Positions 1 to 64,000 of a DNA stretch of 64,000 nucleotides are shown here, piece after piece (positions within the stretch are counted from its first letter, which is position 1; each line of letters starts with the position of its first letter). The notes beneath the pieces were generated by a model. The model was given only the letters and a program-made list of their open reading frames with translations, was not told the DNA's origin and did not search any database. The stretch spans positions 558,001 to 622,000 of the forward strand of contig NZ_SJPI01000003.1 of assembly GCF_007859865.1 (NCBI RefSeq). The letters run 5' to 3'. Made by a program: the position numbers and the translations under genes. This DNA is from Rubripirellula amarantea (GTDB lineage Bacteria; Planctomycetota; Planctomycetia; Pirellulales; Pirellulaceae).

Positions 1-784
1 TTCGATTCGCGGCCATCTCTATTGTTCTTGGTCGCTGGTCCGCCGATTGACAATCTTGGGCGTCTTCGCTGTTTTTACCAAGAATCAGCATTACATCGTC
101 CATCGTCGCAAACACTTCATTCATCACGCGCACGTTTCGTCCTCGGAAACGCAAACTTGAAACCAATGAGCAAACCGGAGTTCGGCCGCAACCGAGATAG
201 ACAAGCGAACCTTCGACCAAGCGATCAAAATCAGTGCACGAGGCCGTAGCGACCTTACCCGCCTTGATAGGAACGATATCCGTGGTCGTCGATCCAACGT
301 CCACGACCATTGCGTCATCAACGGCGCCGCTCGAAGCGGCATGGCGTAAGGCGATGTCGTTTCCGAAATACTCTTCAGCAATACATTTTGCGGAAGCATG
401 CCAATTCGATGCGGCAACCGCATCGGGATTCTGCTTTGCCGCCGAACCACCCACGAATTCGCCTTCGACGGTATAGAAACAAACATCGGCGTTAAATCGT
501 TTGGATGCAGCAACCGCCGAGTCAACAATCTTGGAGACACCTTCGCGGCGATCAAAGAAACAATCGGCAAGCTCGCCTGTCATCGTTACTGCAAGCGACG
601 AAAACTCAAACGGAACCAACATGTCGGCCAAAGCATCGCATAGCCGATCGGAATCAGACCACATAGGAAAAAACTGACTTGCCGCATTGCCAAGCAAATC
701 AGAGACCTTCAAGTTTGCACCACCGATGTCAATGCCGACAACACGAGCGGTATCGCAATGCCCAGTGTCTTCCAACGTTTTCAC
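1..784 (-). CDS. H4MPT-linked C1 transfer pathway protein, hydantoinase/oxoprolinase-like (partial)
   Basis: The minus strand is open from a GTG at 784 to the window edge, so the C-terminus is missing. A TAA lies directly before the GTG, which fixes the 5' limit. The N-terminus VVGIDIGGANLK is an ASKHA-type nucleotide-binding motif, and a second phosphate-binding motif VVDVGSTTTDIVPI follows near residue 150. This arrangement is that of the hydantoinase/oxoprolinase-like family (TIGR03123 type) found with tetrahydromethanopterin-dependent C1-transfer genes in methylotrophs and planctomycetes. Its biochemical role is thought to lie in making or maintaining the cofactor pathway but is not firmly known. 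It lies 59 nt downstream of the ATP-grasp gene in the same direction, which supports the pathway assignment. No signal peptide is seen, so it should be cytoplasmic. Confidence 0.82.
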   Translation of the reverse strand, partial: MKTLEDTGHCDTARVVGIDIGGANLKVSDLLGNAASQFFPMWSDSDRLCDALADMLVPFEFSSLAVTMTGELADCFFDRREGVSKIVDSAVAASKRFNADVCFYTVEGEFVGGSAAKQNPDAVAASNWHASAKCIAEEYFGNDIALRHAASSGAVDDAMVVDVGSTTTDIVPIKAGKVATASCTDFDRLVEGSLVYLGCGRTPVCSLVSSLRFRGRNVRVMNEVFATMDDVMLILGKNSEDAQDCQSADQRPRTIEMAANR

Positions 785-843
785 TTACCGTTTCAAATCG
801 CAAGAGGTCGAAGGAAGCGCACCATAAAAAGCACCGCCGAGGT

Positions 844-1872
844 CTAGGTTGATTCCGTGACCATATCGTTGACCCAAACCGTACCCTCGGGAGTCCAACG
901 AACGGTATCAACACTGGTTGAACACGTGATCGGCCCGGACTCTAGGTCAAACAACCTAGCGGTAATATTGCCGTGAATCATACGGCGCAGCCCAACGTAA
1001 GACGTCGTTAGACGCGGATTGATTTCAATCACGTAATCGGCCGATGGATCATCACCGAGTAACAGGTCAACTCCAACGAAACCACGAACGGTAGGCGGCA
1101 TGGCTTCAATCGCCCGCATCGCAAGCGCTGCAGCGCGGCGTTGTGCGTCGTCGTCTAAAGGCCCCTGGCCCCCGTTGTACTCGCATGTAACATCACAAAG
1201 ATTCTGCGAGACCGCGGGCAAAAACGTTTGTTGCGTAGGCGATGCCACCATAGCAATCGACACGGCGCGACCTGGCATCCAAGCCTGCAACAGCGAACTT
1301 TCATGAAGTTCCGCGTTGGCTTCTTCGAGCGAATCAAATGTTCGCAGCTCTTGGGTCCCGCATCCGTCGCGCGGCTTCACTATGTACTTGCTGAAACCTT
1401 TGCACTCTTCGGCATACCGACGGTCCGAGGTCGCCATATAAATAGGGTGCGCCACACCGGCACCAATCAATGCTCTCGCCGTGAGCAATTTATCGCTAGC
1501 GGTCCGAAGAAAGTCGCCACTCCCTGCGATCACGTCTACTCCGCCAGCGCGTAGCATAGCGACGGACTTCGCGAGAATCCCATCGCTTTCGGGTGCGACA
1601 ATCAAGGCGGCGTCGCAAGACTGGGCGGCTTCGACCCATTGAGACCAATGTGGCTTGCTAGGGTCGATTGTAACAATTTGTTGCCCGGGAACCAATTCAT
1701 CAGCATCAAAGCGAGGATCGACAGGAATCACGGCTTCGGCGATTTCAGACAAATCGCTGACCACAGCGTGCAACATCGCCGAGCCCTCTTGCCGAAGGCT
1801 TCTGGGTATTTTTTCCAAGGGAAGTTCCGCGAGTCCGCCACCGCAAACGTACTCACCCACAAAAATCCGCAT
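844..1872 (-). CDS. ATP-grasp enzyme associated with H4MPT/methanofuran-type cofactor genes
   Basis: The start is the ATG at 1872, which has a GGGGAG Shine-Dalgarno 6-7 nt upstream and begins MRIFVGEYVCGGG. A longer open frame to 1953 exists but lacks this signal. The protein has about 342 residues. IVKPRDGCGTQ and the metal-binding stretch YVIEINPRLTTSYVG are typical ATP-grasp elements that bind ATP-Mg and form amide bonds through an acyl phosphate. Related proteins (MfnD-like ligases and the ATP-grasp Orf of methylotroph H4MPT clusters) sit beside hydantoinase-like C1 genes, as here. The substrate is not visible from sequence; a ligase in methanofuran or H4MPT analogue synthesis is inferred. 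It follows the Fe-S assembly genes by about 100 nt in the same direction. Confidence 0.78.
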   Translation of the reverse strand: MRIFVGEYVCGGGLAELPLEKIPRSLRQEGSAMLHAVVSDLSEIAEAVIPVDPRFDADELVPGQQIVTIDPSKPHWSQWVEAAQSCDAALIVAPESDGILAKSVAMLRAGGVDVIAGSGDFLRTASDKLLTARALIGAGVAHPIYMATSDRRYAEECKGFSKYIVKPRDGCGTQELRTFDSLEEANAELHESSLLQAWMPGRAVSIAMVASPTQQTFLPAVSQNLCDVTCEYNGGQGPLDDDAQRRAAALAMRAIEAMPPTVRGFVGVDLLLGDDPSADYVIEINPRLTTSYVGLRRMIHGNITARLFDLESGPITCSTSVDTVRWTPEGTVWVNDMVTEST

Positions 1873-1974
1873 TGAAACACTCCCCGAGAACAACAAAACA
1901 AGTGCCAGTCCAACGAATGTGGCATAGTGACGCTGATGCGTCAAACTTGGCATGCCCCAGCAGCTACCCCATCC

Positions 1975-2295
1975 CTAGAAGATGCCCAAGTGATCACGTG
2001 CATCGTCAGTCATTTTTTCGGGAGTCCAGGCCGGTTCCATCACCACCTTCACTTCGCAGGTATCGACTTCTTCAAGTCCTTCGGCGGCTCCCTTGGTACC
2101 GGCAACCAATTGTGGTCCAGCCGGACACATTGGGCTCGTCATCGTCATCTCGATGTAAACGTCGTGACGACCGTCTTCCTTCTCGTCCTTCACGTCCACT
2201 AAGTAAATCAATCCAAGATCCACGATGTTGACGTAGAGCTCAGGGTCGATCACTTGTTTGAGCGCTTCACGCACTTTGTCTTCTGCTAATGCCAT
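1975..2295 (-). CDS. MIP18/DUF59 family Fe-S assembly factor (SufT/PaaD-like)
   Basis: The protein has 106 residues starting MALAEDKVREALKQVIDPE. The start at 2295 is preceded by GGGAG, whereas the frame extension to 2445 adds only sequence unlike the family. VIDPELYVNIVDLGLIY and the later TSPMCPAGPQL with its single conserved Cys-Pro are hallmarks of the MIP18 (DUF59) family. Bacterial members such as SufT act in maturation or delivery of Fe-S clusters to client proteins. It is the last recognisable gene of the suf cluster, 146 nt after sufD, and the family commonly follows sufBCD. Predicted cytoplasmic, with no accessory domain. Confidence 0.85.
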   Translation of the reverse strand: MALAEDKVREALKQVIDPELYVNIVDLGLIYLVDVKDEKEDGRHDVYIEMTMTSPMCPAGPQLVAGTKGAAEGLEEVDTCEVKVVMEPAWTPEKMTDDARDHLGIF

Positions 2296-2441
2296 GCTGG
2301 GGAAACTCCCGTAGTCGAATAGTCGTCGGTTAGTCTTTGAACGCTGTAATATCTTACGCGTTGGAAATATTTTAGGGTGGATACTAGCAACGCAAAAGCG
2401 AACCAGACCATTCACTTTCGCTGATGCGATCATCAAACGAA

Positions 2442-3755
2442 TCAATCGTACTCGCGAACCTGCCGAACGATGGCGGCGCCTAACGCATCACGCACACTCT
2501 CGATGGTAATCCGATCGAAAATTTGCTGGAAGAATCCCGTTACGATCATGCGTGTGGCTTCCTTGCGAGTGAACCCACGGCATCGAGCGTAGAAAATTTG
2601 TTCTTCGTCGACTTTCGCCGTCGTGCTGCCGTGAGTGCAGCGTACGTCATCGGCCTCAATTTCCAAACCAGGAATGGAATCGGCACGCGAATGGTGAGAC
2701 AACACTAAGTTGTCGTTGCGTTGATAACCATCCGTTTTCTGGGCGTCTTTGTCGACCTTGATCATCCCCCGCCAAACCGTGCGACTCTTGTCTTGCTGGG
2801 CTGCCTTGTAAAGGAAGTCGCTATGGCAATGGGGCGCGCGGTGATACTGCTGGGTGTGGTAGGCCAAGTGCTGTCGGCCTTCGGTAAACATCACTCCGTT
2901 GACTTGGCTGTCGGCACCAGGACCGATCAAATCAACCGATTGATTCACCTTGCTCAAACCTGATCCCATCGCAGCAATCGTCCACTGAAGCGTCGCGTCC
3001 TTGTCGACCAGCGCCTTTTGATGAGCGAAGTGGAATGTCTTATGGCCCCATTCCTGGAGGTTGACGTAACGAAGGTGCGAACCTGGTTTCTGGATCAGCT
3101 CAATCGCACCCATGTGTAATCCGCCAGCGTTTTCCGTGACGCTGTTGGATTCGTGCAAAACAGTGGCTTCAGCACCTTCGTCTAGTACGACCAAGGTGTG
3201 AGTCGTATCGCAACCGCCATCCGTCATCACCGAACCGATGTGAATAGGCTTTTCAATGACAACATTGCGAGGCACATATAGAAATTGACCACCTGCGAAG
3301 AACGCTGCATGAACCGCCGCGAACTTGTCGTAGTCGGGATCAAACGCCGTGAACAAGTGAGGACGAACAACTTCAGGATGTTCTTGGCAAATTCGTTCCA
3401 ACGAACCGAAGATCACACCTTTGGCGGCAAGTTCCGGGTCGAGTGTTTCGTTAACGATTTGACTGTCAACGGTTTCCAGCCGTCCACCCAGTTCGACTCC
3501 GTGAGTCAATTGATGGACATCGTCCGTTGCGACGTCAACGACTGCACCATTCGATGGGGCAGCGTACTTACCAATTTGAAAAGTTCGGATGTCCGTACGA
3601 ATCCACTCTTCGTGGCGTCGAGCGGGCCAATCCATTGCATCAGCGTGCTGCCACGCCTCTCGGCGTAGATCAGTCAGCCAGTCTGGTTCGTTGCGAGATT
3701 CGATGAACGCATCGAAACCAGCGGCGTCAAAAGAAAGTTGTGCGGTTTGCGTCAT
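2442..3755 (-). CDS. sufD: Fe-S cluster assembly protein SufD
   Basis: This 437-residue protein is the SufD subunit of the SufBC2D scaffold, which builds Fe-S clusters on SufB and feeds them to apoproteins. The C-terminal half carries the beta-helix core. DDVRCTHGSTTAKVDEEQIF includes the conserved His that in E. coli SufD lies at the SufB-SufD interface and is needed for cluster formation, and a SufB/SufD-type arginine- and glycine-rich C-terminus follows. Length fits the family. The ATG at 3755 has no obvious Shine-Dalgarno, which is common in planctomycetes. It lies 114 nt after sufB and is probably cotranscribed. Confidence 0.95.
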   Translation of the reverse strand: MTQTAQLSFDAAGFDAFIESRNEPDWLTDLRREAWQHADAMDWPARRHEEWIRTDIRTFQIGKYAAPSNGAVVDVATDDVHQLTHGVELGGRLETVDSQIVNETLDPELAAKGVIFGSLERICQEHPEVVRPHLFTAFDPDYDKFAAVHAAFFAGGQFLYVPRNVVIEKPIHIGSVMTDGGCDTTHTLVVLDEGAEATVLHESNSVTENAGGLHMGAIELIQKPGSHLRYVNLQEWGHKTFHFAHQKALVDKDATLQWTIAAMGSGLSKVNQSVDLIGPGADSQVNGVMFTEGRQHLAYHTQQYHRAPHCHSDFLYKAAQQDKSRTVWRGMIKVDKDAQKTDGYQRNDNLVLSHHSRADSIPGLEIEADDVRCTHGSTTAKVDEEQIFYARCRGFTRKEATRMIVTGFFQQIFDRITIESVRDALGAAIVRQVREYD

Positions 3756-3869
3756 GACAAAAATGAGTCGAAGTAAATTTTAGAATGCGGGGTAGCTACC
3801 ATGCTTCGAGTCGGTCCGTAGGCCAAATCGAAGTCGTGGCAACCAGTGAAACGGAAACAGTGCGAAGGC

Positions 3870-5288
3870 TTAACCGACGCTACCTTCCATCTGCAGTTGG
3901 ATCAAACGATTCATTTCAATCGCGTACTCCATCGGCAGTTCTTTGACGAGTGGCTCAATGAAACCATTAACGATCATCGTACTGGCTTCCTGTTCGGTTA
4001 AACCTCTCGAAAGCAAGTAGAACATTTGCTCTTCGCCAATACGTGAAACGCTGGCTTCATGACCAATCTGAACATCTTGTTCGGCGACTTCGATGTACGG
4101 ATACGTATCGCTGCGGCTTTCGTCATCAAGAATCAACGCGTCGCAGACAACACTGTTCTTGCTGTTGTGAGCGCCCGGTTCGACCTTCACAAGACCACGA
4201 TAGCTGCTTCGACCGCCATTCTTGCTGATCGACTTGCTGATGATTTGGCCGGTAGTGTTTGGAGCCGCATGAACAAGCTTCGCTCCCGCGTCTTGGTGCT
4301 GACCGGCACTGCTGAACGCGATCGACAAGATTTCACCTCGAGCGCCAGGTTCCATCATGTGTACCGCTGGGTACTTCATCGTCAACTTGCTACCTAGGTT
4401 GCCGTCGACCCATTCCATGGTGGCATCGCCGTACGCGTAAGCACGCTTGGTGACCAAGTTATAGATGTTGTTAGCCCAGTTTTGGATCGTCGTGTAACGG
4501 CAACGAGCGTTTCGTTTGACGATCACTTCAACCACGGCACTGTGCAATGATTCGGTCGAATACATCGGTGCTGTACAGCCTTCGACGTAGTGAACGCTCG
4601 CCCCTTCATCAACGATGATGAGTGTTCGTTCAAACTGCCCCATGCTCTCGGCATTAATTCGGAAGTACGCCTGCAATGGGAAATCGATATGAACTCCCTT
4701 AGGAACGTAGATGAACGAACCGCCGGACCAAACCGCGCTGTTAAGAGCAGCGAACTTATTATCGTCGGGTGGAATGATCTTGCCGAAGTATTCACGCAAC
4801 AGCTCTGGATGCTCACGCACCGCAGTATCGGTGTCGGTAAACAACACTCCCTGTTTCGCCAGATCTTCCTCGAGTGATCCGTAGATCACTTCGCTCTCGA
4901 ATTGCGCTTTCACACCCGAAAGAAACTTCTTCTCAGCCTCGGGAATACCAAGCTTATCAAACGTATCTTTGATTTCCTGTGGTACGTCTTCCCAAGTTTT
5001 GCCCTGATGATCAGTCGGCTTGAGGTAATAGAAGATGTCTTGGAAGTCGATGTCGATATCGCCACCCCATGTAGGCATGGGACGCTCGTTGAACTTCTGC
5101 AATGATTCAAGACGGAACTTCCGCATCCAATCAGGTTCGTTCTTGATATCAGAGATCTGATGAACCACTTCTTCGCTAAGACCTTTTGCGGCCTTGAACA
5201 CACCCGTGGTTTCGGTTCGGAAATTGTACTTATTGATCTCGCCAATGCTGTCGGCTTCAGATCCAGCTTCTTGAATATCGGTTGCCAT
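3870..5288 (-). CDS. sufB: Fe-S cluster assembly scaffold protein SufB
   Basis: This 472-residue protein is the SufB scaffold subunit of the SufBCD complex. Recognition rests on the conserved C-terminal core, including [20 protein letters not shown] with its invariant cysteine, [17 protein letters not shown] and the terminal [19 protein letters not shown]. In E. coli SufB the corresponding cysteine and a downstream glutamate are used to accept sulfur and build the cluster. Length matches the family closely. The start at 5288 gives the usual long N-terminal helical domain. It lies 60 nt downstream of sufC and upstream of sufD in the order C-B-D. No signal peptide; cytoplasmic. Confidence 0.97.
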
Positions 5289-5348
5289 GAAAAATGCTTT
5301 CTATGCGTTATAAAAGTGTTTGATCTCGTGCGTTGCCAAACCCCAGGA

Positions 5349-6164
5349 TTAAACTGCGGCTTCTTCGGCAAGCATCTCTTCGTTGGCGGCATCGGCTTCC
5401 GGGTACGCCTTACGAATTCGGTCGTAACCTTGATCGTGAAGCTCTTGCGCTAATTCTCGTCCGCCGGTTTCAACGATCCTTCCGCCCAACATGACGTGGG
5501 TGTATTGCGGCGGATTGTGGACAAGTAACTTGTCGTGGTGCGTGATGATCAGCAAACCCATCTTTTGGTGACCAATATCAGCGATCGATTCACTGGCCAA
5601 TCGAACAGCGTCAGCGTCCAACCCCGAATCCGTCTCATCGAGGATGGCGAACTTCGGTTGCAACATCGCCAATTGCAAAATTTCAGCTCGCTTCATTTCC
5701 CCGCCCGAGAACCCGTCGTTGACGTAACGCCGAGCGAACTCGACATCCATCTTCAAGTGACTCATCTTCTCCTTTAATTCCTTACGGAACTCACGCATTG
5801 GAATCAATTCTTCGCCCTCTTTGCGATCGGGTCGACGAACATTCGTGGTGGCGTGGCGAAGGAAGTCTGCCATCTTTACACCCGGAATCGCCATCGGACG
5901 CTGGAACGCCATGAAGATGCCTTTGCGAGCACGTTCATCAGGTCCCATTTCAAGCACATCTTCATCATCAAGCGAAATCGAGCCACCGGTAACGGTGTAA
6001 CCCGGATGCCCCATGACTGCCAATCCAAGCGTGCTTTTGCCGCTTCCATTGGGCCCCATCAAGGCGTGTGTTTCGCCGTGTTTAATTGTCAGATTGACCC
6101 CACGAAGAATGGGCTTATCACCAACGGAAACTTGCAGGTTTTCAATTTTGAGAACGTGATTCAT
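5349..6164 (-). CDS. sufC: Fe-S cluster assembly ATPase SufC
   Basis: This is a 271-residue ABC-type ATPase that powers conformational change in SufBC2D. Visible motifs in order are the Walker A GPNGSGKST near residue 37, the signature FSGGEMKRAEILQ, the Walker B AILDETDSGLD and the switch histidine in LLIITHHDK. The SGGE signature and the acidic DETDSGLD are typical of SufC rather than transporter ABC subunits, and there is no membrane segment. The start at 6164 (MNHVLKIENLQVSVG) fits the family, while the frame continues upstream to 6263 without homology. It follows sufR by about 100 nt. Confidence 0.97.
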   Translation of the reverse strand: MNHVLKIENLQVSVGDKPILRGVNLTIKHGETHALMGPNGSGKSTLGLAVMGHPGYTVTGGSISLDDEDVLEMGPDERARKGIFMAFQRPMAIPGVKMADFLRHATTNVRRPDRKEGEELIPMREFRKELKEKMSHLKMDVEFARRYVNDGFSGGEMKRAEILQLAMLQPKFAILDETDSGLDADAVRLASESIADIGHQKMGLLIITHHDKLLVHNPPQYTHVMLGGRIVETGGRELAQELHDQGYDRIRKAYPEADAANEEMLAEEAAV

Positions 6165-6264
6165 TTTCTTAAGCTCGCCTAAGGCGATTGAGGTTAAAAG
6201 TACTGAGTTGAGTTGGGAATGAAATGGAACGTATAGGATTGTGGTAAGGAAGCGAACAACCAAG

Positions 6265-6999
6265 TCAAACGGTGGCCGTCGAGGATTGGTTGTCCTGACC
6301 AGTGTCCGCGATGGCAGTTGCGATCGGCCCCGCGGAAAACTGACAACATTGATCGCCGTCGAGTCGACAACTGCTTAAATGGACCGGATGTCCCAGCGCC
6401 TCGGAAAGCATTTTCTCTTCAAGCTTGCACATGGCACGGTCGTCCGACGCTTCAGTCAGTGACGGATACGGACACGACTCAATATCTAATACCGGCAAAT
6501 TCCCATCGCACGAAACCGAGGCGGCGATGTGATTCGACGCCATCACTTCGGATAGATGATCAAATCGATGTTGCAGGGAGGTGACTTCGGATTGCGTTTC
6601 ACTTCGATGCGCATCCATCACATTAGCAAATCGTTGACCCAGCTTCGTCGCAACCGTTTGGAGCAAACTCTCGCGAAGTTCTTCATCTTCGATTTCAATG
6701 ATCGTCCGCCACATGGAATCCGCCAAATCCGCTGGATTGGCTCCCGCGCGTCGATGTCCTTCAAGGGTCATGATGTATCGATACGTTGGCCGCCCGCGTC
6801 CCGAGACAACCTTTTCGCGGACAAGACAACCGCGTTCAAGCAATCGCTCGACTCGCTGCCTGACCGCGGTGGCGGTGACTCCAAGCGATTCAGTTAGATC
6901 ACCGATGTCAAAGGCATCTCCACTACGCATCGCCAGCAGAAGCTCACGATCGACGGATCGCAACTCTTCGTGGACAACGGTTCGTGGTTTATTAGTCAT
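6265..6999 (-). CDS. sufR: SufR-like iron-sulfur-sensing transcriptional regulator
   Basis: This is a DNA-binding regulator of the ArsR/DeoR-like winged-helix class. An N-terminal helix-turn-helix (DIGDLTESLGVTATAVRQRV, about residues 31-50) is followed by a wing RGRPTYRYIMT. The C-terminal half carries cysteines in CPYP, AMCKLEE, SSCRLDG and QCCQF that could bind a [4Fe-4S] cluster as in SufR, where the holo form represses suf genes. The 14- and 19-residue spacings between the first three cysteines differ from the cyanobacterial pattern as I remember it. It is the first gene of the suf cluster, which supports autoregulation of the operon. The frame also allows an ATG at 7038; that region holds a short internal duplication (MSPLES/MSPFEF) and neither start has a clear Shine-Dalgarno. 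Confidence 0.85.
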   Translation of the reverse strand: MTNKPRTVVHEELRSVDRELLLAMRSGDAFDIGDLTESLGVTATAVRQRVERLLERGCLVREKVVSGRGRPTYRYIMTLEGHRRAGANPADLADSMWRTIIEIEDEELRESLLQTVATKLGQRFANVMDAHRSETQSEVTSLQHRFDHLSEVMASNHIAASVSCDGNLPVLDIESCPYPSLTEASDDRAMCKLEEKMLSEALGHPVHLSSCRLDGDQCCQFSAGPIATAIADTGQDNQSSTATV

Positions 7000-7360
7000 G
7001 GTGAATTCAAACGGCGACATGGACTCAAGAGGCGACATGGACTCGAGAGGCCGCGTCTTGGAACACTGAATCGGAGCACTGGCCTGCCCCTTATTGTGTG
7101 ACCAACCGGCATTTATGACAACGGTGCTTGCGAAAAATGAGTCCGAACGGTGGACGAACGCGCCATTCGTGCGATTTGCGGCGCTATTGGGGTGTATTTT
7201 GTCGCACTAAGCCAGCTACAGGCCGGTTGTCCCTCTGTGAAGGATGCATCGCCGTGCTACGATCCTCACCCAATCGCGGGACATGTGGTAAAAACCACCA
7301 ACCGCTGCACATCCGCACCCCATCCATTCCATCCAACCCAACCTTATCCCGAGTTCAATC
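7000..7360. promoter_or_regulatory. Divergent intergenic region between sufR and glucose dehydrogenase
   Basis: About 360 bp separates the divergent sufR and glucose dehydrogenase genes and must hold promoters for both. A near-duplicate GAGTCCATGTCGCC occurs twice at about 7013-7048, inside the possible longer sufR reading frame. I could not pick out a convincing -35/-10 pair or a SufR operator palindrome by eye. No gene is supported in this stretch. Confidence 0.35.
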
Positions 7361-8464
7361 ATGAAAGCCGTCGCCGTCACTCCCGGCACGCCTAACAGCG
7401 TTCACATGGAAGAAATTGCCAAGCCCACCCTTGATCAAGTAGCAGGTGGCTTAGGCGTCATGGTTCGAGTCTTGAAAGTGGGTGTTGATGCAACCGACCG
7501 TGAAATCAACGAAGCTCTGTACGGAGCGGCCCCGGACGGCGACAAGCACCTTGTCATCGGTCACGAATCATTCGGGATCGTCGAAGCCGTCGGCGAAAAC
7601 GTTAAGCGAGTCAAACCGGGCGACTTCGTAACCGCTACCGTTCGTCGGCCAGGCGGGTCAATCTACGACCTGATTGGCACCAACGACATGACCAGCGAAG
7701 AAACCTACTACGAGCGTGGCATCAACCTTCGACATGGCTTTTTGACCGAGTACTTTGTCGATGAAGAAGAGTACATCGTCCGCGTCCCCGAAGGCCTGAA
7801 GCACTTGCACGTTCTGATGGAACCGATGAGTTGCGCCGCCAAGGCAGTCCACCAAGCCTACGAGGCTCAATCACGCATGAAGGTGTGGAGCCCGAAGGTT
7901 GCCTATGTATTAGGCGCCGGCCAAATTGGTTTGCTGGCGACTCTTGTGCTGAAGCTTAAGGGACTCCAGGTCTACACGCTCGCTCGCGGAAAAGCTCCCA
8001 ACCTGAAAGCTGAAATCGTCCGTGGCATCGAAGCCGAGTATGTCAGCACCGCCGACACTTCCATGGAACAACTTGTTGCTAAGACAGGCAAACCGGACTT
8101 GATCATTGAAGCAACCGGAAATAGCTCGATTGCTTTCGAAGCCATGAAGCATCTTGGCCACAACGGCGTCGTTGTCTGGGCCAGCATCACTGGCGGCGAC
8201 AAGGCTATTCAAGTTCCATCGGATAGCATCAACCTTAACTGGGTACTCGGCAACAAGTTGTTGCTTGGTAGCGTCAATGGCAATCGAAACCACTTCGAAA
8301 TGGGCATCAAGGATTTGGCGTTGGGCGAAATGATGTACCCCGGAGTGCTTGAGAAGATTCTGACCCATCCGGTCGACGGACTCGAGAACTACGCCGAAAT
8401 GATGCGTTTGCTTGTCGAGGACAAAACCGCGTTAAAGGTGTTCGTCAACGTTGCGGACGAATAG
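7361..8464 (+). CDS. Glucose 1-dehydrogenase, medium-chain (MDR) family
   Basis: This 367-residue zinc-dependent alcohol-dehydrogenase-fold enzyme is predicted to oxidise glucose to gluconolactone with NAD(P)+. The N-terminal MKAVAVTPG and [14 protein letters not shown] resemble archaeal glucose dehydrogenases (Haloferax type), in which an aspartate replaces the catalytic zinc cysteine; that Asp is seen here. [12 protein letters not shown] supplies the zinc His and Glu, and [10 protein letters not shown] the later Glu. [12 protein letters not shown] is the Rossmann dinucleotide loop. The four-cysteine structural zinc site of other MDR enzymes is absent, as in that subgroup. It stands alone between the suf cluster and a convergent gene. 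Confidence 0.85.
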
Positions 8465-8515
8465 GCGTAACCGCGCGTGGCTCGCCTCGCCAATCTGCAA
8501 TCCAAATTGCAAACG

Positions 8516-9424
8516 TTAAGAAGCAGCAGCAAACCGTCGGATCAGTTCGGCGGTTTGGCGAACACCAGTTACTGGCTCGCCGCCTAAGTATTCGATCGCA
8601 ATGCATCCGGAAAATTCTGACGTAGAAATGATTTGCATCATCCGCTGGAAGTCTATCTTCGTCTCATTTCCCTGAGCGTCGAATTGCCAAGACTTGGTGC
8701 ATAGGGATTTCGAATAGGGCAGTAATTGCTGCATTGAATCGTATAAATCACCATCAAAGTTGCCAAAGTCGGCGATGAGGCCGACACGGTCACGACCGAT
8801 CTTTTCAACCAATTGCACGAGCCAATCCGGGTCGCGTGAGAACCCGGTGATGTTCTCGATAAGAACTTTCACGTTCCGGTCCGCAATCGCATCGCAGAAG
8901 CGGCCAATCTGATCCGCAGCAATGTCAAGCTGCTCCGTTTTGTTGCCGATTGTGCCGGCTCGGACTCGGATGTAATCGCACCCCAAGGTCTCTGCAACTT
9001 CCGCCCATCGCAAGTGATGCCGAAGCGATTTCCTACCCTCACTTGATTCTGCTACATCCAATCCATGATTTGAATCGCATAGGAATGCTCGGATCTTGAC
9101 CCCCGCATCCTCTGCCCGACGTCGAATTTCGTCCGCCTTGCTCGGATCTGCAAAGAGCTCGTCACAGTTTTCTGCTGCGAATTCGACATTGTGAATTCCG
9201 CATTGGCTCTTCGCAAACGCGGGGTACTCTAACAAGCTAATCGCGCCGGAATCAAATAGCGACTTTACTGAATACGGATGCAGGCTCAACTGGAATCGCC
9301 CGTCTTGCGGCGGCGATGCGATAACCGCTGGACACCTCAAACGCATTGCCAGCGCAGCGGCAACGATGCTTCCCCCGGAACCGAGAAACCTACGTCGGGA
9401 TTGCCCTCTGTTTTTCGTGTCCAC
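8516..9424 (-). CDS. Tat-exported sugar phosphate isomerase/epimerase (xylose isomerase-like TIM barrel)
   Basis: The start is the GTG at 9424, preceded 8 nt upstream by a strong AAGGAG, which decides against the longer TTG frame at 9448. The N-terminus carries a twin-arginine signal (SRRRFLGSGGSIVAAALAM), so export in folded form is likely. The mature part is an AP-endonuclease/xylose-isomerase-like TIM barrel with NVEFAAENCDEL, VLIENITGFSRDP, GLIADFGNF and AIEYLGGEP supplying the conserved acidic and His-type metal-binding positions. Such Tat-exported epimerase-like proteins are abundant in planctomycetes and usually act on sugars in the periplasm; the substrate is unknown. It converges on the glucose dehydrogenase gene, 51 nt away. 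Confidence 0.8.
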   Translation of the reverse strand: MDTKNRGQSRRRFLGSGGSIVAAALAMRLRCPAVIASPPQDGRFQLSLHPYSVKSLFDSGAISLLEYPAFAKSQCGIHNVEFAAENCDELFADPSKADEIRRRAEDAGVKIRAFLCDSNHGLDVAESSEGRKSLRHHLRWAEVAETLGCDYIRVRAGTIGNKTEQLDIAADQIGRFCDAIADRNVKVLIENITGFSRDPDWLVQLVEKIGRDRVGLIADFGNFDGDLYDSMQQLLPYSKSLCTKSWQFDAQGNETKIDFQRMMQIISTSEFSGCIAIEYLGGEPVTGVRQTAELIRRFAAAS

Positions 9425-9484
9425 TCGTATCGCTCCTTGATTTGACAATCATAAACTTACGGAAAACAGCAACACGAGGCAACG

Positions 9485-10594
9485 TTACTCGCAAGCCTTG
9501 GTGAAAGCCAAACCTTGATCTTGCGGCATGCGGTTCATGACACGTTGCCGATTCTCGGACCGCACTAGCTGACCGCAGGCAGCTGCAATGTCGCTGCCAA
9601 GAGAATAGCGAATCGTCGTTTTGAGACCCTCTGCCTTAAGCAATGTTGCAAATCGGTTGATCACTTCGGAAGACGATCCGTGCAGGTGCGGCGCGTCTTG
9701 GATTGGATTATACGGAATCAAGTTGACATGCACTTGCATCGGTTCAAGCCACCGAATCAGCTCTATCGCGTCGTTCGTAGAATCGTTCACTCCCGCAAGC
9801 ATTAGATACTCGATCATGAACTCGCGTTGCTGAACTTGGTTGATTTCCACCAACGTTTCTCGCAATTGCTGCAGCGAATATTTCTTTGCCAGCGGAATGA
9901 TCTGCTCGCGTTTTTCCTGGCTAGCGCTATGCAAACTTAATGCTAGGTTTACCTTCGGAAACTGCTCGGCGAACCTTAACATCGCATCGGCAACACCCAC
10001 AGTCGAAACGAGGATGGAAGCCGGTGAGCGATTGAAGTGATCCGTCGCAACCAGCCTTTCAACGGCCGCGAAGAGATTGCACTCATTGTGGAAAGGCTCC
10101 CCCATTCCCATGAACACGATGTTCTGCAACCGCCGACCTTCGCTCGCCAGAACTTGCCCACATTGCTGAACCTGATCAAGAATTTCAGCGACGCTTAGGT
10201 TGCGAGCGATTCCCATCTTCCCGGTAGCGCAGAACCCGCAAGCAGCAGCGCAGCCAACCTGACTTGAAACGCATAACGTGTTCCGCCCTGTCGCGATCCG
10301 AAGTAACACCGACTCGATTAACAAATCAGACGACGTTCTGAATAGCAACTTCGTCGCTCCATCGATGCCAGACTCGAATCGCCGGAACAATTCCAACGAG
10401 TGCAACGAAATGCGACTGGCCTCCGGAAATCCTTCCAAAGCGGCTTCGTCGGAGTCAAATCGCTTGAGGAAACGATTACGCAGTTGACGGATCAACTGAG
10501 GGTCCAGGCGTCGTTGCCGGCGAAGTTGTTCGACGGCAACGACATCGTACAAGTCAATCTTCGGATTCAATATCGATGATCTCCATCGTGCCAT
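9485..10594 (-). CDS. RlmN/Cfr family radical SAM rRNA methyltransferase
   Basis: This 369-residue protein carries the radical SAM cluster motif CAAACGFC (CxxxCxxC), followed by ATGKMGIARNLSVAEILDQV and the GMGEP motif, all diagnostic of RlmN/Cfr. The C-terminal AAACGQL holds the methyl-carrying cysteine. The family methylates A2503 of 23S rRNA (RlmN at C2, Cfr at C8), and RlmN also modifies tRNA. I cannot separate the two activities by eye, so no symbol is given. The N-terminus is closer to the divergent branch than to canonical RlmN. Its first 41 nt overlap the 3' end of the GH10 xylanase gene on the same strand, suggesting translational coupling. Confidence 0.88.
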   Translation of the reverse strand: MARWRSSILNPKIDLYDVVAVEQLRRQRRLDPQLIRQLRNRFLKRFDSDEAALEGFPEASRISLHSLELFRRFESGIDGATKLLFRTSSDLLIESVLLRIATGRNTLCVSSQVGCAAACGFCATGKMGIARNLSVAEILDQVQQCGQVLASEGRRLQNIVFMGMGEPFHNECNLFAAVERLVATDHFNRSPASILVSTVGVADAMLRFAEQFPKVNLALSLHSASQEKREQIIPLAKKYSLQQLRETLVEINQVQQREFMIEYLMLAGVNDSTNDAIELIRWLEPMQVHVNLIPYNPIQDAPHLHGSSSEVINRFATLLKAEGLKTTIRYSLGSDIAAACGQLVRSENRQRVMNRMPQDQGLAFTKACE

Positions 10595-12362
10595 CTTCGT
10601 TTCCGAGGACGGTCAATTGCTTTCCATTGACGGTGACAATGTATTCACCCAAGAACCCACGAAAGCGAATCTGGCCGTCGGCATCCGCAACAAGGTTCTC
10701 TTGGGTTGTCCATTCGTCCTTCGTCAACCGAACCCATTCTTTGCCCATTGCCGTTGGCGTCCAATCCTTGGCAAATAGCGCTGCTTCAGGCTTCCAGTGA
10801 GCACCTTCCCAAAAGCCCCACGTCAGCACACCAACAACGGCCGGGTGAGAGAAACATACGGTCATGAAATCGCGGGTAAAGTCGGCCTTTAGAGTGTCAC
10901 CGGGAACTTCGACATCGTACTCGGTAATCAACACTTTTAGACCGAGCGAGTGCCAACGATCTAGTTCTGCGACCAAGCGTTCCGGCGGCGTAAGCAAACC
11001 ACCGAAATGACCTTGAATACCGATACCATCGATCGGTGCGCCATTTTCCTTGAGGTAACGAACAGTGTCTTCGAAGTGCACTTTGTGAGTGGTGGGGAAC
11101 CCACCGCGGACAAGACCAGCGTAATCGTTGTAATAAAGGTCGGCTGTGGGAGCCACTTCGCGAGCGACCTTGAACCAATGAATCATCGCTTCGTCACCAA
11201 GCGCCGCGGTCACTTCGGTATTGTCGAAGACTTCATTCAACACGTCCCAATCGCGAACCAGCCCTTGGGTGGCATAACCGACTTCGCGGATATGCATGTC
11301 AAGAACTTTGGACAGCACTTCGGGCTTGTCGATAATCGAAGGGATCCAGTTGGGCAAATTCCGGTAACCGGGCCAAACCATCACATGCCCACGAGCGGGA
11401 ATTCGCTTCGACTTCATCCACCTTAACGCTTTGAATACCGATTCGCGTGGGATCCACTCTTGATCCAAACTTTGCCACTTCAATCCATTCTCGATAGTTC
11501 CCGCATTGAAGTATTGTTCGAACGTATCACGAAACCGATCGTTGTCCTCGCCGTCGCCGGCAAGCATCGGAGCCGAAACGGCGGATCCGAAATCAAACGC
11601 GTGACGGTGATGCTTGACGTGGACCTTCGCACCGGAATATGGCTTCCCAGTAGCGTCGGAAAGCTGCAGACTAAAATCGCGTTTGCGATGTTTTTCGATT
11701 CGCTTGGAAGCATCGGTTCGCCAAGCGGCATCAGACGAACGCCCCGCGTAAGTCAGTTCGGTGTTGGGCAAAGAATCAACATCAAAGTCCTTGCCATAGT
11801 TCCAAGCTTGCAGACCAGCGATCTCGAGCACTTCAGGTTGGTAGCCGACTTGAAAGTTGAAGCCTGCCTGCCCCACGTCGTAGTCCTCTAGGCTACGAAA
11901 GCGAACCCAGTATTCCTGCCACGATCCATCGCTGGGTGTTTCAGCGAGAAACTGGATGCTCTTGGTGTAGGGGTTGCTGAATTTTTCAAACACGAACTCA
12001 GCGACGGCTCCGCCGACACCATTTGCCGCACTCCCGCGCATCCAGAATCCGACCAGTATCACATCGCCTTTTTGGACTGACGCAGTCGCTGGCATCCCAA
12101 AGGCTGTGTCCCAAGTATTGTCGGGCTGGGTGGTCAACTCGATACGAAGCGAACGCTTGAAGGTTTCGTGTTGAACTTCACCGCGTTCGTAAGTGCCAAA
12201 TTCCCCGTCCCCTAACCGAACGTTGAGCTGATCAATTCCGGTTTTTTCAGTCGAGATCAGAGGTACGCCACCTTCGGGCAACTCCGCTGCCTTCACCAAC
12301 GAGAGGGGGGGCACAGCTAAACTCGCCAACAGCAAGCACAAAGAAACTATCGTCGTTCGCAT
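10554..12362 (-). CDS. Secreted endo-1,4-beta-xylanase, glycoside hydrolase family 10
   Basis: From the ATG at 12362 the protein has about 602 residues. This start gives a clean Sec signal peptide (MRTTIVSLCLLLASLAVPPL, then a KAA-type cleavage site). ATGs at 12374 and 12416 are also in frame. An N-terminal carbohydrate-binding-like beta-sandwich (about residues 30-180) precedes a GH10 barrel. HVMVWPGYRNLP, DWDVLNEVFDN (acid/base Glu in LNE) and VLITEYDVEVPG (nucleophile Glu) are the GH10 signatures. It should cleave xylan internally with retention of configuration, in the periplasm or outside the cell. A short C-terminal beta domain ends at IESED. The start of the radical SAM gene lies within its last codons. 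Confidence 0.88.
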   Translation of the reverse strand: MRTTIVSLCLLLASLAVPPLSLVKAAELPEGGVPLISTEKTGIDQLNVRLGDGEFGTYERGEVQHETFKRSLRIELTTQPDNTWDTAFGMPATASVQKGDVILVGFWMRGSAANGVGGAVAEFVFEKFSNPYTKSIQFLAETPSDGSWQEYWVRFRSLEDYDVGQAGFNFQVGYQPEVLEIAGLQAWNYGKDFDVDSLPNTELTYAGRSSDAAWRTDASKRIEKHRKRDFSLQLSDATGKPYSGAKVHVKHHRHAFDFGSAVSAPMLAGDGEDNDRFRDTFEQYFNAGTIENGLKWQSLDQEWIPRESVFKALRWMKSKRIPARGHVMVWPGYRNLPNWIPSIIDKPEVLSKVLDMHIREVGYATQGLVRDWDVLNEVFDNTEVTAALGDEAMIHWFKVAREVAPTADLYYNDYAGLVRGGFPTTHKVHFEDTVRYLKENGAPIDGIGIQGHFGGLLTPPERLVAELDRWHSLGLKVLITEYDVEVPGDTLKADFTRDFMTVCFSHPAVVGVLTWGFWEGAHWKPEAALFAKDWTPTAMGKEWVRLTKDEWTTQENLVADADGQIRFRGFLGEYIVTVNGKQLTVLGNEDGTMEIIDIESED

Positions 12363-12467
12363 TATTAATCTCATAAGGAGTGGCACTTCAAGCGACGCAT
12401 CATAACCAGGAATCAAAACAATGCGAAATCCAACGCGTTTGGTGAGACAGTGAAGGACGCCACGCGA

Positions 12468-13397
12468 TCACTTTGCTGTAATGATCGTCCGCAACAAGTC
12501 CATCGCCGGTTCACGTTGGTCGAGTTTGAGGTGCATTTCGATCAATCGCCGCCGGGCAACGTTGCGCACGGCGGGTTCGTCGATGTCCTGCAGTGAGCTT
12601 GTCAGCACCTCGATGGCGTCACTTGGACTGAGATGTTCGACCGCAAAATCCATCGCGTCGAGCGAAGCGACGACCGGTTGGTTTTCCAACTCCATCATGG
12701 CGAGTTGCAACTTGCGAGCGTTCATTTCCAACTCGATCGTTTCAATGCGTAGTTCGAGTTCTCGATGCTGGCGTCCGATAGAGTCGGTTTCAAAGTCCGG
12801 AGCTCTCGAGGGCTCGACATGAGTATGTTCTCCCCAACGTTGCGGGTCGCGAGGTTGGTCGCGACGGCTGGGATCAATGGGCCGAAGTTCTTGAGGACGA
12901 AGTTCTTGAGGACGAAGTTCTTGAGGGCGGTGTTCTTGGGGACGGTGCTCGGCATGCGGACCTAAGCTCGGTCGCCCTTGATTACGTCTCACCTTATCAG
13001 AACGCCCATCGCGTCCACCATCTTCATCACGGAACGAATCTGTTTGAAACCTGTCACCGTTGAACCGCTCGTTGTTGATTCGCTCGCCGTTAAATAGCTC
13101 GTTGTTGAATCGGTTGTCACCAACCTGACCATCACTAGACCTCGCTCGCTCTTGCCTTCGCTGGTAACTACTCTCATCCATCGGCCGTCGCGGCGACAAC
13201 GACGGCGACGGCGACTGTTGACCACGCGATCGTTGATCCATCTCGGGTGGAGGTTGCGGTTGCTCCTCTTGCTCGAGCGGTTGGCTCCGTCGATCTTCGT
13301 CAGCTAGCAACGGTGCTAGCGGACTGCCGACCAGAAATCCCAAGACACCGAACGCAACGACGGCGGATGTCCATTTCCATTTCGAATTTCGGTTCAT
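12468..13397 (-). CDS. Secreted low-complexity hypothetical protein with pentapeptide repeats
   Basis: I do not recognise a family. The 309-residue protein has a signal peptide or N-terminal anchor (AVVAFGVLGFLVGSPLAPLLA). A Pro/Gln/Arg-rich region follows, then Asn-Glu-Arg-Phe repeats (RFNNELFNGERINNERFNGD, about residues 96-115), then tandem HRPQE/LRPQE pentapeptides near residues 152-171. The C-terminal third is a helical domain with heptad-like ELELRIETIELEMNARKL and alpha-solenoid character ending in MDLLRTIITAK. The start at 13397 has GGAAAG upstream. Layout suggests an exported protein with a flexible linker and a helical interaction domain. Confidence that it is a real gene is good; function unknown. 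Confidence 0.65.
   Translation of the reverse strand: MNRNSKWKWTSAVVAFGVLGFLVGSPLAPLLADEDRRSQPLEQEEQPQPPPEMDQRSRGQQSPSPSLSPRRPMDESSYQRRQERARSSDGQVGDNRFNNELFNGERINNERFNGDRFQTDSFRDEDGGRDGRSDKVRRNQGRPSLGPHAEHRPQEHRPQELRPQELRPQELRPIDPSRRDQPRDPQRWGEHTHVEPSRAPDFETDSIGRQHRELELRIETIELEMNARKLQLAMMELENQPVVASLDAMDFAVEHLSPSDAIEVLTSSLQDIDEPAVRNVARRRLIEMHLKLDQREPAMDLLRTIITAK
12884..12943 (-). repeat. Four tandem 15-bp units encoding RPQEL-type pentapeptides
   Basis: Four consecutive 15-bp units related to GAAGTTCTTGAGGAC lie at 12884, 12899, 12914 and 12929. The first two are identical and the others differ at a few bases. On the minus strand they encode repeated (H/L)RPQE pentapeptides within the secreted hypothetical protein, keeping frame. 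The near identity points to recent slippage duplication. Confidence 0.9.
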
Positions 13398-13475
13398 CTG
13401 ATTCTTTCCAATGGGTAGAGAAGACAGTGCAATTAGCTTAAGCCTGAGCTTTACGAAAACATGTCGATCAATTGA

Positions 13476-13721
13476 CTATCGCGATACGATTCGCAGCGCG
13501 ATATAGGGTGCGAGGTTGAAGAACAAAATCATCAACTTGAAGGTCGCCAAGTAGCGAAAGTAGTGCGAAAAAAGTTCGCTTTCGGTGAGATCAAACCAGC
13601 GTGCATGCATTCGAGCGATCCACTTGCGATTCACAACCATGACAATGGTTGAAAACATCAGTAGCCCTGAATTTATGATCGTGCACCAACCGAATACGTT
13701 GGCGATTTCAGTCACGTTCAT
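13476..13721 (-). CDS. Small two-helix membrane protein, DUF6868-like
   Basis: This 81-residue protein has two hydrophobic segments (IINSGLLMFSTIVMVV, and LMILFFNLAPYIALRI at the C-terminus) around a basic/aromatic loop KWIARMHARWFDLTE. The pattern FGWCTIINSGLLMF, then MHARWF, then a C-terminal NLAPYIALR matches the small inner-membrane family I know as DUF6868. Its function is unknown. It stands alone upstream of the secreted repeat protein in the same direction. The ATG start at 13721 is the only reasonable one. Confidence 0.7.
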   Translation of the reverse strand: MNVTEIANVFGWCTIINSGLLMFSTIVMVVNRKWIARMHARWFDLTESELFSHYFRYLATFKLMILFFNLAPYIALRIVSR

Positions 13722-14166
13722 TTTGCTTACCCGGTTGAAGTTGGTGCCAAGACGAGCACGTTAACATTAAGACTCCCTTCGATTGTAGCGAGCAGTTCAG
13801 GCCGCGAATAACTTGTTTGGCTCGATCACTCAAACGATGTCGACAAACAATTACGTTAAGGTGTCCTGACCGCAGTTTTCAAATACGCAAAGGAATCGGC
13901 ACTGAAAACGCAGGTCTCGCAGTTCTGCGTTGCTTCGACCGAACGCAGCGAAACCGCTGTCAAACGAATCTTATCCTCCCCCGCGTGAGACCAAATGCTT
14001 CATGACGACTCAAACAGTCCCGATCAATTTCACTTCTCCGGGAACGATTGAGCTTTAAGATTCGTCAGTGATGTAGCCTGATTCTGTCCACCGCCACCCA
14101 TCTCAACCTTAACCGTCTTGATGCGGTCAAGCCTGAGCCACCCAATCCCACAAGGGCCAACGCGAC
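13722..14166. other. Intergenic stretch, no supported gene
   Basis: About 445 bp separates the divergent DUF6868-like gene and the protease gene. Short open frames exist but none has a family match, a ribosome binding site or coding character. No clear hairpin terminator or promoter pair was seen. It probably contains promoters for both flanking genes. Confidence 0.5.
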
Positions 14167-15324
14167 ATGTCTGACCCCAACGACCGTTCGCGCCGACGTC
14201 GCCAAAGCCGCAATGTGGACGACTTTGGTCCCTATGACCACCCGACCTTGACACCGCGTGGATATGAATTGATGCGGGGAAGTCCCCTCAAGGATGAGTC
14301 CTATCAGATGCCGCTAGCGGGACTGAAACAGGGCGACCATGTCCAGCCGCTTAAGCCAGGAAGCGATGCTCAAAATTCATACGCCGTTCCTAGTCGAAAT
14401 GCGGCAGCGAAACCGGGACAATACTTCAAGGGAATGACTCCACCGCCACCGCTTTTTAATGTCTTGCCATCGCGAATGTTCCCGGACCCGAATGTTCTGA
14501 TGCATGGGCCGCTTGATCGCTACTACAAGTCTTGGTCCCTTGCCGGCGCGTCGGTCCGCAACAATCAAAGCTCGTCGCCGCGATCAAGCGAAACAAAGAC
14601 CTCGGATTCTGCGAACGATCAACTGCGAGCGATTGGTCGTATGGTGATTCATATCGATCATGCGAGCTGGGATCAACCAGCGTTTGGATCCGCTTGGATC
14701 GCCGGCCCCAGTTTGGTCGCTACGTGTGCTCACAACTTGTTCGATTCTAATAAGCGGCATTGGTCGCGGGCGATCGAGTTTTACCCAGGCTTTGACTATT
14801 ACACGTCGGGTGAGCCGATCTCATGCAACGTTACGGCCTGCTACATTCCCAAATCGTATCTTGACAACCCGGCTACCAACGACGACATCGGATTCTGCTA
14901 TGTCGACCGAAACATCGGCGATATCATCGGCGCGACCATCCCGATCGTACCGCCGGAAACGAACCACTTCTTTGACGACAATGAGGTGACGATCATGGGG
15001 TATCCAGCGGGCGCCGAATTCGATTTCGGAAAATCGCTTTGGGCATCCAAAGGAGAATATTTGTTTGGACGCAGCAGTGGCCCCAGCGATGATTATTCGC
15101 CGGTATTGGCCACGAACTTTGGGGGCGGTTGCAGTGGATGCCCTTGGCTAGCCCGAGACCCATCCACCGGCCGATGGAATGCGGTGGGTTTGTCGTCCGG
15201 CCACGCGCGTTTGCACTATCGCCGTGGCGAATTGAACCTGATGTCACTCACGTCACCTATGTTGACTCAGCGGCGAATGGACCGGCTGGTGGATAATCAA
15301 GTGTTTCACTCGTTCGAGGCATGA
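14167..15324 (+). CDS. Trypsin-like serine peptidase, V8/glutamyl endopeptidase-like
   Basis: This 385-residue protein has an N-terminal 150-residue Pro/Ser-rich, low-complexity arm without a signal peptide, followed by a chymotrypsin-fold domain. The triad can be assigned: His in LVATCAHNLF, Asp in NDDIGFCYV and Ser in GGGCSGCPW, where GCSGCP stands for the usual G(N/S)SGGP. FGSAWIAGPSLVATCAH and VTIMGYPAG are typical of the S1B family that includes staphylococcal V8 protease. Extra cysteines beside the active Ser are unusual. Absence of a signal peptide leaves location unclear. An AAGGG lies 11 nt before the ATG. It precedes the VanZ-like gene in the same direction. Confidence 0.78.
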   Translation: MSDPNDRSRRRRQSRNVDDFGPYDHPTLTPRGYELMRGSPLKDESYQMPLAGLKQGDHVQPLKPGSDAQNSYAVPSRNAAAKPGQYFKGMTPPPPLFNVLPSRMFPDPNVLMHGPLDRYYKSWSLAGASVRNNQSSSPRSSETKTSDSANDQLRAIGRMVIHIDHASWDQPAFGSAWIAGPSLVATCAHNLFDSNKRHWSRAIEFYPGFDYYTSGEPISCNVTACYIPKSYLDNPATNDDIGFCYVDRNIGDIIGATIPIVPPETNHFFDDNEVTIMGYPAGAEFDFGKSLWASKGEYLFGRSSGPSDDYSPVLATNFGGGCSGCPWLARDPSTGRWNAVGLSSGHARLHYRRGELNLMSLTSPMLTQRRMDRLVDNQVFHSFEA

Positions 15325-15399
15325 TGAGTGCGGGTTGTCAGTTTTGAGGTCCGAGCTATGATCGCTTTGAAACCGTGCTCCTTCCACTGACACAATGCC

Positions 15400-16398
15400 T
15401 TGAACGAAATCGCAGCACCGACTACTCGAATGCGATTCGTCGTCGCCATGATGTTTGTGGTCGTGATTGGCCTGACGACGATGGCGCTGCTCGTCCCAAT
15501 GCCCCGGGGCGGGCGGATGTTGCCAGCGATCGGCGACATGGTCCACGCACCGTTGTTTTCCGCGTTGACTCTATTCGCGTTTGCGTGTGTCCACCAAATT
15601 TATCCCGCAAAGTCGTTCCGGATTTGGGTGATCCGCAGCCTCATCATTGCCGCATTGTTTGTGGTGGTCGGTGTCGGTAGCGAATACATGCAGGGCTATT
15701 TCGGTCGTTCGAAATCGCTACACGATGCAGTGGCTGATTCCATGGGCATCTCCGCAGCGCTGGGTTTACTCGTGATCTGGGGACTTCGCAAATGGAGGCT
15801 CATCTCACGCACTAGCGCGAGCCTGTTTCTTGGAGTTTCGATGCTGCCGTTCGCGGTTGCTTGGTGGGGTCCCACAGCGACTCTTGCAGATGCTTACGCG
15901 ATGCCTCGAGAATTCCCCATGCTCAGTTCGTTTGAGCGACCGGCCGAACTTGAACGTTGGCATTTTGCGAAGTGCATGGGCAAGCGGGTTCGGAGCAACG
16001 TCACCAGCGGCAACTATGCGTTAGAAGTGGCATATCAAGTTCATGAGCACCCAACGGCAACAATGTACGAGATGGTCAGGGACTGGTCACAAATGGACAG
16101 CTTAAGAATTGATGCCACGTTGGCCCCGTCGTTTCAGGGTGAGTTTGCCGAGTTGGCGGTCCAGATCATCGATGCGCGTCACGGCAGCGTCTTTCGCGAT
16201 GTGCATCGTCAAATCTTTCAATTGCAACCGGGCAAAACCCTTCCCATTGAAATTAAGTGCGACCAGATGCAGGGTCCGACAGGTCGCAAAATTGATCTAA
16301 GCAGCGTGGTCTACTTAGATTTGCAGCTTGTACGGCCTGATTCGCCTACGATTGTCCGTTTTGATTCGATTCGGCTGGTTCCGCAAGCGACGGACTGA
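15400..16398 (+). CDS. VanZ-like membrane protein with C-terminal beta-sandwich domain
   Basis: The N-terminal 140 residues hold four predicted membrane helices with the VanZ-like signature SEYMQGYFGRSKSLHDAVAD followed by a small-residue helix. VanZ-type domains occur in teicoplanin resistance and in many membrane proteins of unknown role. The C-terminal 180 residues look like an exported carbohydrate-binding-type beta-sandwich (ANVTSGNYALEV-like and RFDSIRLVPQ strands). The frame opens with TTG at 15400, and an ATG at 15430 is an alternative; neither has a good Shine-Dalgarno. It ends 12 nt before the hybrid histidine kinase gene, so cotranscription is likely. Confidence 0.72.
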   Translation: MNEIAAPTTRMRFVVAMMFVVVIGLTTMALLVPMPRGGRMLPAIGDMVHAPLFSALTLFAFACVHQIYPAKSFRIWVIRSLIIAALFVVVGVGSEYMQGYFGRSKSLHDAVADSMGISAALGLLVIWGLRKWRLISRTSASLFLGVSMLPFAVAWWGPTATLADAYAMPREFPMLSSFERPAELERWHFAKCMGKRVRSNVTSGNYALEVAYQVHEHPTATMYEMVRDWSQMDSLRIDATLAPSFQGEFAELAVQIIDARHGSVFRDVHRQIFQLQPGKTLPIEIKCDQMQGPTGRKIDLSSVVYLDLQLVRPDSPTIVRFDSIRLVPQATD

Positions 16399-16410
16399 CG
16401 GCGACGGTTT

Positions 16411-19400
16411 ATGATGAGTGAGTCGACTACGGAAGCACCATGCCTGACCCACTCGTTATCTCACGTTCCCAAATCCCTTGACGGTGACGCGATGAATCAT
16501 CCCAATGCCGACCCGAAACCGATTGCATCGGATGGCGAAGCACGCGGTGACAATCATTTATCCCATACCCCACCGCCATCGCTGGGGTGCCCGGAACTAC
16601 TCCGCAGCTTCATTCGCGAGTTCACGTGGACCGGGACACTTGAAGGCAGCTTCACTTGGCTCGAACCGGCTTCCGAGACCTTATGGGGATGCCCGGCTAG
16701 CGAACTGTTAGGTGACTTAGACAAACGGCTACAGTTCATCCATCCCGATGATCGCAATCACGTTCAAGCGATGTGGAAACAGATCGCCCGCAAGCCGCGA
16801 ATCGAACTTGAGTATCGTGTCGTTGGAAAGGGATCCTCGCCCCAATGGATTGCCGAAACGATTGTGCGAGATGACAACGATGGCGATGTCGCGAGCTGCT
16901 GCGGACTGATTCGAATCATTACCGATCGACATCACCTCGAAGGGGCACTGCGAGATTCCGAGGCTGTTTATCTATCGCTGGTGGAAAGCCTACCGCTAAG
17001 TGTGTTACGAAAGGATGCCAAGGGTCGAATCCAGTACGCCAACAACCGAGCTTGCGAACAAATTGGCAAACCGGTCGAGGACTTGATCGGTAAGTCCGAC
17101 TTCGATTTATTCCCAGCGGACCTAGCTAAGAAATATATGGAGGACGACCAGGAGGTCATCCATTCAGGAAAGCTATATCACGACGTCGAACGACATCAGG
17201 CCGGCGAAGGCAAACAAATCCATGTTGAGGTGTGGAAAGCTCCTGTCCACAGCGCTCGAGGCGACGTCGTTGGCATCCAGGTCATGTTTTGGGATGTTAC
17301 GAACCAGAAGGACGCAGAGCACCAAATCGAGTTCGAGAAGTTTCTGCTATCGACACTACTGGAAACCGTACCGGAATCCATCTACTTCAAGGATGCTGAC
17401 AGTCGATTCATTCGACTTAGCCAAAGCTGCGCACGAAAGTTCGGCGTTGATGATCCATCGCTCGCCATTGGCAAATCCGACGCGGACTTCTTTTCGAAAG
17501 AACATGCTCGGAAGGCACTCGCCGATGAAAAAATGGTGATGCAAACCGGCGAGCCCATCCTTGCCGAAGTGGAATGCGAAACTCACAACGATGGGCGAGT
17601 TACGTATTGCGCAACCACTAAAGTCCCGCTGAAGGATCCGCGAGGGCACATCCTGGGAACGTTTGGTATTTCTCGCGACGTCACCGAACAGATCATCGCC
17701 GAGAAAGAACTCGCTCGCGAACGCGACCTGCTTCGAACGATCATTAACAACGTTCCCGATCTGATCTACGTCAAAGACAGGGCAGGGCGGTTTGTCGTGG
17801 CGAACGTGGCCCTTCTAAAACTACTGGGGCTAGAAAGTTTAGACGACATTCTTGGCAAAACAGATTACGACTTTTCGCCACCCGAGCATGCTTGCCATTA
17901 CGTCGCCGACGATCAGAACGTTATGCGAAGTCGAAAACCTTTGCTCGATCGCGAGGAATCTCATCGCAGCGAGTCCGGCGACGAACTTTGCCTGCTGACA
18001 ACGAAGGTGCCCCTGCTGAACACCGAAGACGAAGTGATTGGCGTGGTCGGCATTGGTCATGACATCACCGAACGCAAGAAAGCTGACCGCGAAATCCTGC
18101 GTGCAAAGGAAAGTGCCGACAAGGCCAACCGAGCCAAGAGCGACTTCCTTGCTAACATGTCTCACGAAATACGAACGCCGATGAACGCCATCATCGGCAT
18201 GACTGACCTTGTGCTCGATACGGAACTAAAGCCAAGTCAACGAAACTTTTTATCGATGGTCAGCGAATCGGCGGAATCGCTGCTGGCCGTAATCAACGAC
18301 ATTCTTGATTTTTCGAAAATTGAATCGGGCAAACTCGAGATCGAACGGCGGGTCTTCGACATTCGCGAATCGCTTGGCGATACGATGAAGACGCTCGGGC
18401 TAAAGGCTCATTCGAAAGGCTTGGAACTTGCATTCCGCGTCGCGCCTGCGGTTCCGCGGTTTGCCGTCGGCGACATCGGGCGACTGAGACAGGTCGTGAT
18501 TAACTTAGTCGGCAACGCAGTCAAGTTCACACACCAAGGCGAAGTCGTCGTGGAAGTGAACTTGGTGAAGCTAACCGATCGAAACGTAACGCTACGGATT
18601 GGTGTACGTGACACGGGCATTGGAATTCCCGAGCATAAGCTTGAAACGATCTTCAATGAATTCGAGCAAGCCGATACTTCAACAACGCGGCGATTCGGCG
18701 GAACTGGACTTGGACTCGCCATTTCGTCTCGAATTGCTGCTTTGATGGACGGAGAAATTTCTGTTGATAGTGAAGTCGACCGCGGAAGCCTTTTTTCGTT
18801 CGATGTCAAACTTCGCATTGCGCCAGAAGACGCTGAGGAGCAAAAGAAAGACGAAGAACGTCTGACCATGCGTGGGGCCGTTGTCGTGGGCGGGACCAGC
18901 GTTTTGGTCGTCGACGACAATGAGACGAACCGAAAAATTCTCGACGAAATTTTATCGGGCTGGGGCATGATCGCCACGCTGGTTGAAAGTGGCAAGGAGG
19001 CGTTGGATGCTCTGCGATCGGCGTCATCACGTCAGCAACCATTCGGGTTGGTGATCACAGACGTCAACATGCCAGAAATGAGTGGCTACGACTTCATCAA
19101 GCACGTGCGCTCGGACGAAAACATTGCGCCGACTCAGATCGTTGTGCTGACGAGTGGTCGACGCGATGAAGAGGAAGAACTCGATCAAACGCTCAATGTG
19201 AACGAACGTTTGATGAAACCGGTCAAGCAATCGGAATTGTTCGATTCTATTGTTCGCATCCTCGGCATCAACGCAGCCGAAGACTCGGGCCACAAACACT
19301 TGAGCCCCATCCCCAAGAACGTCAATCATCTAAGGATCTTGCTTGCGGAAGACAACATCATCAACCAGAAGCTAGCCGTGGGCGTGCTATCGCGAGACGG

Positions 19401-20229
19401 GCACATCGTCACCATCGCCAACGACGGTCAAGAAGTGATTGAACTTCTTAGTCGGAACGAGTTTGACGTGATCCTAATGGACGTCCAAATGCCTCGGATT
19501 GATGGATTGGAAGCGACACGGCAAATTCGCGAACTCGAAGGCGATTTGGGGAACCATATTCCGATCATTGCAATGACTGCCCATGCAATGAAGGGCGATC
19601 GCGAAAAATGTCTCGACGCCGGCATGGACGAATACATCGCCAAACCAATCCGCATCGGCACGCTGCGAGAGAAACTTCTCTATGTGATGCCCCAAGATGA
19701 AGAGCAAGATGAGGAGGGCGATGAACGAGGCTTCGAAGAAGGTGAAAACGGCCGCAGCGACAACCGCAATGACGCCGACAATTTAGATGCGTCGGCGGAT
19801 TCGGAAAACAAGGAAGCGGACGAAAACTCCATTCCACAGACGTCCGAAACGGAAACCACCTCGGCTTCACCTACGTCCGACGATCCCCCACCGATCGATT
19901 GGGACCATGCTCATGCGACCGTTGGTGGTGACCCCAAGTTGTTGGCTGAGTTGATGGCGGTCTACGTGGGTGAGGCGGAACATATCCTTCGTCAAATCGC
20001 GACGGCACGTGCCAATGGCGAAACCGAACAAATGGGTCGGTTTGTTCACACTTTAAAAGGTGCGTCGCTTTCGGTGGGTGCTGTGCGAACGAGTGAGATT
20101 GCGGGATACTTGGAACAGGATTGCAAGACGAAAGACGTGGCGGAACTAAGCGAACAGTTCGATCAATTGAGCGCTGCCACCTTGGCAGCGATTGAGGCAA
20201 TCCAGAACCATCTTAGCAACGAATCCTAA
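16411..20229 (+). CDS. Multi-PAS hybrid histidine kinase with two receivers and an Hpt domain
   Basis: The 1272-residue protein is a complete phosphorelay in one chain. Four PAS/PAC domains span about residues 60-560, each ending with a D(V/I)T-type PAC motif. The HisKA domain has SHEIRTPMNAIIGM with the phospho-His at 585. The HATPase domain runs from about 690 to 805 with DTGIGI and GGTGLGLAI. Receiver 1 has VVDDNETNRK and phospho-Asp 884 in ITDVNMPEMSG. Receiver 2 has LAEDNIINQK and phospho-Asp 1024 in LMDVQMPRIDG. An acidic linker leads to an Hpt domain with phospho-His 1213 in HTLKGASLSVGA. No membrane segment is seen, so it should sense a cytoplasmic signal. It resembles BarA/RpfC-like sensors in domain order. 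Confidence 0.95.
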   Translation: MMSESTTEAPCLTHSLSHVPKSLDGDAMNHPNADPKPIASDGEARGDNHLSHTPPPSLGCPELLRSFIREFTWTGTLEGSFTWLEPASETLWGCPASELLGDLDKRLQFIHPDDRNHVQAMWKQIARKPRIELEYRVVGKGSSPQWIAETIVRDDNDGDVASCCGLIRIITDRHHLEGALRDSEAVYLSLVESLPLSVLRKDAKGRIQYANNRACEQIGKPVEDLIGKSDFDLFPADLAKKYMEDDQEVIHSGKLYHDVERHQAGEGKQIHVEVWKAPVHSARGDVVGIQVMFWDVTNQKDAEHQIEFEKFLLSTLLETVPESIYFKDADSRFIRLSQSCARKFGVDDPSLAIGKSDADFFSKEHARKALADEKMVMQTGEPILAEVECETHNDGRVTYCATTKVPLKDPRGHILGTFGISRDVTEQIIAEKELARERDLLRTIINNVPDLIYVKDRAGRFVVANVALLKLLGLESLDDILGKTDYDFSPPEHACHYVADDQNVMRSRKPLLDREESHRSESGDELCLLTTKVPLLNTEDEVIGVVGIGHDITERKKADREILRAKESADKANRAKSDFLANMSHEIRTPMNAIIGMTDLVLDTELKPSQRNFLSMVSESAESLLAVINDILDFSKIESGKLEIERRVFDIRESLGDTMKTLGLKAHSKGLELAFRVAPAVPRFAVGDIGRLRQVVINLVGNAVKFTHQGEVVVEVNLVKLTDRNVTLRIGVRDTGIGIPEHKLETIFNEFEQADTSTTRRFGGTGLGLAISSRIAALMDGEISVDSEVDRGSLFSFDVKLRIAPEDAEEQKKDEERLTMRGAVVVGGTSVLVVDDNETNRKILDEILSGWGMIATLVESGKEALDALRSASSRQQPFGLVITDVNMPEMSGYDFIKHVRSDENIAPTQIVVLTSGRRDEEEELDQTLNVNERLMKPVKQSELFDSIVRILGINAAEDSGHKHLSPIPKNVNHLRILLAEDNIINQKLAVGVLSRDGHIVTIANDGQEVIELLSRNEFDVILMDVQMPRIDGLEATRQIRELEGDLGNHIPIIAMTAHAMKGDREKCLDAGMDEYIAKPIRIGTLREKLLYVMPQDEEQDEEGDERGFEEGENGRSDNRNDADNLDASADSENKEADENSIPQTSETETTSASPTSDDPPPIDWDHAHATVGGDPKLLAELMAVYVGEAEHILRQIATARANGETEQMGRFVHTLKGASLSVGAVRTSEIAGYLEQDCKTKDVAELSEQFDQLSAATLAAIEAIQNHLSNES

Positions 20230-20246
20230 TCCCAGCGAACTGAACT

Positions 20247-20789
20247 TTGAGCGAGAGTCTTCCGATCCGAATTGGCGTCGTCACGGTTTCCGACCGAGCT
20301 TCTCGGGGTGAGTACGAAGACCTCGGCGGACCGGCGATCGTCGCCTATTTGAACGACGTACTAGCGAGTGACTTTGAAACCGTTGCCCGTGTGATCCCCG
20401 ACGACACCGCCACAATTTCCGAGACATTGAAGCAGCTTTGCGACGGTGAGCAATGTTGTTTGGTCGTAACAACGGGCGGAACTGGCCCCGCAAAACGCGA
20501 CGTCACACCCGAGGCGACCGAAGCGGTTTGCGAGAAGATGATGCCCGGCTTCGGTGAACTGATGCGAAAGGTATCGCTCGAAAAAGTCCCGACTGCGATT
20601 CTGTCACGTCAAACCGCTGGCATACGCGGTTCTTGCTTGATCGTGAATTTGCCTGGAAAGCCAAAAGCGATCGCAGAATGTCTCGACGCCGTGTTCCCGG
20701 CAATTCCTTACTGCATCGATTTGATCGACGGCCCTCGAGTGGAAACCGATCCGAATCGGGTTGTCGCATTCCGCCCCCGATCGAAGTAA
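20247..20789 (+). CDS. mogA: Molybdopterin adenylyltransferase MogA
   Basis: This 180-residue MoaB/Mog-fold protein carries TTGGTGPAKRDVTPEAT, the family's substrate-binding signature, and LPIRIGVVTVSDRASRGEYED at the N-terminus. MogA adenylylates molybdopterin before molybdenum insertion. The frame starts with TTG at 20247, which gives an N-terminus of normal length; no ATG lies nearby. ILSRQTAGIRGSCLIVNLPG and the following acidic stretch are also family-typical. It lies 17 nt after the hybrid kinase gene but is not functionally linked to it; moaC is found separately at 48.5 kb. Confidence 0.9.
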   Translation: MSESLPIRIGVVTVSDRASRGEYEDLGGPAIVAYLNDVLASDFETVARVIPDDTATISETLKQLCDGEQCCLVVTTGGTGPAKRDVTPEATEAVCEKMMPGFGELMRKVSLEKVPTAILSRQTAGIRGSCLIVNLPGKPKAIAECLDAVFPAIPYCIDLIDGPRVETDPNRVVAFRPRSK

Positions 20790-20861
20790 GCAATCAAGAT
20801 CGTGATCGAAGCGGCGATCTTCAAGCGACGCGAGGGCACGAGCCCGGTATCAACGGCGAAA

Positions 20862-20892
20862 AGCTCGAGCAGTTTTTCAACTTGCTCGAGCT
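20862..20892. terminator. 10-bp perfect hairpin between convergent mogA and TolC-family gene
   Basis: AGCTCGAGCA (20862-20871) and TGCTCGAGCT (20883-20892) form a perfect 10-bp stem with an 11-nt loop. A weaker hairpin follows (GCGAGAGT near 20901 with ACTCTCGC near 20939). There is no clean U-tract, so this may act as a bidirectional or factor-aided terminator between the two convergent genes. Confidence 0.4.
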
Positions 20893-21010
20893 ATCGCGGG
20901 GCGAGAGTGGTAGATCCGAAGCGCGTAATCGGAAGACTCTCGCCATGCCTCCGCCCAGGAGAATGGTTAGCAGCGAATGCTTTTCGCTGAAGGTGTCTTA
21001 AAAGACATAG

Positions 21011-23434
21011 TTAGGGCATAGGTACCGCTCGACGGCGGACAGGCTGAGGTGCTCCGCTGATGTCAATTTCAGCTTCGTGGTTGATTGGGGTAACGCTGCC
21101 GGACGGTGGAGCCAAATCGTCCATCGAGTCAGGCAGAGAATCTGGAGTTGGCAAGGGAACCGAACGCCGTGGCTCGTAAGCCGGTGGCCCTTGAGGCGAA
21201 GTATTTTGAGGGCTCATCAATTCACTGGGGGTGTCCCCGAATTCGCTCAATGGAACACTGTTGGGAATGTCGATAGGATCGCGAGTGATTTCGATGCCAG
21301 CTCCCATAGGATCGTGGCCATACGATCCGGGGCCATCCAAGATCACTTCGCCTTCATATTCACCAGGAAAATTCGGCGGCAGACCATCAACAGAGTCCAG
21401 ATCGCCAGCATGGTGCAGTGCCGCATCAGCGTCGCCCAGGGGTCCACGACGAACCACGCCGGGTCGGCTGACGCCATACTGAACCTTCTTCCCAGCACTG
21501 CGTTCGCGAGCACGTTCAAGTGCGTCCCAATAAGCTTTCTTGTGCCAAGTACCTTCGTGCAAGGTGATGTTGCTGTTCGCGAGCATCGTGCCTTTGAGGT
21601 AATCGACGTAGTTGATTGACTTGTTGTATTCCGAAAGAGCTTGGTAGTACGCCAGTTCCGCGTCTGCCTTGCGTTGCTGACTTTGCAGCACCACGTTCAC
21701 TGGACTGCGACCACCGATAAATTCAGCCAAGCGTGCTTCGACTTCGGCTTCGGCCGACTGCCATCGCTGAGCGTTGGTTTGAACAAGTTGGTAGTGCGTG
21801 GATGTCTTGGCAACCGCGTCGCTGAGTTGGCTGACCATCAAACGTTCGGCGTCTTGGATGTAAGCACGAGATTGTTGCAAGCGAAGCTGCGAACCTCGAA
21901 TGCGAGCACGTTCTCGACGAGCACCAATTGCCGGAGGAGTAATTTCAAGACGAACGGCACCTTCTTGGTAGTTGCCTTCAGTTAATTCACCCAATGCACT
22001 GCTGCCGATTGCTGGTGAGTTGACGCTTTGGCGAGTCGGTGGGCCGAGAGTGTCGCCGACACCCACCCAACGGTACAGAAGCGACAGGTTCACTTCCGGA
22101 AGGATTTGGTTCTTGGCCGAAATCTGCTCGAGTTCGCGTTGCTTGATCACAGTGCGACCGCGGCGAAGTTCAGGACTCAAGTACAGCATTTGTGAAACGA
22201 TTTCGTCCCAGTCAAATTCAAGACGGGCAATGGAAGGCTCGTCGATGGGGCGAATCAATCGTCCGTCGGTGGGAGCGATACCGATCATTTCACGAAGACG
22301 ACGCTCGTTGCCGTAAACGCCTGCACGATCGCTGCCGGGAAGGTTCGAACCCGCCAGTGCCGATTCCAAGCGTGCTTTGAACTCAAAGTATTGAACACGA
22401 GCTTGCTGAACTTCTTGAATCGTCCCCGTTCCGTTGTCCAAGTTCAACTGAGCAAACTTGGCCGTCGCAATCGCACTGTTGCGACCGATGATCGCCGTCG
22501 AAACATTGCGATACGAAACATACAGGTCCCAGTAGGCCACTTCGACGTCACGGACGAGGTTACGCACTTGAATTTCAAAGTCTGTGATCGCGATGTCTTC
22601 GTTCAGGCTAGCCAACACGACGGGAATACGGTTGACCAGGGTTCCCCGATTTCGCATCAATGGGTGCTGAACCTGAGCTTCGATGACCGCGGTGTAGTCG
22701 CTCGGATTGACTCGCAGAGCTCCCAGCGTGTCAGTCGGCGTGTTGCTTCGGTTGTAAATGATTTGCTCGCGAAGCGTAGCGACGCCACCGGTAGCGTATC
22801 GCTTGCTGAGCGCGAATTGCTGAGTCACATCGGTCGCTTGGTTGATCGCGGTCGAAACACCACTGTCGCGAGAGTTTGACGGACGATCGGTCGTGCTGAA
22901 GTTAACAAATCCGCTCGCTTGAGCATCGAATTCGGACAAGGCATCTTCCACGCCACCGATTTGGTTCGCTCGCAGCACACCACGTGGAAGCACGCGATTG
23001 CCAGAACCGTCAATCGTCAAAGGCACCGATTGAGTCGTCGATTGTGAGATTGCAACATCGTAGACGCTGCCGAGTTGATCAGCCGAAGCACTGGTGAACT
23101 GAGCCGCAACATTTTGACGAGTCTCGGCGTTGCCGCTGGTGGTCACAAAGAACTTGGCATTTTGAACCGCAAGCGAGACGCATTCTTCCAACGACAGGTC
23201 CCAGAACTTGTAGTCGTGGTTACCTATTGTCAGCGGTGCATAAGACTCGGTGGTCTCAGCAAGCGAATCGATATCCACATCGGGATACTCGATCTGAGTC
23301 GCGGTATTCAGATAATACTGAAGATCCGGCGACTCATTCATGAAGAATGGCTGCGTGGGCGTGCATCCAGTCGCCATGAAGACGGCTAGTGCAAGTTGCA
23401 GATAAGTAATCGTTTTTAGTAACGAGCGGTTCAT
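21011..23434 (-). CDS. TolC-family outer membrane efflux lipoprotein with long C-terminal tail
   Basis: The start at 23434 (GGAAG upstream) gives a lipoprotein signal LALAVFMATGC with the acylated cysteine at the end. The body, with repeated long helices such as NLVRDVEVAYWDLYVSYRNV and RVQYFEFKARLESALAG, is the alpha-barrel repeat of outer membrane efflux proteins that form TolC-like channels. The protein has about 807 residues, nearly twice the usual length; the extra is a C-terminal Pro/Gly/Asp-rich tail of about 170 residues. No periplasmic adaptor or inner membrane pump gene lies next to it. The channel would need partners encoded elsewhere. An unrelated secreted hypothetical gene lies upstream. 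Confidence 0.85.
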   Translation of the reverse strand: MNRSLLKTITYLQLALAVFMATGCTPTQPFFMNESPDLQYYLNTATQIEYPDVDIDSLAETTESYAPLTIGNHDYKFWDLSLEECVSLAVQNAKFFVTTSGNAETRQNVAAQFTSASADQLGSVYDVAISQSTTQSVPLTIDGSGNRVLPRGVLRANQIGGVEDALSEFDAQASGFVNFSTTDRPSNSRDSGVSTAINQATDVTQQFALSKRYATGGVATLREQIIYNRSNTPTDTLGALRVNPSDYTAVIEAQVQHPLMRNRGTLVNRIPVVLASLNEDIAITDFEIQVRNLVRDVEVAYWDLYVSYRNVSTAIIGRNSAIATAKFAQLNLDNGTGTIQEVQQARVQYFEFKARLESALAGSNLPGSDRAGVYGNERRLREMIGIAPTDGRLIRPIDEPSIARLEFDWDEIVSQMLYLSPELRRGRTVIKQRELEQISAKNQILPEVNLSLLYRWVGVGDTLGPPTRQSVNSPAIGSSALGELTEGNYQEGAVRLEITPPAIGARRERARIRGSQLRLQQSRAYIQDAERLMVSQLSDAVAKTSTHYQLVQTNAQRWQSAEAEVEARLAEFIGGRSPVNVVLQSQQRKADAELAYYQALSEYNKSINYVDYLKGTMLANSNITLHEGTWHKKAYWDALERARERSAGKKVQYGVSRPGVVRRGPLGDADAALHHAGDLDSVDGLPPNFPGEYEGEVILDGPGSYGHDPMGAGIEITRDPIDIPNSVPLSEFGDTPSELMSPQNTSPQGPPAYEPRRSVPLPTPDSLPDSMDDLAPPSGSVTPINHEAEIDISGAPQPVRRRAVPMP

Positions 23435-23592
23435 GCTCTGGACTTCCGGGGTCGTGCCGCCGTGAAACGCACCAACAGAAACAACGCAACACGCGTCTTG
23501 TCTGTGCGAACCGTACGGGTCGATTGTGGAAGCCCCCCACAAGGTTTCTTCATCAGCGTGTCAGTAGCCCACCGGCAAGTCGCTTTAGCAGT

Positions 23593-23608
23593 TACTTGAG
23601 GTCAAGTA
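23593..23608. promoter_or_regulatory. Perfect palindrome upstream of the TolC-family gene
   Basis: TACTTGA-GG-TCAAGTA is a perfect 7-bp inverted repeat about 160 bp upstream of the TolC-like start. A second short palindrome GTCAAA-C-TTTGAC lies at 23675-23687. Either may be an operator for a dimeric regulator. No regulator gene is adjacent. Confidence 0.35.
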
Positions 23609-23732
23609 CGAGCAAAAGCGATGACACGATTAATGAGGAAACCTCACCCAGGTACTTGTATCGGCCGCTCAGATGTCAAACTTTGACGGTTCTGAGAAAA
23701 AAAGTGATCAACTTTCCTGGGCCTGCTTTTCA

Positions 23733-24359
23733 CTAGGATCCGGTTTGCCGAATCCATTCAGCGAGCGTTCGTTGCGAACGAAAAATCGACACGGAATCCT
23801 CGTCTTCGGACAAGCTACGGATCGAATCGTATTCATTTTCGATCTCGTCGACTTCGATATCTTCAACTGGCATATCTTCAACTGGCATATCTTCAGTTGG
23901 CGTGTCGTCGTCGGATCCGGGAAGTTCAGTGTCGATTTCTAGCAGATCACTATCTTCCATGGGTTCCACATCGACTGAGCGTGAAACTGCGTGCTTGTTG
24001 TGCGGTTCTTGTGGATCGCGTGAACCGATCCGCATTCGTTCGTAAGGCTTAGGATAAAAGTAGTGCGTTTCCATCCGCGGCGCGTCGCACTCGTAGTAGC
24101 CCTTGTGCTCGGCACGGTGCCAAGCCATCGCCTCTTGGCTGGTGGGAGCGATCTTGTACAGGATCTTTCCCTCCCAATAGCTCGGTCGATTCAATCGACG
24201 TCGGTGACCGGCGGGTAAGTTGTTCCCTAGAGGTCCAATCACATCGATCCGCTCATGCACCGGTTGGCATTCACGATCAGGATGGTGGGCGTTGACGTGA
24301 TCACTGGTCGAGATCGACGCGACCAAGAACAAGAAGACAACACTTTGATGGGTGCGCAT
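23733..24359 (-). CDS. Secreted hypothetical protein with acidic VEDMP repeats
   Basis: I do not recognise a family. The start at 24359 gives a signal peptide (SVVFLFLVASISTSDHVNA). The mature part has a His/Arg/Tyr-rich middle (SYWEGKILYKIAPTSQEAMA, WHRAEHKGYYECDAPRMETH) that may be a small folded domain, followed by an acidic tail with three copies of a five-residue unit (TEDMP/VEDMP/VEDIE). The total is 208 residues. It lies about 300 bp upstream of the TolC-like gene in the same direction. Probably periplasmic or surface-exposed. Confidence 0.55.
   Translation of the reverse strand: MRTHQSVVFLFLVASISTSDHVNAHHPDRECQPVHERIDVIGPLGNNLPAGHRRRLNRPSYWEGKILYKIAPTSQEAMAWHRAEHKGYYECDAPRMETHYFYPKPYERMRIGSRDPQEPHNKHAVSRSVDVEPMEDSDLLEIDTELPGSDDDTPTEDMPVEDMPVEDIEVDEIENEYDSIRSLSEDEDSVSIFRSQRTLAEWIRQTGS
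23856..23900 (-). repeat. Three tandem 15-bp units in the acidic tail
   Basis: Units at 23856, 23871 and 23886 (consensus CATATCTTCAACTGG) differ at one to three positions. They encode the repeated acidic pentapeptides of the secreted hypothetical protein on the minus strand and keep the reading frame. Confidence 0.88.
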
Positions 24360-24477
24360 AAGAAATCCAATCCGTCCGTGAAACTGCCAACCCCAATCCA
24401 TCGAGGAAGACACGGTCAGCCTCGCCGTGTAATGTCAGATTCGACGGTTGGACCAGATGGATTGATTGCCGGTCCAA

Positions 24478-25398
24478 TTAAAAGGGTTGTACCTGCGAGT
24501 CGCCATCACAATCGACACGATCCGCACGGCTCGATCTCGACAACCAACCGGTGATCGCAAACATGCAAACACTAGCGAAGAAACCAACCATGACGGCGGC
24601 GTAAACTCTTACCACGGCAACGAGAAACGCTGACCGAACGCTGGGATTCGTCGGCAATGAATCGTCGAGTGTTAAGAACTGGGCGAACCCTAAGCCAAGA
24701 ACTAACCCCGTGACCAACGCCACCGCTAACAATCCCTTGCCAATACAACGAAGCGTTCCTGAGTTACCGGTAGCTGTCGAATACACCAATCCCGCAATGA
24801 TCGGTTGGGCCACCCAGCAAACGGTCAGTACGGCCCAGTACATTGCCGCATCAATCCTTGTTTCCGCCAATCTCATCACCGCGAACAAGCCAGCAAATAT
24901 CACCGTTAGCGTTACGACGTTACCGATCGTGAATTGGCGACGTTCCCGATCGAGATCAGTACGAACACTGAATGAAAGACTCCAATGGCTGATGGCGAAA
25001 AGTTGGAACAGCACCACTTGCGAAACCACCATTCCCAAGACGCCTGAAATTAGAACGACTGGTGAGTTGTCACTCGCGACGCTCAGCAACCCCACGACCG
25101 CTGCTGTGACCGCCGCTTGTACAAATCTTCGCCAGACAATCGACGACACCACGGTGGCTACCCAAATGCCGCCGCTTGCCAATCCGTAAAGGCCCCCTGA
25201 GAAATACAGGCGAACGAGTTGCAGATTCCTATCGAGGGACTCATCGACTATCGATTCGGGGTTCGCCGACGTCAGACGCACGAACAGAACTGCATGAATC
25301 AGTGTCCAAGCTGCTATGATCAAGAGAGCCCACCAAGTTAGAATGGGTTTTCGACTGACATTTACGGGCAATTCAGTGGAAAGATTTTTAGTCGTCAT
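24478..25398 (-). CDS. Polytopic membrane protein of unknown function
   Basis: I do not recognise a family. The 306-residue protein has about seven to eight hydrophobic segments, for example WWALLIIAAWTLIHAVLFV, VVTLTVIFAGLFAVM, YWAVLTVCWVAQPIIAGLV and AVMVGFFASVCMFAIT. The loop SFSVRTDLDRERRQFTIGN is basic and probably cytoplasmic. The start is the ATG at 25398, as the frame's first codon is a TTG directly before it. It is divergent from the AroE-like gene with only 30 nt between the starts, so promoters must overlap. Confidence 0.6.
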   Translation of the reverse strand: MTTKNLSTELPVNVSRKPILTWWALLIIAAWTLIHAVLFVRLTSANPESIVDESLDRNLQLVRLYFSGGLYGLASGGIWVATVVSSIVWRRFVQAAVTAAVVGLLSVASDNSPVVLISGVLGMVVSQVVLFQLFAISHWSLSFSVRTDLDRERRQFTIGNVVTLTVIFAGLFAVMRLAETRIDAAMYWAVLTVCWVAQPIIAGLVYSTATGNSGTLRCIGKGLLAVALVTGLVLGLGFAQFLTLDDSLPTNPSVRSAFLVAVVRVYAAVMVGFFASVCMFAITGWLSRSSRADRVDCDGDSQVQPF

Positions 25399-25428
25399 CA
25401 AGCTCTCAAACGTATTTTACGATCACTC

Positions 25429-26184
25429 ATGGATGGTACCACAGAACCGATCATTGTCGTCATCGGACACCCGATCGCTGGCAATCCAAGTCAACTCGCC
25501 ATTGAGCGTTCGCTAGCCAAACTAGGATTGGAATGGCGGGTGCTTTCCTTTGATGTTGCGCCCAACGACGTCGCCAAAGCTCTTGATGGCTTTTCGGTTA
25601 CCGGGATCCAGGGGGTAATGATCGACCCCTCAATTAGAAACCAGGCGATGCAATGGTATGCCCAGTACGCTGAGCTTGACGAAGCAGCGGTCATTGATTG
25701 CCTTGACATGGGTGATGACGGCCGGTTCAAGGGAACTTACGAGCGGAAGAATTGGATCAACGATTTGATCGATTCACGAGAATTTGAGACGACCCGCTGG
25801 ATCGGAGAACTCCCCAGCGACGGTGAAGCCATCCCGCCTGTGGTTGATCCCGACAAGCTCTCAGCGGCTCCCAGCCTGATACCGCCCGAACCCGAAACCA
25901 TTGCGGCGGCTGACCTTATCCTGTTAGCCGACTTACCCGCCGAAATTAATGAAGACGATCCGCTTGAGGCTGAAGCTTGGCCCGAAAACGATGGAACATC
26001 ATTGGTCATTGATCTGACGTCGGGTCACGTCGACGCCGCTCGGATCGCTCGGCGAGGTTATCAGTTTGTTTCCGCCTTAGAAATCCAGACCGGCACATTG
26101 CAAAGATGCCTGCATCGTTGGACCGGCGAGGACGTCAGCAGCGAAACGATTGCCGAAGCCATCGAAGAATACCTTGGTGTCTGA
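25429..26184 (+). CDS. Shikimate dehydrogenase-like protein lacking catalytic motifs
   Basis: The first 35 residues (PIIVVIGHPIAGNPSQLAIE, then KLGLEWRVLSFDV) resemble the N-terminal substrate domain of AroE, whose signature is a GxP motif before a Ser-x-Ser. Here Asn-Pro-Ser takes that place. The NVTxPxK motif with the catalytic lysine is replaced by SVTGIQGVMIDPS, and no Rossmann GxGGxx loop is visible in the second half, which instead is acidic. The 251-residue length is near AroE's 270. It is therefore probably a non-catalytic paralogue or remodelled relative; function unknown. The next gene follows after 3 nt. Confidence 0.55.
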   Translation: MDGTTEPIIVVIGHPIAGNPSQLAIERSLAKLGLEWRVLSFDVAPNDVAKALDGFSVTGIQGVMIDPSIRNQAMQWYAQYAELDEAAVIDCLDMGDDGRFKGTYERKNWINDLIDSREFETTRWIGELPSDGEAIPPVVDPDKLSAAPSLIPPEPETIAAADLILLADLPAEINEDDPLEAEAWPENDGTSLVIDLTSGHVDAARIARRGYQFVSALEIQTGTLQRCLHRWTGEDVSSETIAEAIEEYLGV

Positions 26185-26187
26185 ACG

Positions 26188-26967
26188 ATGAACGATAAGA
26201 CAGACTCGTTCGTTCTACGAGACGACCGCATCATTGCCACTGTCGCGACGCTGCGGCGACGCATCGAAGAACGGTTTCCCGGTTCGGGCTTATCGGGTCT
26301 TTGCCAACGTTTGTTAGACGTGTCACAACACGCGGCAGAACGCGCCAACCAAATTAGTCAGCCGATCAAATCCATTCGCATCCTTGGGTTTGCGATGGCC
26401 ACTTTGCTAATTGTCGTTTTGGTTGCCTCGGTGATCTATGCGTTATTGAAAGTCGAGGCCGATAAGATTGGCGTGCTCGAATGGATTGCCGCCATTGAGT
26501 CTGGTCTCAACGACATCATCTTCTTCGCGATCGCTATCTACTTTTTGGTTCGGCTTGAAACACGAATCAAACGTGAGCGAACGTTAAAGGCTATTCACGA
26601 ACTTCGGGCAATTGCGCACATCATTGATATGCACCAACTGACCAAGAACCCTGAACGCTATGTACGCGAATGGACCGACACGAAGAACTCACCCAAGAAA
26701 ACGATGTCCGCGTTCGAACTCAATCGCTACCTCGATTACTGCAGCGAAATGTTGTCCTTGATCGGTAAGATCGCAGCACTCTACGTCCAACACTTCGACG
26801 ACGCCGATGCGGTCGCGGCAGTCAGTGAAGTAGAACAACTCACCACCGGCCTATCTCGTAAGATTTGGCAAAAGATCATGATCTTGGAACAGACTCGTGT
26901 TCTTGATGATTGCAATGACACCCAACCGGACCAACCCGATTCACCTTGCCCTACAACTCCGACTTAA
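26188..26967 (+). CDS. Two-helix membrane protein of unknown function
   Basis: I do not recognise a family. The 259-residue protein has two predicted membrane helices (FAMATLLIVVLVASVIYALL near residues 69-88 and LNDIIFFAIAIYFLVRL near 110-126) flanked by long helical cytoplasmic parts. ELRAIAHIIDMHQLTKNPER and SAFELNRYLDYCSEMLSLIG look like conserved helices. It is embedded between the AroE-like gene (3 nt gap) and the uracil-DNA glycosylase gene (3 nt gap), so the three are almost certainly one transcript. Role unknown. Confidence 0.65.
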   Translation: MNDKTDSFVLRDDRIIATVATLRRRIEERFPGSGLSGLCQRLLDVSQHAAERANQISQPIKSIRILGFAMATLLIVVLVASVIYALLKVEADKIGVLEWIAAIESGLNDIIFFAIAIYFLVRLETRIKRERTLKAIHELRAIAHIIDMHQLTKNPERYVREWTDTKNSPKKTMSAFELNRYLDYCSEMLSLIGKIAALYVQHFDDADAVAAVSEVEQLTTGLSRKIWQKIMILEQTRVLDDCNDTQPDQPDSPCPTTPT

Positions 26968-26970
26968 ACC

Positions 26971-27726
26971 ATGGCAACTCCTTCCAAACGGTCAGGGGCT
27001 CAGTCGGCTCGAACGGCTCTCATCAAAGCCGCCAAGAAGCTGCGTGACCGAGTCGACAAGCTAGAGTTTGCTGAACCGGTTACCCACGTCTACAACCCGC
27101 TGCGATACGCATGGAAATCGCACGAGGCGTACTTATCGATGGCCAATGACGCCGGCGCGAAGGTACTGTTTCTCGGCATGAACCCGGGGCCCTGGGGAAT
27201 GGCTCAAACTGGCGTTCCGTTTGGTGAAATCGCTGCGGTGAAAGATTGGCTCGGGATCCACGAGTCCGTCAAACATCCCAAGAATGAACATCCCAAGCGG
27301 ATCGTTGAGGGATTTGAATGTCAGCGAAGTGAAGTTAGCGGGCGTCGGCTGTGGGGCCTCTTTCAGTCCAAATACGAGCAGCCCTCGGATTTCTTCAAGC
27401 GACACTTCATCGCCAACTATTGCCCCTTGGTGTTCATGGAAAGCTCGGCACGCAACCGAACTCCCGACAAACTTCCGGCCGCCGAGCGTGAATTGCTCGA
27501 CTCGGCTTGCGACGCTCACTTACGAGCGGTGATCGATGCATTGAAACCCAAGCACTTGGTTGGTGTGGGTGCCTACGCCGAAAAATGCTTAGCCCGCGTG
27601 CTGGAAGAGGCATCCTACGATGCACATTTGTCACGCATCTTGCACCCTAGCCCTGCCTCCCCCGCTGCGAATAAAGACTGGTCGGGACAGGCAACAAAGC
27701 AGCTTATCCATGCCGGAGTCTGGTAA
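26971..27726 (+). CDS. Single-strand-selective uracil-DNA glycosylase (SMUG1-type)
   Basis: This 251-residue protein carries the uracil-DNA glycosylase signatures of the SMUG1 family. Motif 1 is FLGMNPGPWGMAQTGVPFGE, with the Asn of GMNPGPWG in the catalytic position, and motif 2 is HPSPASPAANKDW. SMUG1 removes uracil and hydroxymethyluracil from DNA, opening base-excision repair. The basic N-terminal extension (TPSKRSGAQS) may help DNA binding. SMUG1 is rare in bacteria outside a few groups including planctomycetes. It is the last of three tightly packed plus-strand genes. Confidence 0.9.
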   Translation: MATPSKRSGAQSARTALIKAAKKLRDRVDKLEFAEPVTHVYNPLRYAWKSHEAYLSMANDAGAKVLFLGMNPGPWGMAQTGVPFGEIAAVKDWLGIHESVKHPKNEHPKRIVEGFECQRSEVSGRRLWGLFQSKYEQPSDFFKRHFIANYCPLVFMESSARNRTPDKLPAAERELLDSACDAHLRAVIDALKPKHLVGVGAYAEKCLARVLEEASYDAHLSRILHPSPASPAANKDWSGQATKQLIHAGVW

Positions 27727-27810
27727 AACATAAGTATCGATTGATCAACCGCTCGCGCAATCCTGCGTCTTTTCCTGAGTTGACCGCCCGAAAAATTCCG
27801 AGAACCATTG

Positions 27811-29136
27811 ATGCTCGCCGAAGACATTAACGATCTCTACAAGCTGCTTCGCGGCAATAAAGCAGCCGCCAAAGTGCTGGAAGCTCGAACGCTCGCGTTT
27901 GATGGCAAGCACGAACTTGTGATCGAAAAACTCAACGACGCCTTAGATTCTTACAAGGCGAGTCGTTCCAGATTCCTGAAGCCAGGGGCCGCCGACCAGA
28001 TCACAGGCAAGGGAGCCGATGCGGATCGACAACGGCGAACTGCCGAACGGAAGTACGAAAAAACGATCGAGGTCATCAAAGCATTCGAAGAATTGATGCC
28101 GACGATTGAAAAACTCGCCGAACGTGACCGAAAACGAGCCGAACGCGAATCGGCTAAGCAAGGCAGTGCTTCGCCCCAAACGCAAAGCCCCAGCGAAGAA
28201 GAGCCCGCGGCATCCAAAATTGCTGACGACGATAGCGACGACGACAGTTCGCCAGAAAACTCTGGCGCCGAAAACTCTGGCGCCGAGGACTCTTGCGCCG
28301 AGGACTCTGGCGACGGAGACACTGGCGTCAAAGACCACGCCGACTCTAATCCCGAGTCATCCGCTGAAGCTGCACCTGCGTCCACCGCAAACTTGGACCA
28401 AGCGTTCGTTGACGCTTACTCGAAAGCTGAGGGCGATGAGGTGTTCGACGTGGTTCTGTCGCGGTTTGACTTTCGCGAAATCGCCTCCGAGGGAGACGTT
28501 CATTCGTCGGCCTTGTACCTGATCAATAACTCGGACCAACTCTATTTGGTTGAAACCAAAAAGATCGACTCGGCAACTCAAACGGTCGCGATGACCGACA
28601 TCATTAAAGACAAGCCAGTCAAACCGTTCAAACTTGCTCAGTTCGTCAAGCTTGGGAAAGACCGCAAGATGGTCATGCTCACTCAGCGTGATCAGGCGAC
28701 GCAATCGGAGTTCGACACCGTCGCAAACCCATCGATGGTTGAGAGTGATACCGAGGACGGAACGCCTGAACTATTAGATATCGGAGCCTTTAGCCAACTG
28801 TTAACCGCAGCTCAACGCAGCGGCATGGTTCCAGGTGCCGATCAAATTGCTCACACGCGCGACCGTGAATTTCGCAAAAAGCAATACGACATGGCATTCC
28901 AAGCCATCAACAACGTTTTCGCTCAGTTCACGTCCAACGCCAATCAACGGGCGCAGCGACTCACTCGCGAAGACGCCGACATTGCATCGGGCCGAGTCCA
29001 GATGTCTCCGAAAGACGTCGTCGCCAAACGTGCCCGCGACCGAGCTCAATCCGCCGAAGTCGAGCGGGCACGACGGCGGTTCCAAATTGTCCTGGAAGGA
29101 CTTCGCCAATTGATCGCCAATCAAGCCGGATCCTGA
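27811..29136 (+). CDS. Hypothetical protein with SGAED repeats and helical flanks
   Basis: I do not recognise a family. The 441-residue protein has an N-terminal TPR-like helical region (residues about 1-110), a coiled-coil ERDRKRAERESAKQG, an acidic low-complexity middle with five tandem ENSGA/EDSGD-type pentapeptides, a central beta-containing domain (LDQAFVDAYSKAEGDEVFDV) and a helical Arg-rich C-terminus. The ATG at 27811 directly follows a TTG that also fits the frame. It lies 82 nt after the uracil-DNA glycosylase gene and upstream of the rplAJL operon. No signal peptide. Confidence 0.6.
   Translation: MLAEDINDLYKLLRGNKAAAKVLEARTLAFDGKHELVIEKLNDALDSYKASRSRFLKPGAADQITGKGADADRQRRTAERKYEKTIEVIKAFEELMPTIEKLAERDRKRAERESAKQGSASPQTQSPSEEEPAASKIADDDSDDDSSPENSGAENSGAEDSCAEDSGDGDTGVKDHADSNPESSAEAAPASTANLDQAFVDAYSKAEGDEVFDVVLSRFDFREIASEGDVHSSALYLINNSDQLYLVETKKIDSATQTVAMTDIIKDKPVKPFKLAQFVKLGKDRKMVMLTQRDQATQSEFDTVANPSMVESDTEDGTPELLDIGAFSQLLTAAQRSGMVPGADQIAHTRDREFRKKQYDMAFQAINNVFAQFTSNANQRAQRLTREDADIASGRVQMSPKDVVAKRARDRAQSAEVERARRRFQIVLEGLRQLIANQAGS
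28255..28329 (+). repeat. Five tandem 15-bp units encoding ENSGA/EDSGD pentapeptides
   Basis: Units start at 28255, 28270, 28285, 28300 and 28315 (type GAAAACTCTGGCGCC). The first two are identical. They encode acidic Ser-Gly-Ala pentapeptides in frame within the hypothetical protein. Confidence 0.88.
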
Positions 29137-29221
29137 CTTCGTCGGGATTTTGCTGAAATTCTTTCGCTAGCGAACCGATTGGAGTTGACGACGCGGCGTT
29201 CGTCAGCCACATTCTGCGTCT

Positions 29222-29300
29222 TCTCAGGCAGTGAGCCTGGGCAAGTGGGAGAGTTTGCCGCTAGAAACTGCTTTTTAAGTGGATTCTGGGCCAGGTGAAT
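29222..29300 (+). promoter_or_regulatory. Candidate structured leader of the rplA-rplJ-rplL operon
   Basis: The 199-bp gap before rplA contains two mutually exclusive pairings. CAGGC (29225-29229) can pair with GCCTG (29235-29239), while CCTGG (29236-29240) can pair with CCAGG (29291-29295), enclosing GTGGGAG (29245-29251) and a stem AGTTT/AAACT (29252-29256 with 29265-29269). GTGGGAG occurs in the L1 binding site of 23S rRNA and its mRNA mimics, but I do not see the expected matching CCAC partner at the right place. A weak TTGACG/CACATT promoter (17 bp spacing) lies at 29185-29213. Treat as a candidate autoregulatory leader. Confidence 0.3.
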
Positions 29301-29335
29301 TTGCCAAACCACCCGACAACTGAGAGTCGTGACCT

Positions 29336-30013
29336 ATGGGTAAAAAATCAAAGCGCTATCGCGCCGCGCTGGAAAAACAGCCAAAGACACCGCTGCCACT
29401 TAACGAAGCGGTTGCCGTTCTTCAAAAGTATGATTCGACCAAGTTCGATCAGACGGTTGAAGTCCACATGCGTTTGGGCGTTGACCCGAACCAGGCCGAC
29501 CAAATCATTCGCGGTTCGCTCGTGTTGCCAAACGGCATCGGAAAGCAACAGCGAGTCGTCGTGTTCGCCAAGGGCGACGCCGCCGAAGCAGCTCTTGCTG
29601 CTGGGGCCGACGAAGTAGGCCAAGATGACTTGGCCAAGAAAATCAAAGACGGCTGGACCGATTTCGATGTTTGTATCGCCGCTCCCGACATGATGGGTTT
29701 GGTGGGTCCACTCGGACGCGTCCTCGGCCCTCGCGGGATGATGCCTAGCCCACGTGCTGGCACGGTCACTCCCGATGTCGGAAAGGTTGTAGCGGAATAC
29801 AAGGCTGGTAAGGTCGAGTTCCGCAACGACAAGGGCGGAAACGTCCATGCCATGGTTGGCAAGATGAGTTTCGACACTGAAAAGTTGGCCGAAAACATCC
29901 GTGCTTTCATCCAGTTCGTCGAAGGCTTAAAGCCGCAAACAGTGAAGGGTGCCTATGTCAAAGGCATCGCGATTTGCGGCACGATGAGCCCCAGCGTCCG
30001 CGTAGCGGGTTAG
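29336..30013 (+). CDS. rplA: 50S ribosomal protein L1
   Basis: This 225-residue protein is ribosomal protein L1, which forms the L1 stalk and can act as a translational repressor of its own operon. [13 protein letters not shown] and the signature [20 protein letters not shown] are diagnostic, followed by [18 protein letters not shown]. In most bacteria rplK precedes rplA, but here no rplK lies upstream; instead there is a 199-bp gap and an unrelated hypothetical gene. The gene leads rplJ after 13 nt. Confidence 0.98.
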
Positions 30014-30026
30014 GTGAACCAAAACG

Positions 30027-30551
30027 ATGAGTAAATACGTCAAAGAACTAGTGACTCGCGATATCAAGCGTCGACTCGAAGGAGTCGAAGATGCGGTCGT
30101 GGTCTCATGCGTCGGAATGGACGCAAACACCACGAATGAACTTCGCGGTGAACTGGAAAAGAAAGACATCCACATGTTGGTTGTCAAGAACACACTGGCT
30201 CGTCGGGCAACCGAAGGCTCGCAAATCCACGGTGCTTTTGAAGGTGCCGCCGGCCAAGTGAGTGTTTGCTGGGGTGCATCGGACTTTGTTTCGCTTGTCA
30301 AGGAAATCGTCAAGCTCGACAAAGACAAAGAAAAGTACGAGAAGTTCGTCGCCGGTGGCGGCGTCATGGATGGCGAAAAACTTGATGCCGAGGGCCTTAA
30401 AGCCGTCAGCAAGTGGCCTAACCGCGAAGAACAAATCTCGATGCTTGTTGGACAAATTCTCGGACCTGGATCGCAGCTTTCAGCGGCGCTTCTCGGCCCT
30501 GGCAAGATGCTCAACAGCCAGATCAAGAAAAAAGGCGAGGGCGACGAGTAG
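30027..30551 (+). CDS. rplJ: 50S ribosomal protein L10
   Basis: This 174-residue protein is ribosomal protein L10, which anchors L7/L12 dimers to the ribosomal stalk base. YVKELVTRDIKRRLEGVEDA and VVKNTLARRATEG are the expected N-terminal RNA-binding elements, and the C-terminal helix (EQISMLVGQILGPGSQLSAA) is the L12-binding region. Only 13 nt separates it from rplA, so the classical rplJ leader, which in E. coli lies in a long gap before rplJ, has no space here. Confidence 0.97.
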   Translation: MSKYVKELVTRDIKRRLEGVEDAVVVSCVGMDANTTNELRGELEKKDIHMLVVKNTLARRATEGSQIHGAFEGAAGQVSVCWGASDFVSLVKEIVKLDKDKEKYEKFVAGGGVMDGEKLDAEGLKAVSKWPNREEQISMLVGQILGPGSQLSAALLGPGKMLNSQIKKKGEGDE

Positions 30552-30622
30552 TCTCCCGTTTTTCATAATCACGTTCCCAACTAACCAACCAAACTAACTC
30601 ATTCTGTTTTCGAGGTAGAGAC

Positions 30623-31036
30623 ATGTCCGAAGAAACCGCCGTCGCCGAATACAGCGCCGAAGCAAAAACCATGGGCGACAAGATCGCCGAAATGACCCTT
30701 AAGCAAGCCAAAGAGCTTAGCGATTACCTGAAGGATGTTCACGGCATCGAACCCGCTGCTGGCGGTGGAGTTGTCATGGCCGCTGCAGGTGGTGGCGATG
30801 GTGGCGGAGACGCTGCTGCTGAGCAAACCGAGTTTGACGTTATTCTGACCAGCTTCGGCGACAACAAGCTGAACGTGGTTAAGGTCGTTAAGAACTTGAC
30901 CGGTGCTTCGCTGATGGAAGCTAAGAAGATGGTCGAAGGCGTTCCTGCGAAGCTCAAAGAACAAGCTTCCAAGGAAGACGCTGAAAAGGTCAAGAAGGAA
31001 ATCGAAGAAGCTGGTGGTTCGGTCGAACTCAAGTAG
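30623..31036 (+). CDS. rplL: 50S ribosomal protein L7/L12
   Basis: This 137-residue stalk protein recruits translation factors. It has the N-terminal dimerisation region (ETAVAEYSAEAKTMGDKIAE, somewhat longer than usual), the Ala/Gly-rich hinge near residues 52-66, and the C-terminal domain EFDVILTSFGDNKLNVVKVV, LMEAKKMVEGVPAKLKEQAS. GGTAGA precedes the ATG by 3 nt. It ends the operon: a strong terminator starts 26 nt later and no rpoB follows, unlike the common rplKAJL-rpoBC layout. Confidence 0.98.
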   Translation: MSEETAVAEYSAEAKTMGDKIAEMTLKQAKELSDYLKDVHGIEPAAGGGVVMAAAGGGDGGGDAAAEQTEFDVILTSFGDNKLNVVKVVKNLTGASLMEAKKMVEGVPAKLKEQASKEDAEKVKKEIEEAGGSVELK

Positions 31037-31061
31037 TTCGCTACCATCGCTTGAACCCAAC

Positions 31062-31099
31062 AAAAAACCCACGCGTGTTTTCACGCGTGGGTTTTTTTT
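31062..31099 (+). terminator. Rho-independent terminator after rplL
   Basis: AAAAAACCCACGCGTG (31062-31077) pairs perfectly with CACGCGTGGGTTTTTT (from 31082) across a four-base loop, followed by a run of eight T to 31099. The A-tract on the 5' side makes it potentially bidirectional. Confidence 0.95.
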
Positions 31100-31182
31100 C
31101 GTTGTTGGTACGCCGGGTCGGCATTGCACTGACGCGACGGTACGTTGACTTGATCGCTCGAACGCCTTTGACGTTCACACCC

Positions 31183-32046
31183 TTACCGCATGAACGGCAA
31201 GCTTGGCAAGTTCGCGATTCCAACTCCACCCGATGCAGGTGGTAGTGCTTGACCGCGAACGGTCGAGCTACTTGGATACAACTCCGTCGCCCGAACGCCA
31301 CTTTGGCCTTCGTTGCGTCGCGGTGGGTCACTGGTCATGCGTCCCACACTGGTAGCCGCGATTCGAGGAGCCGAAAAGCTCGGTGCCGTGTAGGCCGGGC
31401 CAACGGCATATTGGGATCCGCCAATCGGTTCGACACGAGCGGTGCTATCAAGCGGACGTAGCCGTGCGGCCACAGCGCTGTCGATTCCCGGTGAAGCCTG
31501 TTGGGCCGGAGCCACTTTACCGACGGGTTCGAATTCCACTTTCTGCTCTCGTTCCATCCGAACGATTTGCTGTGGAACTTCCACAGTGCGGTTTTCTGCG
31601 ACCCACTCGGTTCGCGAGTCCGTCCGATTGACGACTTCGTTGCGAGCTTCCCAGCGTGTTTCGGGAACATGGTGATACGCGACCGTCGGGCGTGCAAACG
31701 GATTCCAACGACCGTGCAGTCGCGGTTCCCATTTGTATTCCACGACCGGCTGATATACCGTCCTCGCTTCTGGCTTCGTTTCGGTAACCGTCTGTGGTCG
31801 ATAGATGGTTTGGTTTCGCGATTCAACTTTCGTTTCAATCACGGGTCGCTCAACAGTTTTAGCGACCTTTCGATACACGATCCCCGTCGCGGGATCGGTA
31901 AAGAAGCCGTTATTGTCTTGTGCTTGAATAGGTGAGCTGATCACGATGGAAGTCAGCGTGCACCCGACAAACGCAAGAGTTGCTTGCTTGATCAAACGTT
32001 GGCCACCAAAGTGGTCAACAAGCTGAGAATAGATCCGAGCTTTCAT
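31183..32046 (-). CDS. Secreted planctomycete protein with YTV-like repeats
   Basis: The 287-residue protein has a Sec signal peptide (QATLAFVGCTLTSIVISSPI then QAQ). AAGGA lies 8 nt before the ATG at 32046. The mature part alternates short Val-Glu-x-Arg-x-Tyr units (KTVERPVIETKVESR, TIYRPQTVTETKPEARTVYQ, NRTDSRTEWVAENRTVEVP) that resemble the YTV-type repeats found in large planctomycete surface proteins, and then a Pro/Ser/Ala-rich tail. Such proteins are thought to belong to the cell envelope; this one is short. It is convergent with the rplL transcript. Confidence 0.6.
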   Translation of the reverse strand: MKARIYSQLVDHFGGQRLIKQATLAFVGCTLTSIVISSPIQAQDNNGFFTDPATGIVYRKVAKTVERPVIETKVESRNQTIYRPQTVTETKPEARTVYQPVVEYKWEPRLHGRWNPFARPTVAYHHVPETRWEARNEVVNRTDSRTEWVAENRTVEVPQQIVRMEREQKVEFEPVGKVAPAQQASPGIDSAVAARLRPLDSTARVEPIGGSQYAVGPAYTAPSFSAPRIAATSVGRMTSDPPRRNEGQSGVRATELYPSSSTVRGQALPPASGGVGIANLPSLPFMR

Positions 32047-32297
32047 GGCAATCCTTCGCCGCGTGGTTCGGACAGACGGTTCACAGGAGACGCTCTCCTC
32101 GCACCCAACTTGCGCATTGCTGCGACAAGCCGCGAATCTGTTTGCGTCATCCTTGACCCAATCAGTTTCATGCGACCTGTGTCTACCCCGTCATCCCAGC
32201 AGACACAGTACCTCAAGGGACAGTTCGGCAAGAACGAACGTCGCTTTTGAGCTAAACTGGTGAACAAGCGCAAATTCGTTAGTCAGAAGGAACAATC

Positions 32298-32576
32298 ATG
32301 CGGCCCAGCGTTGCCCAACACTCGATTCCAGAAAAACTGCTCGCAATGCTTCAAAGCCCGACGGAGTCAGGTAACGGTCCGTTTCGGCAAGCGGATGCTG
32401 CTTTGATTGAACGAATCAACCATGCGATCGCGGAGGGCAATGGCGACATCCGAGATGGATTCGACCAAAGAGTTCAGGTGCCAATCGAAGGCGGTATCGT
32501 GTCGGGAAACCAACTGTACCCCGTCCGAAACCGCACCTTGTGCCTGGTTGCGGGCGACGCAATCCAGATCCGCTAG
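32298..32576 (+). CDS. Trm112-like small protein lacking cysteines of the zinc site
   Basis: The 92-residue protein follows the plan of planctomycete Trm112/YcaR-like proteins: an N-terminal KLLAMLQSPTE where the CPxC-type knuckle would lie, a helix ADAALIERINHAIAEG, then VPIEGGIVSGNQLYPVRNRT and a C-terminal LVAGDAIQIR, equivalent to the usual YPVRDGIPVLLxDEAI. No zinc-ligand cysteine remains at the knuckle. Trm112 proteins activate methyltransferases; whether this variant does so is unknown. It converges on the next gene with only 4 nt between the stop codons. Confidence 0.65.
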   Translation: MRPSVAQHSIPEKLLAMLQSPTESGNGPFRQADAALIERINHAIAEGNGDIRDGFDQRVQVPIEGGIVSGNQLYPVRNRTLCLVAGDAIQIR

Positions 32577-32580
32577 CAGC

Positions 32581-32820
32581 TTACCACTGCTTTTCGTCTT
32601 CGCCGGGACTGGGACCATTGCACCACTTCGTAAGCCCTTGAACGGCTTCATCTCGGCCTTCGCCATTGGTCCAGATTGAATCGTCAACGTCCAAGCGAAT
32701 CTCGTATTCGCCCTCGTGCATGCAGTCAGGTTCGCCGCAGAAATGCGGCACGTCAGCCACCCACACAATGCGATACAGGGGAACCCATTTGTCGTCGATC
32801 TTTAGGAGAGGTGAATCCAC
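32581..32820 (-). CDS. Small conserved hypothetical protein with CxxxxC pair
   Basis: I do not recognise a family. The 79-residue protein starts with GTG at 32820 (AGAGAAG about 6 nt upstream). It has an early beta-rich part KIDDKWVPLYRIVWVADVPH followed by FCGEPDCMHEG, a Cys-x(4)-Cys pair next to a His that could bind a metal, and an acidic region YEIRLDVDDSIWTNGEGR. It is cytoplasmic by prediction. It lies 63 nt downstream of proC on the opposite side from its start, that is, after proC's stop in the same-strand neighbourhood, but with its own likely transcript. Confidence 0.5.
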   Translation of the reverse strand: MDSPLLKIDDKWVPLYRIVWVADVPHFCGEPDCMHEGEYEIRLDVDDSIWTNGEGRDEAVQGLTKWCNGPSPGEDEKQW

Positions 32821-32883
32821 GGACTTCTCTTTCTAAGTTTCAAACCGTTAAGTAGAGCGAATCTTGACTCAACTGACTTTGCA

Positions 32884-33705
32884 TCAACCGAGCTCTTTGC
32901 TACGAGCGGTCGCTGCGTTTACCGCCGCAATCAAACCACCCCGAACCCCATTCTGTTCAAGAGCGTTAAGTCCGGCAATGGTTGTTCCGCCAGGGCTAGC
33001 GACTGCATCCTTTAGTTCTGCGGGATGACGACCGGTTTGCTGAATCATCTGCGCCGTCCCCAAAACAGTCTGCGTCGCCAATTTCATGGCCAAAGATCGA
33101 GGCAAACCAGATGCAACACCGCCATCGGCCAACGCTTCAATGATCAAACAAACGTACGCGGGACCGGATCCACTGAGCCCCGTCACGGCATCCATTTGCG
33201 ACTGTTCAACTTCAACGGCGAGCCCTACCGCGCCCAGCAGCGTGTCGATCGTTTGGCGGTCGGGCTGAGTCACCTCGGATCCTACGCAATAGGCACTGGC
33301 ACCGGCACCAACGAGACTGGGCGTGTTGGGCATGACGCGCACAACCCGTCCGTGGCCGGCTCCGGCGGATAGAGTTTCCAAACTCACACCTGCGGCGATT
33401 GAAACAACAAGTTTGCCGTCCCAAAAACCGTTGGGTTGGTCGAGGACTTTCGACACCACATTTGGCTTGACGGCGATCAGAACCGCACTAGAAGCCGGCA
33501 CAGCTGAAGCGAGCTCTGTCAGAGCGACGCCGGGCTGATTGGCGGCCCACCACGCTTGGCTTTCGGCATTAGGTTCGACGACCTTAATTTGGTCCGCCTG
33601 AACCACATCACTGGCGAGCATTCCGCCCACCAGAGCCCGTCCCATTTGACCTCCGCCGATGATTGTCCAGGAATTTGCAGTGGCCGAGGTGTGTCTAGCA
33701 GTCAT
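32884..33705 (-). CDS. proC: Pyrroline-5-carboxylate reductase
   Basis: This 273-residue enzyme makes L-proline from pyrroline-5-carboxylate with NAD(P)H. The Rossmann N-terminus is TIIGGGQMGRALVGGMLAS. VVRVMPNTPSLVGAGASAYC is the family's central motif, and ALSGSGPAYV-type GLSGSGPAYVCLIIEALADG plus SPGGTTIAGLNALEQNGVRG are the C-terminal substrate and dimer motifs. Length fits the family. It is divergent from argB, linking proline and arginine synthesis genes across a shared promoter region. Confidence 0.97.
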   Translation of the reverse strand: MTARHTSATANSWTIIGGGQMGRALVGGMLASDVVQADQIKVVEPNAESQAWWAANQPGVALTELASAVPASSAVLIAVKPNVVSKVLDQPNGFWDGKLVVSIAAGVSLETLSAGAGHGRVVRVMPNTPSLVGAGASAYCVGSEVTQPDRQTIDTLLGAVGLAVEVEQSQMDAVTGLSGSGPAYVCLIIEALADGGVASGLPRSLAMKLATQTVLGTAQMIQQTGRHPAELKDAVASPGGTTIAGLNALEQNGVRGGLIAAVNAATARSKELG

Positions 33706-33767
33706 GAATGAAGATTTCGTTTGGTTTGAGCATTCTCGAAGTAGGGTAATAGGCTACCCAAACTCAA

Positions 33768-33796
33768 TTGACCCCATAGGCCTGCCGCCGTAAATT
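33768..33796 (+). promoter_or_regulatory. Sigma-70-type promoter before argB
   Basis: TTGACC (33768-33773) and TAAATT (33791-33796) are separated by exactly 17 bp, placing a transcription start near 33803 for the argB operon. An inverted repeat GGGTA/TACCC at about 33744-33759 lies just upstream of the -35 and could be an operator. This is one of the few clear promoters in the window. Confidence 0.6.
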
Positions 33797-33935
33797 GATC
33801 GGTTTTTCTAAGCCTAAATCCTGTTTGAAATTCGGACGCCCCATGAACTTTGATGCAAAGGGAACTTTACCTGCTGCCGAATTTCCGTTTCACCCGGATA
33901 ATAGTCCCAGTCACACCCCTCGCGGAGAATTCAGC

Positions 33936-34799
33936 GTGGAAGAAGCTATCGGCAAAGCCAACACGCTCATCGAAGCCATGGGCTGGATTCGTCGCTTTCG
34001 CGGCAAGACCACGGTCATCAAACTCGGCGGTAGCCTGCTCGATGACGAAAATGCACTCATGCATATCTTGCTCGATGTGATTTTCATGGAATCGGTCGGC
34101 ATGAAACCGGTCATCGTCCACGGTGGTGGAAAGGCGATTAACCGAGCTTTGGCCGAATCGGGCATCGAGCCAAACTTCGTTCGAGGTCGCCGCGTCACGG
34201 ATGCTCCCACGTTGAAGGTGGTCGAAAAAGTTCTCGCCGGTGAACTGAACGTCTTTATTACCGATGAGATCGAGCGACTCGGCGGCCGTGCTATGAATCT
34301 CTCATTCACGACCACCAATGTCCTGTTCGGTGAAAAGTTACCCACCGAGGAAGATGAAGACCTTGGCTTTGTCGGACATGTCACACGAGTCGACCGAAGC
34401 GTAATCGAGGGATTGTCTTACACCGATCAAGTCCCCGTCATTCCGTCGATGTGCGAGGGCGAAGACGGACAAAGGTACAACGTGAATGCAGACACCGCCG
34501 CCATGGCCGTCGCTCAGGCGCTAGGTGCCGAGAAGCTTGTTTTCCTTTCTGATGTCAACGGTGTGCGACGCGATAAGGACGACCCGAAGACGATTATCGA
34601 TTCGCTTTCTGCAGAAGAAGCGAGAAGCTTGATTAAGGAAGGCGTGATCAATGGCGGAATGATTCCAAAGGTCGAAGCCTGTTTGGAAACCCTCGATCGT
34701 GGAGTCCGCAAGGTTCACATCGTCGATGGTGCCGTACGCCATTCGCTGCTGCTGGAGATCTTTACGACCAGCGGAGTCGGGACTGAGATTCACGCGTAG
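33936..34799 (+). CDS. argB: Acetylglutamate kinase
   Basis: ArgB phosphorylates N-acetylglutamate, the second step of arginine synthesis. Motifs are [15 protein letters not shown] (the ATP-binding lysine and glycine loop), [33 protein letters not shown] and [18 protein letters not shown]. The GTG at 33936 has GGAG 8 nt upstream and gives [20 protein letters not shown], close to the family N-terminus. An in-frame ATG at 33843 would add 31 residues and has no Shine-Dalgarno; it remains possible. It leads a plus-strand run: argB, an ArgD-like gene, argF, rph, tdk. Confidence 0.94.
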
Positions 34800-34894
34800 C
34801 GATTCTTTTTCCCTCGATCGATTGTGTGAATTTCGCCGTCCGGCCCACTCACACGTTAAGCCCTCCCAATTCTCTCTGTGTCAGGACGAATTTC

Positions 34895-36439
34895 ATGGAC
34901 CCGAATAAAGAAGACATTCCGGAAGACGACGATCTTTCGGAAGAGCAGTGGGACGGTGAAGACGACGAAGAAGAGTACGAAGAAGGTGAGGACGAGGATG
35001 GTGAGGACGACGATGACCAGGAAGAAGATGATGATGATGATCAGGATGTCGACGACGAATTAGAAGACGTAGAGGTAGAGGACGTAGAAGTAGAAGACGC
35101 CGTCGATCAGGAAGCGCCGGTCCTGCAGCGAGATGCGTCTATCAACCAGGACGAAATTGTTTACGAATCGACTTCGGCTACGCTCGTCGACTCGGAACCG
35201 AGTGATATCGACGAAGATTCCGATGCTGCAATCACCGAGTCGGTTTCGCCGTCATACCAGGACGAACCATTTGCGTTGCCTGTGTTCAAGCGAGCCGAAT
35301 TTGGTGGCGATCCCGCTGGTCTTCTTCGTAGCGGTGCCGATGGCCTCGAACTGATCGACGCTCTTGCCGGCCGAGTGAGCATTTTCGGCTTGGACACCAA
35401 GACCATTCGATCGGCGATCAAGAAACGTCTCGACAAAGACCTTGGCGATGCATTGAATCGTTTTGCTGCCGATGAACCCAACGACATCGCGAACCTAATT
35501 AGTCAGTGCAACGCTTCATCGTCCAATGCGATTTTCGATTCCGCTGCCGTTTACCCTTCGTCGGAACTCGCACTCGAAGCAATCTTGGCTGCCTCACGAA
35601 TGCGGGACCAAGGTGCCCGTTACCGAACGATCGCGATGGTAGGCAGCGATCATGGCCGAACTGGAATGTGCCGCACCGCCAGTGGCATCTCGGAACTCCG
35701 TTCCGGATTTGGTCCCATGATGGCAGGCTTTGACCACGTTCCCGTAGGCGATCTCAACGCGGTGGAATCGGCGATCAACGAGCAAACGGGTTGCATCTTA
35801 ATCAGCCCGATTCGGCTTCTCGACGCCGCGCGTCCCGTCACTCAGGATTACCTTGAGGGTGTTCGCATGCTTTGCGATGAACATGGGCTGCTATTAATCG
35901 TCGACGAATCCCAATTGGTTTTCGGCAGTACTGGCGAAGCCTTAGTTAGCTCTTCGATCGCTGACATTAATATCGATGCGGCAATCTTGTCGGCTGGGTT
36001 ACTAGGCGGACTTGACGGCGGATTGCTGCTGACATCGGCAGAGACCACGCGGTTTACTTCGCAACAACGTTCATGCTGTCCCATAGAAACAACAGCCATC
36101 GAGGCGACACTATATGAATATCTCGACCGAGAATTGGTGTCCAGCGCTGCGAACCGAGCGCACGAAATGGCCGTCTCTATTGCTCAACGTGTCGCGGGCT
36201 ACGAGTTTGTTCGCGATGTGATCCCGATGGGAACCTCTCTGGGTATCGAAACAGACTTGGATTCTGAAGTCTTGGCAGCCCACTGCATGCACTTTGGCGT
36301 GTACGTTGAAACCGCTGGCGAAACCGCGATTCGAATGTCGCTACCCATCACACTTGAACCTGACGACTTGAACACACTGCTTGATCGACTTTCCAATGTG
36401 TTCGAAGCCTCCGAAAAATATCAACCTATCCCAACCTAG
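34895..36439 (+). CDS. ArgD-like class III aminotransferase homologue without the PLP lysine
   Basis: The start at 34895 (AGGA 7-8 nt upstream) begins with a strongly acidic segment of about 70 residues. From about residue 125 the protein follows acetylornithine aminotransferase: [15 protein letters not shown] (for SGxEANExAIKxAR), [27 protein letters not shown] and [12 protein letters not shown] (for DEVQxGxGRTG), keeping the Asp that contacts the PLP ring. The segment [15 protein letters not shown] corresponds to the xxxAKxLGGGxPIG stretch, and the lysine that forms the Schiff base is replaced near residue 367 (Ala-Gly). It therefore should not catalyse transamination. It occupies the argD position between argB and argF. 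A structural or regulatory role is inferred. Confidence 0.75.
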
Positions 36440-36450
36440 AAGACACTTTC

Positions 36451-37392
36451 ATGCAACATCTGCTGAGTCTCTTTGACATCGACACCCAACAACTTAAGAC
36501 CATTCTGCGCACGTCGGCGATGCTGCGTGAAGGGTTGGCCAAAGGCGATCGTCCTGCGATTCTGCAGCGGATGGTAATCGCATTGCTGTTTGAAAAACCG
36601 AGTCTGCGAACTCGTGTCAGTTTTGAAACTGGAATCGCGCAACTCGGGGGATCAAGCTTGTTCTTGGGCGAAGACGTGGGATGGGGAAAACGGGAATCGC
36701 CAGCCGACTTTACCAACGTGCTTGGCCAGTTTGTCGACGCGGTGGTGTGCCGCGCTAAATCCCATGATCGAGCAACCCAGTTGGCGAGTTTCAACGCTGT
36801 GCCGATCATTAATGGACTGACTGATCTATGCCATCCTTGTCAATCGCTGGCCGATATAGCAACGATCGAACAGGCATTGGGGACGTACGAAGACAAGCAT
36901 GTCGTCTTTGTCGGTGACGGCAACAACGTCTCGCAGTCGCTGGCACTGATTTGTGCGATGCTGGACATGCGTTTCACGCTGGCGTGCCCCCCAGAATACG
37001 AAATGGATGCTGATTGGCTGACTCAAATCGAAGCAAAGTATCCCAAGGCGAAGATTGTTCAGACCAATGATCCGACCGGAGCGGTTGTGGACGCCGATGC
37101 CATTTACACCGACGTTTGGACCAGCATGGGGCAAGAAGTCGAAGCTGCCCAACGCCGAAAGGTGTTCGCTGACTTTCAAGTCAATTCGAAACTGATGGCG
37201 GCCGCCCCTTCGACGGCAAGAGTGCTACACTGCCTGCCCGCTGTCCGCGGACAAGAGATCACTGACGACGTAATCGACAGCAAGCAAAGCGATGTCATCA
37301 TCCAAGCTGGAAATCGAATGCACGCGCAAAAGGCCTTGTTGGTCTGGATGCTCAACCGAGCTTGGGTCGACAAGCACGTGCCAGCTAGCTAG
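36451..37392 (+). CDS. argF: Ornithine carbamoyltransferase
   Basis: This 313-residue enzyme joins carbamoyl phosphate and ornithine to citrulline. [15 protein letters not shown] contains the carbamoyl-phosphate-binding S-x-R-T-R loop, [10 protein letters not shown] the HPCQ motif, [14 protein letters not shown] the ornithine-binding Asn region and [16 protein letters not shown] the catalytic HCLP. Length fits the family. It begins 11 nt after the ArgD-like gene and is followed after 71 nt by rph. Confidence 0.97.
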
Positions 37393-37463
37393 CGGCGCTG
37401 CCGACGTCTGAGACGCATCTCTTTTACATCATTACTTTTTGCCTTTTGAACCATACCTTCCCT

Positions 37464-38162
37464 ATGCGTCCTCACGATCAACTCCGCGAAGTATCAATTG
37501 AAGTTGGCTACCTCGCCTCCAACCCTGCAAGTGTCCTTTATAAAAGCGGCAGCACCATTGTTCTGTGCACGGCTTCGCTTGAAACGAATGTTCCGCCGTG
37601 GCTGGTGGGGAAAGGGAAAGGTTGGGTGACAGCGGAGTACAATATGCTGCCCGGCAGCACCAGTCCGCGAAAGAAACGCGAACGTGGGGGCAAAGTGGAT
37701 GGCCGTACCACGGAAATTCAGCGATTGATTGGCCGCAGCCTGCGAAGCGTCGTTGATCTCGAAGCGCTTGGCGAGAACTCGATCGTTGTTGACTGCGACG
37801 TGCTGCAAGCGGACGGTGGAACTCGCACCGCCTCGATCACAGGCGGTTTCATCGCACTGGCAATCGCGACCCAGCAAGCTGTTCCAGGATCGACCATCGG
37901 AAATGGACCATTGAAGGATTCCGTCGCTGCCACCAGCGTTGGGTTAATTGGCGAAGAATGTAAACTTGACCTCGATTACGAACTTGATTTTGCCGCTGAC
38001 GTCGACATGAACGTGGTCATGACGGGTTCGGGACGATTTGTTGAAATCCAGGGCACCGGTGAAGAAGCGACGTTTGATGACCAACAACTTGCTGAACTGT
38101 TGCGACTGGCAAAGATCGGAATCGCGGAACTGACTGCTCAGCAAATTGCCGCTCTGAAGTAG
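37464..38162 (+). CDS. rph: Ribonuclease PH
   Basis: RNase PH is a phosphorolytic 3'-5' exoribonuclease that trims tRNA 3' ends. [62 protein letters not shown] in parts, and [20 protein letters not shown] are the family motifs, including the phosphate-binding arginine and the catalytic Asp region. The ATG at 37464 is chosen because the family starts close to the RPHDQLR motif; a TTG at 37446 would add six residues. It ends 4 nt before tdk. Confidence 0.95.
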
Positions 38163-38166
38163 CCCG

Positions 38167-38775
38167 ATGGCGAAGCTGTACTTTTATTTTTCGGCAATGA
38201 ATGCAGGCAAGTCAACGATCTTGCTGCAGTCGAGTTACAACTATCGCGAACGGGGCATGAACACATTGATCTTAGCTCCCGAGATCGATACGCGTTCAGG
38301 CGGAAAGGTCGTTTCACGCATTGGAATCGAAGCCAACGCGATGACTTTCAATACGGCCGACAACCTGCTTTCCGTCGTGCGTTCTTATCACCAGCAAGAG
38401 CCCGTGCATTGTGTTTTGCTCGACGAAGCCCAATTTCTGACTCGACTGCAAGCGCGCCAATTGTGCGACGTCTGCGATGAACTTGATATTCCCGTCCTAA
38501 CGTATGGAATTCGCACCGATTTCCAGGGCAACTTATTCCCAGGCAGTGAGGCGTTGCTCGCCTGGGCGGATTCGCTCGTGGAACTGAAGACCATTTGCCA
38601 TTGTGGCCGCAAAGCCACGATGAACATGCGAATCGACGCCAATGGCTTTCCGATCAAGGATGGCAATCAAGTTCAAATTGGTGGCAATGACCGCTATCAA
38701 GCTGTCTGCCGCAAACACTTTCACGAAGGGCTTGCGCAAAAGTCAGCCGAAGACTTACCGCTGCTCGGTGATTGA
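38167..38775 (+). CDS. tdk: Thymidine kinase
   Basis: This 202-residue type II thymidine kinase phosphorylates thymidine for salvage. The P-loop is [13 protein letters not shown] near residue 8-20, followed by [12 protein letters not shown] (catalytic Glu) and the lasso region with zinc cysteines [28 protein letters not shown] is the family's thymidine-contact loop. The gene starts 4 nt after rph and ends the arg-rph-tdk run. No terminator follows immediately; the nearest strong one is about 510 bp downstream. Confidence 0.95.
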
Positions 38776-39385
38776 ACGTAGTTGTGCTGTTGACGCCTCA
38801 TGACGGTCGAGCACAAACCTCAAGATGAAATTTGAACCGTGTAGCAGTCGCTTGCTAGATAGTCTTTGAACGAGTCAAACGTCCCGTTGAAGATGCCAGG
38901 ACAGAGGGAATCAAATCCAACGGGAAACACCTTTGAAACGGTTCACCCCGATTGGTGGTTTGCTTTCGCCGCCAGCGGTAGGCTTGATCTTTGCAATTCA
39001 GCCGTTTTGCGTCGGCAACCAACCGTTACAGTTTAACTAACCGGACCAACTGGAACGCTGCAAAATCGGCGGCACTCTTTCGCAGTTTCGAATCCGCTTT
39101 TGTACCTCTACAGGCCGATGGAAAGTTTACCGGCTAAGGACATCCAAGTGGATGCCCGACGCTTAGGAGATTTCGGGCCGAGGCCCGGAGTTTCCAAAAA
39201 AATCTGAGCGGAACGATTTGGTGGGTCATGTCGAGTGGGATTGCCTGACCAACATCCAAATCGGATGCTCTCGCGGGTTTTGATACAGGCGGTGGGATAG
39301 CCCTAGTGGCTGTCCCACCGTTTTTTTGTAGCATGGAGGTATGTCCTCACCGATGCCGCAAACATTCAAACTGCAATGATGTGCC
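38776..39385. other. Structured non-coding stretch, candidate ncRNA or long 3' region
   Basis: No convincing gene lies in these 610 bp. The right half holds two similar small hairpins, ACATCCA-AG-TGGATG near 39144-39160 and ACATCCA-AA-TCGGATG near 39252-39268, a GC-rich element GGGCCGAGGCCC near 39176-39187, and a strong terminator at 39290-39327. This arrangement fits either the 3' end of a long tdk transcript or a small RNA of about 150-250 nt. I do not recognise RNase P, tmRNA, 6S or SRP RNA here. Confidence 0.35.
39290..39327 (+). terminator. Rho-independent terminator in the tdk downstream region
   Basis: CGGTGGGATAGCC (39290-39302) pairs with GGCTGTCCCACCG (39308-39320), one G-U pair included, with a five-base loop and a run of seven T to 39327. 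Confidence 0.88.
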
Positions 39386-40333
39386 GTGATTGAGATTCGT
39401 TCATTTCAAAACGGTGATCTTCCTCAACTGGTAGGTGTGTTTCACGAACACCACCAGGCCGCCGGTATAGTGCCCCGCGTGACCACAGCTCAATTCGAGC
39501 AGGCGGTTCTGGCGAGAACATCGTTTCGGCCGGATCAATTGCTCATGCTGGTCGATAACAGCAAAGTATTGGGGTGGTGCCACTTCTTTGTTGTTCCCCA
39601 ATCATCTGCTTCCGTCGCCTCAGCGAAGACGGTCGGATGCATTGCGGCGAGCTGTTTTGGCACGCAGTGCGACACCGACTCTGCGGTTCGGCTGGTAGGC
39701 GAGGCAGCGGACCAAATGGCCGCCAGTGGCGCAGGTCACCTCCGTGCTGGATTGTTTCACGACGAGATATTCGGCTACTCGGGACTGGAACCGTACGGTC
39801 CGGGGTTTGGAGTCAACCAACTCGATTCACGCTTGATCGAAACGCTCAGCTCGGCTGGATTTCACCCCGAACTCGCGTTGACGATGTTGAGTGCGAATAC
39901 GGATTGCTACCGAGCGCCCGTCAACCGCGAGGCATTGCAGTGGCGACGAACTTCTTCGATTGAAATTGAAACCGTTATCCCTGTTTCACTCACGCGTGCG
40001 TCAGCGTTCTCTCATTTGGACATTTTGCGTCACCGTCTCGTTGACCGTCACGGTGCTGAAATGGGTCAGGTTGATTTTTGGTTTAGCGACGCCGAGGCCG
40101 AGGTGATGTCCCCATCGACTTTGATCGTCGATGTCCCCGTACTAAACGAAAGTGGGATGATGACGTCATGCGACGCATATCTGATCGCTTCGGTTTTGGG
40201 CGAAGTGGGAAGGCGAGGAATTGGATTAGCCCAAGTCTCCGTTGAATCAAGCTCTGCGGCATTGATCGAGCAGTTGAAGAAGATGTGCTTTGTCAGTTCC
40301 GGTGAAGGCGTGCAGTGGGAACGCAAGTCCTAG
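39386..40333 (+). CDS. GNAT-like acetyltransferase family protein
   Basis: The 315-residue protein starts with GTG at 39386 and begins MIEIRSFQNGDLPQLVGVFH, a typical GNAT opening. The remainder has weak acetyl-CoA-binding character, with GEAADQMAASGAGHLRAGLF in the first half and YLIASVLGEVGRRGIGLAQV in the second; it looks like two tandem GNAT-fold halves. No substrate can be inferred. It lies after the terminator at 39327, so has its own promoter, and before the GH9 gene in the same direction. Confidence 0.62.
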   Translation: MIEIRSFQNGDLPQLVGVFHEHHQAAGIVPRVTTAQFEQAVLARTSFRPDQLLMLVDNSKVLGWCHFFVVPQSSASVASAKTVGCIAASCFGTQCDTDSAVRLVGEAADQMAASGAGHLRAGLFHDEIFGYSGLEPYGPGFGVNQLDSRLIETLSSAGFHPELALTMLSANTDCYRAPVNREALQWRRTSSIEIETVIPVSLTRASAFSHLDILRHRLVDRHGAEMGQVDFWFSDAEAEVMSPSTLIVDVPVLNESGMMTSCDAYLIASVLGEVGRRGIGLAQVSVESSSAALIEQLKKMCFVSSGEGVQWERKS

Positions 40334-40351
40334 GGCCGACATCACATCCCC

Positions 40352-40405
40352 GCCTGAGTTCTATTGCCAGCCTAAGCTCTATTGCCTACCTAAGCTCTGC
40401 CTCCC
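40352..40405 (+). repeat. Three tandem 18-bp units between the GNAT-like and GH9 genes
   Basis: Units at 40352, 40370 and 40388 (type GCCTAAGCTCTATTGCCT) differ at two to five positions each. They lie in the non-coding gap, about 50-100 bp upstream of the candidate promoter of the GH9 gene. Confidence 0.8.
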
Positions 40406-40448
40406 ACGGCACAGACAGCTCACACCGACGATCTTTCGGCACGCCCTC

Positions 40449-40457
40449 TGCTACAAT
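40449..40457 (+). promoter_or_regulatory. Extended -10 promoter candidate before the GH9 gene
   Basis: TGCTACAAT matches an extended -10 element (TGnTATAAT with one change). No good -35 lies at the usual distance. It would give a leader of about 50 nt for the GH9 gene that starts at 40511. Confidence 0.4.
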
Positions 40458-40510
40458 AAGAGGTTCGTTTCAACCGCAAGGTGTTCGAACCATTCAAAAA
40501 TAGGTGTGCG

Positions 40511-43510
40511 ATGAGATTGCGTAAGTTCAACCCGCGATGGTGCACATTGCTGCCGACACTCTTGGCCGTCGCGGCTCTGCTGAGTCCTTTGGCATCGAAA
40601 CAATCGTTGGCCGATGATGCGGTCAAAATCCGTTCTGTTATCAGTGATTTGGATCAGCCGTTCTTGTTTGCCTACTCCGCATGGAACAAGAAGGCGACCG
40701 TCGAGGATGGCAAAGCCGTGGTTCGTAACACTACGAATCAAGGAGGGGCGGGCTTTAATCTGACGCTCGACCTGTCGCAACAAGGCGACGCTTCACCTGC
40801 GATTTTGGTGAAGTCAGGCAAAGCCAACCAGATGAAGACTGTACGATTGATGCTGATGAACGCCGCTGGTCAAAAACCAGTCTGGTGGTTCCCAATGCCG
40901 CCAGCCGACGACGCTTGGCACTGGGTCACACCCGTGAACGGCGCTTCGCTAGAAACCCCCAACGCCATGGAAGTGGAAACGAGCGAACCGCTGTCGTTGA
41001 AGCAAATTACCCAATGGCAAATCATAGGCGACTGGGCGGGCGGAGTACCCACCGACTTTGAAATCGACATCATTGCGATTGTCGATGCGAATCAACAGAT
41101 GATCGCCGCTCGTCAATCTTATGCTCAACAAATTGCCGCGAAGATAACCGCAGAACGCGCCGCCGAAGAGCAATTGCGAAAAACCTATGGCGAGCGATCC
41201 GCCCTATCACCCAAAGTCACTCGCGCAAGCCTTGTTGCCCCGAACCGCATCGCTTTAGAGATCCAAGCTGGCAAAATGACCAACGCCACCTACGGTCGTT
41301 ACCAACCTAATGATGAGGACCAGCTTGAAGAAAGAAAGAACGACTCGGGCGAAGTGACCGAATTGATAGTCAAACGTGATGGACGCGTGCTCGGATCGTT
41401 GATTGGAGAGAATCGAGAATTTCTTGTGACTCACGAAAAGGTGACGGGAAACCCGTTGCTGGAATTTGCGGCCGACGATCGAGCCAGCTATTCAATTCAG
41501 ATTGCCGATGGGGACACTGTTGAGCCGATCAAGGTGTCACGAAAGACTCGTGTTAACGCATGGGCTCACGGATCTAACGACGTCGCACTTCATCACACGC
41601 TGTATCTCGAGTTACCGGATTCCATCAAGCCGGGATCCAAGGTCAAGCTGACCTTTCCTGCCTTAAATACCTTTGAAACCGAAACTACGTTCGTCTTCGA
41701 TCCCAATCAACTGCGCAGCGAGTCCGTGCATGTTCATCAAATCGGTTATCGCCCCGATGATCCCATCAAGCGAGCTTTTGTCTCGTGCTGGCTTGGCAAT
41801 GGCGGCTCGCTCAACCAACCCAAAACGATAGCGTTCTCGATCATCGACGACGCAACGGGCAAGGTGATGTTTCGTGGTGAAGGTGGCTTGCATTTCCCAT
41901 CGACCCAAACGGAAAGTATGGCTCGGACGGCGAATTTCAACGGCACCGACGTCGCCAAGCTGGAATTCAGCGAGTTTTCCCAACCAGGACGCTATCGAGT
42001 CGTGGTCGACTCAGTCGGCTGTTCGTTTCCATTTGAAATTGCCAACGACGTTTGGACACGAGCATGGCGAACACAACTTCGAGGTCTCTATCACAATCGG
42101 TCTGGCATCAAAATTGGACCTCCTCACAGTGATTTTCGTAAACCAAGAGACATGCACCCGGATGATGGCTACCGGGTGACTCAGTCAACGTATCGAGCGG
42201 TGGAAGCCGGCAATGAGGCGTTTGACAAGTTGGTGGCTGGCGACACTGGCGAGCCGGTGAACGGATGGGGAGGATACCACGATGCGGGCGACTGGAACCC
42301 GCGAAGAGTCACCCACATGCGCGTGACAATGGCGATGCTGGAAATCTACGAGCAATTCAGCGATCGGCTTAATACTTTTGATCTGAACATTCCCAAGAGT
42401 TCAGAAATGCCCGACATCCTTGCGGAAGCCGTGTTTGAATTCTCGTGTTTCCATCGACTTCAACATGCTAACGGCGGAGTCGGAATGGGGCTGGAAAGCA
42501 AAGGGGATCCGCTTAAGTTCGAAGTAAGCTGGCACAACAGCTTTGCGAGCTATGCTTACGCACCCGACTACTTGGCGAGTTGGTGCTACGCATCCGTAGC
42601 GGCTCGACTTTCGCGACTGCTTGAGCCCTTTGACCCTAAACTGGCCGCCGAGTACCTCGACAGTGGAAAGCGAGCATTTGATTTCGCGGAATCTGATTTT
42701 GCCAAGGACAAAGCGGCTGGACTCATTGATGGACGGGACAACACGTGGATTGCAATTGACTATCGCAACTTAGCGGCGCTGGAACTCTTTCGCACCACCA
42801 AAGACGACGTGTACCACGAACGGTTCATGGAGAACACTTCGCTTAAGGATGACCTTCCGAATTTGTTCCGGTACGCAATCGCAGTCCAGCGCGACCATGC
42901 GTTTGCCTATGCCAGTTTGCCAGATGAACTCGGGGATAAGAACCTAAAGCGAAAAGCCGTTGAAGCGATTGAACGACTCGCGGAAAACGCCCTTACATAC
43001 GCTTCAAAGAACGCTTTTAACCTTACATGTTGTGATCAGTTCAAACCGCAATTCCTGGGATTCTACAGCACAGCCGATGCTTACGATTTGACTCGGGCTC
43101 ATGCTTTAACTGGCAAGACGAAGTATCTCTACGGTGCTGTTCAAGCAACTCAGTTTCAAAGCGGTTGCAATCCTAACAATGTTGTTTACACGACCGGTCT
43201 TGGTGCAAATCCACTGCAAAACGTTTTCAAACTCGACGCGCGTTTCACGGGCCAGAAGGTTCCCGAAGGTCTGACGCCTTACGGCAACATTGATTTCCAA
43301 AAGTGGAATGACAACGGAATCTCTTGGCCGATCAAGTGGCATCTAGGAAAGGTCACAACTCCGAATCCCTACGCCTGGCCGACTCACGAAGCGTATTGGG
43401 ATTTGGGGGGATGGCCGATGCTCGAAGAATTTACCGTCGATGCCTGGGCGCCCAACGTGTTGGTCTGGGGTTACCTGGCAATGCGGAATGAATTGCCAAC
43501 AAGCCAGTAG
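40511..43510 (+). CDS. Secreted glycoside hydrolase family 9 endoglucanase-like protein
   Basis: The start at 40511 gives a Sec signal peptide (TLLPTLLAVAALLSPLASKQ, then SLA-type site); GTG 40481 is also in frame. The N-terminal 380 residues hold beta-sandwich regions, and an Ig-like cellulase N-terminal domain (VHQIGYRPDDPIKRAFVSC) directly precedes the catalytic barrel from about residue 510. WGGYHDAGDWNPRRVTHM contains the GH9 catalytic Asp pair, and HEAYWDLGGWPMLEEFTVDA holds the probable acid Glu near the C-terminus. GH9 enzymes invert beta-1,4-glucosidic bonds. The length of about 999 residues is large. No dockerin is seen. Probably acts outside the cytoplasm on plant or algal glucans. 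Confidence 0.85.
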   Translation: MRLRKFNPRWCTLLPTLLAVAALLSPLASKQSLADDAVKIRSVISDLDQPFLFAYSAWNKKATVEDGKAVVRNTTNQGGAGFNLTLDLSQQGDASPAILVKSGKANQMKTVRLMLMNAAGQKPVWWFPMPPADDAWHWVTPVNGASLETPNAMEVETSEPLSLKQITQWQIIGDWAGGVPTDFEIDIIAIVDANQQMIAARQSYAQQIAAKITAERAAEEQLRKTYGERSALSPKVTRASLVAPNRIALEIQAGKMTNATYGRYQPNDEDQLEERKNDSGEVTELIVKRDGRVLGSLIGENREFLVTHEKVTGNPLLEFAADDRASYSIQIADGDTVEPIKVSRKTRVNAWAHGSNDVALHHTLYLELPDSIKPGSKVKLTFPALNTFETETTFVFDPNQLRSESVHVHQIGYRPDDPIKRAFVSCWLGNGGSLNQPKTIAFSIIDDATGKVMFRGEGGLHFPSTQTESMARTANFNGTDVAKLEFSEFSQPGRYRVVVDSVGCSFPFEIANDVWTRAWRTQLRGLYHNRSGIKIGPPHSDFRKPRDMHPDDGYRVTQSTYRAVEAGNEAFDKLVAGDTGEPVNGWGGYHDAGDWNPRRVTHMRVTMAMLEIYEQFSDRLNTFDLNIPKSSEMPDILAEAVFEFSCFHRLQHANGGVGMGLESKGDPLKFEVSWHNSFASYAYAPDYLASWCYASVAARLSRLLEPFDPKLAAEYLDSGKRAFDFAESDFAKDKAAGLIDGRDNTWIAIDYRNLAALELFRTTKDDVYHERFMENTSLKDDLPNLFRYAIAVQRDHAFAYASLPDELGDKNLKRKAVEAIERLAENALTYASKNAFNLTCCDQFKPQFLGFYSTADAYDLTRAHALTGKTKYLYGAVQATQFQSGCNPNNVVYTTGLGANPLQNVFKLDARFTGQKVPEGLTPYGNIDFQKWNDNGISWPIKWHLGKVTTPNPYAWPTHEAYWDLGGWPMLEEFTVDAWAPNVLVWGYLAMRNELPTSQ

Positions 43511-43522
43511 AAAAATGGCGAG

Positions 43523-44842
43523 TTAGTTTGAAGATCGCGGGAGCAGGACTTCAAAGCGAGAGCCTTCATTGGGACGACTAGACACTTTCACCTCGCCTCC
43601 CATCGCCTGGGTCAAGTTCTTCACGATCGACAAGCCAATCCCGGTGCCACCGTCGGTATTGATAAGAGACGGAGCACGTTTTCCACTCCGGTTTTGCCGG
43701 TTGGTCGCGACGCGATAGAAGCGGTCGAAGATCCGCTGCTGGTCAACTTCGGAAATTCCGATTCCGGTATCGCTCACAAAGAGAGCCACTTTGTCCCCCG
43801 CATCGCGACAGCCAACATTGACTGTGCCGCCCGCCGGAGTGTATCGGATTGCGTTTCCAATCAGATTGTTCACGATCGTCAGCGTTGCCTCGGGATCGGC
43901 TTCCACACTTCCATCGAAATCGTTGTTGGCGATCAGCGTGATCTCTTTGGCCGAAGCGACGGGTCGATAAGACGCCAGGGATTGCGCAACGACATTGCTT
44001 AGACGAACACTTGTCAGATGCAGGTTGCTGGGTCCTTCTTGAGCCCTAGCGAGTTGCATCATGTCGGCAATCAGTTGTTCGAGACGCACACATTCATGGT
44101 TAATCTGGCGCATGAAGTGAATCGCAGCGTCGGGATCATCGCTAATCGCCAACTGAACCGTTTCGGCGTAGCCCTTGATCGCAGCCAGAGGCGTTTTAAT
44201 CTCGTGAGAAATGTTGGCGACAAACTCGCGTCTCATCTCATCAACACGTTTGGATTTCGACTCGTCGCGCAGCGAGACCAGCAACTTTGTTTCGGTACCC
44301 GCGGTAAACGAATCAACGTGCATCGAAAGCGGTCGCACGTGCACCGGCGTTGTTTGGTCGGCAGCCGAATAGCTGATTTCAATGCTTATGTTTTGCGGTA
44401 CATCACCGGCCGCCGCAGCCAAAATGGCTTGGTTGAAATCTGGAATTCGAACGATCTCGGCGATGGGACGCCCGTGGAACGACCCTGCTGGATCAAGATC
44501 CAATAAATGGCGAGCCGCTGGATTGATCAGCAAGACGTCGCCGTTTTGCAAAAGCAAGATTACGCCTTCTCGCATCCGCTGAAGCGCCGACGTGGCTTCA
44601 AACGCTTCTTGTTGAATCTTGGTTAGGCGGAGTTGCCAATGATCGTTGGTTTCACGAGCGCTGTTAATTTCTTGAGCATGGCGCAAGTCAGTCGCACGGA
44701 TGTGCTTGCGCATCGACCAGAAGACGATCGTTGATACGAGGGTGACAATCGCCGCCAGGATCCAACCCAGAGCGGTCACCTCGCTCGCAAACGCGAGTTC
44801 GCTCAGGAATGCAAACAGCACTTCAAACCTAGCCGCTACCAA
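43523..44842 (-). CDS. PhoR-like sensor histidine kinase, orphan
   Basis: The 439-residue protein has one membrane helix (LGWILAAIVTLVSTIVFW), a PAS-like region (REGVILLLQNGDVLLINPAA), and a HisKA/HATPase module with VANISHEIKTPLAAIKGYAE (phospho-His), NNLIGNAIRYTPAGG, DTGIGISEVDQQRIFDRFYR and GGTGIGLSIV. This is the PhoR layout. No response regulator gene is adjacent. The first codon of the frame is TTG; a GTG at residue 8 is another option. It overlaps the preceding coiled-coil gene by 7 nt, so it is likely cotranscribed with floA. Confidence 0.9.
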   Translation of the reverse strand: MVAARFEVLFAFLSELAFASEVTALGWILAAIVTLVSTIVFWSMRKHIRATDLRHAQEINSARETNDHWQLRLTKIQQEAFEATSALQRMREGVILLLQNGDVLLINPAARHLLDLDPAGSFHGRPIAEIVRIPDFNQAILAAAAGDVPQNISIEISYSAADQTTPVHVRPLSMHVDSFTAGTETKLLVSLRDESKSKRVDEMRREFVANISHEIKTPLAAIKGYAETVQLAISDDPDAAIHFMRQINHECVRLEQLIADMMQLARAQEGPSNLHLTSVRLSNVVAQSLASYRPVASAKEITLIANNDFDGSVEADPEATLTIVNNLIGNAIRYTPAGGTVNVGCRDAGDKVALFVSDTGIGISEVDQQRIFDRFYRVATNRQNRSGKRAPSLINTDGGTGIGLSIVKNLTQAMGGEVKVSSRPNEGSRFEVLLPRSSN

Positions 44843-45273
44843 CGATGTTCGGGACGATCAAGAATTTCACGAAGCAGGATCGCCTGTTGCACGCCTCCAG
44901 GACGCCGAAGATTCGCGAGCAGGTCGGCAATCGGATCCCCTGTGGAAGCAACCGATCGGTCGGATTGAGATGACGAGCCACGAGAAGATTTCTGATTTCG
45001 TCTCGCTAGTTCTTGCTCGGCCTCTTTGGCACGCTGTTTAGCCTGTTCAACTCGTCGTCGTCGGGCGGAGATCGAATTTTCATCTTCGATGACCTCCGCG
45101 ACCAAGATCTCTTCGGGCTCGACCGAGGACCGTACGGTTCGCTCGGTGCGACTGTTCGAATACTGAGGCTTCAACCGAGGCGGAGGCGCTTGTTGAGCCT
45201 GACGCTGTTGGGCGGCTTTAGCTTGACGCTGCTGAGCGGCGCGGCGGAGAAAGTCTTCGAGATCACCAGCCAT
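44836..45273 (-). CDS. Coiled-coil hypothetical protein between floA and the histidine kinase
   Basis: I know this 145-residue type from planctomycete genomes only as a hypothetical. MAGDLEDFLRRAAQQRQ opens a Gln/Ala-rich coiled coil; a central acidic EPEEILVAEVIEDEN and a second Arg-rich helix RRRVEQAKQRAKEAEQEL follow. The C-terminus IADLLANLRRPGGVQQAILL is well ordered. No signal or membrane segment. It starts 2 nt after the floA stop and overlaps the kinase gene by 7 nt, so the three are one transcription unit. A scaffold role with the flotillin is inferred only from position. Confidence 0.7.
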   Translation of the reverse strand: MAGDLEDFLRRAAQQRQAKAAQQRQAQQAPPPRLKPQYSNSRTERTVRSSVEPEEILVAEVIEDENSISARRRRVEQAKQRAKEAEQELARRNQKSSRGSSSQSDRSVASTGDPIADLLANLRRPGGVQQAILLREILDRPEHRW

Positions 45274-45275
45274 GA

Positions 45276-46352
45276 TTAGTTCTTATCCGAGTCTTGCGGG
45301 TTCTTTTGCTCTGAAGCGGTCAGAGCGAGAGACTTCCGCATTTCAGTATCGGCACTAACGTTCTGCAGCTTGTAATAGTCAAGGATGTGCAGTTTCCCAC
45401 TTCGGAACGCTTCTGCCATAGCACGTGGCACGTCGGCTTGGGCGAGCACAACTGACGCCTTGCTTTCTTGAATCTTCGCTTGGTTCTCTTGTTCTTCAGC
45501 AACAGCGGCAGCACGCTTACCTTCCGCACGGGCGCGAGCGACTTGAGTATCAGCCTCGGCTTGGTCCGCTTGCAAACGTGCCCCGATGTTCGCACCGACG
45601 TCAATATCAGCGATGTCAATGGAAACGATTTCGAAAGCAGTTTGCGAATCGAGCCGTTTGGCGAGCACAGCTTTACTGATCACATCTGGGTTTTCGAGCA
45701 CAGCTTTATGGTTTTCGGCGGAACCGATAGCACTGACGATTCCTTCCCCCACTCGAGCGATGATTGTTTCTTCGGTAGCACCACCGATCAACTGCTGCAG
45801 GTTTGCCCGCACAGTCACACGAGCCTTAACCTTTAATTGAATGCCGTCCTTTGCAACGGCATCAAGGGAAGGCTTGGCAGCGCCGCGCGGTGGGCAATCA
45901 ATCACTTTAGGATAGACACTCGTTTTGACCGCCTCCAAGACGTCGCGTCCGGCCAAGTCGATCGCTGCGGCTTCTCGGAAACTTAGCATGATCGTTTTTG
46001 CTTTTTTCGCGGCGATTAAAGCTCGGATCACCTGCGGCACGTTTCCACCGGCTAGGTAGTGAGCTTCAAGAGCTTCGCTCGTCAGCTCGGGGTCCGACAG
46101 ACCCGCTTGGGTGGCCATGATTTTGCTCCGCACGATCGTGCGAGTGTTGACCTTCCGAAAGGTCATGCCGACGAGACTCCAAAGTCCAATATCCGCTTGC
46201 GTGAGCTTCGATTGAATCCAAAGTCCAAAGTAGCGAGCAAAGACAAAGAAGAAGATCAGCAACACGCCGAAGACGAATACCGCCAGAACCAAGCCAGCAA
46301 TTGCGGACGTCTCGAGTGGCTTCTGAGCAAGCAGATGGGACATTGGCAGCAT
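45276..46352 (-). CDS. floA: Flotillin-like protein FloA
   Basis: This 358-residue protein matches the FloA (UPF0365) family, which organises functional membrane microdomains. An N-terminal hydrophobic hairpin ([20 protein letters not shown]) leads to the SPFH domain (GVKVRAR-like region [20 protein letters not shown]) and a C-terminal Ala/Glu/Gln-rich coiled coil ([17 protein letters not shown]). The ATG at 46352 is the frame start, and a second Met lies at position 4. It heads a three-gene unit with a coiled-coil protein and a PhoR-like kinase, which is unusual company. Confidence 0.94.
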
Positions 46353-47650
46353 GAGGTCAGTCGCGGGAGAGGAGGGAATGGCGTAGCTTCGATTGCTAAG
46401 TAAGTCTTCGCAATGATCTGACTTAGTCTAAGGTCCAACTGGAACGTCGGTCTACTTGTGATCGAACACGTGGATGCGTTTCGCATCGGCGGTAGAACAT
46501 TGAACCACTTGATGGCAGAGTCATGAAGCACTTGGCGGCAAAGCCTAGACAAGTACCTTCAACCATCTTCGTGTTTGTCCTACCGCTGGACGGACTGCCT
46601 TCGTGAAACGGAGGCTCGACCAGCTTCTCGTGTTTCAGCACCCGTAATTTCGTGCCCCCAATTAGTGGTGTCAAGCATGCGGAAGGATTGTCGCGTCGGT
46701 CCAGCGCAAATTCATGTCCAGAGCGACGAAGCAAACTTGAGATGATGCCTCAAAAATCTGTCATTTTTACGCTCCTGAATCGTCGCGATGACACCCATCC
46801 GTGCCTTCTGGACAACCCAACCATGGACTTTGCGTAAGCCAGAGAAAAAAAGTTTTCAGCCTTTGCTTCGTCGGCCAGGGGAATGTTGCGGTTCTGCGGC
46901 GCGTCTAAATATGAAGGATTTGCGGGGAAATGCAGATCATGTGCATCTAAGACATCAATGGATGCGTGTGCCGGTGATTCTCGTTTGCACGACAAAACCG
47001 CTGATAGTGGCTATTCGCAATCAAACACACTAAAGAGTTACCCCCATTTTTCTCGAAACATACTCTCGGACAAAGAACCAAACAGCAAACGTTTGTCAGA
47101 TCAGCTCCTTCGGGAGATGATTCGGGAAGCGGATTCTGCGAAGTTCGGAGTCCAACCCAGGGGGGATTCTGGGATGCAAACGATGAAGAGGTTTGGGAAA
47201 AGGCAGTTGTCTTCTCTCGTCCCTCTTTGCCGTCAGCGACTTGGCGATCATCGCCGAGCGGTCCATACGACAACATGATTGGACACGCAACGATTCGTTG
47301 CGCGTCCATTGATGTTGATTGGCTGGAACGCTGGGCCTCAATCGCCAAGACACTTCGCAGCTTCTGCCCCAACCGATGACGCTTTGTCGCGTTAGCGGAT
47401 GACTTATTAAACAAAACCGCGAGGATCCCGCTAGGCAAGTGTCGCAAGATGCAAACCGGCTGGCTTTGACCCAACACCGAAGTTTAATCCAAGGATTCGT
47501 GACCAGCGACCCACCGCAGGACCCACGAAAGCAGTCGATCAGGACCGATTGTTCGGAAAGAACCCAAGTGAACGAAAAGCCGACAGAGTGATGGTTACCG
47601 ACGCACCATCTCTCGAGGGAACATTAACGAGGCGTTATGGAGAACCTAGT
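46353..47650. other. Gene-poor 1.3 kb stretch
   Basis: This is the longest stretch without a supported gene. Short open frames exist on both strands but lack family matches, ribosome binding sites and coding character. It contains a near-perfect inverted repeat at 47281-47307. It must hold the promoters of the divergent floA and HTH-receiver genes. Decayed coding sequence cannot be ruled out. Confidence 0.5.
47281..47307. repeat. 27-bp inverted repeat
   Basis: GGACACGCAACGA and TCGTTGCGCGTCC form 13-bp arms around a single T, with one mismatch (A/C). No T-tract follows, so this looks like a protein-binding palindrome or a mobile-element relic end rather than a terminator. Confidence 0.6.
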
Positions 47651-48223
47651 ATGAAGGTCTTCACAACTGGACAGGTCGCCAAGATCTGTAAAGTGGCCCC
47701 AAGAACCGTGTCAAAATGGTTCGATTCGGGGCGTTTGAAAGGCTACCGCATTCCTGGATCCCAGGACCGGCGTATTCCACGAGAATACTTAATCAAATTC
47801 CTCAAGGAGCATGGTATGCCCCTTGGAGACTTGGAAGACGAAGCGATGGCAAAGTGCCTGATCGTCGCCCAAGACCAAATCTTGATTGAGAATCTCAAGC
47901 GTGAATTGCCACCTGAGAAATCGTTCAAGGTTGCGGTTGCAGCAAGCGGCTTTGAAGCCGGCATCCAAGCCGAGTCCTTCAATCCCGATTGCATCATCGT
48001 CGACTTCTCGATCGGTAAGATCGAGGCAGTTCAGATTTGTCAGAATCTGCGCAAGAACATCGACTTCACTGACATTATTTTGATTGCTCTGCTACCTGAT
48101 GACGGGCAACCAATGAGCTTCGACCGAAGCAGCATCAACGAAACGTTCAAGAAGCCGTTCGACGCCCACTTGTTGGCTGAACGACTCCGAACGCTTGTCG
48201 GTGCAAAGAAAGAGCTGGTCTAA
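47651..48223 (+). CDS. BldC/MerR-like HTH protein with a degenerate receiver domain
   Basis: The start at 47651 is preceded by GGAG 8 nt upstream and gives MKVFTTGQVAKICKVAPRTV, an excisionase/MerR-type winged helix (helix-turn-helix about residues 6-26, wing RIPGSQDRRIPREYL). The C-terminal 110 residues resemble a CheY-like receiver: CLIVAQDQILIENLKREL at the first strand, IIVDFSIGK with an Asp at the phosphoacceptor place and TFKKPFD with the conserved Lys, but the acidic pocket is weak and the Thr/Ser switch is lost. A DNA-binding regulator common in planctomycetes. A terminator follows at 48308. Confidence 0.8.
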   Translation: MKVFTTGQVAKICKVAPRTVSKWFDSGRLKGYRIPGSQDRRIPREYLIKFLKEHGMPLGDLEDEAMAKCLIVAQDQILIENLKRELPPEKSFKVAVAASGFEAGIQAESFNPDCIIVDFSIGKIEAVQICQNLRKNIDFTDIILIALLPDDGQPMSFDRSSINETFKKPFDAHLLAERLRTLVGAKKELV

Positions 48224-48307
48224 ACGACCAGTGGTAAAAACTCGCCCAAAGCGATTGAAAGGATTCAATCAAAGCGGGCTAGCGAGATCCTAAAAGCCTC
48301 GTCGACT

Positions 48308-48345
48308 GGCGTCTTCTGTCCCCGCAGACAGAAGACGCCTTTTTT
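48308..48345 (+). terminator. Rho-independent terminator after the HTH-receiver gene
   Basis: GGCGTCTTCTGTC (48308-48320) and GACAGAAGACGCC (48327-48339) form a perfect 13-bp stem with a six-base loop, followed by six T (48340-48345). Confidence 0.95.
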
Positions 48346-48510
48346 CGTTGGCTAACGAAGGTTGGCGGACTTCGGGTTAGGGTGTTCGCAGATGAGTCGT
48401 ATTCGAGGGATCGCGGTTTCAGCCGGTATGAGGTGTCAGCCGGTATACTGGCTAGTTCATGCTGACCGGCTCACGCGTCCGTATTCCCGGTAACCCTCCG
48501 ACAAGTAACT

Positions 48511-48999
48511 ATGTCCCACTTCGATTCTGATGGCCAAGCTCACATGGTGGATGTCTCCACCAAAGCGGTCACTTCCCGCACGGCAGTTGCTTCGGGCGAG
48601 ATCTCGATGTCACCGTCAACTAAAAGCTCGATGATGGCCGGCGAGAACCGAAAGGGCGATGTGCTCGGGGTAGCTCGTTTGGCCGCCATTTCGGCCAGCA
48701 AGTGGACGAGCCACTTGATTCCGCTTTGTCACGCCATTGCGATCGAAGCGGTTGCGGTTGATTTTCAGTGGGTCGACGGACCGCAAGACAGCTCCGCCCG
48801 CCTGGTCTGTCAGGTCAAAGTGACGACCTCGGCTAAGACAGGGGTGGAAATGGAGGCCATGACGGCTGTTTCGGTCGGACTATTGACCGTCTACGACATG
48901 ATCAAGTCGGTCGACCGAGCCGTGGAAATCGGCCCGATTCGGCTGGAACAAAAGTCGGGTGGCAAATCAGGGGAATTTTCTCGGTCTGGCTCTCTTTAG
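48511..48999 (+). CDS. moaC: Cyclic pyranopterin monophosphate synthase MoaC
   Basis: This 162-residue enzyme makes cyclic pyranopterin monophosphate with MoaA in molybdenum cofactor synthesis. MVDVSTKAVTSRTAVASGEI, KGDVLGVARLAAISASK with the substrate-binding Lys, and SHLIPLCHAIAIEAVAVDF plus MEAMTAVSVGLLTVYDMIKS with the catalytic residues are the family motifs. Length fits. It is not next to other moa genes in the window; mogA is 28 kb away. A TATACT element at about 48445-48450 lies in a duplicated TCAGCCGGTAT context upstream and may be its -10. Confidence 0.96.
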   Translation: MSHFDSDGQAHMVDVSTKAVTSRTAVASGEISMSPSTKSSMMAGENRKGDVLGVARLAAISASKWTSHLIPLCHAIAIEAVAVDFQWVDGPQDSSARLVCQVKVTTSAKTGVEMEAMTAVSVGLLTVYDMIKSVDRAVEIGPIRLEQKSGGKSGEFSRSGSL

Positions 49000-49048
49000 T
49001 TGGTTGTCGGGCTCGAACGTATTCGGTTCTGTTGCCTAGGGAGTGAAC

Positions 49049-49086
49049 TCAGTACACTGCCCGCAGTATTCAGTACACTGCCCGCA
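49049..49086 (+). promoter_or_regulatory. Two 17-bp direct repeats with a 21-bp period before the polyprenyl synthase gene
   Basis: TCAGTACACTGCCCGCA occurs at 49049-49065 and again, identical, at 49070-49086. The 21-bp period equals two helical turns, as in tandem operator half-sites. They lie about 65-100 bp upstream of the start at 49150, in the 150-bp gap after moaC. Confidence 0.5.
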
Positions 49087-49149
49087 ACATGCAGTGTTTT
49101 AGTCACACGATATTCCCCTCGATTTCCTGCACCGAAGGAACCTCCTCAG

Positions 49150-50253
49150 ATGGATTTGACCTCAGTGGCCGGTGATACGTCTCGCCCCAGTGCGGCGCAC
49201 CAGACCGGCTCCATCGACGAATCGAACGCACGGGGAAACCGAGAACGGCTGTCTGGCCCCCGCACGAAGGACAAGGTAGCCGAGGCTTTGCTCGCTAAAT
49301 TGTATGGTCCCATTCTCGGGGAACTGGTCGCCGTTGAACAACAACTCAATAGCGAACTGCAGAGCCCCTACGAGGCCATTGGTCAATTACTTCGCCACGG
49401 AACCCAGCTCGGCGGAAAGCGAATACGCCCCGCTCTAGTGATGCTCTCGGGCAAGTGCGTGGGCGAAACCACGGATATGCATGTGACCTTGGGGTCAATC
49501 ATCGAGATGGTTCATACGGCGACGCTTATCCACGACGATGTCCTGGATGAAGCCGAAGTACGACGACACGTTTCGACCGTGAATGCAAAGTGGAGTAATC
49601 ACACCAGCATCCTGCTGGGCGATTACCTCTTCTCGCAAGCGTTCTGCCTCGCCGCCAAACTTACTTCGCTCGAAGCATGTCAGTGGGTCGGCGAAGCCGC
49701 TCGTTTGGTCTGTGAAGGTGAAATGAGGCAAGTGCTTCAACGCGATGCACTCGACATCGACGAAGAAACCTACTTCGACATCTTGCGAGGAAAAACGGCT
49801 GAACTGTGCCGCGTATCTTGCGAGCTCGGCGCACGCACGGCGGGCGGCACCGATGATGAGGTCGAAGCGATGGGGACATTTGGCAATGCTTTGGGAATCG
49901 CCTTTCAAATCGCGGATGATTTCCTTGACCTTTGGGGTAGCGACGAAACGGTTGGCAAGACACTTGGCACCGATATCGAACAGGGCAAGATCACGCTGCC
50001 TATCATTCGACTGTTGAGCGTTGCTGACCCGAAGACTCACGCGCGTGCTTTAGAAATCCTAAAGGGCCCCAGCGATAAACGCGTTGAAGCGATTCTGCCG
50101 TTTCTTGATGCGTGTGATGCACGAGCATACACCGAGGCTACCGCTCAGAGATTTCGTCAGGTGGCGGTAGACGCATTGGCCAAAATTCCCGATAGCGCAG
50201 CGAAAGAATCCTTGCTCGCGATCGCAGACTTCTCAGTAGAGCGGCGATTTTAG
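49150..50253 (+). CDS. Long-chain polyprenyl diphosphate synthase
   Basis: The start at 49150 has AAGGAA about 10 nt upstream; the frame's extension to 49000 runs through the direct repeats and is unlikely to be coding. The protein has about 367 residues and an N-terminal arm of about 55 residues. GGKRIRPALVMLSG, LIHDDVLDEAEVRR (first DDxxD) and IADDFLDLWG (second Asp-rich motif) are the isoprenyl synthase signatures. It condenses isopentenyl diphosphate onto allylic diphosphates to give the long side chain of quinones (IspB-like), though the chain length cannot be read. Cytoplasmic. Confidence 0.92.
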   Translation: MDLTSVAGDTSRPSAAHQTGSIDESNARGNRERLSGPRTKDKVAEALLAKLYGPILGELVAVEQQLNSELQSPYEAIGQLLRHGTQLGGKRIRPALVMLSGKCVGETTDMHVTLGSIIEMVHTATLIHDDVLDEAEVRRHVSTVNAKWSNHTSILLGDYLFSQAFCLAAKLTSLEACQWVGEAARLVCEGEMRQVLQRDALDIDEETYFDILRGKTAELCRVSCELGARTAGGTDDEVEAMGTFGNALGIAFQIADDFLDLWGSDETVGKTLGTDIEQGKITLPIIRLLSVADPKTHARALEILKGPSDKRVEAILPFLDACDARAYTEATAQRFRQVAVDALAKIPDSAAKESLLAIADFSVERRF

Positions 50254-50337
50254 GCGAGACGGCGCTGGCAGTATGCCTGCTGGAAGGACATAATGGGAAT
50301 CGAACCTATTGAATTCCCTCCTTCCCACAGCCCGCCC

Positions 50338-51849
50338 ATGAATTCCCTTAATCGTCGTCAATTTGGCACCCTCGTTGCCGCAACCGCTGCCACGACTTCA
50401 CTGAAACCAGCTTGGTCGCAATCTCCCAACGAACAACTCGGCGTATGCATCGTCGGTCTCAATGGTCGCGGTGGAGAACACATCCGCGGATTCAACAAAG
50501 ACCCTCGCACTAATATCACGGCAATTGTGGATATCGATCCCGGTGTTGCCGAGAAACGTGCTGACCAAATCGCTGAACTTCAAGGAACGCGTCCAGCCGT
50601 TTACGCAGACGTGCGTAAGGCGATCGATGTTGGCGGTTTTGACTTGCTCTCGTGTGCGACACCCAACCATTGGCACGCCTTAATCGGCATCTGGGCGATG
50701 CAAGCTGGCAAAGATGTTTACATCGAAAAGCCGATTAGTCACAACATCCACGAAGGTCGGGCGCTTGTGGCAGCGGCCAAAAAGTATGGTCGGATCTTTC
50801 AAACGGGAACTCAATGTCGTTCAAGCGATGCCTGCGTTGAAGCGGCCAAGTACATCGCCGAAGGCGGCGTTGGCGAAGTAAATTTTGCACGCGGTCTTTG
50901 CTACAAACGTCGCAAGTCAATTGGAGCGTTGGGCAACTACGCCATTCCCGAAGGTGTTGATTTCGATTTGTGGAGCGGGCCGGCGACGTTCACCGAACCC
51001 AAGCTGACTCGCCAGAACTTTCACTACGATTGGCACTGGCAACGTCACTACGGCAATGGTGACTCGGGCAACCAAGGGCCTCACCAAACCGATATTGCTC
51101 GATGGGGACTCGGACTCAATCGGCACCCCGAAGCAATCCTCAGCTACGCGGGACGGTTGGGATATCAAGCCGAACGCAAAGACCCTAACTACGTCGACGC
51201 TGGCGACACCGCTAACACTCAAGTCTCGATCTACGACTATGGTGATAAGTGCATGGTCTTCGAAACTCGTGGTCTTGATGTGACCGAATCGGCTGGCCCA
51301 GAGGTCGACGCGATGTTCGGCAAGGGCGGCGGCAACAAAATCGGCGTTATCTTCTACGGTTCGGAAGGTTACGTTGCACAAACGCAATACGATCAGTGCC
51401 GTGTCTTTGATCCTGACATGAAGATGGTGAAAGAGTTCAAGAGCCGTGACGTCGGTGACAAGCACTTCGCCAACTTCCTTGATGCCGTTCAAGCTCGCGA
51501 CGAGTCAATGCTTAACGCGGACGCCATGACGGGCCACTTGTCGGCAGCCGTTGCTCACTTGGGCAATACATCCTTCTACCTCGGTGAAGACAACAAGGCT
51601 TCGGTGGACGAAATTGAAAAGGCGGTTTCAAGCATCAAGAGTCTCGACAACGATGCAAGAACGCTTGAGCAAACAGTTGCCCACCTTCGATCCAACCATG
51701 TCGATTTGGAAGCGACACCTTTGTCGCTGGGCCCTCTGTTGAAGTTTGATCCCGAAACCGAGCGATACACGAACAACGAGGAAGCCAACCATTGGCTCAC
51801 TCGAGAGTACCGCGCCGGCTTTGAAGTTCCCGACGCCGAAAACGTCTAG
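50338..51849 (+). CDS. Tat-exported Gfo/Idh/MocA family oxidoreductase
   Basis: The start at 50338 gives a twin-arginine-type signal (LNRRQFGTLVAATAATTS) and about 503 residues. Upstream frame to 50293 lacks this. The mature part opens with LGVCIVGLNGRGGEHIRGFN, the Rossmann NAD(P) loop, followed by the EKPISHNIHEGRALV motif with the conserved Lys of the EKP triad. The Gfo/Idh/MocA family oxidises or interconverts sugars and inositols; planctomycetes carry many exported copies, mostly of unknown substrate. A strong terminator follows immediately. Confidence 0.9.
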   Translation: MNSLNRRQFGTLVAATAATTSLKPAWSQSPNEQLGVCIVGLNGRGGEHIRGFNKDPRTNITAIVDIDPGVAEKRADQIAELQGTRPAVYADVRKAIDVGGFDLLSCATPNHWHALIGIWAMQAGKDVYIEKPISHNIHEGRALVAAAKKYGRIFQTGTQCRSSDACVEAAKYIAEGGVGEVNFARGLCYKRRKSIGALGNYAIPEGVDFDLWSGPATFTEPKLTRQNFHYDWHWQRHYGNGDSGNQGPHQTDIARWGLGLNRHPEAILSYAGRLGYQAERKDPNYVDAGDTANTQVSIYDYGDKCMVFETRGLDVTESAGPEVDAMFGKGGGNKIGVIFYGSEGYVAQTQYDQCRVFDPDMKMVKEFKSRDVGDKHFANFLDAVQARDESMLNADAMTGHLSAAVAHLGNTSFYLGEDNKASVDEIEKAVSSIKSLDNDARTLEQTVAHLRSNHVDLEATPLSLGPLLKFDPETERYTNNEEANHWLTREYRAGFEVPDAENV

Positions 51850-51886
51850 GCTGGTCGCACGTAAACCTTCGCTTTCAAACTTGAAA

Positions 51887-51925
51887 CCCGCAATCGGAAC
51901 GATTTCCGATTGCGGGATTTTTTTT
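51887..51925 (+). terminator. Terminator between the convergent oxidoreductase and membrane-protein genes
   Basis: CCCGCAATCGGA (51887-51898) pairs with TCCGATTGCGGG (51905-51916) around a six-base loop, followed by A and eight T to 51925. The T-run includes part of the stop codon of the convergent gene on the minus strand. Confidence 0.93.
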
Positions 51926-52361
51926 AACCGCGAATCTTGACAAACCCCGAGATCATCACAATCGCGGTGGCAAGCACAACTAGCATTGTCAAGTATTTGG
52001 GACGACTGTTGCGAATGAATGCCAACTTCTCGCTGCGTCCGACCATCGCCGCTGCAAGAAAGAAAACAACAAACGCCATCAGCATCTTGGTTCCCACTAA
52101 AGCGTGATACAAACCATCGCCTTTGTGATTGGGAATCGCTCGGAAATAGTTGTAGAAACCGCTGACGAGAAACAACAGCACTCCGCCGTGCACGAATCGC
52201 TTCCAACGCCCCATCAACGCGGTGGCAAGCGTTTGGTGCTCGGCGTCACTGATTTGCTTCGCAGCGGGCATCAACGCCAAAAGCGTAAACACGCTGCCGC
52301 CGACTAAGGTGATCGCGGTCCCCACGTGTACGACTCGCGAAATAACGTCGATCCAAAACAT
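51924..52361 (-). CDS. Small CopD/HemJ-like four-helix membrane protein
   Basis: The start at 52361 has AGGA 8 nt upstream and gives MFWIDVISRVVHVGTAITLV. The 145-residue protein has four hydrophobic segments, with the pattern of histidines in RVVHVGT and RFVHGGVLLFLVSGFYNYF that resembles CopD/HemJ-type (UPF0093-like) membrane proteins, which bind heme or copper. The assignment is by pattern only. It is the last gene of the kinase-dynamin-TolQ cluster, 43 nt after the C39-like peptidase gene, and its stop lies in the terminator of the convergent gene. Confidence 0.55.
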   Translation of the reverse strand: MFWIDVISRVVHVGTAITLVGGSVFTLLALMPAAKQISDAEHQTLATALMGRWKRFVHGGVLLFLVSGFYNYFRAIPNHKGDGLYHALVGTKMLMAFVVFFLAAAMVGRSEKLAFIRNSRPKYLTMLVVLATAIVMISGFVKIRG

Positions 52362-52404
52362 AAATGTATCCTGCCAATGCTCAAGTGCTAAAAGGTTGAT
52401 GGGG

Positions 52405-53304
52405 TTAAGTCGGCGATCTTGGTGCCAACACGATCGCTTCGTCTCGATAAAGCACTCGCAGGTCTTCCTGGCTCCACGCCTCACGACCGATTGCTGGATC
52501 ACCAATGTCTACCATCCCATCTGGCTTGATTCCAAACAAGACGACAGAGTGACGAAAGCCCGGAGCCCATCCGTATCGACGAACGTATTTCGGATCGGCA
52601 CCGAATCGAGGTAACCCGACGACAACAATGCAGGGATAGGGTCCGCTCTCGATCAATTCGATTGCCGTAGCCTTTATCACCATTGGCCTGGTGTTTTGAC
52701 CCGCAGTCGCTTTGACCAACCCTCGCCACAAGCCCAGCGAGGGTGTGCCTCTTGCATCCGTCAGACACCATTGCACCATTTGAGCTTCCGACACTTCCAC
52801 TCCGGACGCTCGCAACAATGTTGCTCCCGCCGCTGCGCTGCACGTTCGATCATGAGATTGAATGCACACTCCGCCGTCGGCCCATTGGTTTCCTCCGTAG
52901 ACGGGACGAAAGAGCGGTTGAAGAATGGGTTGGAACAACGTAGCAACCATCAAGAACAACAAACTGACCGCTCCGAACACTTGTCTCCATTTCGGGCGAC
53001 GTGGAAGTCGGTACGCAGCCCCCGCTGCGACCGCCAACGCGATCACGGTAAGGTTGGACCAAACGATCGCGGCTGATGAGGGAATCCAATTTGCCCAAAA
53101 GATTCGATCTTTACTGAAGAAGATCAGTGCAAGCGATGACAGTGCAGCGATGGAAGCAATCCATGACGACCAATGCGAAGGCACTGATGGCTGAGAACCT
53201 AGATCTGCGAACTCGCTTGGCGGTCGAAGCCACATTGCCATAGCAATGGCAACTAGCACCCCCAATGTTCCCATCGTGCCAATTGCAATCCAAAGGTCGC
53301 TCAT
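52405..53304 (-). CDS. Membrane-anchored C39-like cysteine peptidase
   Basis: The 299-residue protein has about four hydrophobic helices (IAIGTMGTLGVLVAIAMAMW, SSWIASIAALSSLALIFFS, NLTVIALAVAAGAAY, FGAVSLLFLMVATLFQPILQ) and then a C39-like domain from about residue 140. The Gln and nucleophile Cys of GGVCIQSHDRTCSAAAG, the His in FRHSVVLFGI and the Asp in DIGDPAIG are all present, so the peptidase could be active. The C39 fold processes leader peptides at double-glycine sites in other contexts. There is no ABC transporter here. It starts 15 nt after the TolQ-like gene in the operon. Confidence 0.75.
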   Translation of the reverse strand: MSDLWIAIGTMGTLGVLVAIAMAMWLRPPSEFADLGSQPSVPSHWSSWIASIAALSSLALIFFSKDRIFWANWIPSSAAIVWSNLTVIALAVAAGAAYRLPRRPKWRQVFGAVSLLFLMVATLFQPILQPLFRPVYGGNQWADGGVCIQSHDRTCSAAAGATLLRASGVEVSEAQMVQWCLTDARGTPSLGLWRGLVKATAGQNTRPMVIKATAIELIESGPYPCIVVVGLPRFGADPKYVRRYGWAPGFRHSVVLFGIKPDGMVDIGDPAIGREAWSQEDLRVLYRDEAIVLAPRSPT

Positions 53305-53319
53305 GATGCACCGTAGCCG

Positions 53320-54144
53320 CTAACCGGAAGCATCGCCGGTTCCACGCGGCGGCACGGAAGGAGGTTGCTGGACGACCGGCGGCTGCGAACTTATGGGAGC
53401 CGCTTTCGTCACCGGCTTGGCCGCCGTAGCCGCTGGCGTTCGAGTTCGTGATGTCGGTCGCCGCTTAATGGGAGCAAGAGCATGTTGAGACTGGTAAGCC
53501 ACGTCAGCAATCAAAGCGTCGACTCGATTGCGACACACCGCGTAGATTGCCAGTGACGGAATCGCAACGATCAATCCACCCACTGTCGTTACGAGTGCTT
53601 GGTAAATTCCTTCAGCCAAGTCGCCTGCACCGGCCGCTCCGCGCGTCGTCGCAACCTGCTGAAAGGCAAAGATCATCCCGGTAACGGTGCCCAACAATCC
53701 CACCATCGGTGCGATGTTGCCAATCACAGATAAATACTCAATTCGCCGCATTAGCCTTGCTGCTTGAGCCGCCAAAGAATCTTCGACAGCCTTTTCGACC
53801 TCGTTCCATCCCAAGTCAAGTTCCGACAAACCCGACAACAACACAACGCTAAGTACACTCGGCTCTCGGCGGCACGCGGCGTCGGCTTCGGGCAAGCGGC
53901 CGGTCAAGAGCGCCTGTCGCACAGCATCCGATACACCATCGGGAACAATCTCTCGTCGCCTTAACGACATAACTTGATCAAATGCTAAGTAAGCAGCCGA
54001 AACACTAAGCGCAAATAAAACGATCAAAATCAGCAGGCCAAAAATTCCACCGCTGAAAATGACGTCGACCCACCCCGTTCCTTGGTCCTCGTCGAGTACG
54101 ACGCCATTCTGTGCCCACACCAAAGCGATCCTCAAACACATCAT
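53320..54144 (-). CDS. MotA/TolQ/ExbB family proton-channel protein
   Basis: The 274-residue protein has an N-terminal segment with a first helix (IFGLLILIVLFALSVSAAYL), a cytoplasmic insertion DAACRREPSVLSVVLLSGLS typical of TolQ/ExbB, and two further helices (LSVIGNIAPMVGLLGTVTGM and LVTTVGGLIVAIPSLAIYAV) with the TxxGL and GxxxAIP-like motifs of this family. The C-terminal 60 residues are a Pro/Ala/Lys-rich tail. Such proteins form proton channels with ExbD/TolR, but no ExbD gene is in the window. The ATG at 54144 overlaps the stop of the upstream dynamin gene by 4 nt (ATGA), so translation is coupled. Confidence 0.9.
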   Translation of the reverse strand: MMCLRIALVWAQNGVVLDEDQGTGWVDVIFSGGIFGLLILIVLFALSVSAAYLAFDQVMSLRRREIVPDGVSDAVRQALLTGRLPEADAACRREPSVLSVVLLSGLSELDLGWNEVEKAVEDSLAAQAARLMRRIEYLSVIGNIAPMVGLLGTVTGMIFAFQQVATTRGAAGAGDLAEGIYQALVTTVGGLIVAIPSLAIYAVCRNRVDALIADVAYQSQHALAPIKRRPTSRTRTPAATAAKPVTKAAPISSQPPVVQQPPSVPPRGTGDASG

Positions 54145-55973
54145 GAAACTTCCTCGCGATCATCTTCCTGGTCAACCGCTCCCACCGAAAGCAAAAACTC
54201 GGCGTCGGCCAACAATGGTTCGTCCCACTGCAACCGCAACACACCATCGCTTTGCAGCTTCACGATCGTCTCGCTATGGCGATCACGTATTCCAGACTCG
54301 GCTCGAATGACACGTCTGCGGCTCTGGACGAACGAAAGCACAAACATTGAAAAGATTGCGGTAGGCAAGACCGACAAAATCAAACTGGTCAACATCATCG
54401 CAAAGTCAGGTTTGGGAAACGCTGACAAGTTTCCCGAAAAGTGGGAAAGGGTATCGAAACTGGCGTCAAAATAGCCGCGATACAACGCGATGACGGGGCC
54501 GGACATCAGCAACCAAAAAATGATTGTGCCAATCAATCCGAACAGGAAACCGAGTCCTCGAGACGCCGAAACCTTATCAACCTCTTCTTCAAAGATTTGT
54601 TGCGAACGTTCCTGCAGCGTATCGATTCCTGACAAGTACGCCAATTGGCCGCGTGTGCCATCTTCCACCATCGAAGGAACGGAAGACTCTTTCTCGTGCC
54701 TGAGGTGCGCCAACTCGCGACGAAAGTTCATCGCGAGCGGCCCTAACCGATCAGCAACCGCGGCGGCGCTTCTTTTTCGCAAACCATCTCGCACATCCGC
54801 GTTCGCATCCCGGTCGGACGTTAAGTTCTTTGTCGTCGTCCACACGGTGCTAACCAGCGACGGCAACGATCCCGATAGAGACATCAAAACACGATCCCAT
54901 GCGCCGTGCGTAAGATTCAGCAGTCCTAGCAAACTTCGATACGGAAACCAAAATGCCGCCGTATCGGTCAGAAGCGACAAACGTAATCTTGATCTGATTG
55001 CCGCTCGCAACGTCCCGCTATTGCCCACCAGTGACCCTGCCACTTCGCCCGGCAACGCAAGAGCCTCGCGATTGAGTCGCATGACGGCACCGGTCAATTC
55101 GGGCAAGTGATCGCTGAGGACTGAATGCAACGCGCATCGAAAGCGGGCGTCGAGTGCAGCCAAGCGAGTCCCTCGCCTACGATCGCCTTCCCAAGACTGA
55201 GCCAATTCCGATTCAATCCGTGAACTAATTGTTTCGGCTGCAACTCGGCCTACTTCATCTTCCGTGTTGTTTTGCACGTCGAAATCTTCGATCACAATCG
55301 GTGTCGCGATCTTGCTAGTGGGTGCCACCGAACGCATGCGTCCGACGAAAGCATCCATATCCGCAACAAGTGTCTCGTCCTTACGAACCGCGTTGACTAC
55401 TGGAATGACAATCGTGCCTTCGCTGGCCTCGGTCGTCATGGCGATCGTTCGACTTCGCAATTGGTCTCGCCGAACCACCAACAACAAGATCGAAGCCAAC
55501 GACAAGGCTCGCCCCGCCGCAGCAGCAATAGCCCGTCGATCGTCGGTCGAACCAGGCGCGTCGACCAACAGGTACGGCATCCCAATGGATTGCATTTCGG
55601 AGGTGGGGCAATGAACGAATTGCTCTAGTCGAGAATCCAAATCCGCAGGCGGAAACGGCCCAATCCAAAGAAGCTTTTCGGTGGCTTCGTCCAAATTGTT
55701 GCCACTGCGAACACTCTTGGCTGCGGCCGAACCTCGAACCAATTGTCGAACGATCCACGACTTACCCTGTCCGGTCGCACCCACGACGGCAACAACGGTC
55801 AAACCACGACTGCGATCGTCACAAATCATACGCCTTGCTTCGGCATGCTCGTCACAAAGTTCAAGCACTTCACGACCAGCAGCACTTTCGCCAAGCACAG
55901 ACTTTGCCGAACGCCGAACGCGCTGCAAAAATTCGTATCCGGGCACCGCCAAGAAATCGTCACCGCCACTCAT
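54141..55973 (-). CDS. Dynamin-like GTPase with C-terminal membrane segments (second of a pair)
   Basis: From the ATG at 55973 the protein has about 610 residues; the frame opens earlier with GTG at 56072, but the extra segment has no visible domain and neither start has a Shine-Dalgarno. The P-loop is VGATGQGKS (about 64-72), G3 is VDAPGSTD and a possible G4 is NAVRKDE. Regions of heptad-like helices follow (REALALPGEVAGSLVGNSGT, ALDARFRCALHSVLSDH). Two membrane helices lie near the C-terminus (LGFLFGLIGTIIFWLLMSGP and FAMMLTSLILSVLPTAIFSM). This is the plan of bacterial dynamin-like or Era-type membrane GTPases. No canonical G4 NKxD is present. Between the sister GTPase and TolQ genes. Confidence 0.72.
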   Translation of the reverse strand: MSGGDDFLAVPGYEFLQRVRRSAKSVLGESAAGREVLELCDEHAEARRMICDDRSRGLTVVAVVGATGQGKSWIVRQLVRGSAAAKSVRSGNNLDEATEKLLWIGPFPPADLDSRLEQFVHCPTSEMQSIGMPYLLVDAPGSTDDRRAIAAAAGRALSLASILLLVVRRDQLRSRTIAMTTEASEGTIVIPVVNAVRKDETLVADMDAFVGRMRSVAPTSKIATPIVIEDFDVQNNTEDEVGRVAAETISSRIESELAQSWEGDRRRGTRLAALDARFRCALHSVLSDHLPELTGAVMRLNREALALPGEVAGSLVGNSGTLRAAIRSRLRLSLLTDTAAFWFPYRSLLGLLNLTHGAWDRVLMSLSGSLPSLVSTVWTTTKNLTSDRDANADVRDGLRKRSAAAVADRLGPLAMNFRRELAHLRHEKESSVPSMVEDGTRGQLAYLSGIDTLQERSQQIFEEEVDKVSASRGLGFLFGLIGTIIFWLLMSGPVIALYRGYFDASFDTLSHFSGNLSAFPKPDFAMMLTSLILSVLPTAIFSMFVLSFVQSRRRVIRAESGIRDRHSETIVKLQSDGVLRLQWDEPLLADAEFLLSVGAVDQEDDREEVS

Positions 55974-56077
55974 TCGGGGTCGGCTTTCCGTTGAATACTC
56001 GTGCGTGTCAGTCAAGGTGTCTGTCGTGAAAGAGGAGTTATCTGTCGTGAGCGAGGGCACGCATGGGAGCACAAAGT

Positions 56078-58210
56078 CTAACGTTTTTGGTTAGGAAAGT
56101 GATCCCGTAACGACTTGCGGAAGTCATCACGCATGCGGTGCAATGGCAACGTGGCGTGATTGGATGCGCGTGCAGCGATCTTGGGAATCGGCAATTTCAC
56201 GCTCACACCGCCCACCTTTATTGTCTCGGGAACTTCGACTCGAGCGACACCAAAGGTATCGCATAGCACGGCCTGAAAATCGGCAACTTGTTGACGCGCA
56301 GCTTGTTGTTCGACGTTTCGGGTGTTTTGCTTGCCCGCCCACATCGTGGCAAAGGTTGTTAAACCACCGGCAATGAACAGTTCGGACATGGACGCTGAAG
56401 CAATCAATGTGCTTCCGAAGTCGACCGGCAAAGTCAACACACCACCGAAAGCCGCCAACAATGCACCGAGCGGGGTCAATCCAACGAGCAGCTTCTTGCC
56501 ACGCGGGACTTCCTCCCACATTTGACGCACTGCCTCGTCCAATCTTCGCGGATCCAAAGAAGTAAAGTCGTCTCGTTCAAATCGCAAAATCGCTGCCTCA
56601 GCGGCATCATTCCACATTTCTTTTGACTCTGCGGTAACTGAAGGACTCGAAAGATCCGGCCAATGCGGCAACTTGGTCGCACCGCCATGACGGTCAATCG
56701 CCAGAGTCAGTTTCTGGGGTGTCAACAACCCGCCGTATTCTCCTCGCTTGAACTTATCTTTGATGTCACCGGCGGTTCTTTCCGCAATCGCAGTCGGCGT
56801 TAGGCTGCGCAACAGGTTGCCCGCTCCCCCGAAGAAATTTCTCATTTTGGCGTTCAACCGCACACCCCATCGCGCATACCACGGCGCTGTGATCGCAAAC
56901 GATTCAGTCAATTGACGGATAATTCGTTCGCTTTGGTGCAGTCGCAATTCTGTGATTTCGGAACCGAGACCACGATGAGCAAAGAAATCCAAAGCTGCGT
57001 TCAGCAAACAACGTTGTCCTTCGAAGGTTTGCTTCTCCGATCGAGCGGCATCTTTCTCGAGCTCTCGGTAGGCGTCTTCCCAAACCACGCGATAAAGATT
57101 TTCTTCCAACGAATAGCGAAACGTCTCGAAGAGAACACCGCGGTCCAATCGAGCAGGCATCGCCTGTAGCATGCGGCTACTCTCGATCGCTGCGGGTGGG
57201 TTTTCCTCGGTCGCTGCGCGAAGAGAAAAGAACACCGGCAAAGAATCCGATTCGGGATCGAGGGCCCGCGCAACCACGTCATCCGGTGCGGGTATGAACG
57301 GACGACTCGATGGGATCTCGAAATCGTACGCCGCATAGATCGTTTCAATTCCGTGAGTTCTGGCGAGCGGATCAAACGTTTCGAATACTTGATCGGGCGT
57401 TTGCCGGGGTCGTATTTTGTTGACTGCCAACATGCGAGGGATTCCCGGCATCAAGTCCGAGGCAATGCGAAGCAAGTCGCCCAGTGCCGCATCGCGAGAC
57501 GATTCCGCCGACGTTACCACTAAGAATGCCGAGCACAACGTTGCTGCGCGACTGAGAACAGCTCGTCGGTCTTGCGGTGACCCCAAACCAAAGGCTTCGT
57601 CGGAAACAATGTCCGGACAATCGAGCAAACCTAAGCCAATCTGATTGAGCCGATCGTCCGTTGCTACCAGAGGTACGGAAAGCAGTTCGGCATTCCCGTC
57701 GTGATTGTTGTACTGTTGATGGGCAACCGCAGGATCAAGACTCAGCATTTCAGGCGTCTCGCCAATTGAATCGCCAATCCGCTGCATTAGCAGCCCCCAC
57801 AACTCGGCGTCACTTTCCCATTGCGATGGCAACCACAAGACAAAACGATGTGTGCCTTCGCGGTTGCTGCTTCCTCGCAAGGTCCTAGCGCGGCCCTGCT
57901 CACTTAGGAAGGTTGCCACCAACGAAGTCTTACCGCTGTTAAGCATTCCCGCGACCGCTACGGTCGGCCAATCAACCAGTTGTTCGGCGGTATGAAATTG
58001 ACGCCCCGCCGAAAGCACCTCCGCAGCCAACGTGGTCGTGCTATCGCGAGCATCAAATCGACGCAGCGCTGACAAGAAACTTTCGCGACCTTCGTTGGGA
58101 TAAACGCGTTCGACCGCAGCACGCTGGTCATCGTCTTCCAACAACGACAACAGAGACGACCAGTCAATGTACGTTTTCGATCCTCGTTTCGCAGTTCCAA
58201 AAATGCTCAT
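56078..58210 (-). CDS. Dynamin-like GTPase with membrane segment (first of a pair)
   Basis: The 710-residue protein has a P-loop VAGMLNSGKTS (about residues 86-96), a G3-like LDCPDIVSDE, and G4 VNKIRPRQ with a canonical Asn-Lys. A long helical stalk region (AYRELEKDAARSEKQTFEG, ERIIRQLTESFAI) and a hydrophobic segment near residue 575-630 (LLVGLTPLGALLAAFGGVLT) follow; the C-terminus is basic. Layout fits bacterial dynamin-like proteins, which hydrolyse GTP to bend or fuse membranes. It begins inside the stop of the upstream kinase gene (ATGA overlap 58207-58210), so both are translated together. Confidence 0.78.
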   Translation of the reverse strand: MSIFGTAKRGSKTYIDWSSLLSLLEDDDQRAAVERVYPNEGRESFLSALRRFDARDSTTTLAAEVLSAGRQFHTAEQLVDWPTVAVAGMLNSGKTSLVATFLSEQGRARTLRGSSNREGTHRFVLWLPSQWESDAELWGLLMQRIGDSIGETPEMLSLDPAVAHQQYNNHDGNAELLSVPLVATDDRLNQIGLGLLDCPDIVSDEAFGLGSPQDRRAVLSRAATLCSAFLVVTSAESSRDAALGDLLRIASDLMPGIPRMLAVNKIRPRQTPDQVFETFDPLARTHGIETIYAAYDFEIPSSRPFIPAPDDVVARALDPESDSLPVFFSLRAATEENPPAAIESSRMLQAMPARLDRGVLFETFRYSLEENLYRVVWEDAYRELEKDAARSEKQTFEGQRCLLNAALDFFAHRGLGSEITELRLHQSERIIRQLTESFAITAPWYARWGVRLNAKMRNFFGGAGNLLRSLTPTAIAERTAGDIKDKFKRGEYGGLLTPQKLTLAIDRHGGATKLPHWPDLSSPSVTAESKEMWNDAAEAAILRFERDDFTSLDPRRLDEAVRQMWEEVPRGKKLLVGLTPLGALLAAFGGVLTLPVDFGSTLIASASMSELFIAGGLTTFATMWAGKQNTRNVEQQAARQQVADFQAVLCDTFGVARVEVPETIKVGGVSVKLPIPKIAARASNHATLPLHRMRDDFRKSLRDHFPNQKR

Positions 58211-60477
58211 GTTTCCGTCACAAAGTCGTGCTTGCCGTCATTGGTTTTTCCGCAGGACGATGCGTCCGCGTTGGAGGACCGTAAGACGTCTTCCCACCAA
58301 CGAGCAGATTCGAATTCGTCCCAGGTGTTGGCATCGTTGCATGATCGCAGTGCCAATGCTAGGTCTTCGGCGGTTCGCGGTCGTTCGCCAGCGTTTTTTC
58401 GTAAGCAGCTCATGATCACATTTTGCAGATCCTCGGGCAAAGGCCTGCCAAGTCGCTCAATAGGACGAATGGGGTTCTCATTGAGCTGCTTCATGCAAAT
58501 GTCGACCGATCCCGCAGCGTCAAAGAGTGGTTGCCCCGTCAGCAGCACATATCCTACCGCCCCCACAGAATACAGGTCGCTTTGCGGCGTCGTCAGAGCC
58601 GCATCCCGAACCGCCTCGGGTGACATATACATGGGCGTTCCGGTGATCGAATCGGTGCGTGTGAGCGTATCGTCGCACGAAACGGTCGAAACTTTCTTTA
58701 CCAACCCAAAATCGACGACCTTTATGATCTCGCTGACTCCCGCAAACGAGCTCAATAAAAGATTGGCGGGTTTGATGTCGCGATGAATCATATCCTTTTG
58801 ATGAGCCTCAGCTAAGGATCCGCAAATCTGGATCAGCAGATGAATCACACGTCCGGGCGGCTGTGCCCCATAGCAATCAACTAGTTCTTGTAGAGTCAGC
58901 CCATCGACATATTCCATCACGTAAAAGAACACTCCATCATCCGTCAGGCCAAAGTCATAGATATCAATGGTGTTGGGATGCTGCAAAGAAGCTGTCAATT
59001 GAACTTCGCGCTGAAATCGGGAAGCGGATAACTCGTCAAGTTCGTCTAGCTCGTCCTTGGCGAGCACCTTGATCGCGACAGGTCGCTGCAGCAATTGATG
59101 AGTGCCTTTGTAAACCGACCCCATTCCCCCGCGACCGAGCAGTTCGCCCATCGCGTACTTCCCCAGCCCACGAGAAGATTCCCGAAACAGGTCGACTTTG
59201 CGATGCATGTGGTAGGTCGTTTCACCCAAGACAACAATGCCAAGGACTGCGGTGCCAAACAAAGCTAACAGGCCAAGCATCGAACGTCGCAACAATCCAA
59301 GAGCTCGATAAGCTTCATCGACATCCAACTCGGTCGCGACACCAAGCTCGTACTCGGGTAACCACGTCCACGCCCCCACGACTGCAACGCCGCGGTAGTC
59401 GTTGTAGCCGACCACATTGTCACCAGTCCCACCGCGAGTGGCCTGATCCGCCATAAACGTCAGCCTTGGCTGATTGCGAGTGGACGAAGTCTTGTTTCGA
59501 ACGGTCACTTCGTCAGTAGGGTCATAGATCAACACATTCAAGGTGCTAACCACTCGCTGATCGCTGGGTAATTTCCCCGCGTCACGTAGTTGGTCTTCAA
59601 ATCGACTTCGGGACAACATGACGCCATCGGAATCGAATGCATAGGTTTCCCCCGATTGCCCATGACGGGCAACGGAAAGCAACTGGGTGAATCGCTCGAG
59701 GGGATCGAGCAGAAACATCAAGCTGCCCACGGCTATCGCTCCGTTTTTGATGGGAGCCAATGAGGCCATTACCGGTCCGCCGGGAATCGAAAGCGGACCT
59801 GAATCTTGCATAGCGATGGGCGAAGCAAAGGGATGACAGATTGCTGTTTCCAATCCAATGATGCGACGCGTGATTGTCTCCGGAATCGGCAGCCGCTCTA
59901 GGACCAATCCTTCCACGCTCGATGCCACCACAACGCCATCAAGCGTTACGACGCACCATCCAATGTGTGCATCGTTTCGCAGCTCGCTGACCAGCGTGTT
60001 CAACGCAGCACTGTTTGGAAGCGCGACGGATTCTTGCTGCTTCGTTGACGTTGACTTCGAAAGCAATGCCGCAGCCGCCGATTGAATTGACTCAGGCTCA
60101 GCTGCGCGACGGGCAATGGCTCGCTGTTCACTCAACCACATTTCGAGCGATGAAACATTGGCGAGCAAAATGGTCTGCATCGACTCTCGGGTAACCTCTC
60201 GCATCGAATTGCGAGCGATCAAACCGATCCACAAAGTCAGAAGCGTTGAAACTAACACCAGCGCGGCGATCAACCCAAACCAACGACGTCGGACTAAGCC
60301 CGCGGCTGCATGCCAACGTTCTGCAAGCGTTCTGAAAATCGCAAACCGGCCGCGATAGAATCGTTGGGCTTGTCGATTAGATGCCCGTTCGGGTGAAGAA
60401 GACTGCCCGAAACCATCCCTCGATTTCACCTTCGGGGTTGTCGAGTTTTCGGACAAAGTTTTGGATGTGGCGGGCAT
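58207..60477 (-). CDS. Transmembrane Ser/Thr protein kinase with N-terminal sensor domain
   Basis: The 756-residue protein has a cytoplasmic N-terminus, a membrane helix (GLIAALVLVSTLLTLWIGLI, about 67-86), a Cache-like extracytoplasmic sensor (about 90-400, with GWCVVTLDGVVVASSVEG and ETYAFDSDGVMLSRSRF), a second helix (LGLLALFGTAVLGIVVLGE) and a Hanks-type kinase from about residue 440. GELLGRGGMGSVYKG is the glycine loop, AIKVLAKDEL the ATP Lys, MIHRDIKPANLLL the catalytic loop and VVDFGLV the DFG. All catalytic residues are present. It is upstream of and translationally coupled to a dynamin-like GTPase, and 53 nt downstream of a cytochrome-containing gene. Confidence 0.95.
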   Translation of the reverse strand: MPATSKTLSENSTTPKVKSRDGFGQSSSPERASNRQAQRFYRGRFAIFRTLAERWHAAAGLVRRRWFGLIAALVLVSTLLTLWIGLIARNSMREVTRESMQTILLANVSSLEMWLSEQRAIARRAAEPESIQSAAAALLSKSTSTKQQESVALPNSAALNTLVSELRNDAHIGWCVVTLDGVVVASSVEGLVLERLPIPETITRRIIGLETAICHPFASPIAMQDSGPLSIPGGPVMASLAPIKNGAIAVGSLMFLLDPLERFTQLLSVARHGQSGETYAFDSDGVMLSRSRFEDQLRDAGKLPSDQRVVSTLNVLIYDPTDEVTVRNKTSSTRNQPRLTFMADQATRGGTGDNVVGYNDYRGVAVVGAWTWLPEYELGVATELDVDEAYRALGLLRRSMLGLLALFGTAVLGIVVLGETTYHMHRKVDLFRESSRGLGKYAMGELLGRGGMGSVYKGTHQLLQRPVAIKVLAKDELDELDELSASRFQREVQLTASLQHPNTIDIYDFGLTDDGVFFYVMEYVDGLTLQELVDCYGAQPPGRVIHLLIQICGSLAEAHQKDMIHRDIKPANLLLSSFAGVSEIIKVVDFGLVKKVSTVSCDDTLTRTDSITGTPMYMSPEAVRDAALTTPQSDLYSVGAVGYVLLTGQPLFDAAGSVDICMKQLNENPIRPIERLGRPLPEDLQNVIMSCLRKNAGERPRTAEDLALALRSCNDANTWDEFESARWWEDVLRSSNADASSCGKTNDGKHDFVTET

Positions 60478-60530
60478 CCGTCAATTATCATCCAAAATCG
60501 CCGCCGGTTGTAGTCCGGCGTTTCACGCTC

Positions 60531-62843
60531 CTATTCTCGAAATCCTTGTTTTTGGAAAGGATCGCTTTCGATGATTCCCACGATCAGGTAGGCGAAGCGA
60601 TAATCCTTGGCACGCACGTCAGCCATGATCTTATCGACCGCACATTTATCGTAATATTCCGTCCCGCGACCAATCGCGTAAATCATCATCTTGTCAGTCA
60701 AACAGCGAACAAACTGATCTCGCCGCGTCGTCGACAATAACTTGCGCAGGTCCTCAACGCCGGAGAATTCAGTTCCGTCGGGCATCTTCCCAGACGCGTC
60801 GATTTCATCTCGTCCTTCTCGCGTTCGCCAAGCTCCCACGGCATCAAAATTCTCCATTGCAAACCCCAGCGGATCCATCATGTTGTGGCACGCTGCACAG
60901 GCTGGATTGTCTCGGTGTTGTTCCATTCGCTCGCGAAGGGTCCCTACCAGCTTGCTCTTTTCCAATTCAGGAATATTCGGCGGCGCGGGTGGCGGTGGTG
61001 TGCCCAGTAGGTTGTCGAGAATCCACTTTCCTCGTTTGACCGGGCTCGTGCGCGTCGGGTTGCTTGTGACGGTCAAGACACTCGCGTGCGTCAACAATCC
61101 ACCTCGCGGGGTACCAGCTAGCGAGACCTTTCGAAAGTTGTCACCGGTAACGCCCGATATGCCGTAGTAGCGAGCGAGCTGTTCATTGAGATATGTGAAA
61201 TCAGCATCCAACAAAGTTGTGACGGGTAAGTTCTCTCGCATCACTCCGGCAAAGAATGTCAAAGTCTCTCGCCGCATTAGATCTCGAATCTCATCATCAA
61301 ACATTCGGTACATCCGAGTGTCTGGGTTAACGGAGTCGAGGTTACGCAACTGAAGCCATTGACCTGCAAAATTTTCGACAAATCGATTAGCGCGTGGATC
61401 ACGAATCATCCGAGCAACCTTGCTGAGCAATTTCTTTCGGTCTCGCAGTTCACCCCGATGAGCAAGCAGTAGAAGCTCGTCGTCGGGCATGCTGCTCCAC
61501 AAGAAATACGAAATGCGGGTAGCGAGTTCGTATTGCGAAATCGGCGGCATCTTGCCGCTGGAATCGGGGCCGCGCGGAGCTTCAACTTTGAATAAGAAAT
61601 GCGGTGAAACAAGAATGGCTTGCAGTGCCACCTGGATTCCTTCCTCATAGCTACCACCATCGGCGCGAACGTCCGCAGCCAGCTTCACCAAACGATTCAC
61701 TTCGTCGCGATTAGCAGGTCGGCGAAACGCCCGACTGGCGAGGCGACTTACAACCGAGGCAGTCGCCTGGTCATCACTTCGCTGCGATCCGGGGGTCACG
61801 AAGATTAGCTTCCTGTGACTCGCGGGCAACTGCTTGGGTGACACTAAGGACGATGTGACCTCGTCCCCACGCAAATGCAAATGATGGACGCGAAGGTTTC
61901 GATCCTGTCCATCCTTGTAGTAGTCGTTCACGAAACTAATTTCAAACTTCTTAGTTCCTTTCGCCAATCGCATCCGAACTTCGTAATCCTTGGGTTCCTT
62001 GTTCGGGACATCGATGATCTTTTCCTTGCGTCCGACTTGGACTTTCATACGACATGGATCGGAACCACCTTGGTCACCACTGGCGGTTAACGTTAATGTG
62101 TAGATCCCGCCAAAGGGCAAGTCCGTCTGCATCGCCACCGTTCCGTTGCTGCCCATGTTCAGCGAGCCGTTACGGTACGTATATTTTTCTCCACCGATCA
62201 AGTCACTGGGAACTTTGTCGATCTCGTAAATCTCGCCTGGTGGGGGAGTGTAAATCGCTTTGCCGGAAATGTACTCGGCAGCGTCGAGATACTTTTCAAT
62301 TAGCAATGGTGGTAGCGAAAGCACATCACCGATGTTGTCAAAACCGTAGCCAACGTCATCGCCAGGGAAGTTACTGGCGGGTTTGTAATTCACTCCCGTC
62401 AAATCACGTACCGTGTTTTGGTACTCAGCTCGGTTGAGTCGGCGCAACGCAACCTTTCCCGCGTTCGGATTTCGAACGCAATCAACAGCGTTAGCAAGCT
62501 CGTCGAGCCACTTGATCATCGACTCACGAGTAGCCGCATCCATCATTTCGCCATCTTCAGGCGGCATGGAGCCCAATTGCACTTGCGCCAACGCGCGAAC
62601 CCACAAGTTGCGATCCTTCAACAAGTCTCCGGCCGAGGCGTGATCTTCGAGCGAGATATCGCTGCCCGATTCGTGGCAATCGATGCAATAAGTCTTTAAT
62701 AACGGCGACAATACATCGCGATAACCGGCTTCACGCGAGGCGTTATCGGCATTGGCGTTTGTGGCCCAGGCAAAGAAGCATACGCATACCCACAAGAAAT
62801 AACGGTGCGTTGGCCTAAAGAGAAAATCAAACGACAACTGCAT
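60531..62843 (-). CDS. Exported DUF1592/DUF1588-type protein with cytochrome c motifs
   Basis: The start at 62843 gives a signal peptide (YFLWVCVCFFAWATNANADN). The protein, about 770 residues, has a first CxxCH in YCIDCHESGS (planctomycete cytochrome c-like domain), then the DUF1587-like region VALRRLNRAEYQNTVRDLTG, DUF1595/DUF1592 parts (RAFRRPANRDEVNRLV, ELATRISYFLWSSMPDDELL) and the DUF1588/DUF1585 parts with a second CxxCH in CAACHNMMDPLGFAMENFDA. Function is unknown; heme and a periplasmic redox role are likely. These genes are usually followed by a DUF1552 partner, but here a Ser/Thr kinase gene follows 53 nt downstream. Confidence 0.92.
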   Translation of the reverse strand: MQLSFDFLFRPTHRYFLWVCVCFFAWATNANADNASREAGYRDVLSPLLKTYCIDCHESGSDISLEDHASAGDLLKDRNLWVRALAQVQLGSMPPEDGEMMDAATRESMIKWLDELANAVDCVRNPNAGKVALRRLNRAEYQNTVRDLTGVNYKPASNFPGDDVGYGFDNIGDVLSLPPLLIEKYLDAAEYISGKAIYTPPPGEIYEIDKVPSDLIGGEKYTYRNGSLNMGSNGTVAMQTDLPFGGIYTLTLTASGDQGGSDPCRMKVQVGRKEKIIDVPNKEPKDYEVRMRLAKGTKKFEISFVNDYYKDGQDRNLRVHHLHLRGDEVTSSLVSPKQLPASHRKLIFVTPGSQRSDDQATASVVSRLASRAFRRPANRDEVNRLVKLAADVRADGGSYEEGIQVALQAILVSPHFLFKVEAPRGPDSSGKMPPISQYELATRISYFLWSSMPDDELLLLAHRGELRDRKKLLSKVARMIRDPRANRFVENFAGQWLQLRNLDSVNPDTRMYRMFDDEIRDLMRRETLTFFAGVMRENLPVTTLLDADFTYLNEQLARYYGISGVTGDNFRKVSLAGTPRGGLLTHASVLTVTSNPTRTSPVKRGKWILDNLLGTPPPPAPPNIPELEKSKLVGTLRERMEQHRDNPACAACHNMMDPLGFAMENFDAVGAWRTREGRDEIDASGKMPDGTEFSGVEDLRKLLSTTRRDQFVRCLTDKMMIYAIGRGTEYYDKCAVDKIMADVRAKDYRFAYLIVGIIESDPFQKQGFRE

Positions 62844-63209
62844 GGTGGGATTTATGTTCCGACGGAAGGGCGATTGAAGGGGATCTCGGCGGGACACAAT
62901 CAGAAATCCAATCAAGAGCATGGCAAATCCAGTGGCGTGACCGCCAAGATTTGAATCTTTCCCAGGTTCACATTTCTTTCCCAGGCTTCCATCGTGCACC
63001 GAAGTCTAACCTCTAGTTTAAACTGACGCGAACCTGAAACCCCCACGAGCTAACTCGATCGGGGCAGAGTACAATAGAAGATTAACCAAGCAACGGTTTT
63101 TGGTTTAAGAAAAACGGCTGCGAAGAATTGAAGTACTCGAAGAAATCAGTGAGGCGGCCGTCGAATTCACACTCCGCGTGAAGTCACGCCCACCACAAGG
63201 GCCCACCAC
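62844..63209. promoter_or_regulatory. Divergent gap before the zinc-ribbon protein
   Basis: About 366 bp separates the divergent cytochrome-type gene and the zinc-ribbon gene. A TACAAT hexamer at 63070-63075 may be a -10 for the plus-strand gene, though no -35 was seen. CCTGGGAAAG occurs twice on the minus strand at about 62952-62982. No gene is supported. Confidence 0.3.
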
Positions 63210-64000
63210 GTGAACGATACGATTGAGCTAAAGTGTCCTAAATGCAGTCTTCCGATGCTGGTGCAGCGGCCCACGGGACCATCGCAAATCGCTTGCCCTA
63301 AATGCTCTCGAGTGATCACGCTATCAGCCGACGGAAAGATAACGTCAGCGCCCGCACAGGATAACTTCACTCAACTACCTGCGCCGCTGATCGTTTCGGC
63401 TCCCCCGCCGACTCGTCGCCCCCAACACCTCCCTGAATCCCCTCGAACTTCGCCTCCTGCAACCGCGTCGTCATCTTCGGTGCATTCGGGCCAAGCCCAC
63501 TTCGGTGGGGGCGACCCCAGATTGGCAGACTCGCACCTTTCGCCATATCACCGCAAACGTCCGGTCGCCAAAGACCAATCTCTCAAGCACATCGTCATTG
63601 CCGCCAGTGTGGGTCTAGCCATGCTGATGGCTGGTGGTTTGTATTTCGCGTTTAAAGACCGAATCGAGATGGCATCACTGCTGCAAAGCCTGCCAAGTCT
63701 CGACTCGCACAAATCGGTAATCACTAGCGCGTCGAAGTCAATGCAGAAAGCAACCGCCAGCGTGGGTCGGATTCATGATTCGCAATCTCGCGACGTTGAG
63801 ATGCAAGAACTCGCGACAGTCACATCTGATTTCCGCGACCTTGCACGCCGCGCGGCCTCATTGCCAACACTGACGCAGGCCGAGGCGATCGAGCTTGAAA
63901 CCTGGGCAAAGAAGAACGCTCAACAACAGAGCGCCAGTGCACTAGAACGCAATGTTTCGGCAGTGGAAAGTCGACGAATGATCGCCAACGGGGAAATCCG
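63210..64000 (+). CDS. Zinc-ribbon membrane protein (partial, runs off the window)
   Basis: The GTG at 63210 has AAGGG about 9 nt upstream and opens a frame that stays open to the window end, 263 complete codons. The N-terminus IELKCPKCSLPMLV ... IACPKCSRVITL is a CxxC-x(n)-CxxC zinc ribbon. A Pro/Ser-rich region follows, and after a basic stretch the helix HIVIAASVGLAMLMAGGLYF crosses the membrane; the rest is helical and continues beyond the edge. Such zinc-ribbon membrane proteins occur in many planctomycetes without known function. No stop codon lies in the window. Confidence 0.75.
   Translation, partial: MNDTIELKCPKCSLPMLVQRPTGPSQIACPKCSRVITLSADGKITSAPAQDNFTQLPAPLIVSAPPPTRRPQHLPESPRTSPPATASSSSVHSGQAHFGGGDPRLADSHLSPYHRKRPVAKDQSLKHIVIAASVGLAMLMAGGLYFAFKDRIEMASLLQSLPSLDSHKSVITSASKSMQKATASVGRIHDSQSRDVEMQELATVTSDFRDLARRAASLPTLTQAEAIELETWAKKNAQQQSASALERNVSAVESRRMIANGEI

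Follow-up and report, generated by a model that had tools for sequence, protein, structure and literature searches.

A kinase-linked pair of dynamin-like GTPases beside an ExbB/TolQ-type motor subunit in Rubripirellula amarantea and its relatives

Planctomycetes have deep inner-membrane invaginations and an unusual division. To our knowledge, the machinery of both is largely unknown, and few physiological partners of bacterial dynamin-like proteins are known. One TolQ and two TolR-type partners make up the Myxococcus AglR-AglQ-AglS gliding motor, which belongs to a machinery controlled by a GTPase, a small Ras-like protein. According to PMC6104087, dynamin-like genes of bacteria mostly come as operon pairs. 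For the PVC group, the accessible text of PMC12204202 gives a gene order of TPR, tolQ-like and two tolR-like genes, optionally followed by a vWA gene. A search by title and abstract start, mainly within the open literature, returned no paper about a planctomycete dynamin-ExbB set.

The window (the whole 64,000-nucleotide stretch of DNA analysed) contains six open reading frames on the minus strand, with the common direction and the overlaps that an earlier note on this DNA had described:

60477-58207, minus strand: sensor Ser/Thr kinase (open reading frame and Pkinase match)
58210-56078, minus strand: GTP1, dynamin-like GTPase, 710 aa
55973 (ATG) or 56072 (GTG) to 54141, minus strand: GTP2, dynamin-like GTPase
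54144-53320, minus strand: ExbB/TolQ-type motor subunit, 274 aa
53304-52405, minus strand: membrane protein with a C39-type peptidase domain
52361-51924, minus strand: small CopD-like membrane protein

The kinase/GTP1 and GTP2/ExbB junctions are ATGA overlaps. GTP2 is 610 aa long if it starts at its ATG and 643 aa if it starts at the GTG (56072), with an upstream gap of 104 nt or 5 nt, respectively. The C39 gene is preceded by 15 nt and the ATG of the CopD-like gene by 43 nt. A DUF1592-type protein and a Gfo/Idh protein are encoded on the flanks. The GTP1, GTP2 and ExbB frames are not chance, because they are long, conserved and ordered neighbours in dozens of genomes.

Neighbourhoods were compared in 44 genomes, with 39 GTP1 loci for the kinase count. 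The core genes are frequent neighbours: GTP1 and GTP2 are adjacent in 36 of the 44 genomes, GTP2 and ExbB in 33, across several genera, and the kinase lies upstream of GTP1 at 18/39 loci. It was not found upstream at the other 21, some of which are contig ends. The conserved core is GTP1-GTP2-ExbB, often with a Cache-like Ser/Thr kinase in front. The six-gene set put forward in the earlier note is too large as a conserved unit; the CopD-like gene is at the locus in 5/44 genomes and the C39 gene in 1/44, the window genome, which rules both out as conserved members. The GTP2-ExbB linkage is kept while the kinase, CopD-like, C39 and SDR neighbours come and go. By Pfam, the SDR gene, which follows ExbB in many genomes, encodes an ordinary dehydrogenase. 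In G034 and G027, where the set is broken up, the kinase remains beside GTP1; ExbB still follows GTP2 in G034, and it stays with ExbD, the GTPases being elsewhere, in G027 and in the genome of L110. Pairs without a neighbouring ExbB occur at Pirellula-type loci (L046, L110-L112, L114, L115) and in Verrucomicrobia (L116, L117), so the pair as such does not depend on ExbB.

Among 60 relatives, GTP1 was found in 24, GTP2 in 24 and both in 23; the two genomes with just one of them are 77% and 66% complete. Within the genus, 20 of 22 genomes have GTP2, and a family-wide search found it in 114 of 241 genomes and 17 of 68 genera. A phylum-wide draw, with the GTPases in 2 and 3 of 294 genomes, made them look rarer than the family-wide search did.

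Canonical GTPase motifs G1-G4 read GxxxxGKS/T, T, DxxG and N/TKxD. GTP1 has GMLNSGKT at G1, DCPD at G3 and NK[IV]R at G4, and GTP2 has GATGQGKS, DAPG and a VNAVR-type G4. G1 is therefore present in both proteins, G3 is altered in GTP1, and the canonical NKxD is in neither. With DCPD at G3 of GTP1 and no canonical NKxD in either protein, GTP use is putative, and the altered motifs make the two dynamin-like by fold rather than canonical dynamins. Both have a G domain and a helical neck/HD1 formed by helices from the two ends of the chain. The best Foldseek matches were DRP1, BDLP and IniA for GTP1 and BDLP and Cj-DLP for GTP2, which agrees with the earlier description of a dynamin-like pair rather than ordinary ribosome or Era GTPases. 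VIA-align clearly favoured mitofusin/Fzo1 for GTP1; for GTP2, EF-Tu/Era G-domain matches were level with mitofusin (MFN1) in Z at far smaller chain coverage, so the dynamin call for GTP2 follows from coverage and Foldseek, not from Z alone. As modelled, both GTPases have dynamin-like proteins (mitofusin, BDLP, Cj-DLP) as their closest neighbours in fold.

Sequence families are less telling for these proteins. Pfam gave no family above cut-off for the GTP1, GTP2 and CopD-like proteins of the window (MMR_HSR1 17.2 against a cut-off of 21.9 for GTP2; Dynamin_N 11.8 against 27 for GTP1). Dynamin_N reached E 0.1 or better in 2 of 20 GTP1 proteins (best 0.0071) and 9 of 26 GTP2 proteins (best 0.00096). 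MMR_HSR1, a general GTPase family, was matched by 21/26 GTP2 proteins (best E 4.2e-5) and GBP by 9/26 (best 9.7e-5). Against solved structures, sequence searches with GTP1 and GTP2 returned 0 matches up to E 1, and their profiles matched G domains weakly (best E 0.12 and 0.005). When the two profiles were aligned with each other, the G domain alone aligned, at a probability of 31%. A distant pair in G052 has one member that matches GTP2 (96%) and a neighbour without a match to GTP1.

The hydrophobic hairpin of GTP1 spans about residues 574-625, and hydropathy places the membrane segments of GTP2 at 477-495 and 531-549. By hydropathy only, two segments near the C-terminus are present in 26/26 GTP2 proteins, and one strong segment, usually with a second weaker one, in 20 GTP1 proteins. 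A membrane-binding hairpin or paddle near the tip of the trunk is predicted for both. The acidic residues D597 and E610 in the hairpin region of GTP1 are invariant in 20/20 sequences and just as invariant in GTP1s from ExbB-free loci (L110, L112, L114, L115). The membrane segments of GTP2 contain no invariant acidic residue.

The kinase domain lies at residues 441-703, with VAIK, HRD and DFG motifs read in the sequence, and scores 157.7 bits for Pkinase (cut-off 31.7). Hydrophobic segments at 69-87 and 400-418 flank a Cache-like domain that scores 23.2 bits for dCache_1, under the cut-off of 45; the protein fits the sensor Ser/Thr kinase claimed earlier. The C39 protein matches Peptidase_C39 (PF03412) at 26.9 bits against a cut-off of 22.0. 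It has the segments TCSAAA, RHSVV and GDPAIG, whose Cys, His and Asp we take to have the roles of those in a C39 peptidase, and at the sequence level its earlier designation as a C39-like peptidase with these residues holds. Relatives of this protein occur at other places in 26/60 genomes, with three copies in the window genome, and the gene at the locus is probably a passenger. The last gene scored 18.6 bits for NCBIfam copper_CopD against a cut-off of 195.

The product of 53320-54144 belongs to the MotA/TolQ/ExbB family. It scores 95.7 bits for MotA_ExbB (PF01618; cut-off 22.9) and has three membrane segments by hydrophobicity and a proline-rich tail. T153, T186 and T187 are invariant in 16/16 sequences; a pore role of ExbB-family Thr residues is described in PMC12204202. 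The window genome has seven MotA/ExbB genes, four adjoining ExbD and two adjoining, by eye, a MotB/ExbD-like open reading frame; the window ExbB alone has no ExbD adjacent. It lacks a Glu in the third membrane segment at the position we presume from E. coli ExbB. The missing Glu is no sign of a dead channel, as four ExbD-paired paralogues of the same genome, caught by pattern, are also without this Glu.

The same genome has eight ExbD matches, and only one tandem pair (G000:C1:1422718-1423542) has no ExbB beside it. The first member of this pair is the best own-genome match to the ExbD partners of window ExbB orthologues (136.8 bits), followed by another ExbD (94.6 bits) and the second member of the pair (90.9). 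The helix MTPMIDVVF is intact in these orphan ExbD1 and ExbD2 proteins. Their locus encodes a large protein with one TPR match under cut-off; Pfam reported no vWA in the 796-aa protein, nor a vWA domain in the large downstream proteins scanned. The earlier statement that ExbB has no ExbD partner is correct for adjacent genes but misleading for the genome, where another locus keeps an ExbD1-ExbD2-TPR-type unit. This unit is homologous to the proteins encoded beside the orthologues, probably supplies the ExbD partners and speaks against a true orphan.

Related genomes with ExbB beside GTP2 show the same separation. In GTP2-less genomes with an ExbB and/or ExbD1 orthologue, the two are adjacent in 20 of 25. 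Where ExbB adjoins GTP2, ExbD1 is adjacent in 0/21 genomes, lies elsewhere in 19 and was not found in 2. An ExbB-less ExbD1-ExbD2 pair with a homologous large protein is present in 13/13 regions from GTP2-ExbB genomes (L182, L213-L222, L225, L226). ExbD occurs at 1 of 65 GTPase loci scanned; at this locus (L101, a single contig), GTP2-ExbB-ExbD-ExbD are consecutive. In GTPase-free relatives, ExbB orthologues have one or two ExbD genes beside them at 17/20 loci, with a TPR gene upstream in 2/3 scanned and a TPR/ARM-type gene downstream in 1/1. The orthologous group of the window ExbB is widespread in the order.

In the ExbB tree, the 28 GTP2-linked ExbBs form one clade (99/94) within a family-wide clade (99/96) that includes others, and the position beside GTP2 has one origin on the tree. 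As the relocation is a single tree event, common descent rather than selection could account for the linkage. In the ExbD1 tree, the ExbB-linked ExbD1s do not enclose the orphans, and the main orphan clade leaves out three divergent orphans (L215, L245, L247). A mirror-tree comparison over 23 genomes gave a partial correlation of 0.72 between ExbB and ExbD1 distances given GTP2, which drops to -0.10 without G355 and G361. Without these two genomes, GTP2 distances are tracked by those of ExbB (partial r 0.65) and likewise by those of ExbD1 (0.61); a common history of the genomes may be behind both.

We regard the chances as evenly balanced that the locus encodes a dynamin-like pair, linked to a kinase, that is tied to an ExbB/ExbD motor with parts from two loci. 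The ExbB/TolQ gene would once have belonged to an ExbB-ExbD-ExbD-type motor and been captured by the membrane-anchored GTP1/GTP2 pair. ExbB would most likely still assemble with ExbD1 and ExbD2, encoded elsewhere beside a TPR-type protein, to give an ion-driven envelope motor of the 5:2 type. The production of ExbB, and probably also where it sits or how it assembles, would be tied to an inner-membrane hetero-oligomer of the two dynamin-like proteins. Phosphorylation by the kinase, in response to a signal sensed in the periplasm, would switch the pair, and the pair may bend, tether or mark inner membrane at the sites where the motor exerts its pull on the envelope. We infer the direction of the ExbB move, the protein contacts, the kinase substrate, the membrane remodelling and the cellular site. 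The coupling of pair and motor may be physical, and the whole may act as the phospho-regulated, energised membrane-remodelling machine of the earlier note. That the heteropair physically controls, or is driven by, a two-locus rotary-type ExbB/ExbD motor under a periplasm-sensing kinase is doubtful. If true, a bacterial machine of a new kind would couple dynamin-type membrane shaping to proton-motive force.

Operon hitchhiking, in which one rearrangement put ExbB behind GTP2 and motor and pair share only a transcript while serving separate processes, is a rather less likely possibility. The single origin on the tree, the pairs without an adjoining ExbB in Pirellula-type genomes and Verrucomicrobia, and ExbB-ExbD without GTPases all agree with it. 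The linkage nevertheless persists across several genera with otherwise variable neighbours and even in the split set of G034; the tracking of GTP2 by ExbB distances once G355 and G361 are left out also speaks against hitchhiking, yet ExbD1 distances track GTP2 too. We consider it quite unlikely that a GTP1 or GTP2 hairpin sits in the ExbB pore as its axle in place of ExbD, with the GTPase driven by or gating ion flow. Such an axle would account for the missing ExbD beside ExbB where GTP2 adjoins (L101 excepted) and would suit the invariant D597 and E610; moreover, a vWA family is proposed to take the place of TolR in TolQ pores in the accessible text of PMC12204202. However, the two acidic residues are equally invariant where ExbB is absent from the locus, GTP2, the actual neighbour of ExbB, has no invariant acidic residue in its membrane segments, and the orphan ExbDs persist with their helix intact.

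A Zorya-type anti-phage defence operon with the dynamin as membrane effector is rejected as highly improbable. ExbB gave weak ZorA matches (best 12.9 bits) and the kinase generic ones in PADLOC, but no other Zorya model is among the matches listed for the six proteins (for the kinase, the best 25 of 35), so ZorA is not joined there by ZorB and ZorC/D or ZorE. The near-constant presence of GTP2 in the genus is unlike typical defence islands, although it reaches only part of the genera of the family, and ExbB belongs to a group widespread in the order. We find equally little reason to expect a full six-gene machine in which the C39 peptidase and the CopD-like protein also have a job. It draws on the short gaps and single strand in the window, against which stand the rarity of both genes at the locus and the C39 relatives at other places. 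The gene comparison argues against such a machine for the family, not for the window species alone.

For the preferred reading, a dynamin-like pair tied to a two-locus motor, the conserved link between pair and Tol-Exb subunit gives a concrete path, open to experiment, by which ion-motive force could act on membrane shape in planctomycetes. It also cautions that the partners of an 'orphan' ExbB may be encoded far away in the genome. Like Cj-DLP1/2, BDLP, IniA and mitofusin/Fzo1, the pair consists of adjoining large GTPases with a G domain, a helical neck and a hydrophobic hairpin towards the C-terminus. It differs from bacterial dynamin-like pairs in its poor match to Dynamin_N, in the altered G3 (GTP1) and G4 (both) and in its link to ExbB and a kinase. 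With Zorya, the locus shares a MotA/TolQ-type channel subunit, at a weak ZorA score only. With AglR-AglQ-AglS, the proposed motor would share a TolQ with two TolR-type partners and its use with a GTPase, which is small and Ras-like there. The TPR-tolQ-tolR-tolR system of the PVC group is partly mirrored where orthologues of the window ExbB adjoin one or two ExbDs in GTPase-free relatives (17/20 loci); the GTPase clade differs in having ExbB beside GTP2 and apart from the ExbDs (two loci in the window species), and the accessible account in PMC12204202 mentions no GTPase. As in the ExbB-ExbD-TonB and TolQ-TolR-TolA motors, there are a MotA_ExbB domain, three membrane segments, pore Thr residues and ExbD/TolR-type proteins in the genome, whereas the likely partners of the window ExbB are encoded elsewhere. 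The locus is a new combination of known parts.

The six genes between 60477 and 51924 all lie on the minus strand, as the earlier note described, and the ATGA overlaps it reported are present at the kinase/GTP1 and GTP2/ExbB junctions (GTP1 and GTP2 are the two dynamin-like GTPase genes, ExbB the ExbB/TolQ-type motor subunit). The gaps ahead of the C39 peptidase and CopD-like genes are 15 nt and 43 nt, and that ahead of GTP2 is 5 nt with a GTG start or 104 nt with an ATG start. The kinase, ExbB and C39 proteins match Pfam over cut-off; the sensor domain of the kinase is Cache-like, with a Pfam score below cut-off. No family match over cut-off was obtained in Pfam for GTP1, GTP2 or the CopD-like protein, or in NCBIfam for the last of these. 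Asp 597 and Glu 610 of GTP1, located within the hydrophobic segments of a hairpin or in between them, are invariant in 20 of 20 sequences. The family of the C39 membrane protein has three members in the own genome, and 26 of 60 genomes hold relatives, in other places. Two features flank the set:

60531–62999, minus strand: gene for a planctomycete cytochrome-type protein (DUF1592/1588/1585/1587/1595), 53 nt upstream of the kinase gene and on the same strand
51887–51916, plus strand: stem of 13 bp with a tail rich in T, lying where the Gfo/Idh gene (plus) and the CopD-like gene (minus) converge

The DUF1592-type gene also precedes the kinase by a short gap in one other genome (G003, locus L029), so the transcript may begin further upstream in both. 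The stem is a possible terminator; terminator-like sites overall are no commoner than in shuffles.

Counting the own genome, GTP1 and GTP2 each occur in 24 of 60 relatives and together in 23; the two genomes with one GTPase alone are both incomplete (77% and 66%). A sample of the family covered 241 genomes in 68 genera; GTP2 was found in 114 of the genomes and 17 of the genera. A contig scan gave 39 named loci, including Rubripirellula, Rhodopirellula (R. baltica among them), Roseiconus, Stieleria, Neorhodopirellula and Pirellula. The 39 also include two Verrucomicrobia/Opitutales contigs in which GTP1 adjoins GTP2 (GTP1 profile E 7e-61 and 1.6e-101), and thus the pair crosses phyla; no ExbB was found near it within the contig stretch examined. 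In a synteny table with a single entry for each of 44 genomes, that of the window among them (two loci, L110 and L111, look near-identical), GTP1 and GTP2 are adjacent in 36 and GTP2 and ExbB in 33, with an additional case at a contig break (L093). The kinase is upstream of GTP1 in 18 of the table's 39 GTP1 loci, and the GTPase locus holds a CopD-like gene in 5, C39 in 1 and ExbD in 1 of the 44 genomes. When the set is split up, kinase and GTP1 stay together in G034 and G027, as do ExbB and GTP2 in G034. ExbB also accompanies GTP2 in L081, L082, L101 and L105, where GTP1 was not found in the stretch examined.

Five loci (L037–L041, several genomes) have GTP1 preceded by a 915–940 aa gene and an 810–830 aa gene, and no kinase was found upstream of GTP1 there; the former gene encodes a VWA domain in L037, the one scanned. 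A distant adjoining P-loop pair (L123 7729–9798 and 9785–11689, both minus) was observed in G052, from another family of the order. Its first protein matches the GTP2 profile (hhalign 96%) and its second has no match to that of GTP1.

The earlier note had described ExbB as lacking an ExbD partner. The own genome encodes seven MotA/ExbB-type proteins and gives eight ExbD hits; ExbD adjoins four of the seven and a MotB/ExbD-like ORF, recognised by eye, adjoins two more, the window ExbB being the sole one with neither. A tandem ExbD pair without ExbB lies at G000:C1:1422718–1423542. Orthologues of the window ExbB (49–68% identity) occur in many genomes without the GTPases, and one or two ExbD genes are nearby in 17 of 20 such loci; none was found near the orthologue in L171, L173 and L175. 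At two of three loci scanned, a gene upstream of the orthologue matches TPR families. A large downstream protein in L167 matches TPR/ARM families, with relatives after the ExbDs in several other loci. In L175 (8020–10457, minus, G031), the orthologue follows a 511-aa protein without a Pfam match, a PP2C phosphatase gene lies downstream and ExbD is absent. Judged by their numbers, genes mentioned in PMC2754498 may be a different, paired ExbB-ExbD.

A profile built from seven ExbDs beside ExbB orthologues, none from the own genome, gave its top score (136.8 bits) to the first member of the orphan pair; a different ExbD came next with 94.6, and the pair's second member reached 90.9. After the pair comes a gene for a 796-aa protein, whose single Pfam match is a TPR stretch below cut-off. 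ExbD1-ExbD2 with a homologue of this protein and without ExbB was found in 13 of 13 regions from genomes with GTP2-ExbB (L182, L213–L222, L225 and L226). Eleven further genomes reached through the named loci (R. baltica, K23_9, CA13, R. maiorica, Roseiconus, Stieleria, TBK1r, R. europaea, N. pilleata, Rhodopirellula sp. JC639 and SM50) have two ExbDs with no ExbB within 1.5 kb, and the homologue was detected in 4 of them. As for the other loci in this search, ExbB adjoins ExbD in the genomes of L101 and L110; those of L105 and L108 gave a single ExbD hit without ExbB; those of L112, L114 and L115 have, on short contigs, two ExbDs but no ExbB; and the same search gave a weak match for L103 and none for L117. 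Kinase-like genes of 542–578 aa, matching the window kinase weakly, lie no further than about 5 kb from the orphan ExbDs in 5 of the 13 regions:

L182 2750–4486: kinase-like gene
L213 6008–7639: kinase-like gene
L214 2584–4221: kinase-like gene
L216 2335–3996: kinase-like gene
L225 6395–8023: kinase-like gene

Positions of GTP2, ExbB and ExbD1 were compared across the same 60 relatives. ExbB adjoins GTP2 in 21 of the 24 GTP2 genomes, and in these 21 ExbD1 is never adjacent (elsewhere in 19, not found in 2). The other three comprise a contig break (G009), a genome with all three apart (G031) and one with ExbB beside ExbD1 and GTP2 far off (G027). Another 25 genomes lack GTP2 but have ExbB or ExbD1; in these the two are adjacent in 20, apart in 3, and one is absent in 2 (G010 and G015, with completeness of 66% and 74%). 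None of these genes scored over threshold in the other 11. On a single contig, L101 has the order GTP2-ExbB-ExbD-ExbD and then an unrelated gene of amylase type; it is likely an intermediate between the two arrangements.

In an ExbB tree of 53 rows, with long outgroup branches and bootstrap not fully settled, the 28 GTP2-linked ExbBs form one clade (99/94) within a family-wide clade (99/96) holding 12 of 21 other orthologues. The G027 ExbB is its sister (98/94). One lineage of the linked rows consists of L101 and L105; the remaining 26 lie beside it, and their own grouping is weak (89/39). At 4 of the 21 other loci (L171, L173, L175 and L229) the stretch examined has no ExbD. In the ExbD1 tree (58 rows), 26 of 29 orphan ExbD1s group (99/97), beside and not within the ExbB-linked ones, and three divergent orphans fall outside. 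The simplest functional reading is that the motor would be assembled from two loci, with ExbB supply tied to the kinase-linked dynamin-like pair. That the ExbB-GTP2 linkage is merely inherited is a viable rival because the relocation of ExbB occurred once. With GTP2 distances controlled for, those of ExbB and ExbD1 show a partial correlation of 0.72 (23 genomes, 1 of 2000 permutations as high) owing to G355 and G361, in which both proteins are fast; leaving these two out lowers it to −0.10, and both ExbB and ExbD1 then track GTP2 (0.65 and 0.61). The correlation is weak support at best for co-evolution. Any physical coupling, phosphorylation or membrane remodelling by these proteins is an inference.

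Taken singly, the components belong to known classes: two paired dynamin-like proteins, a Cache-like kinase, and an ExbB/ExbD/ExbD motor whose neighbours are TPR-type. As far as literature searches show, judged by titles and the start of abstracts, ExbB beside a dynamin-like pair with ExbD1-ExbD2 kept elsewhere is unreported. The motor with its TPR-type neighbours resembles the TPR-tolQ-tolR-tolR set that PMC12204202 notes for the PVC group.
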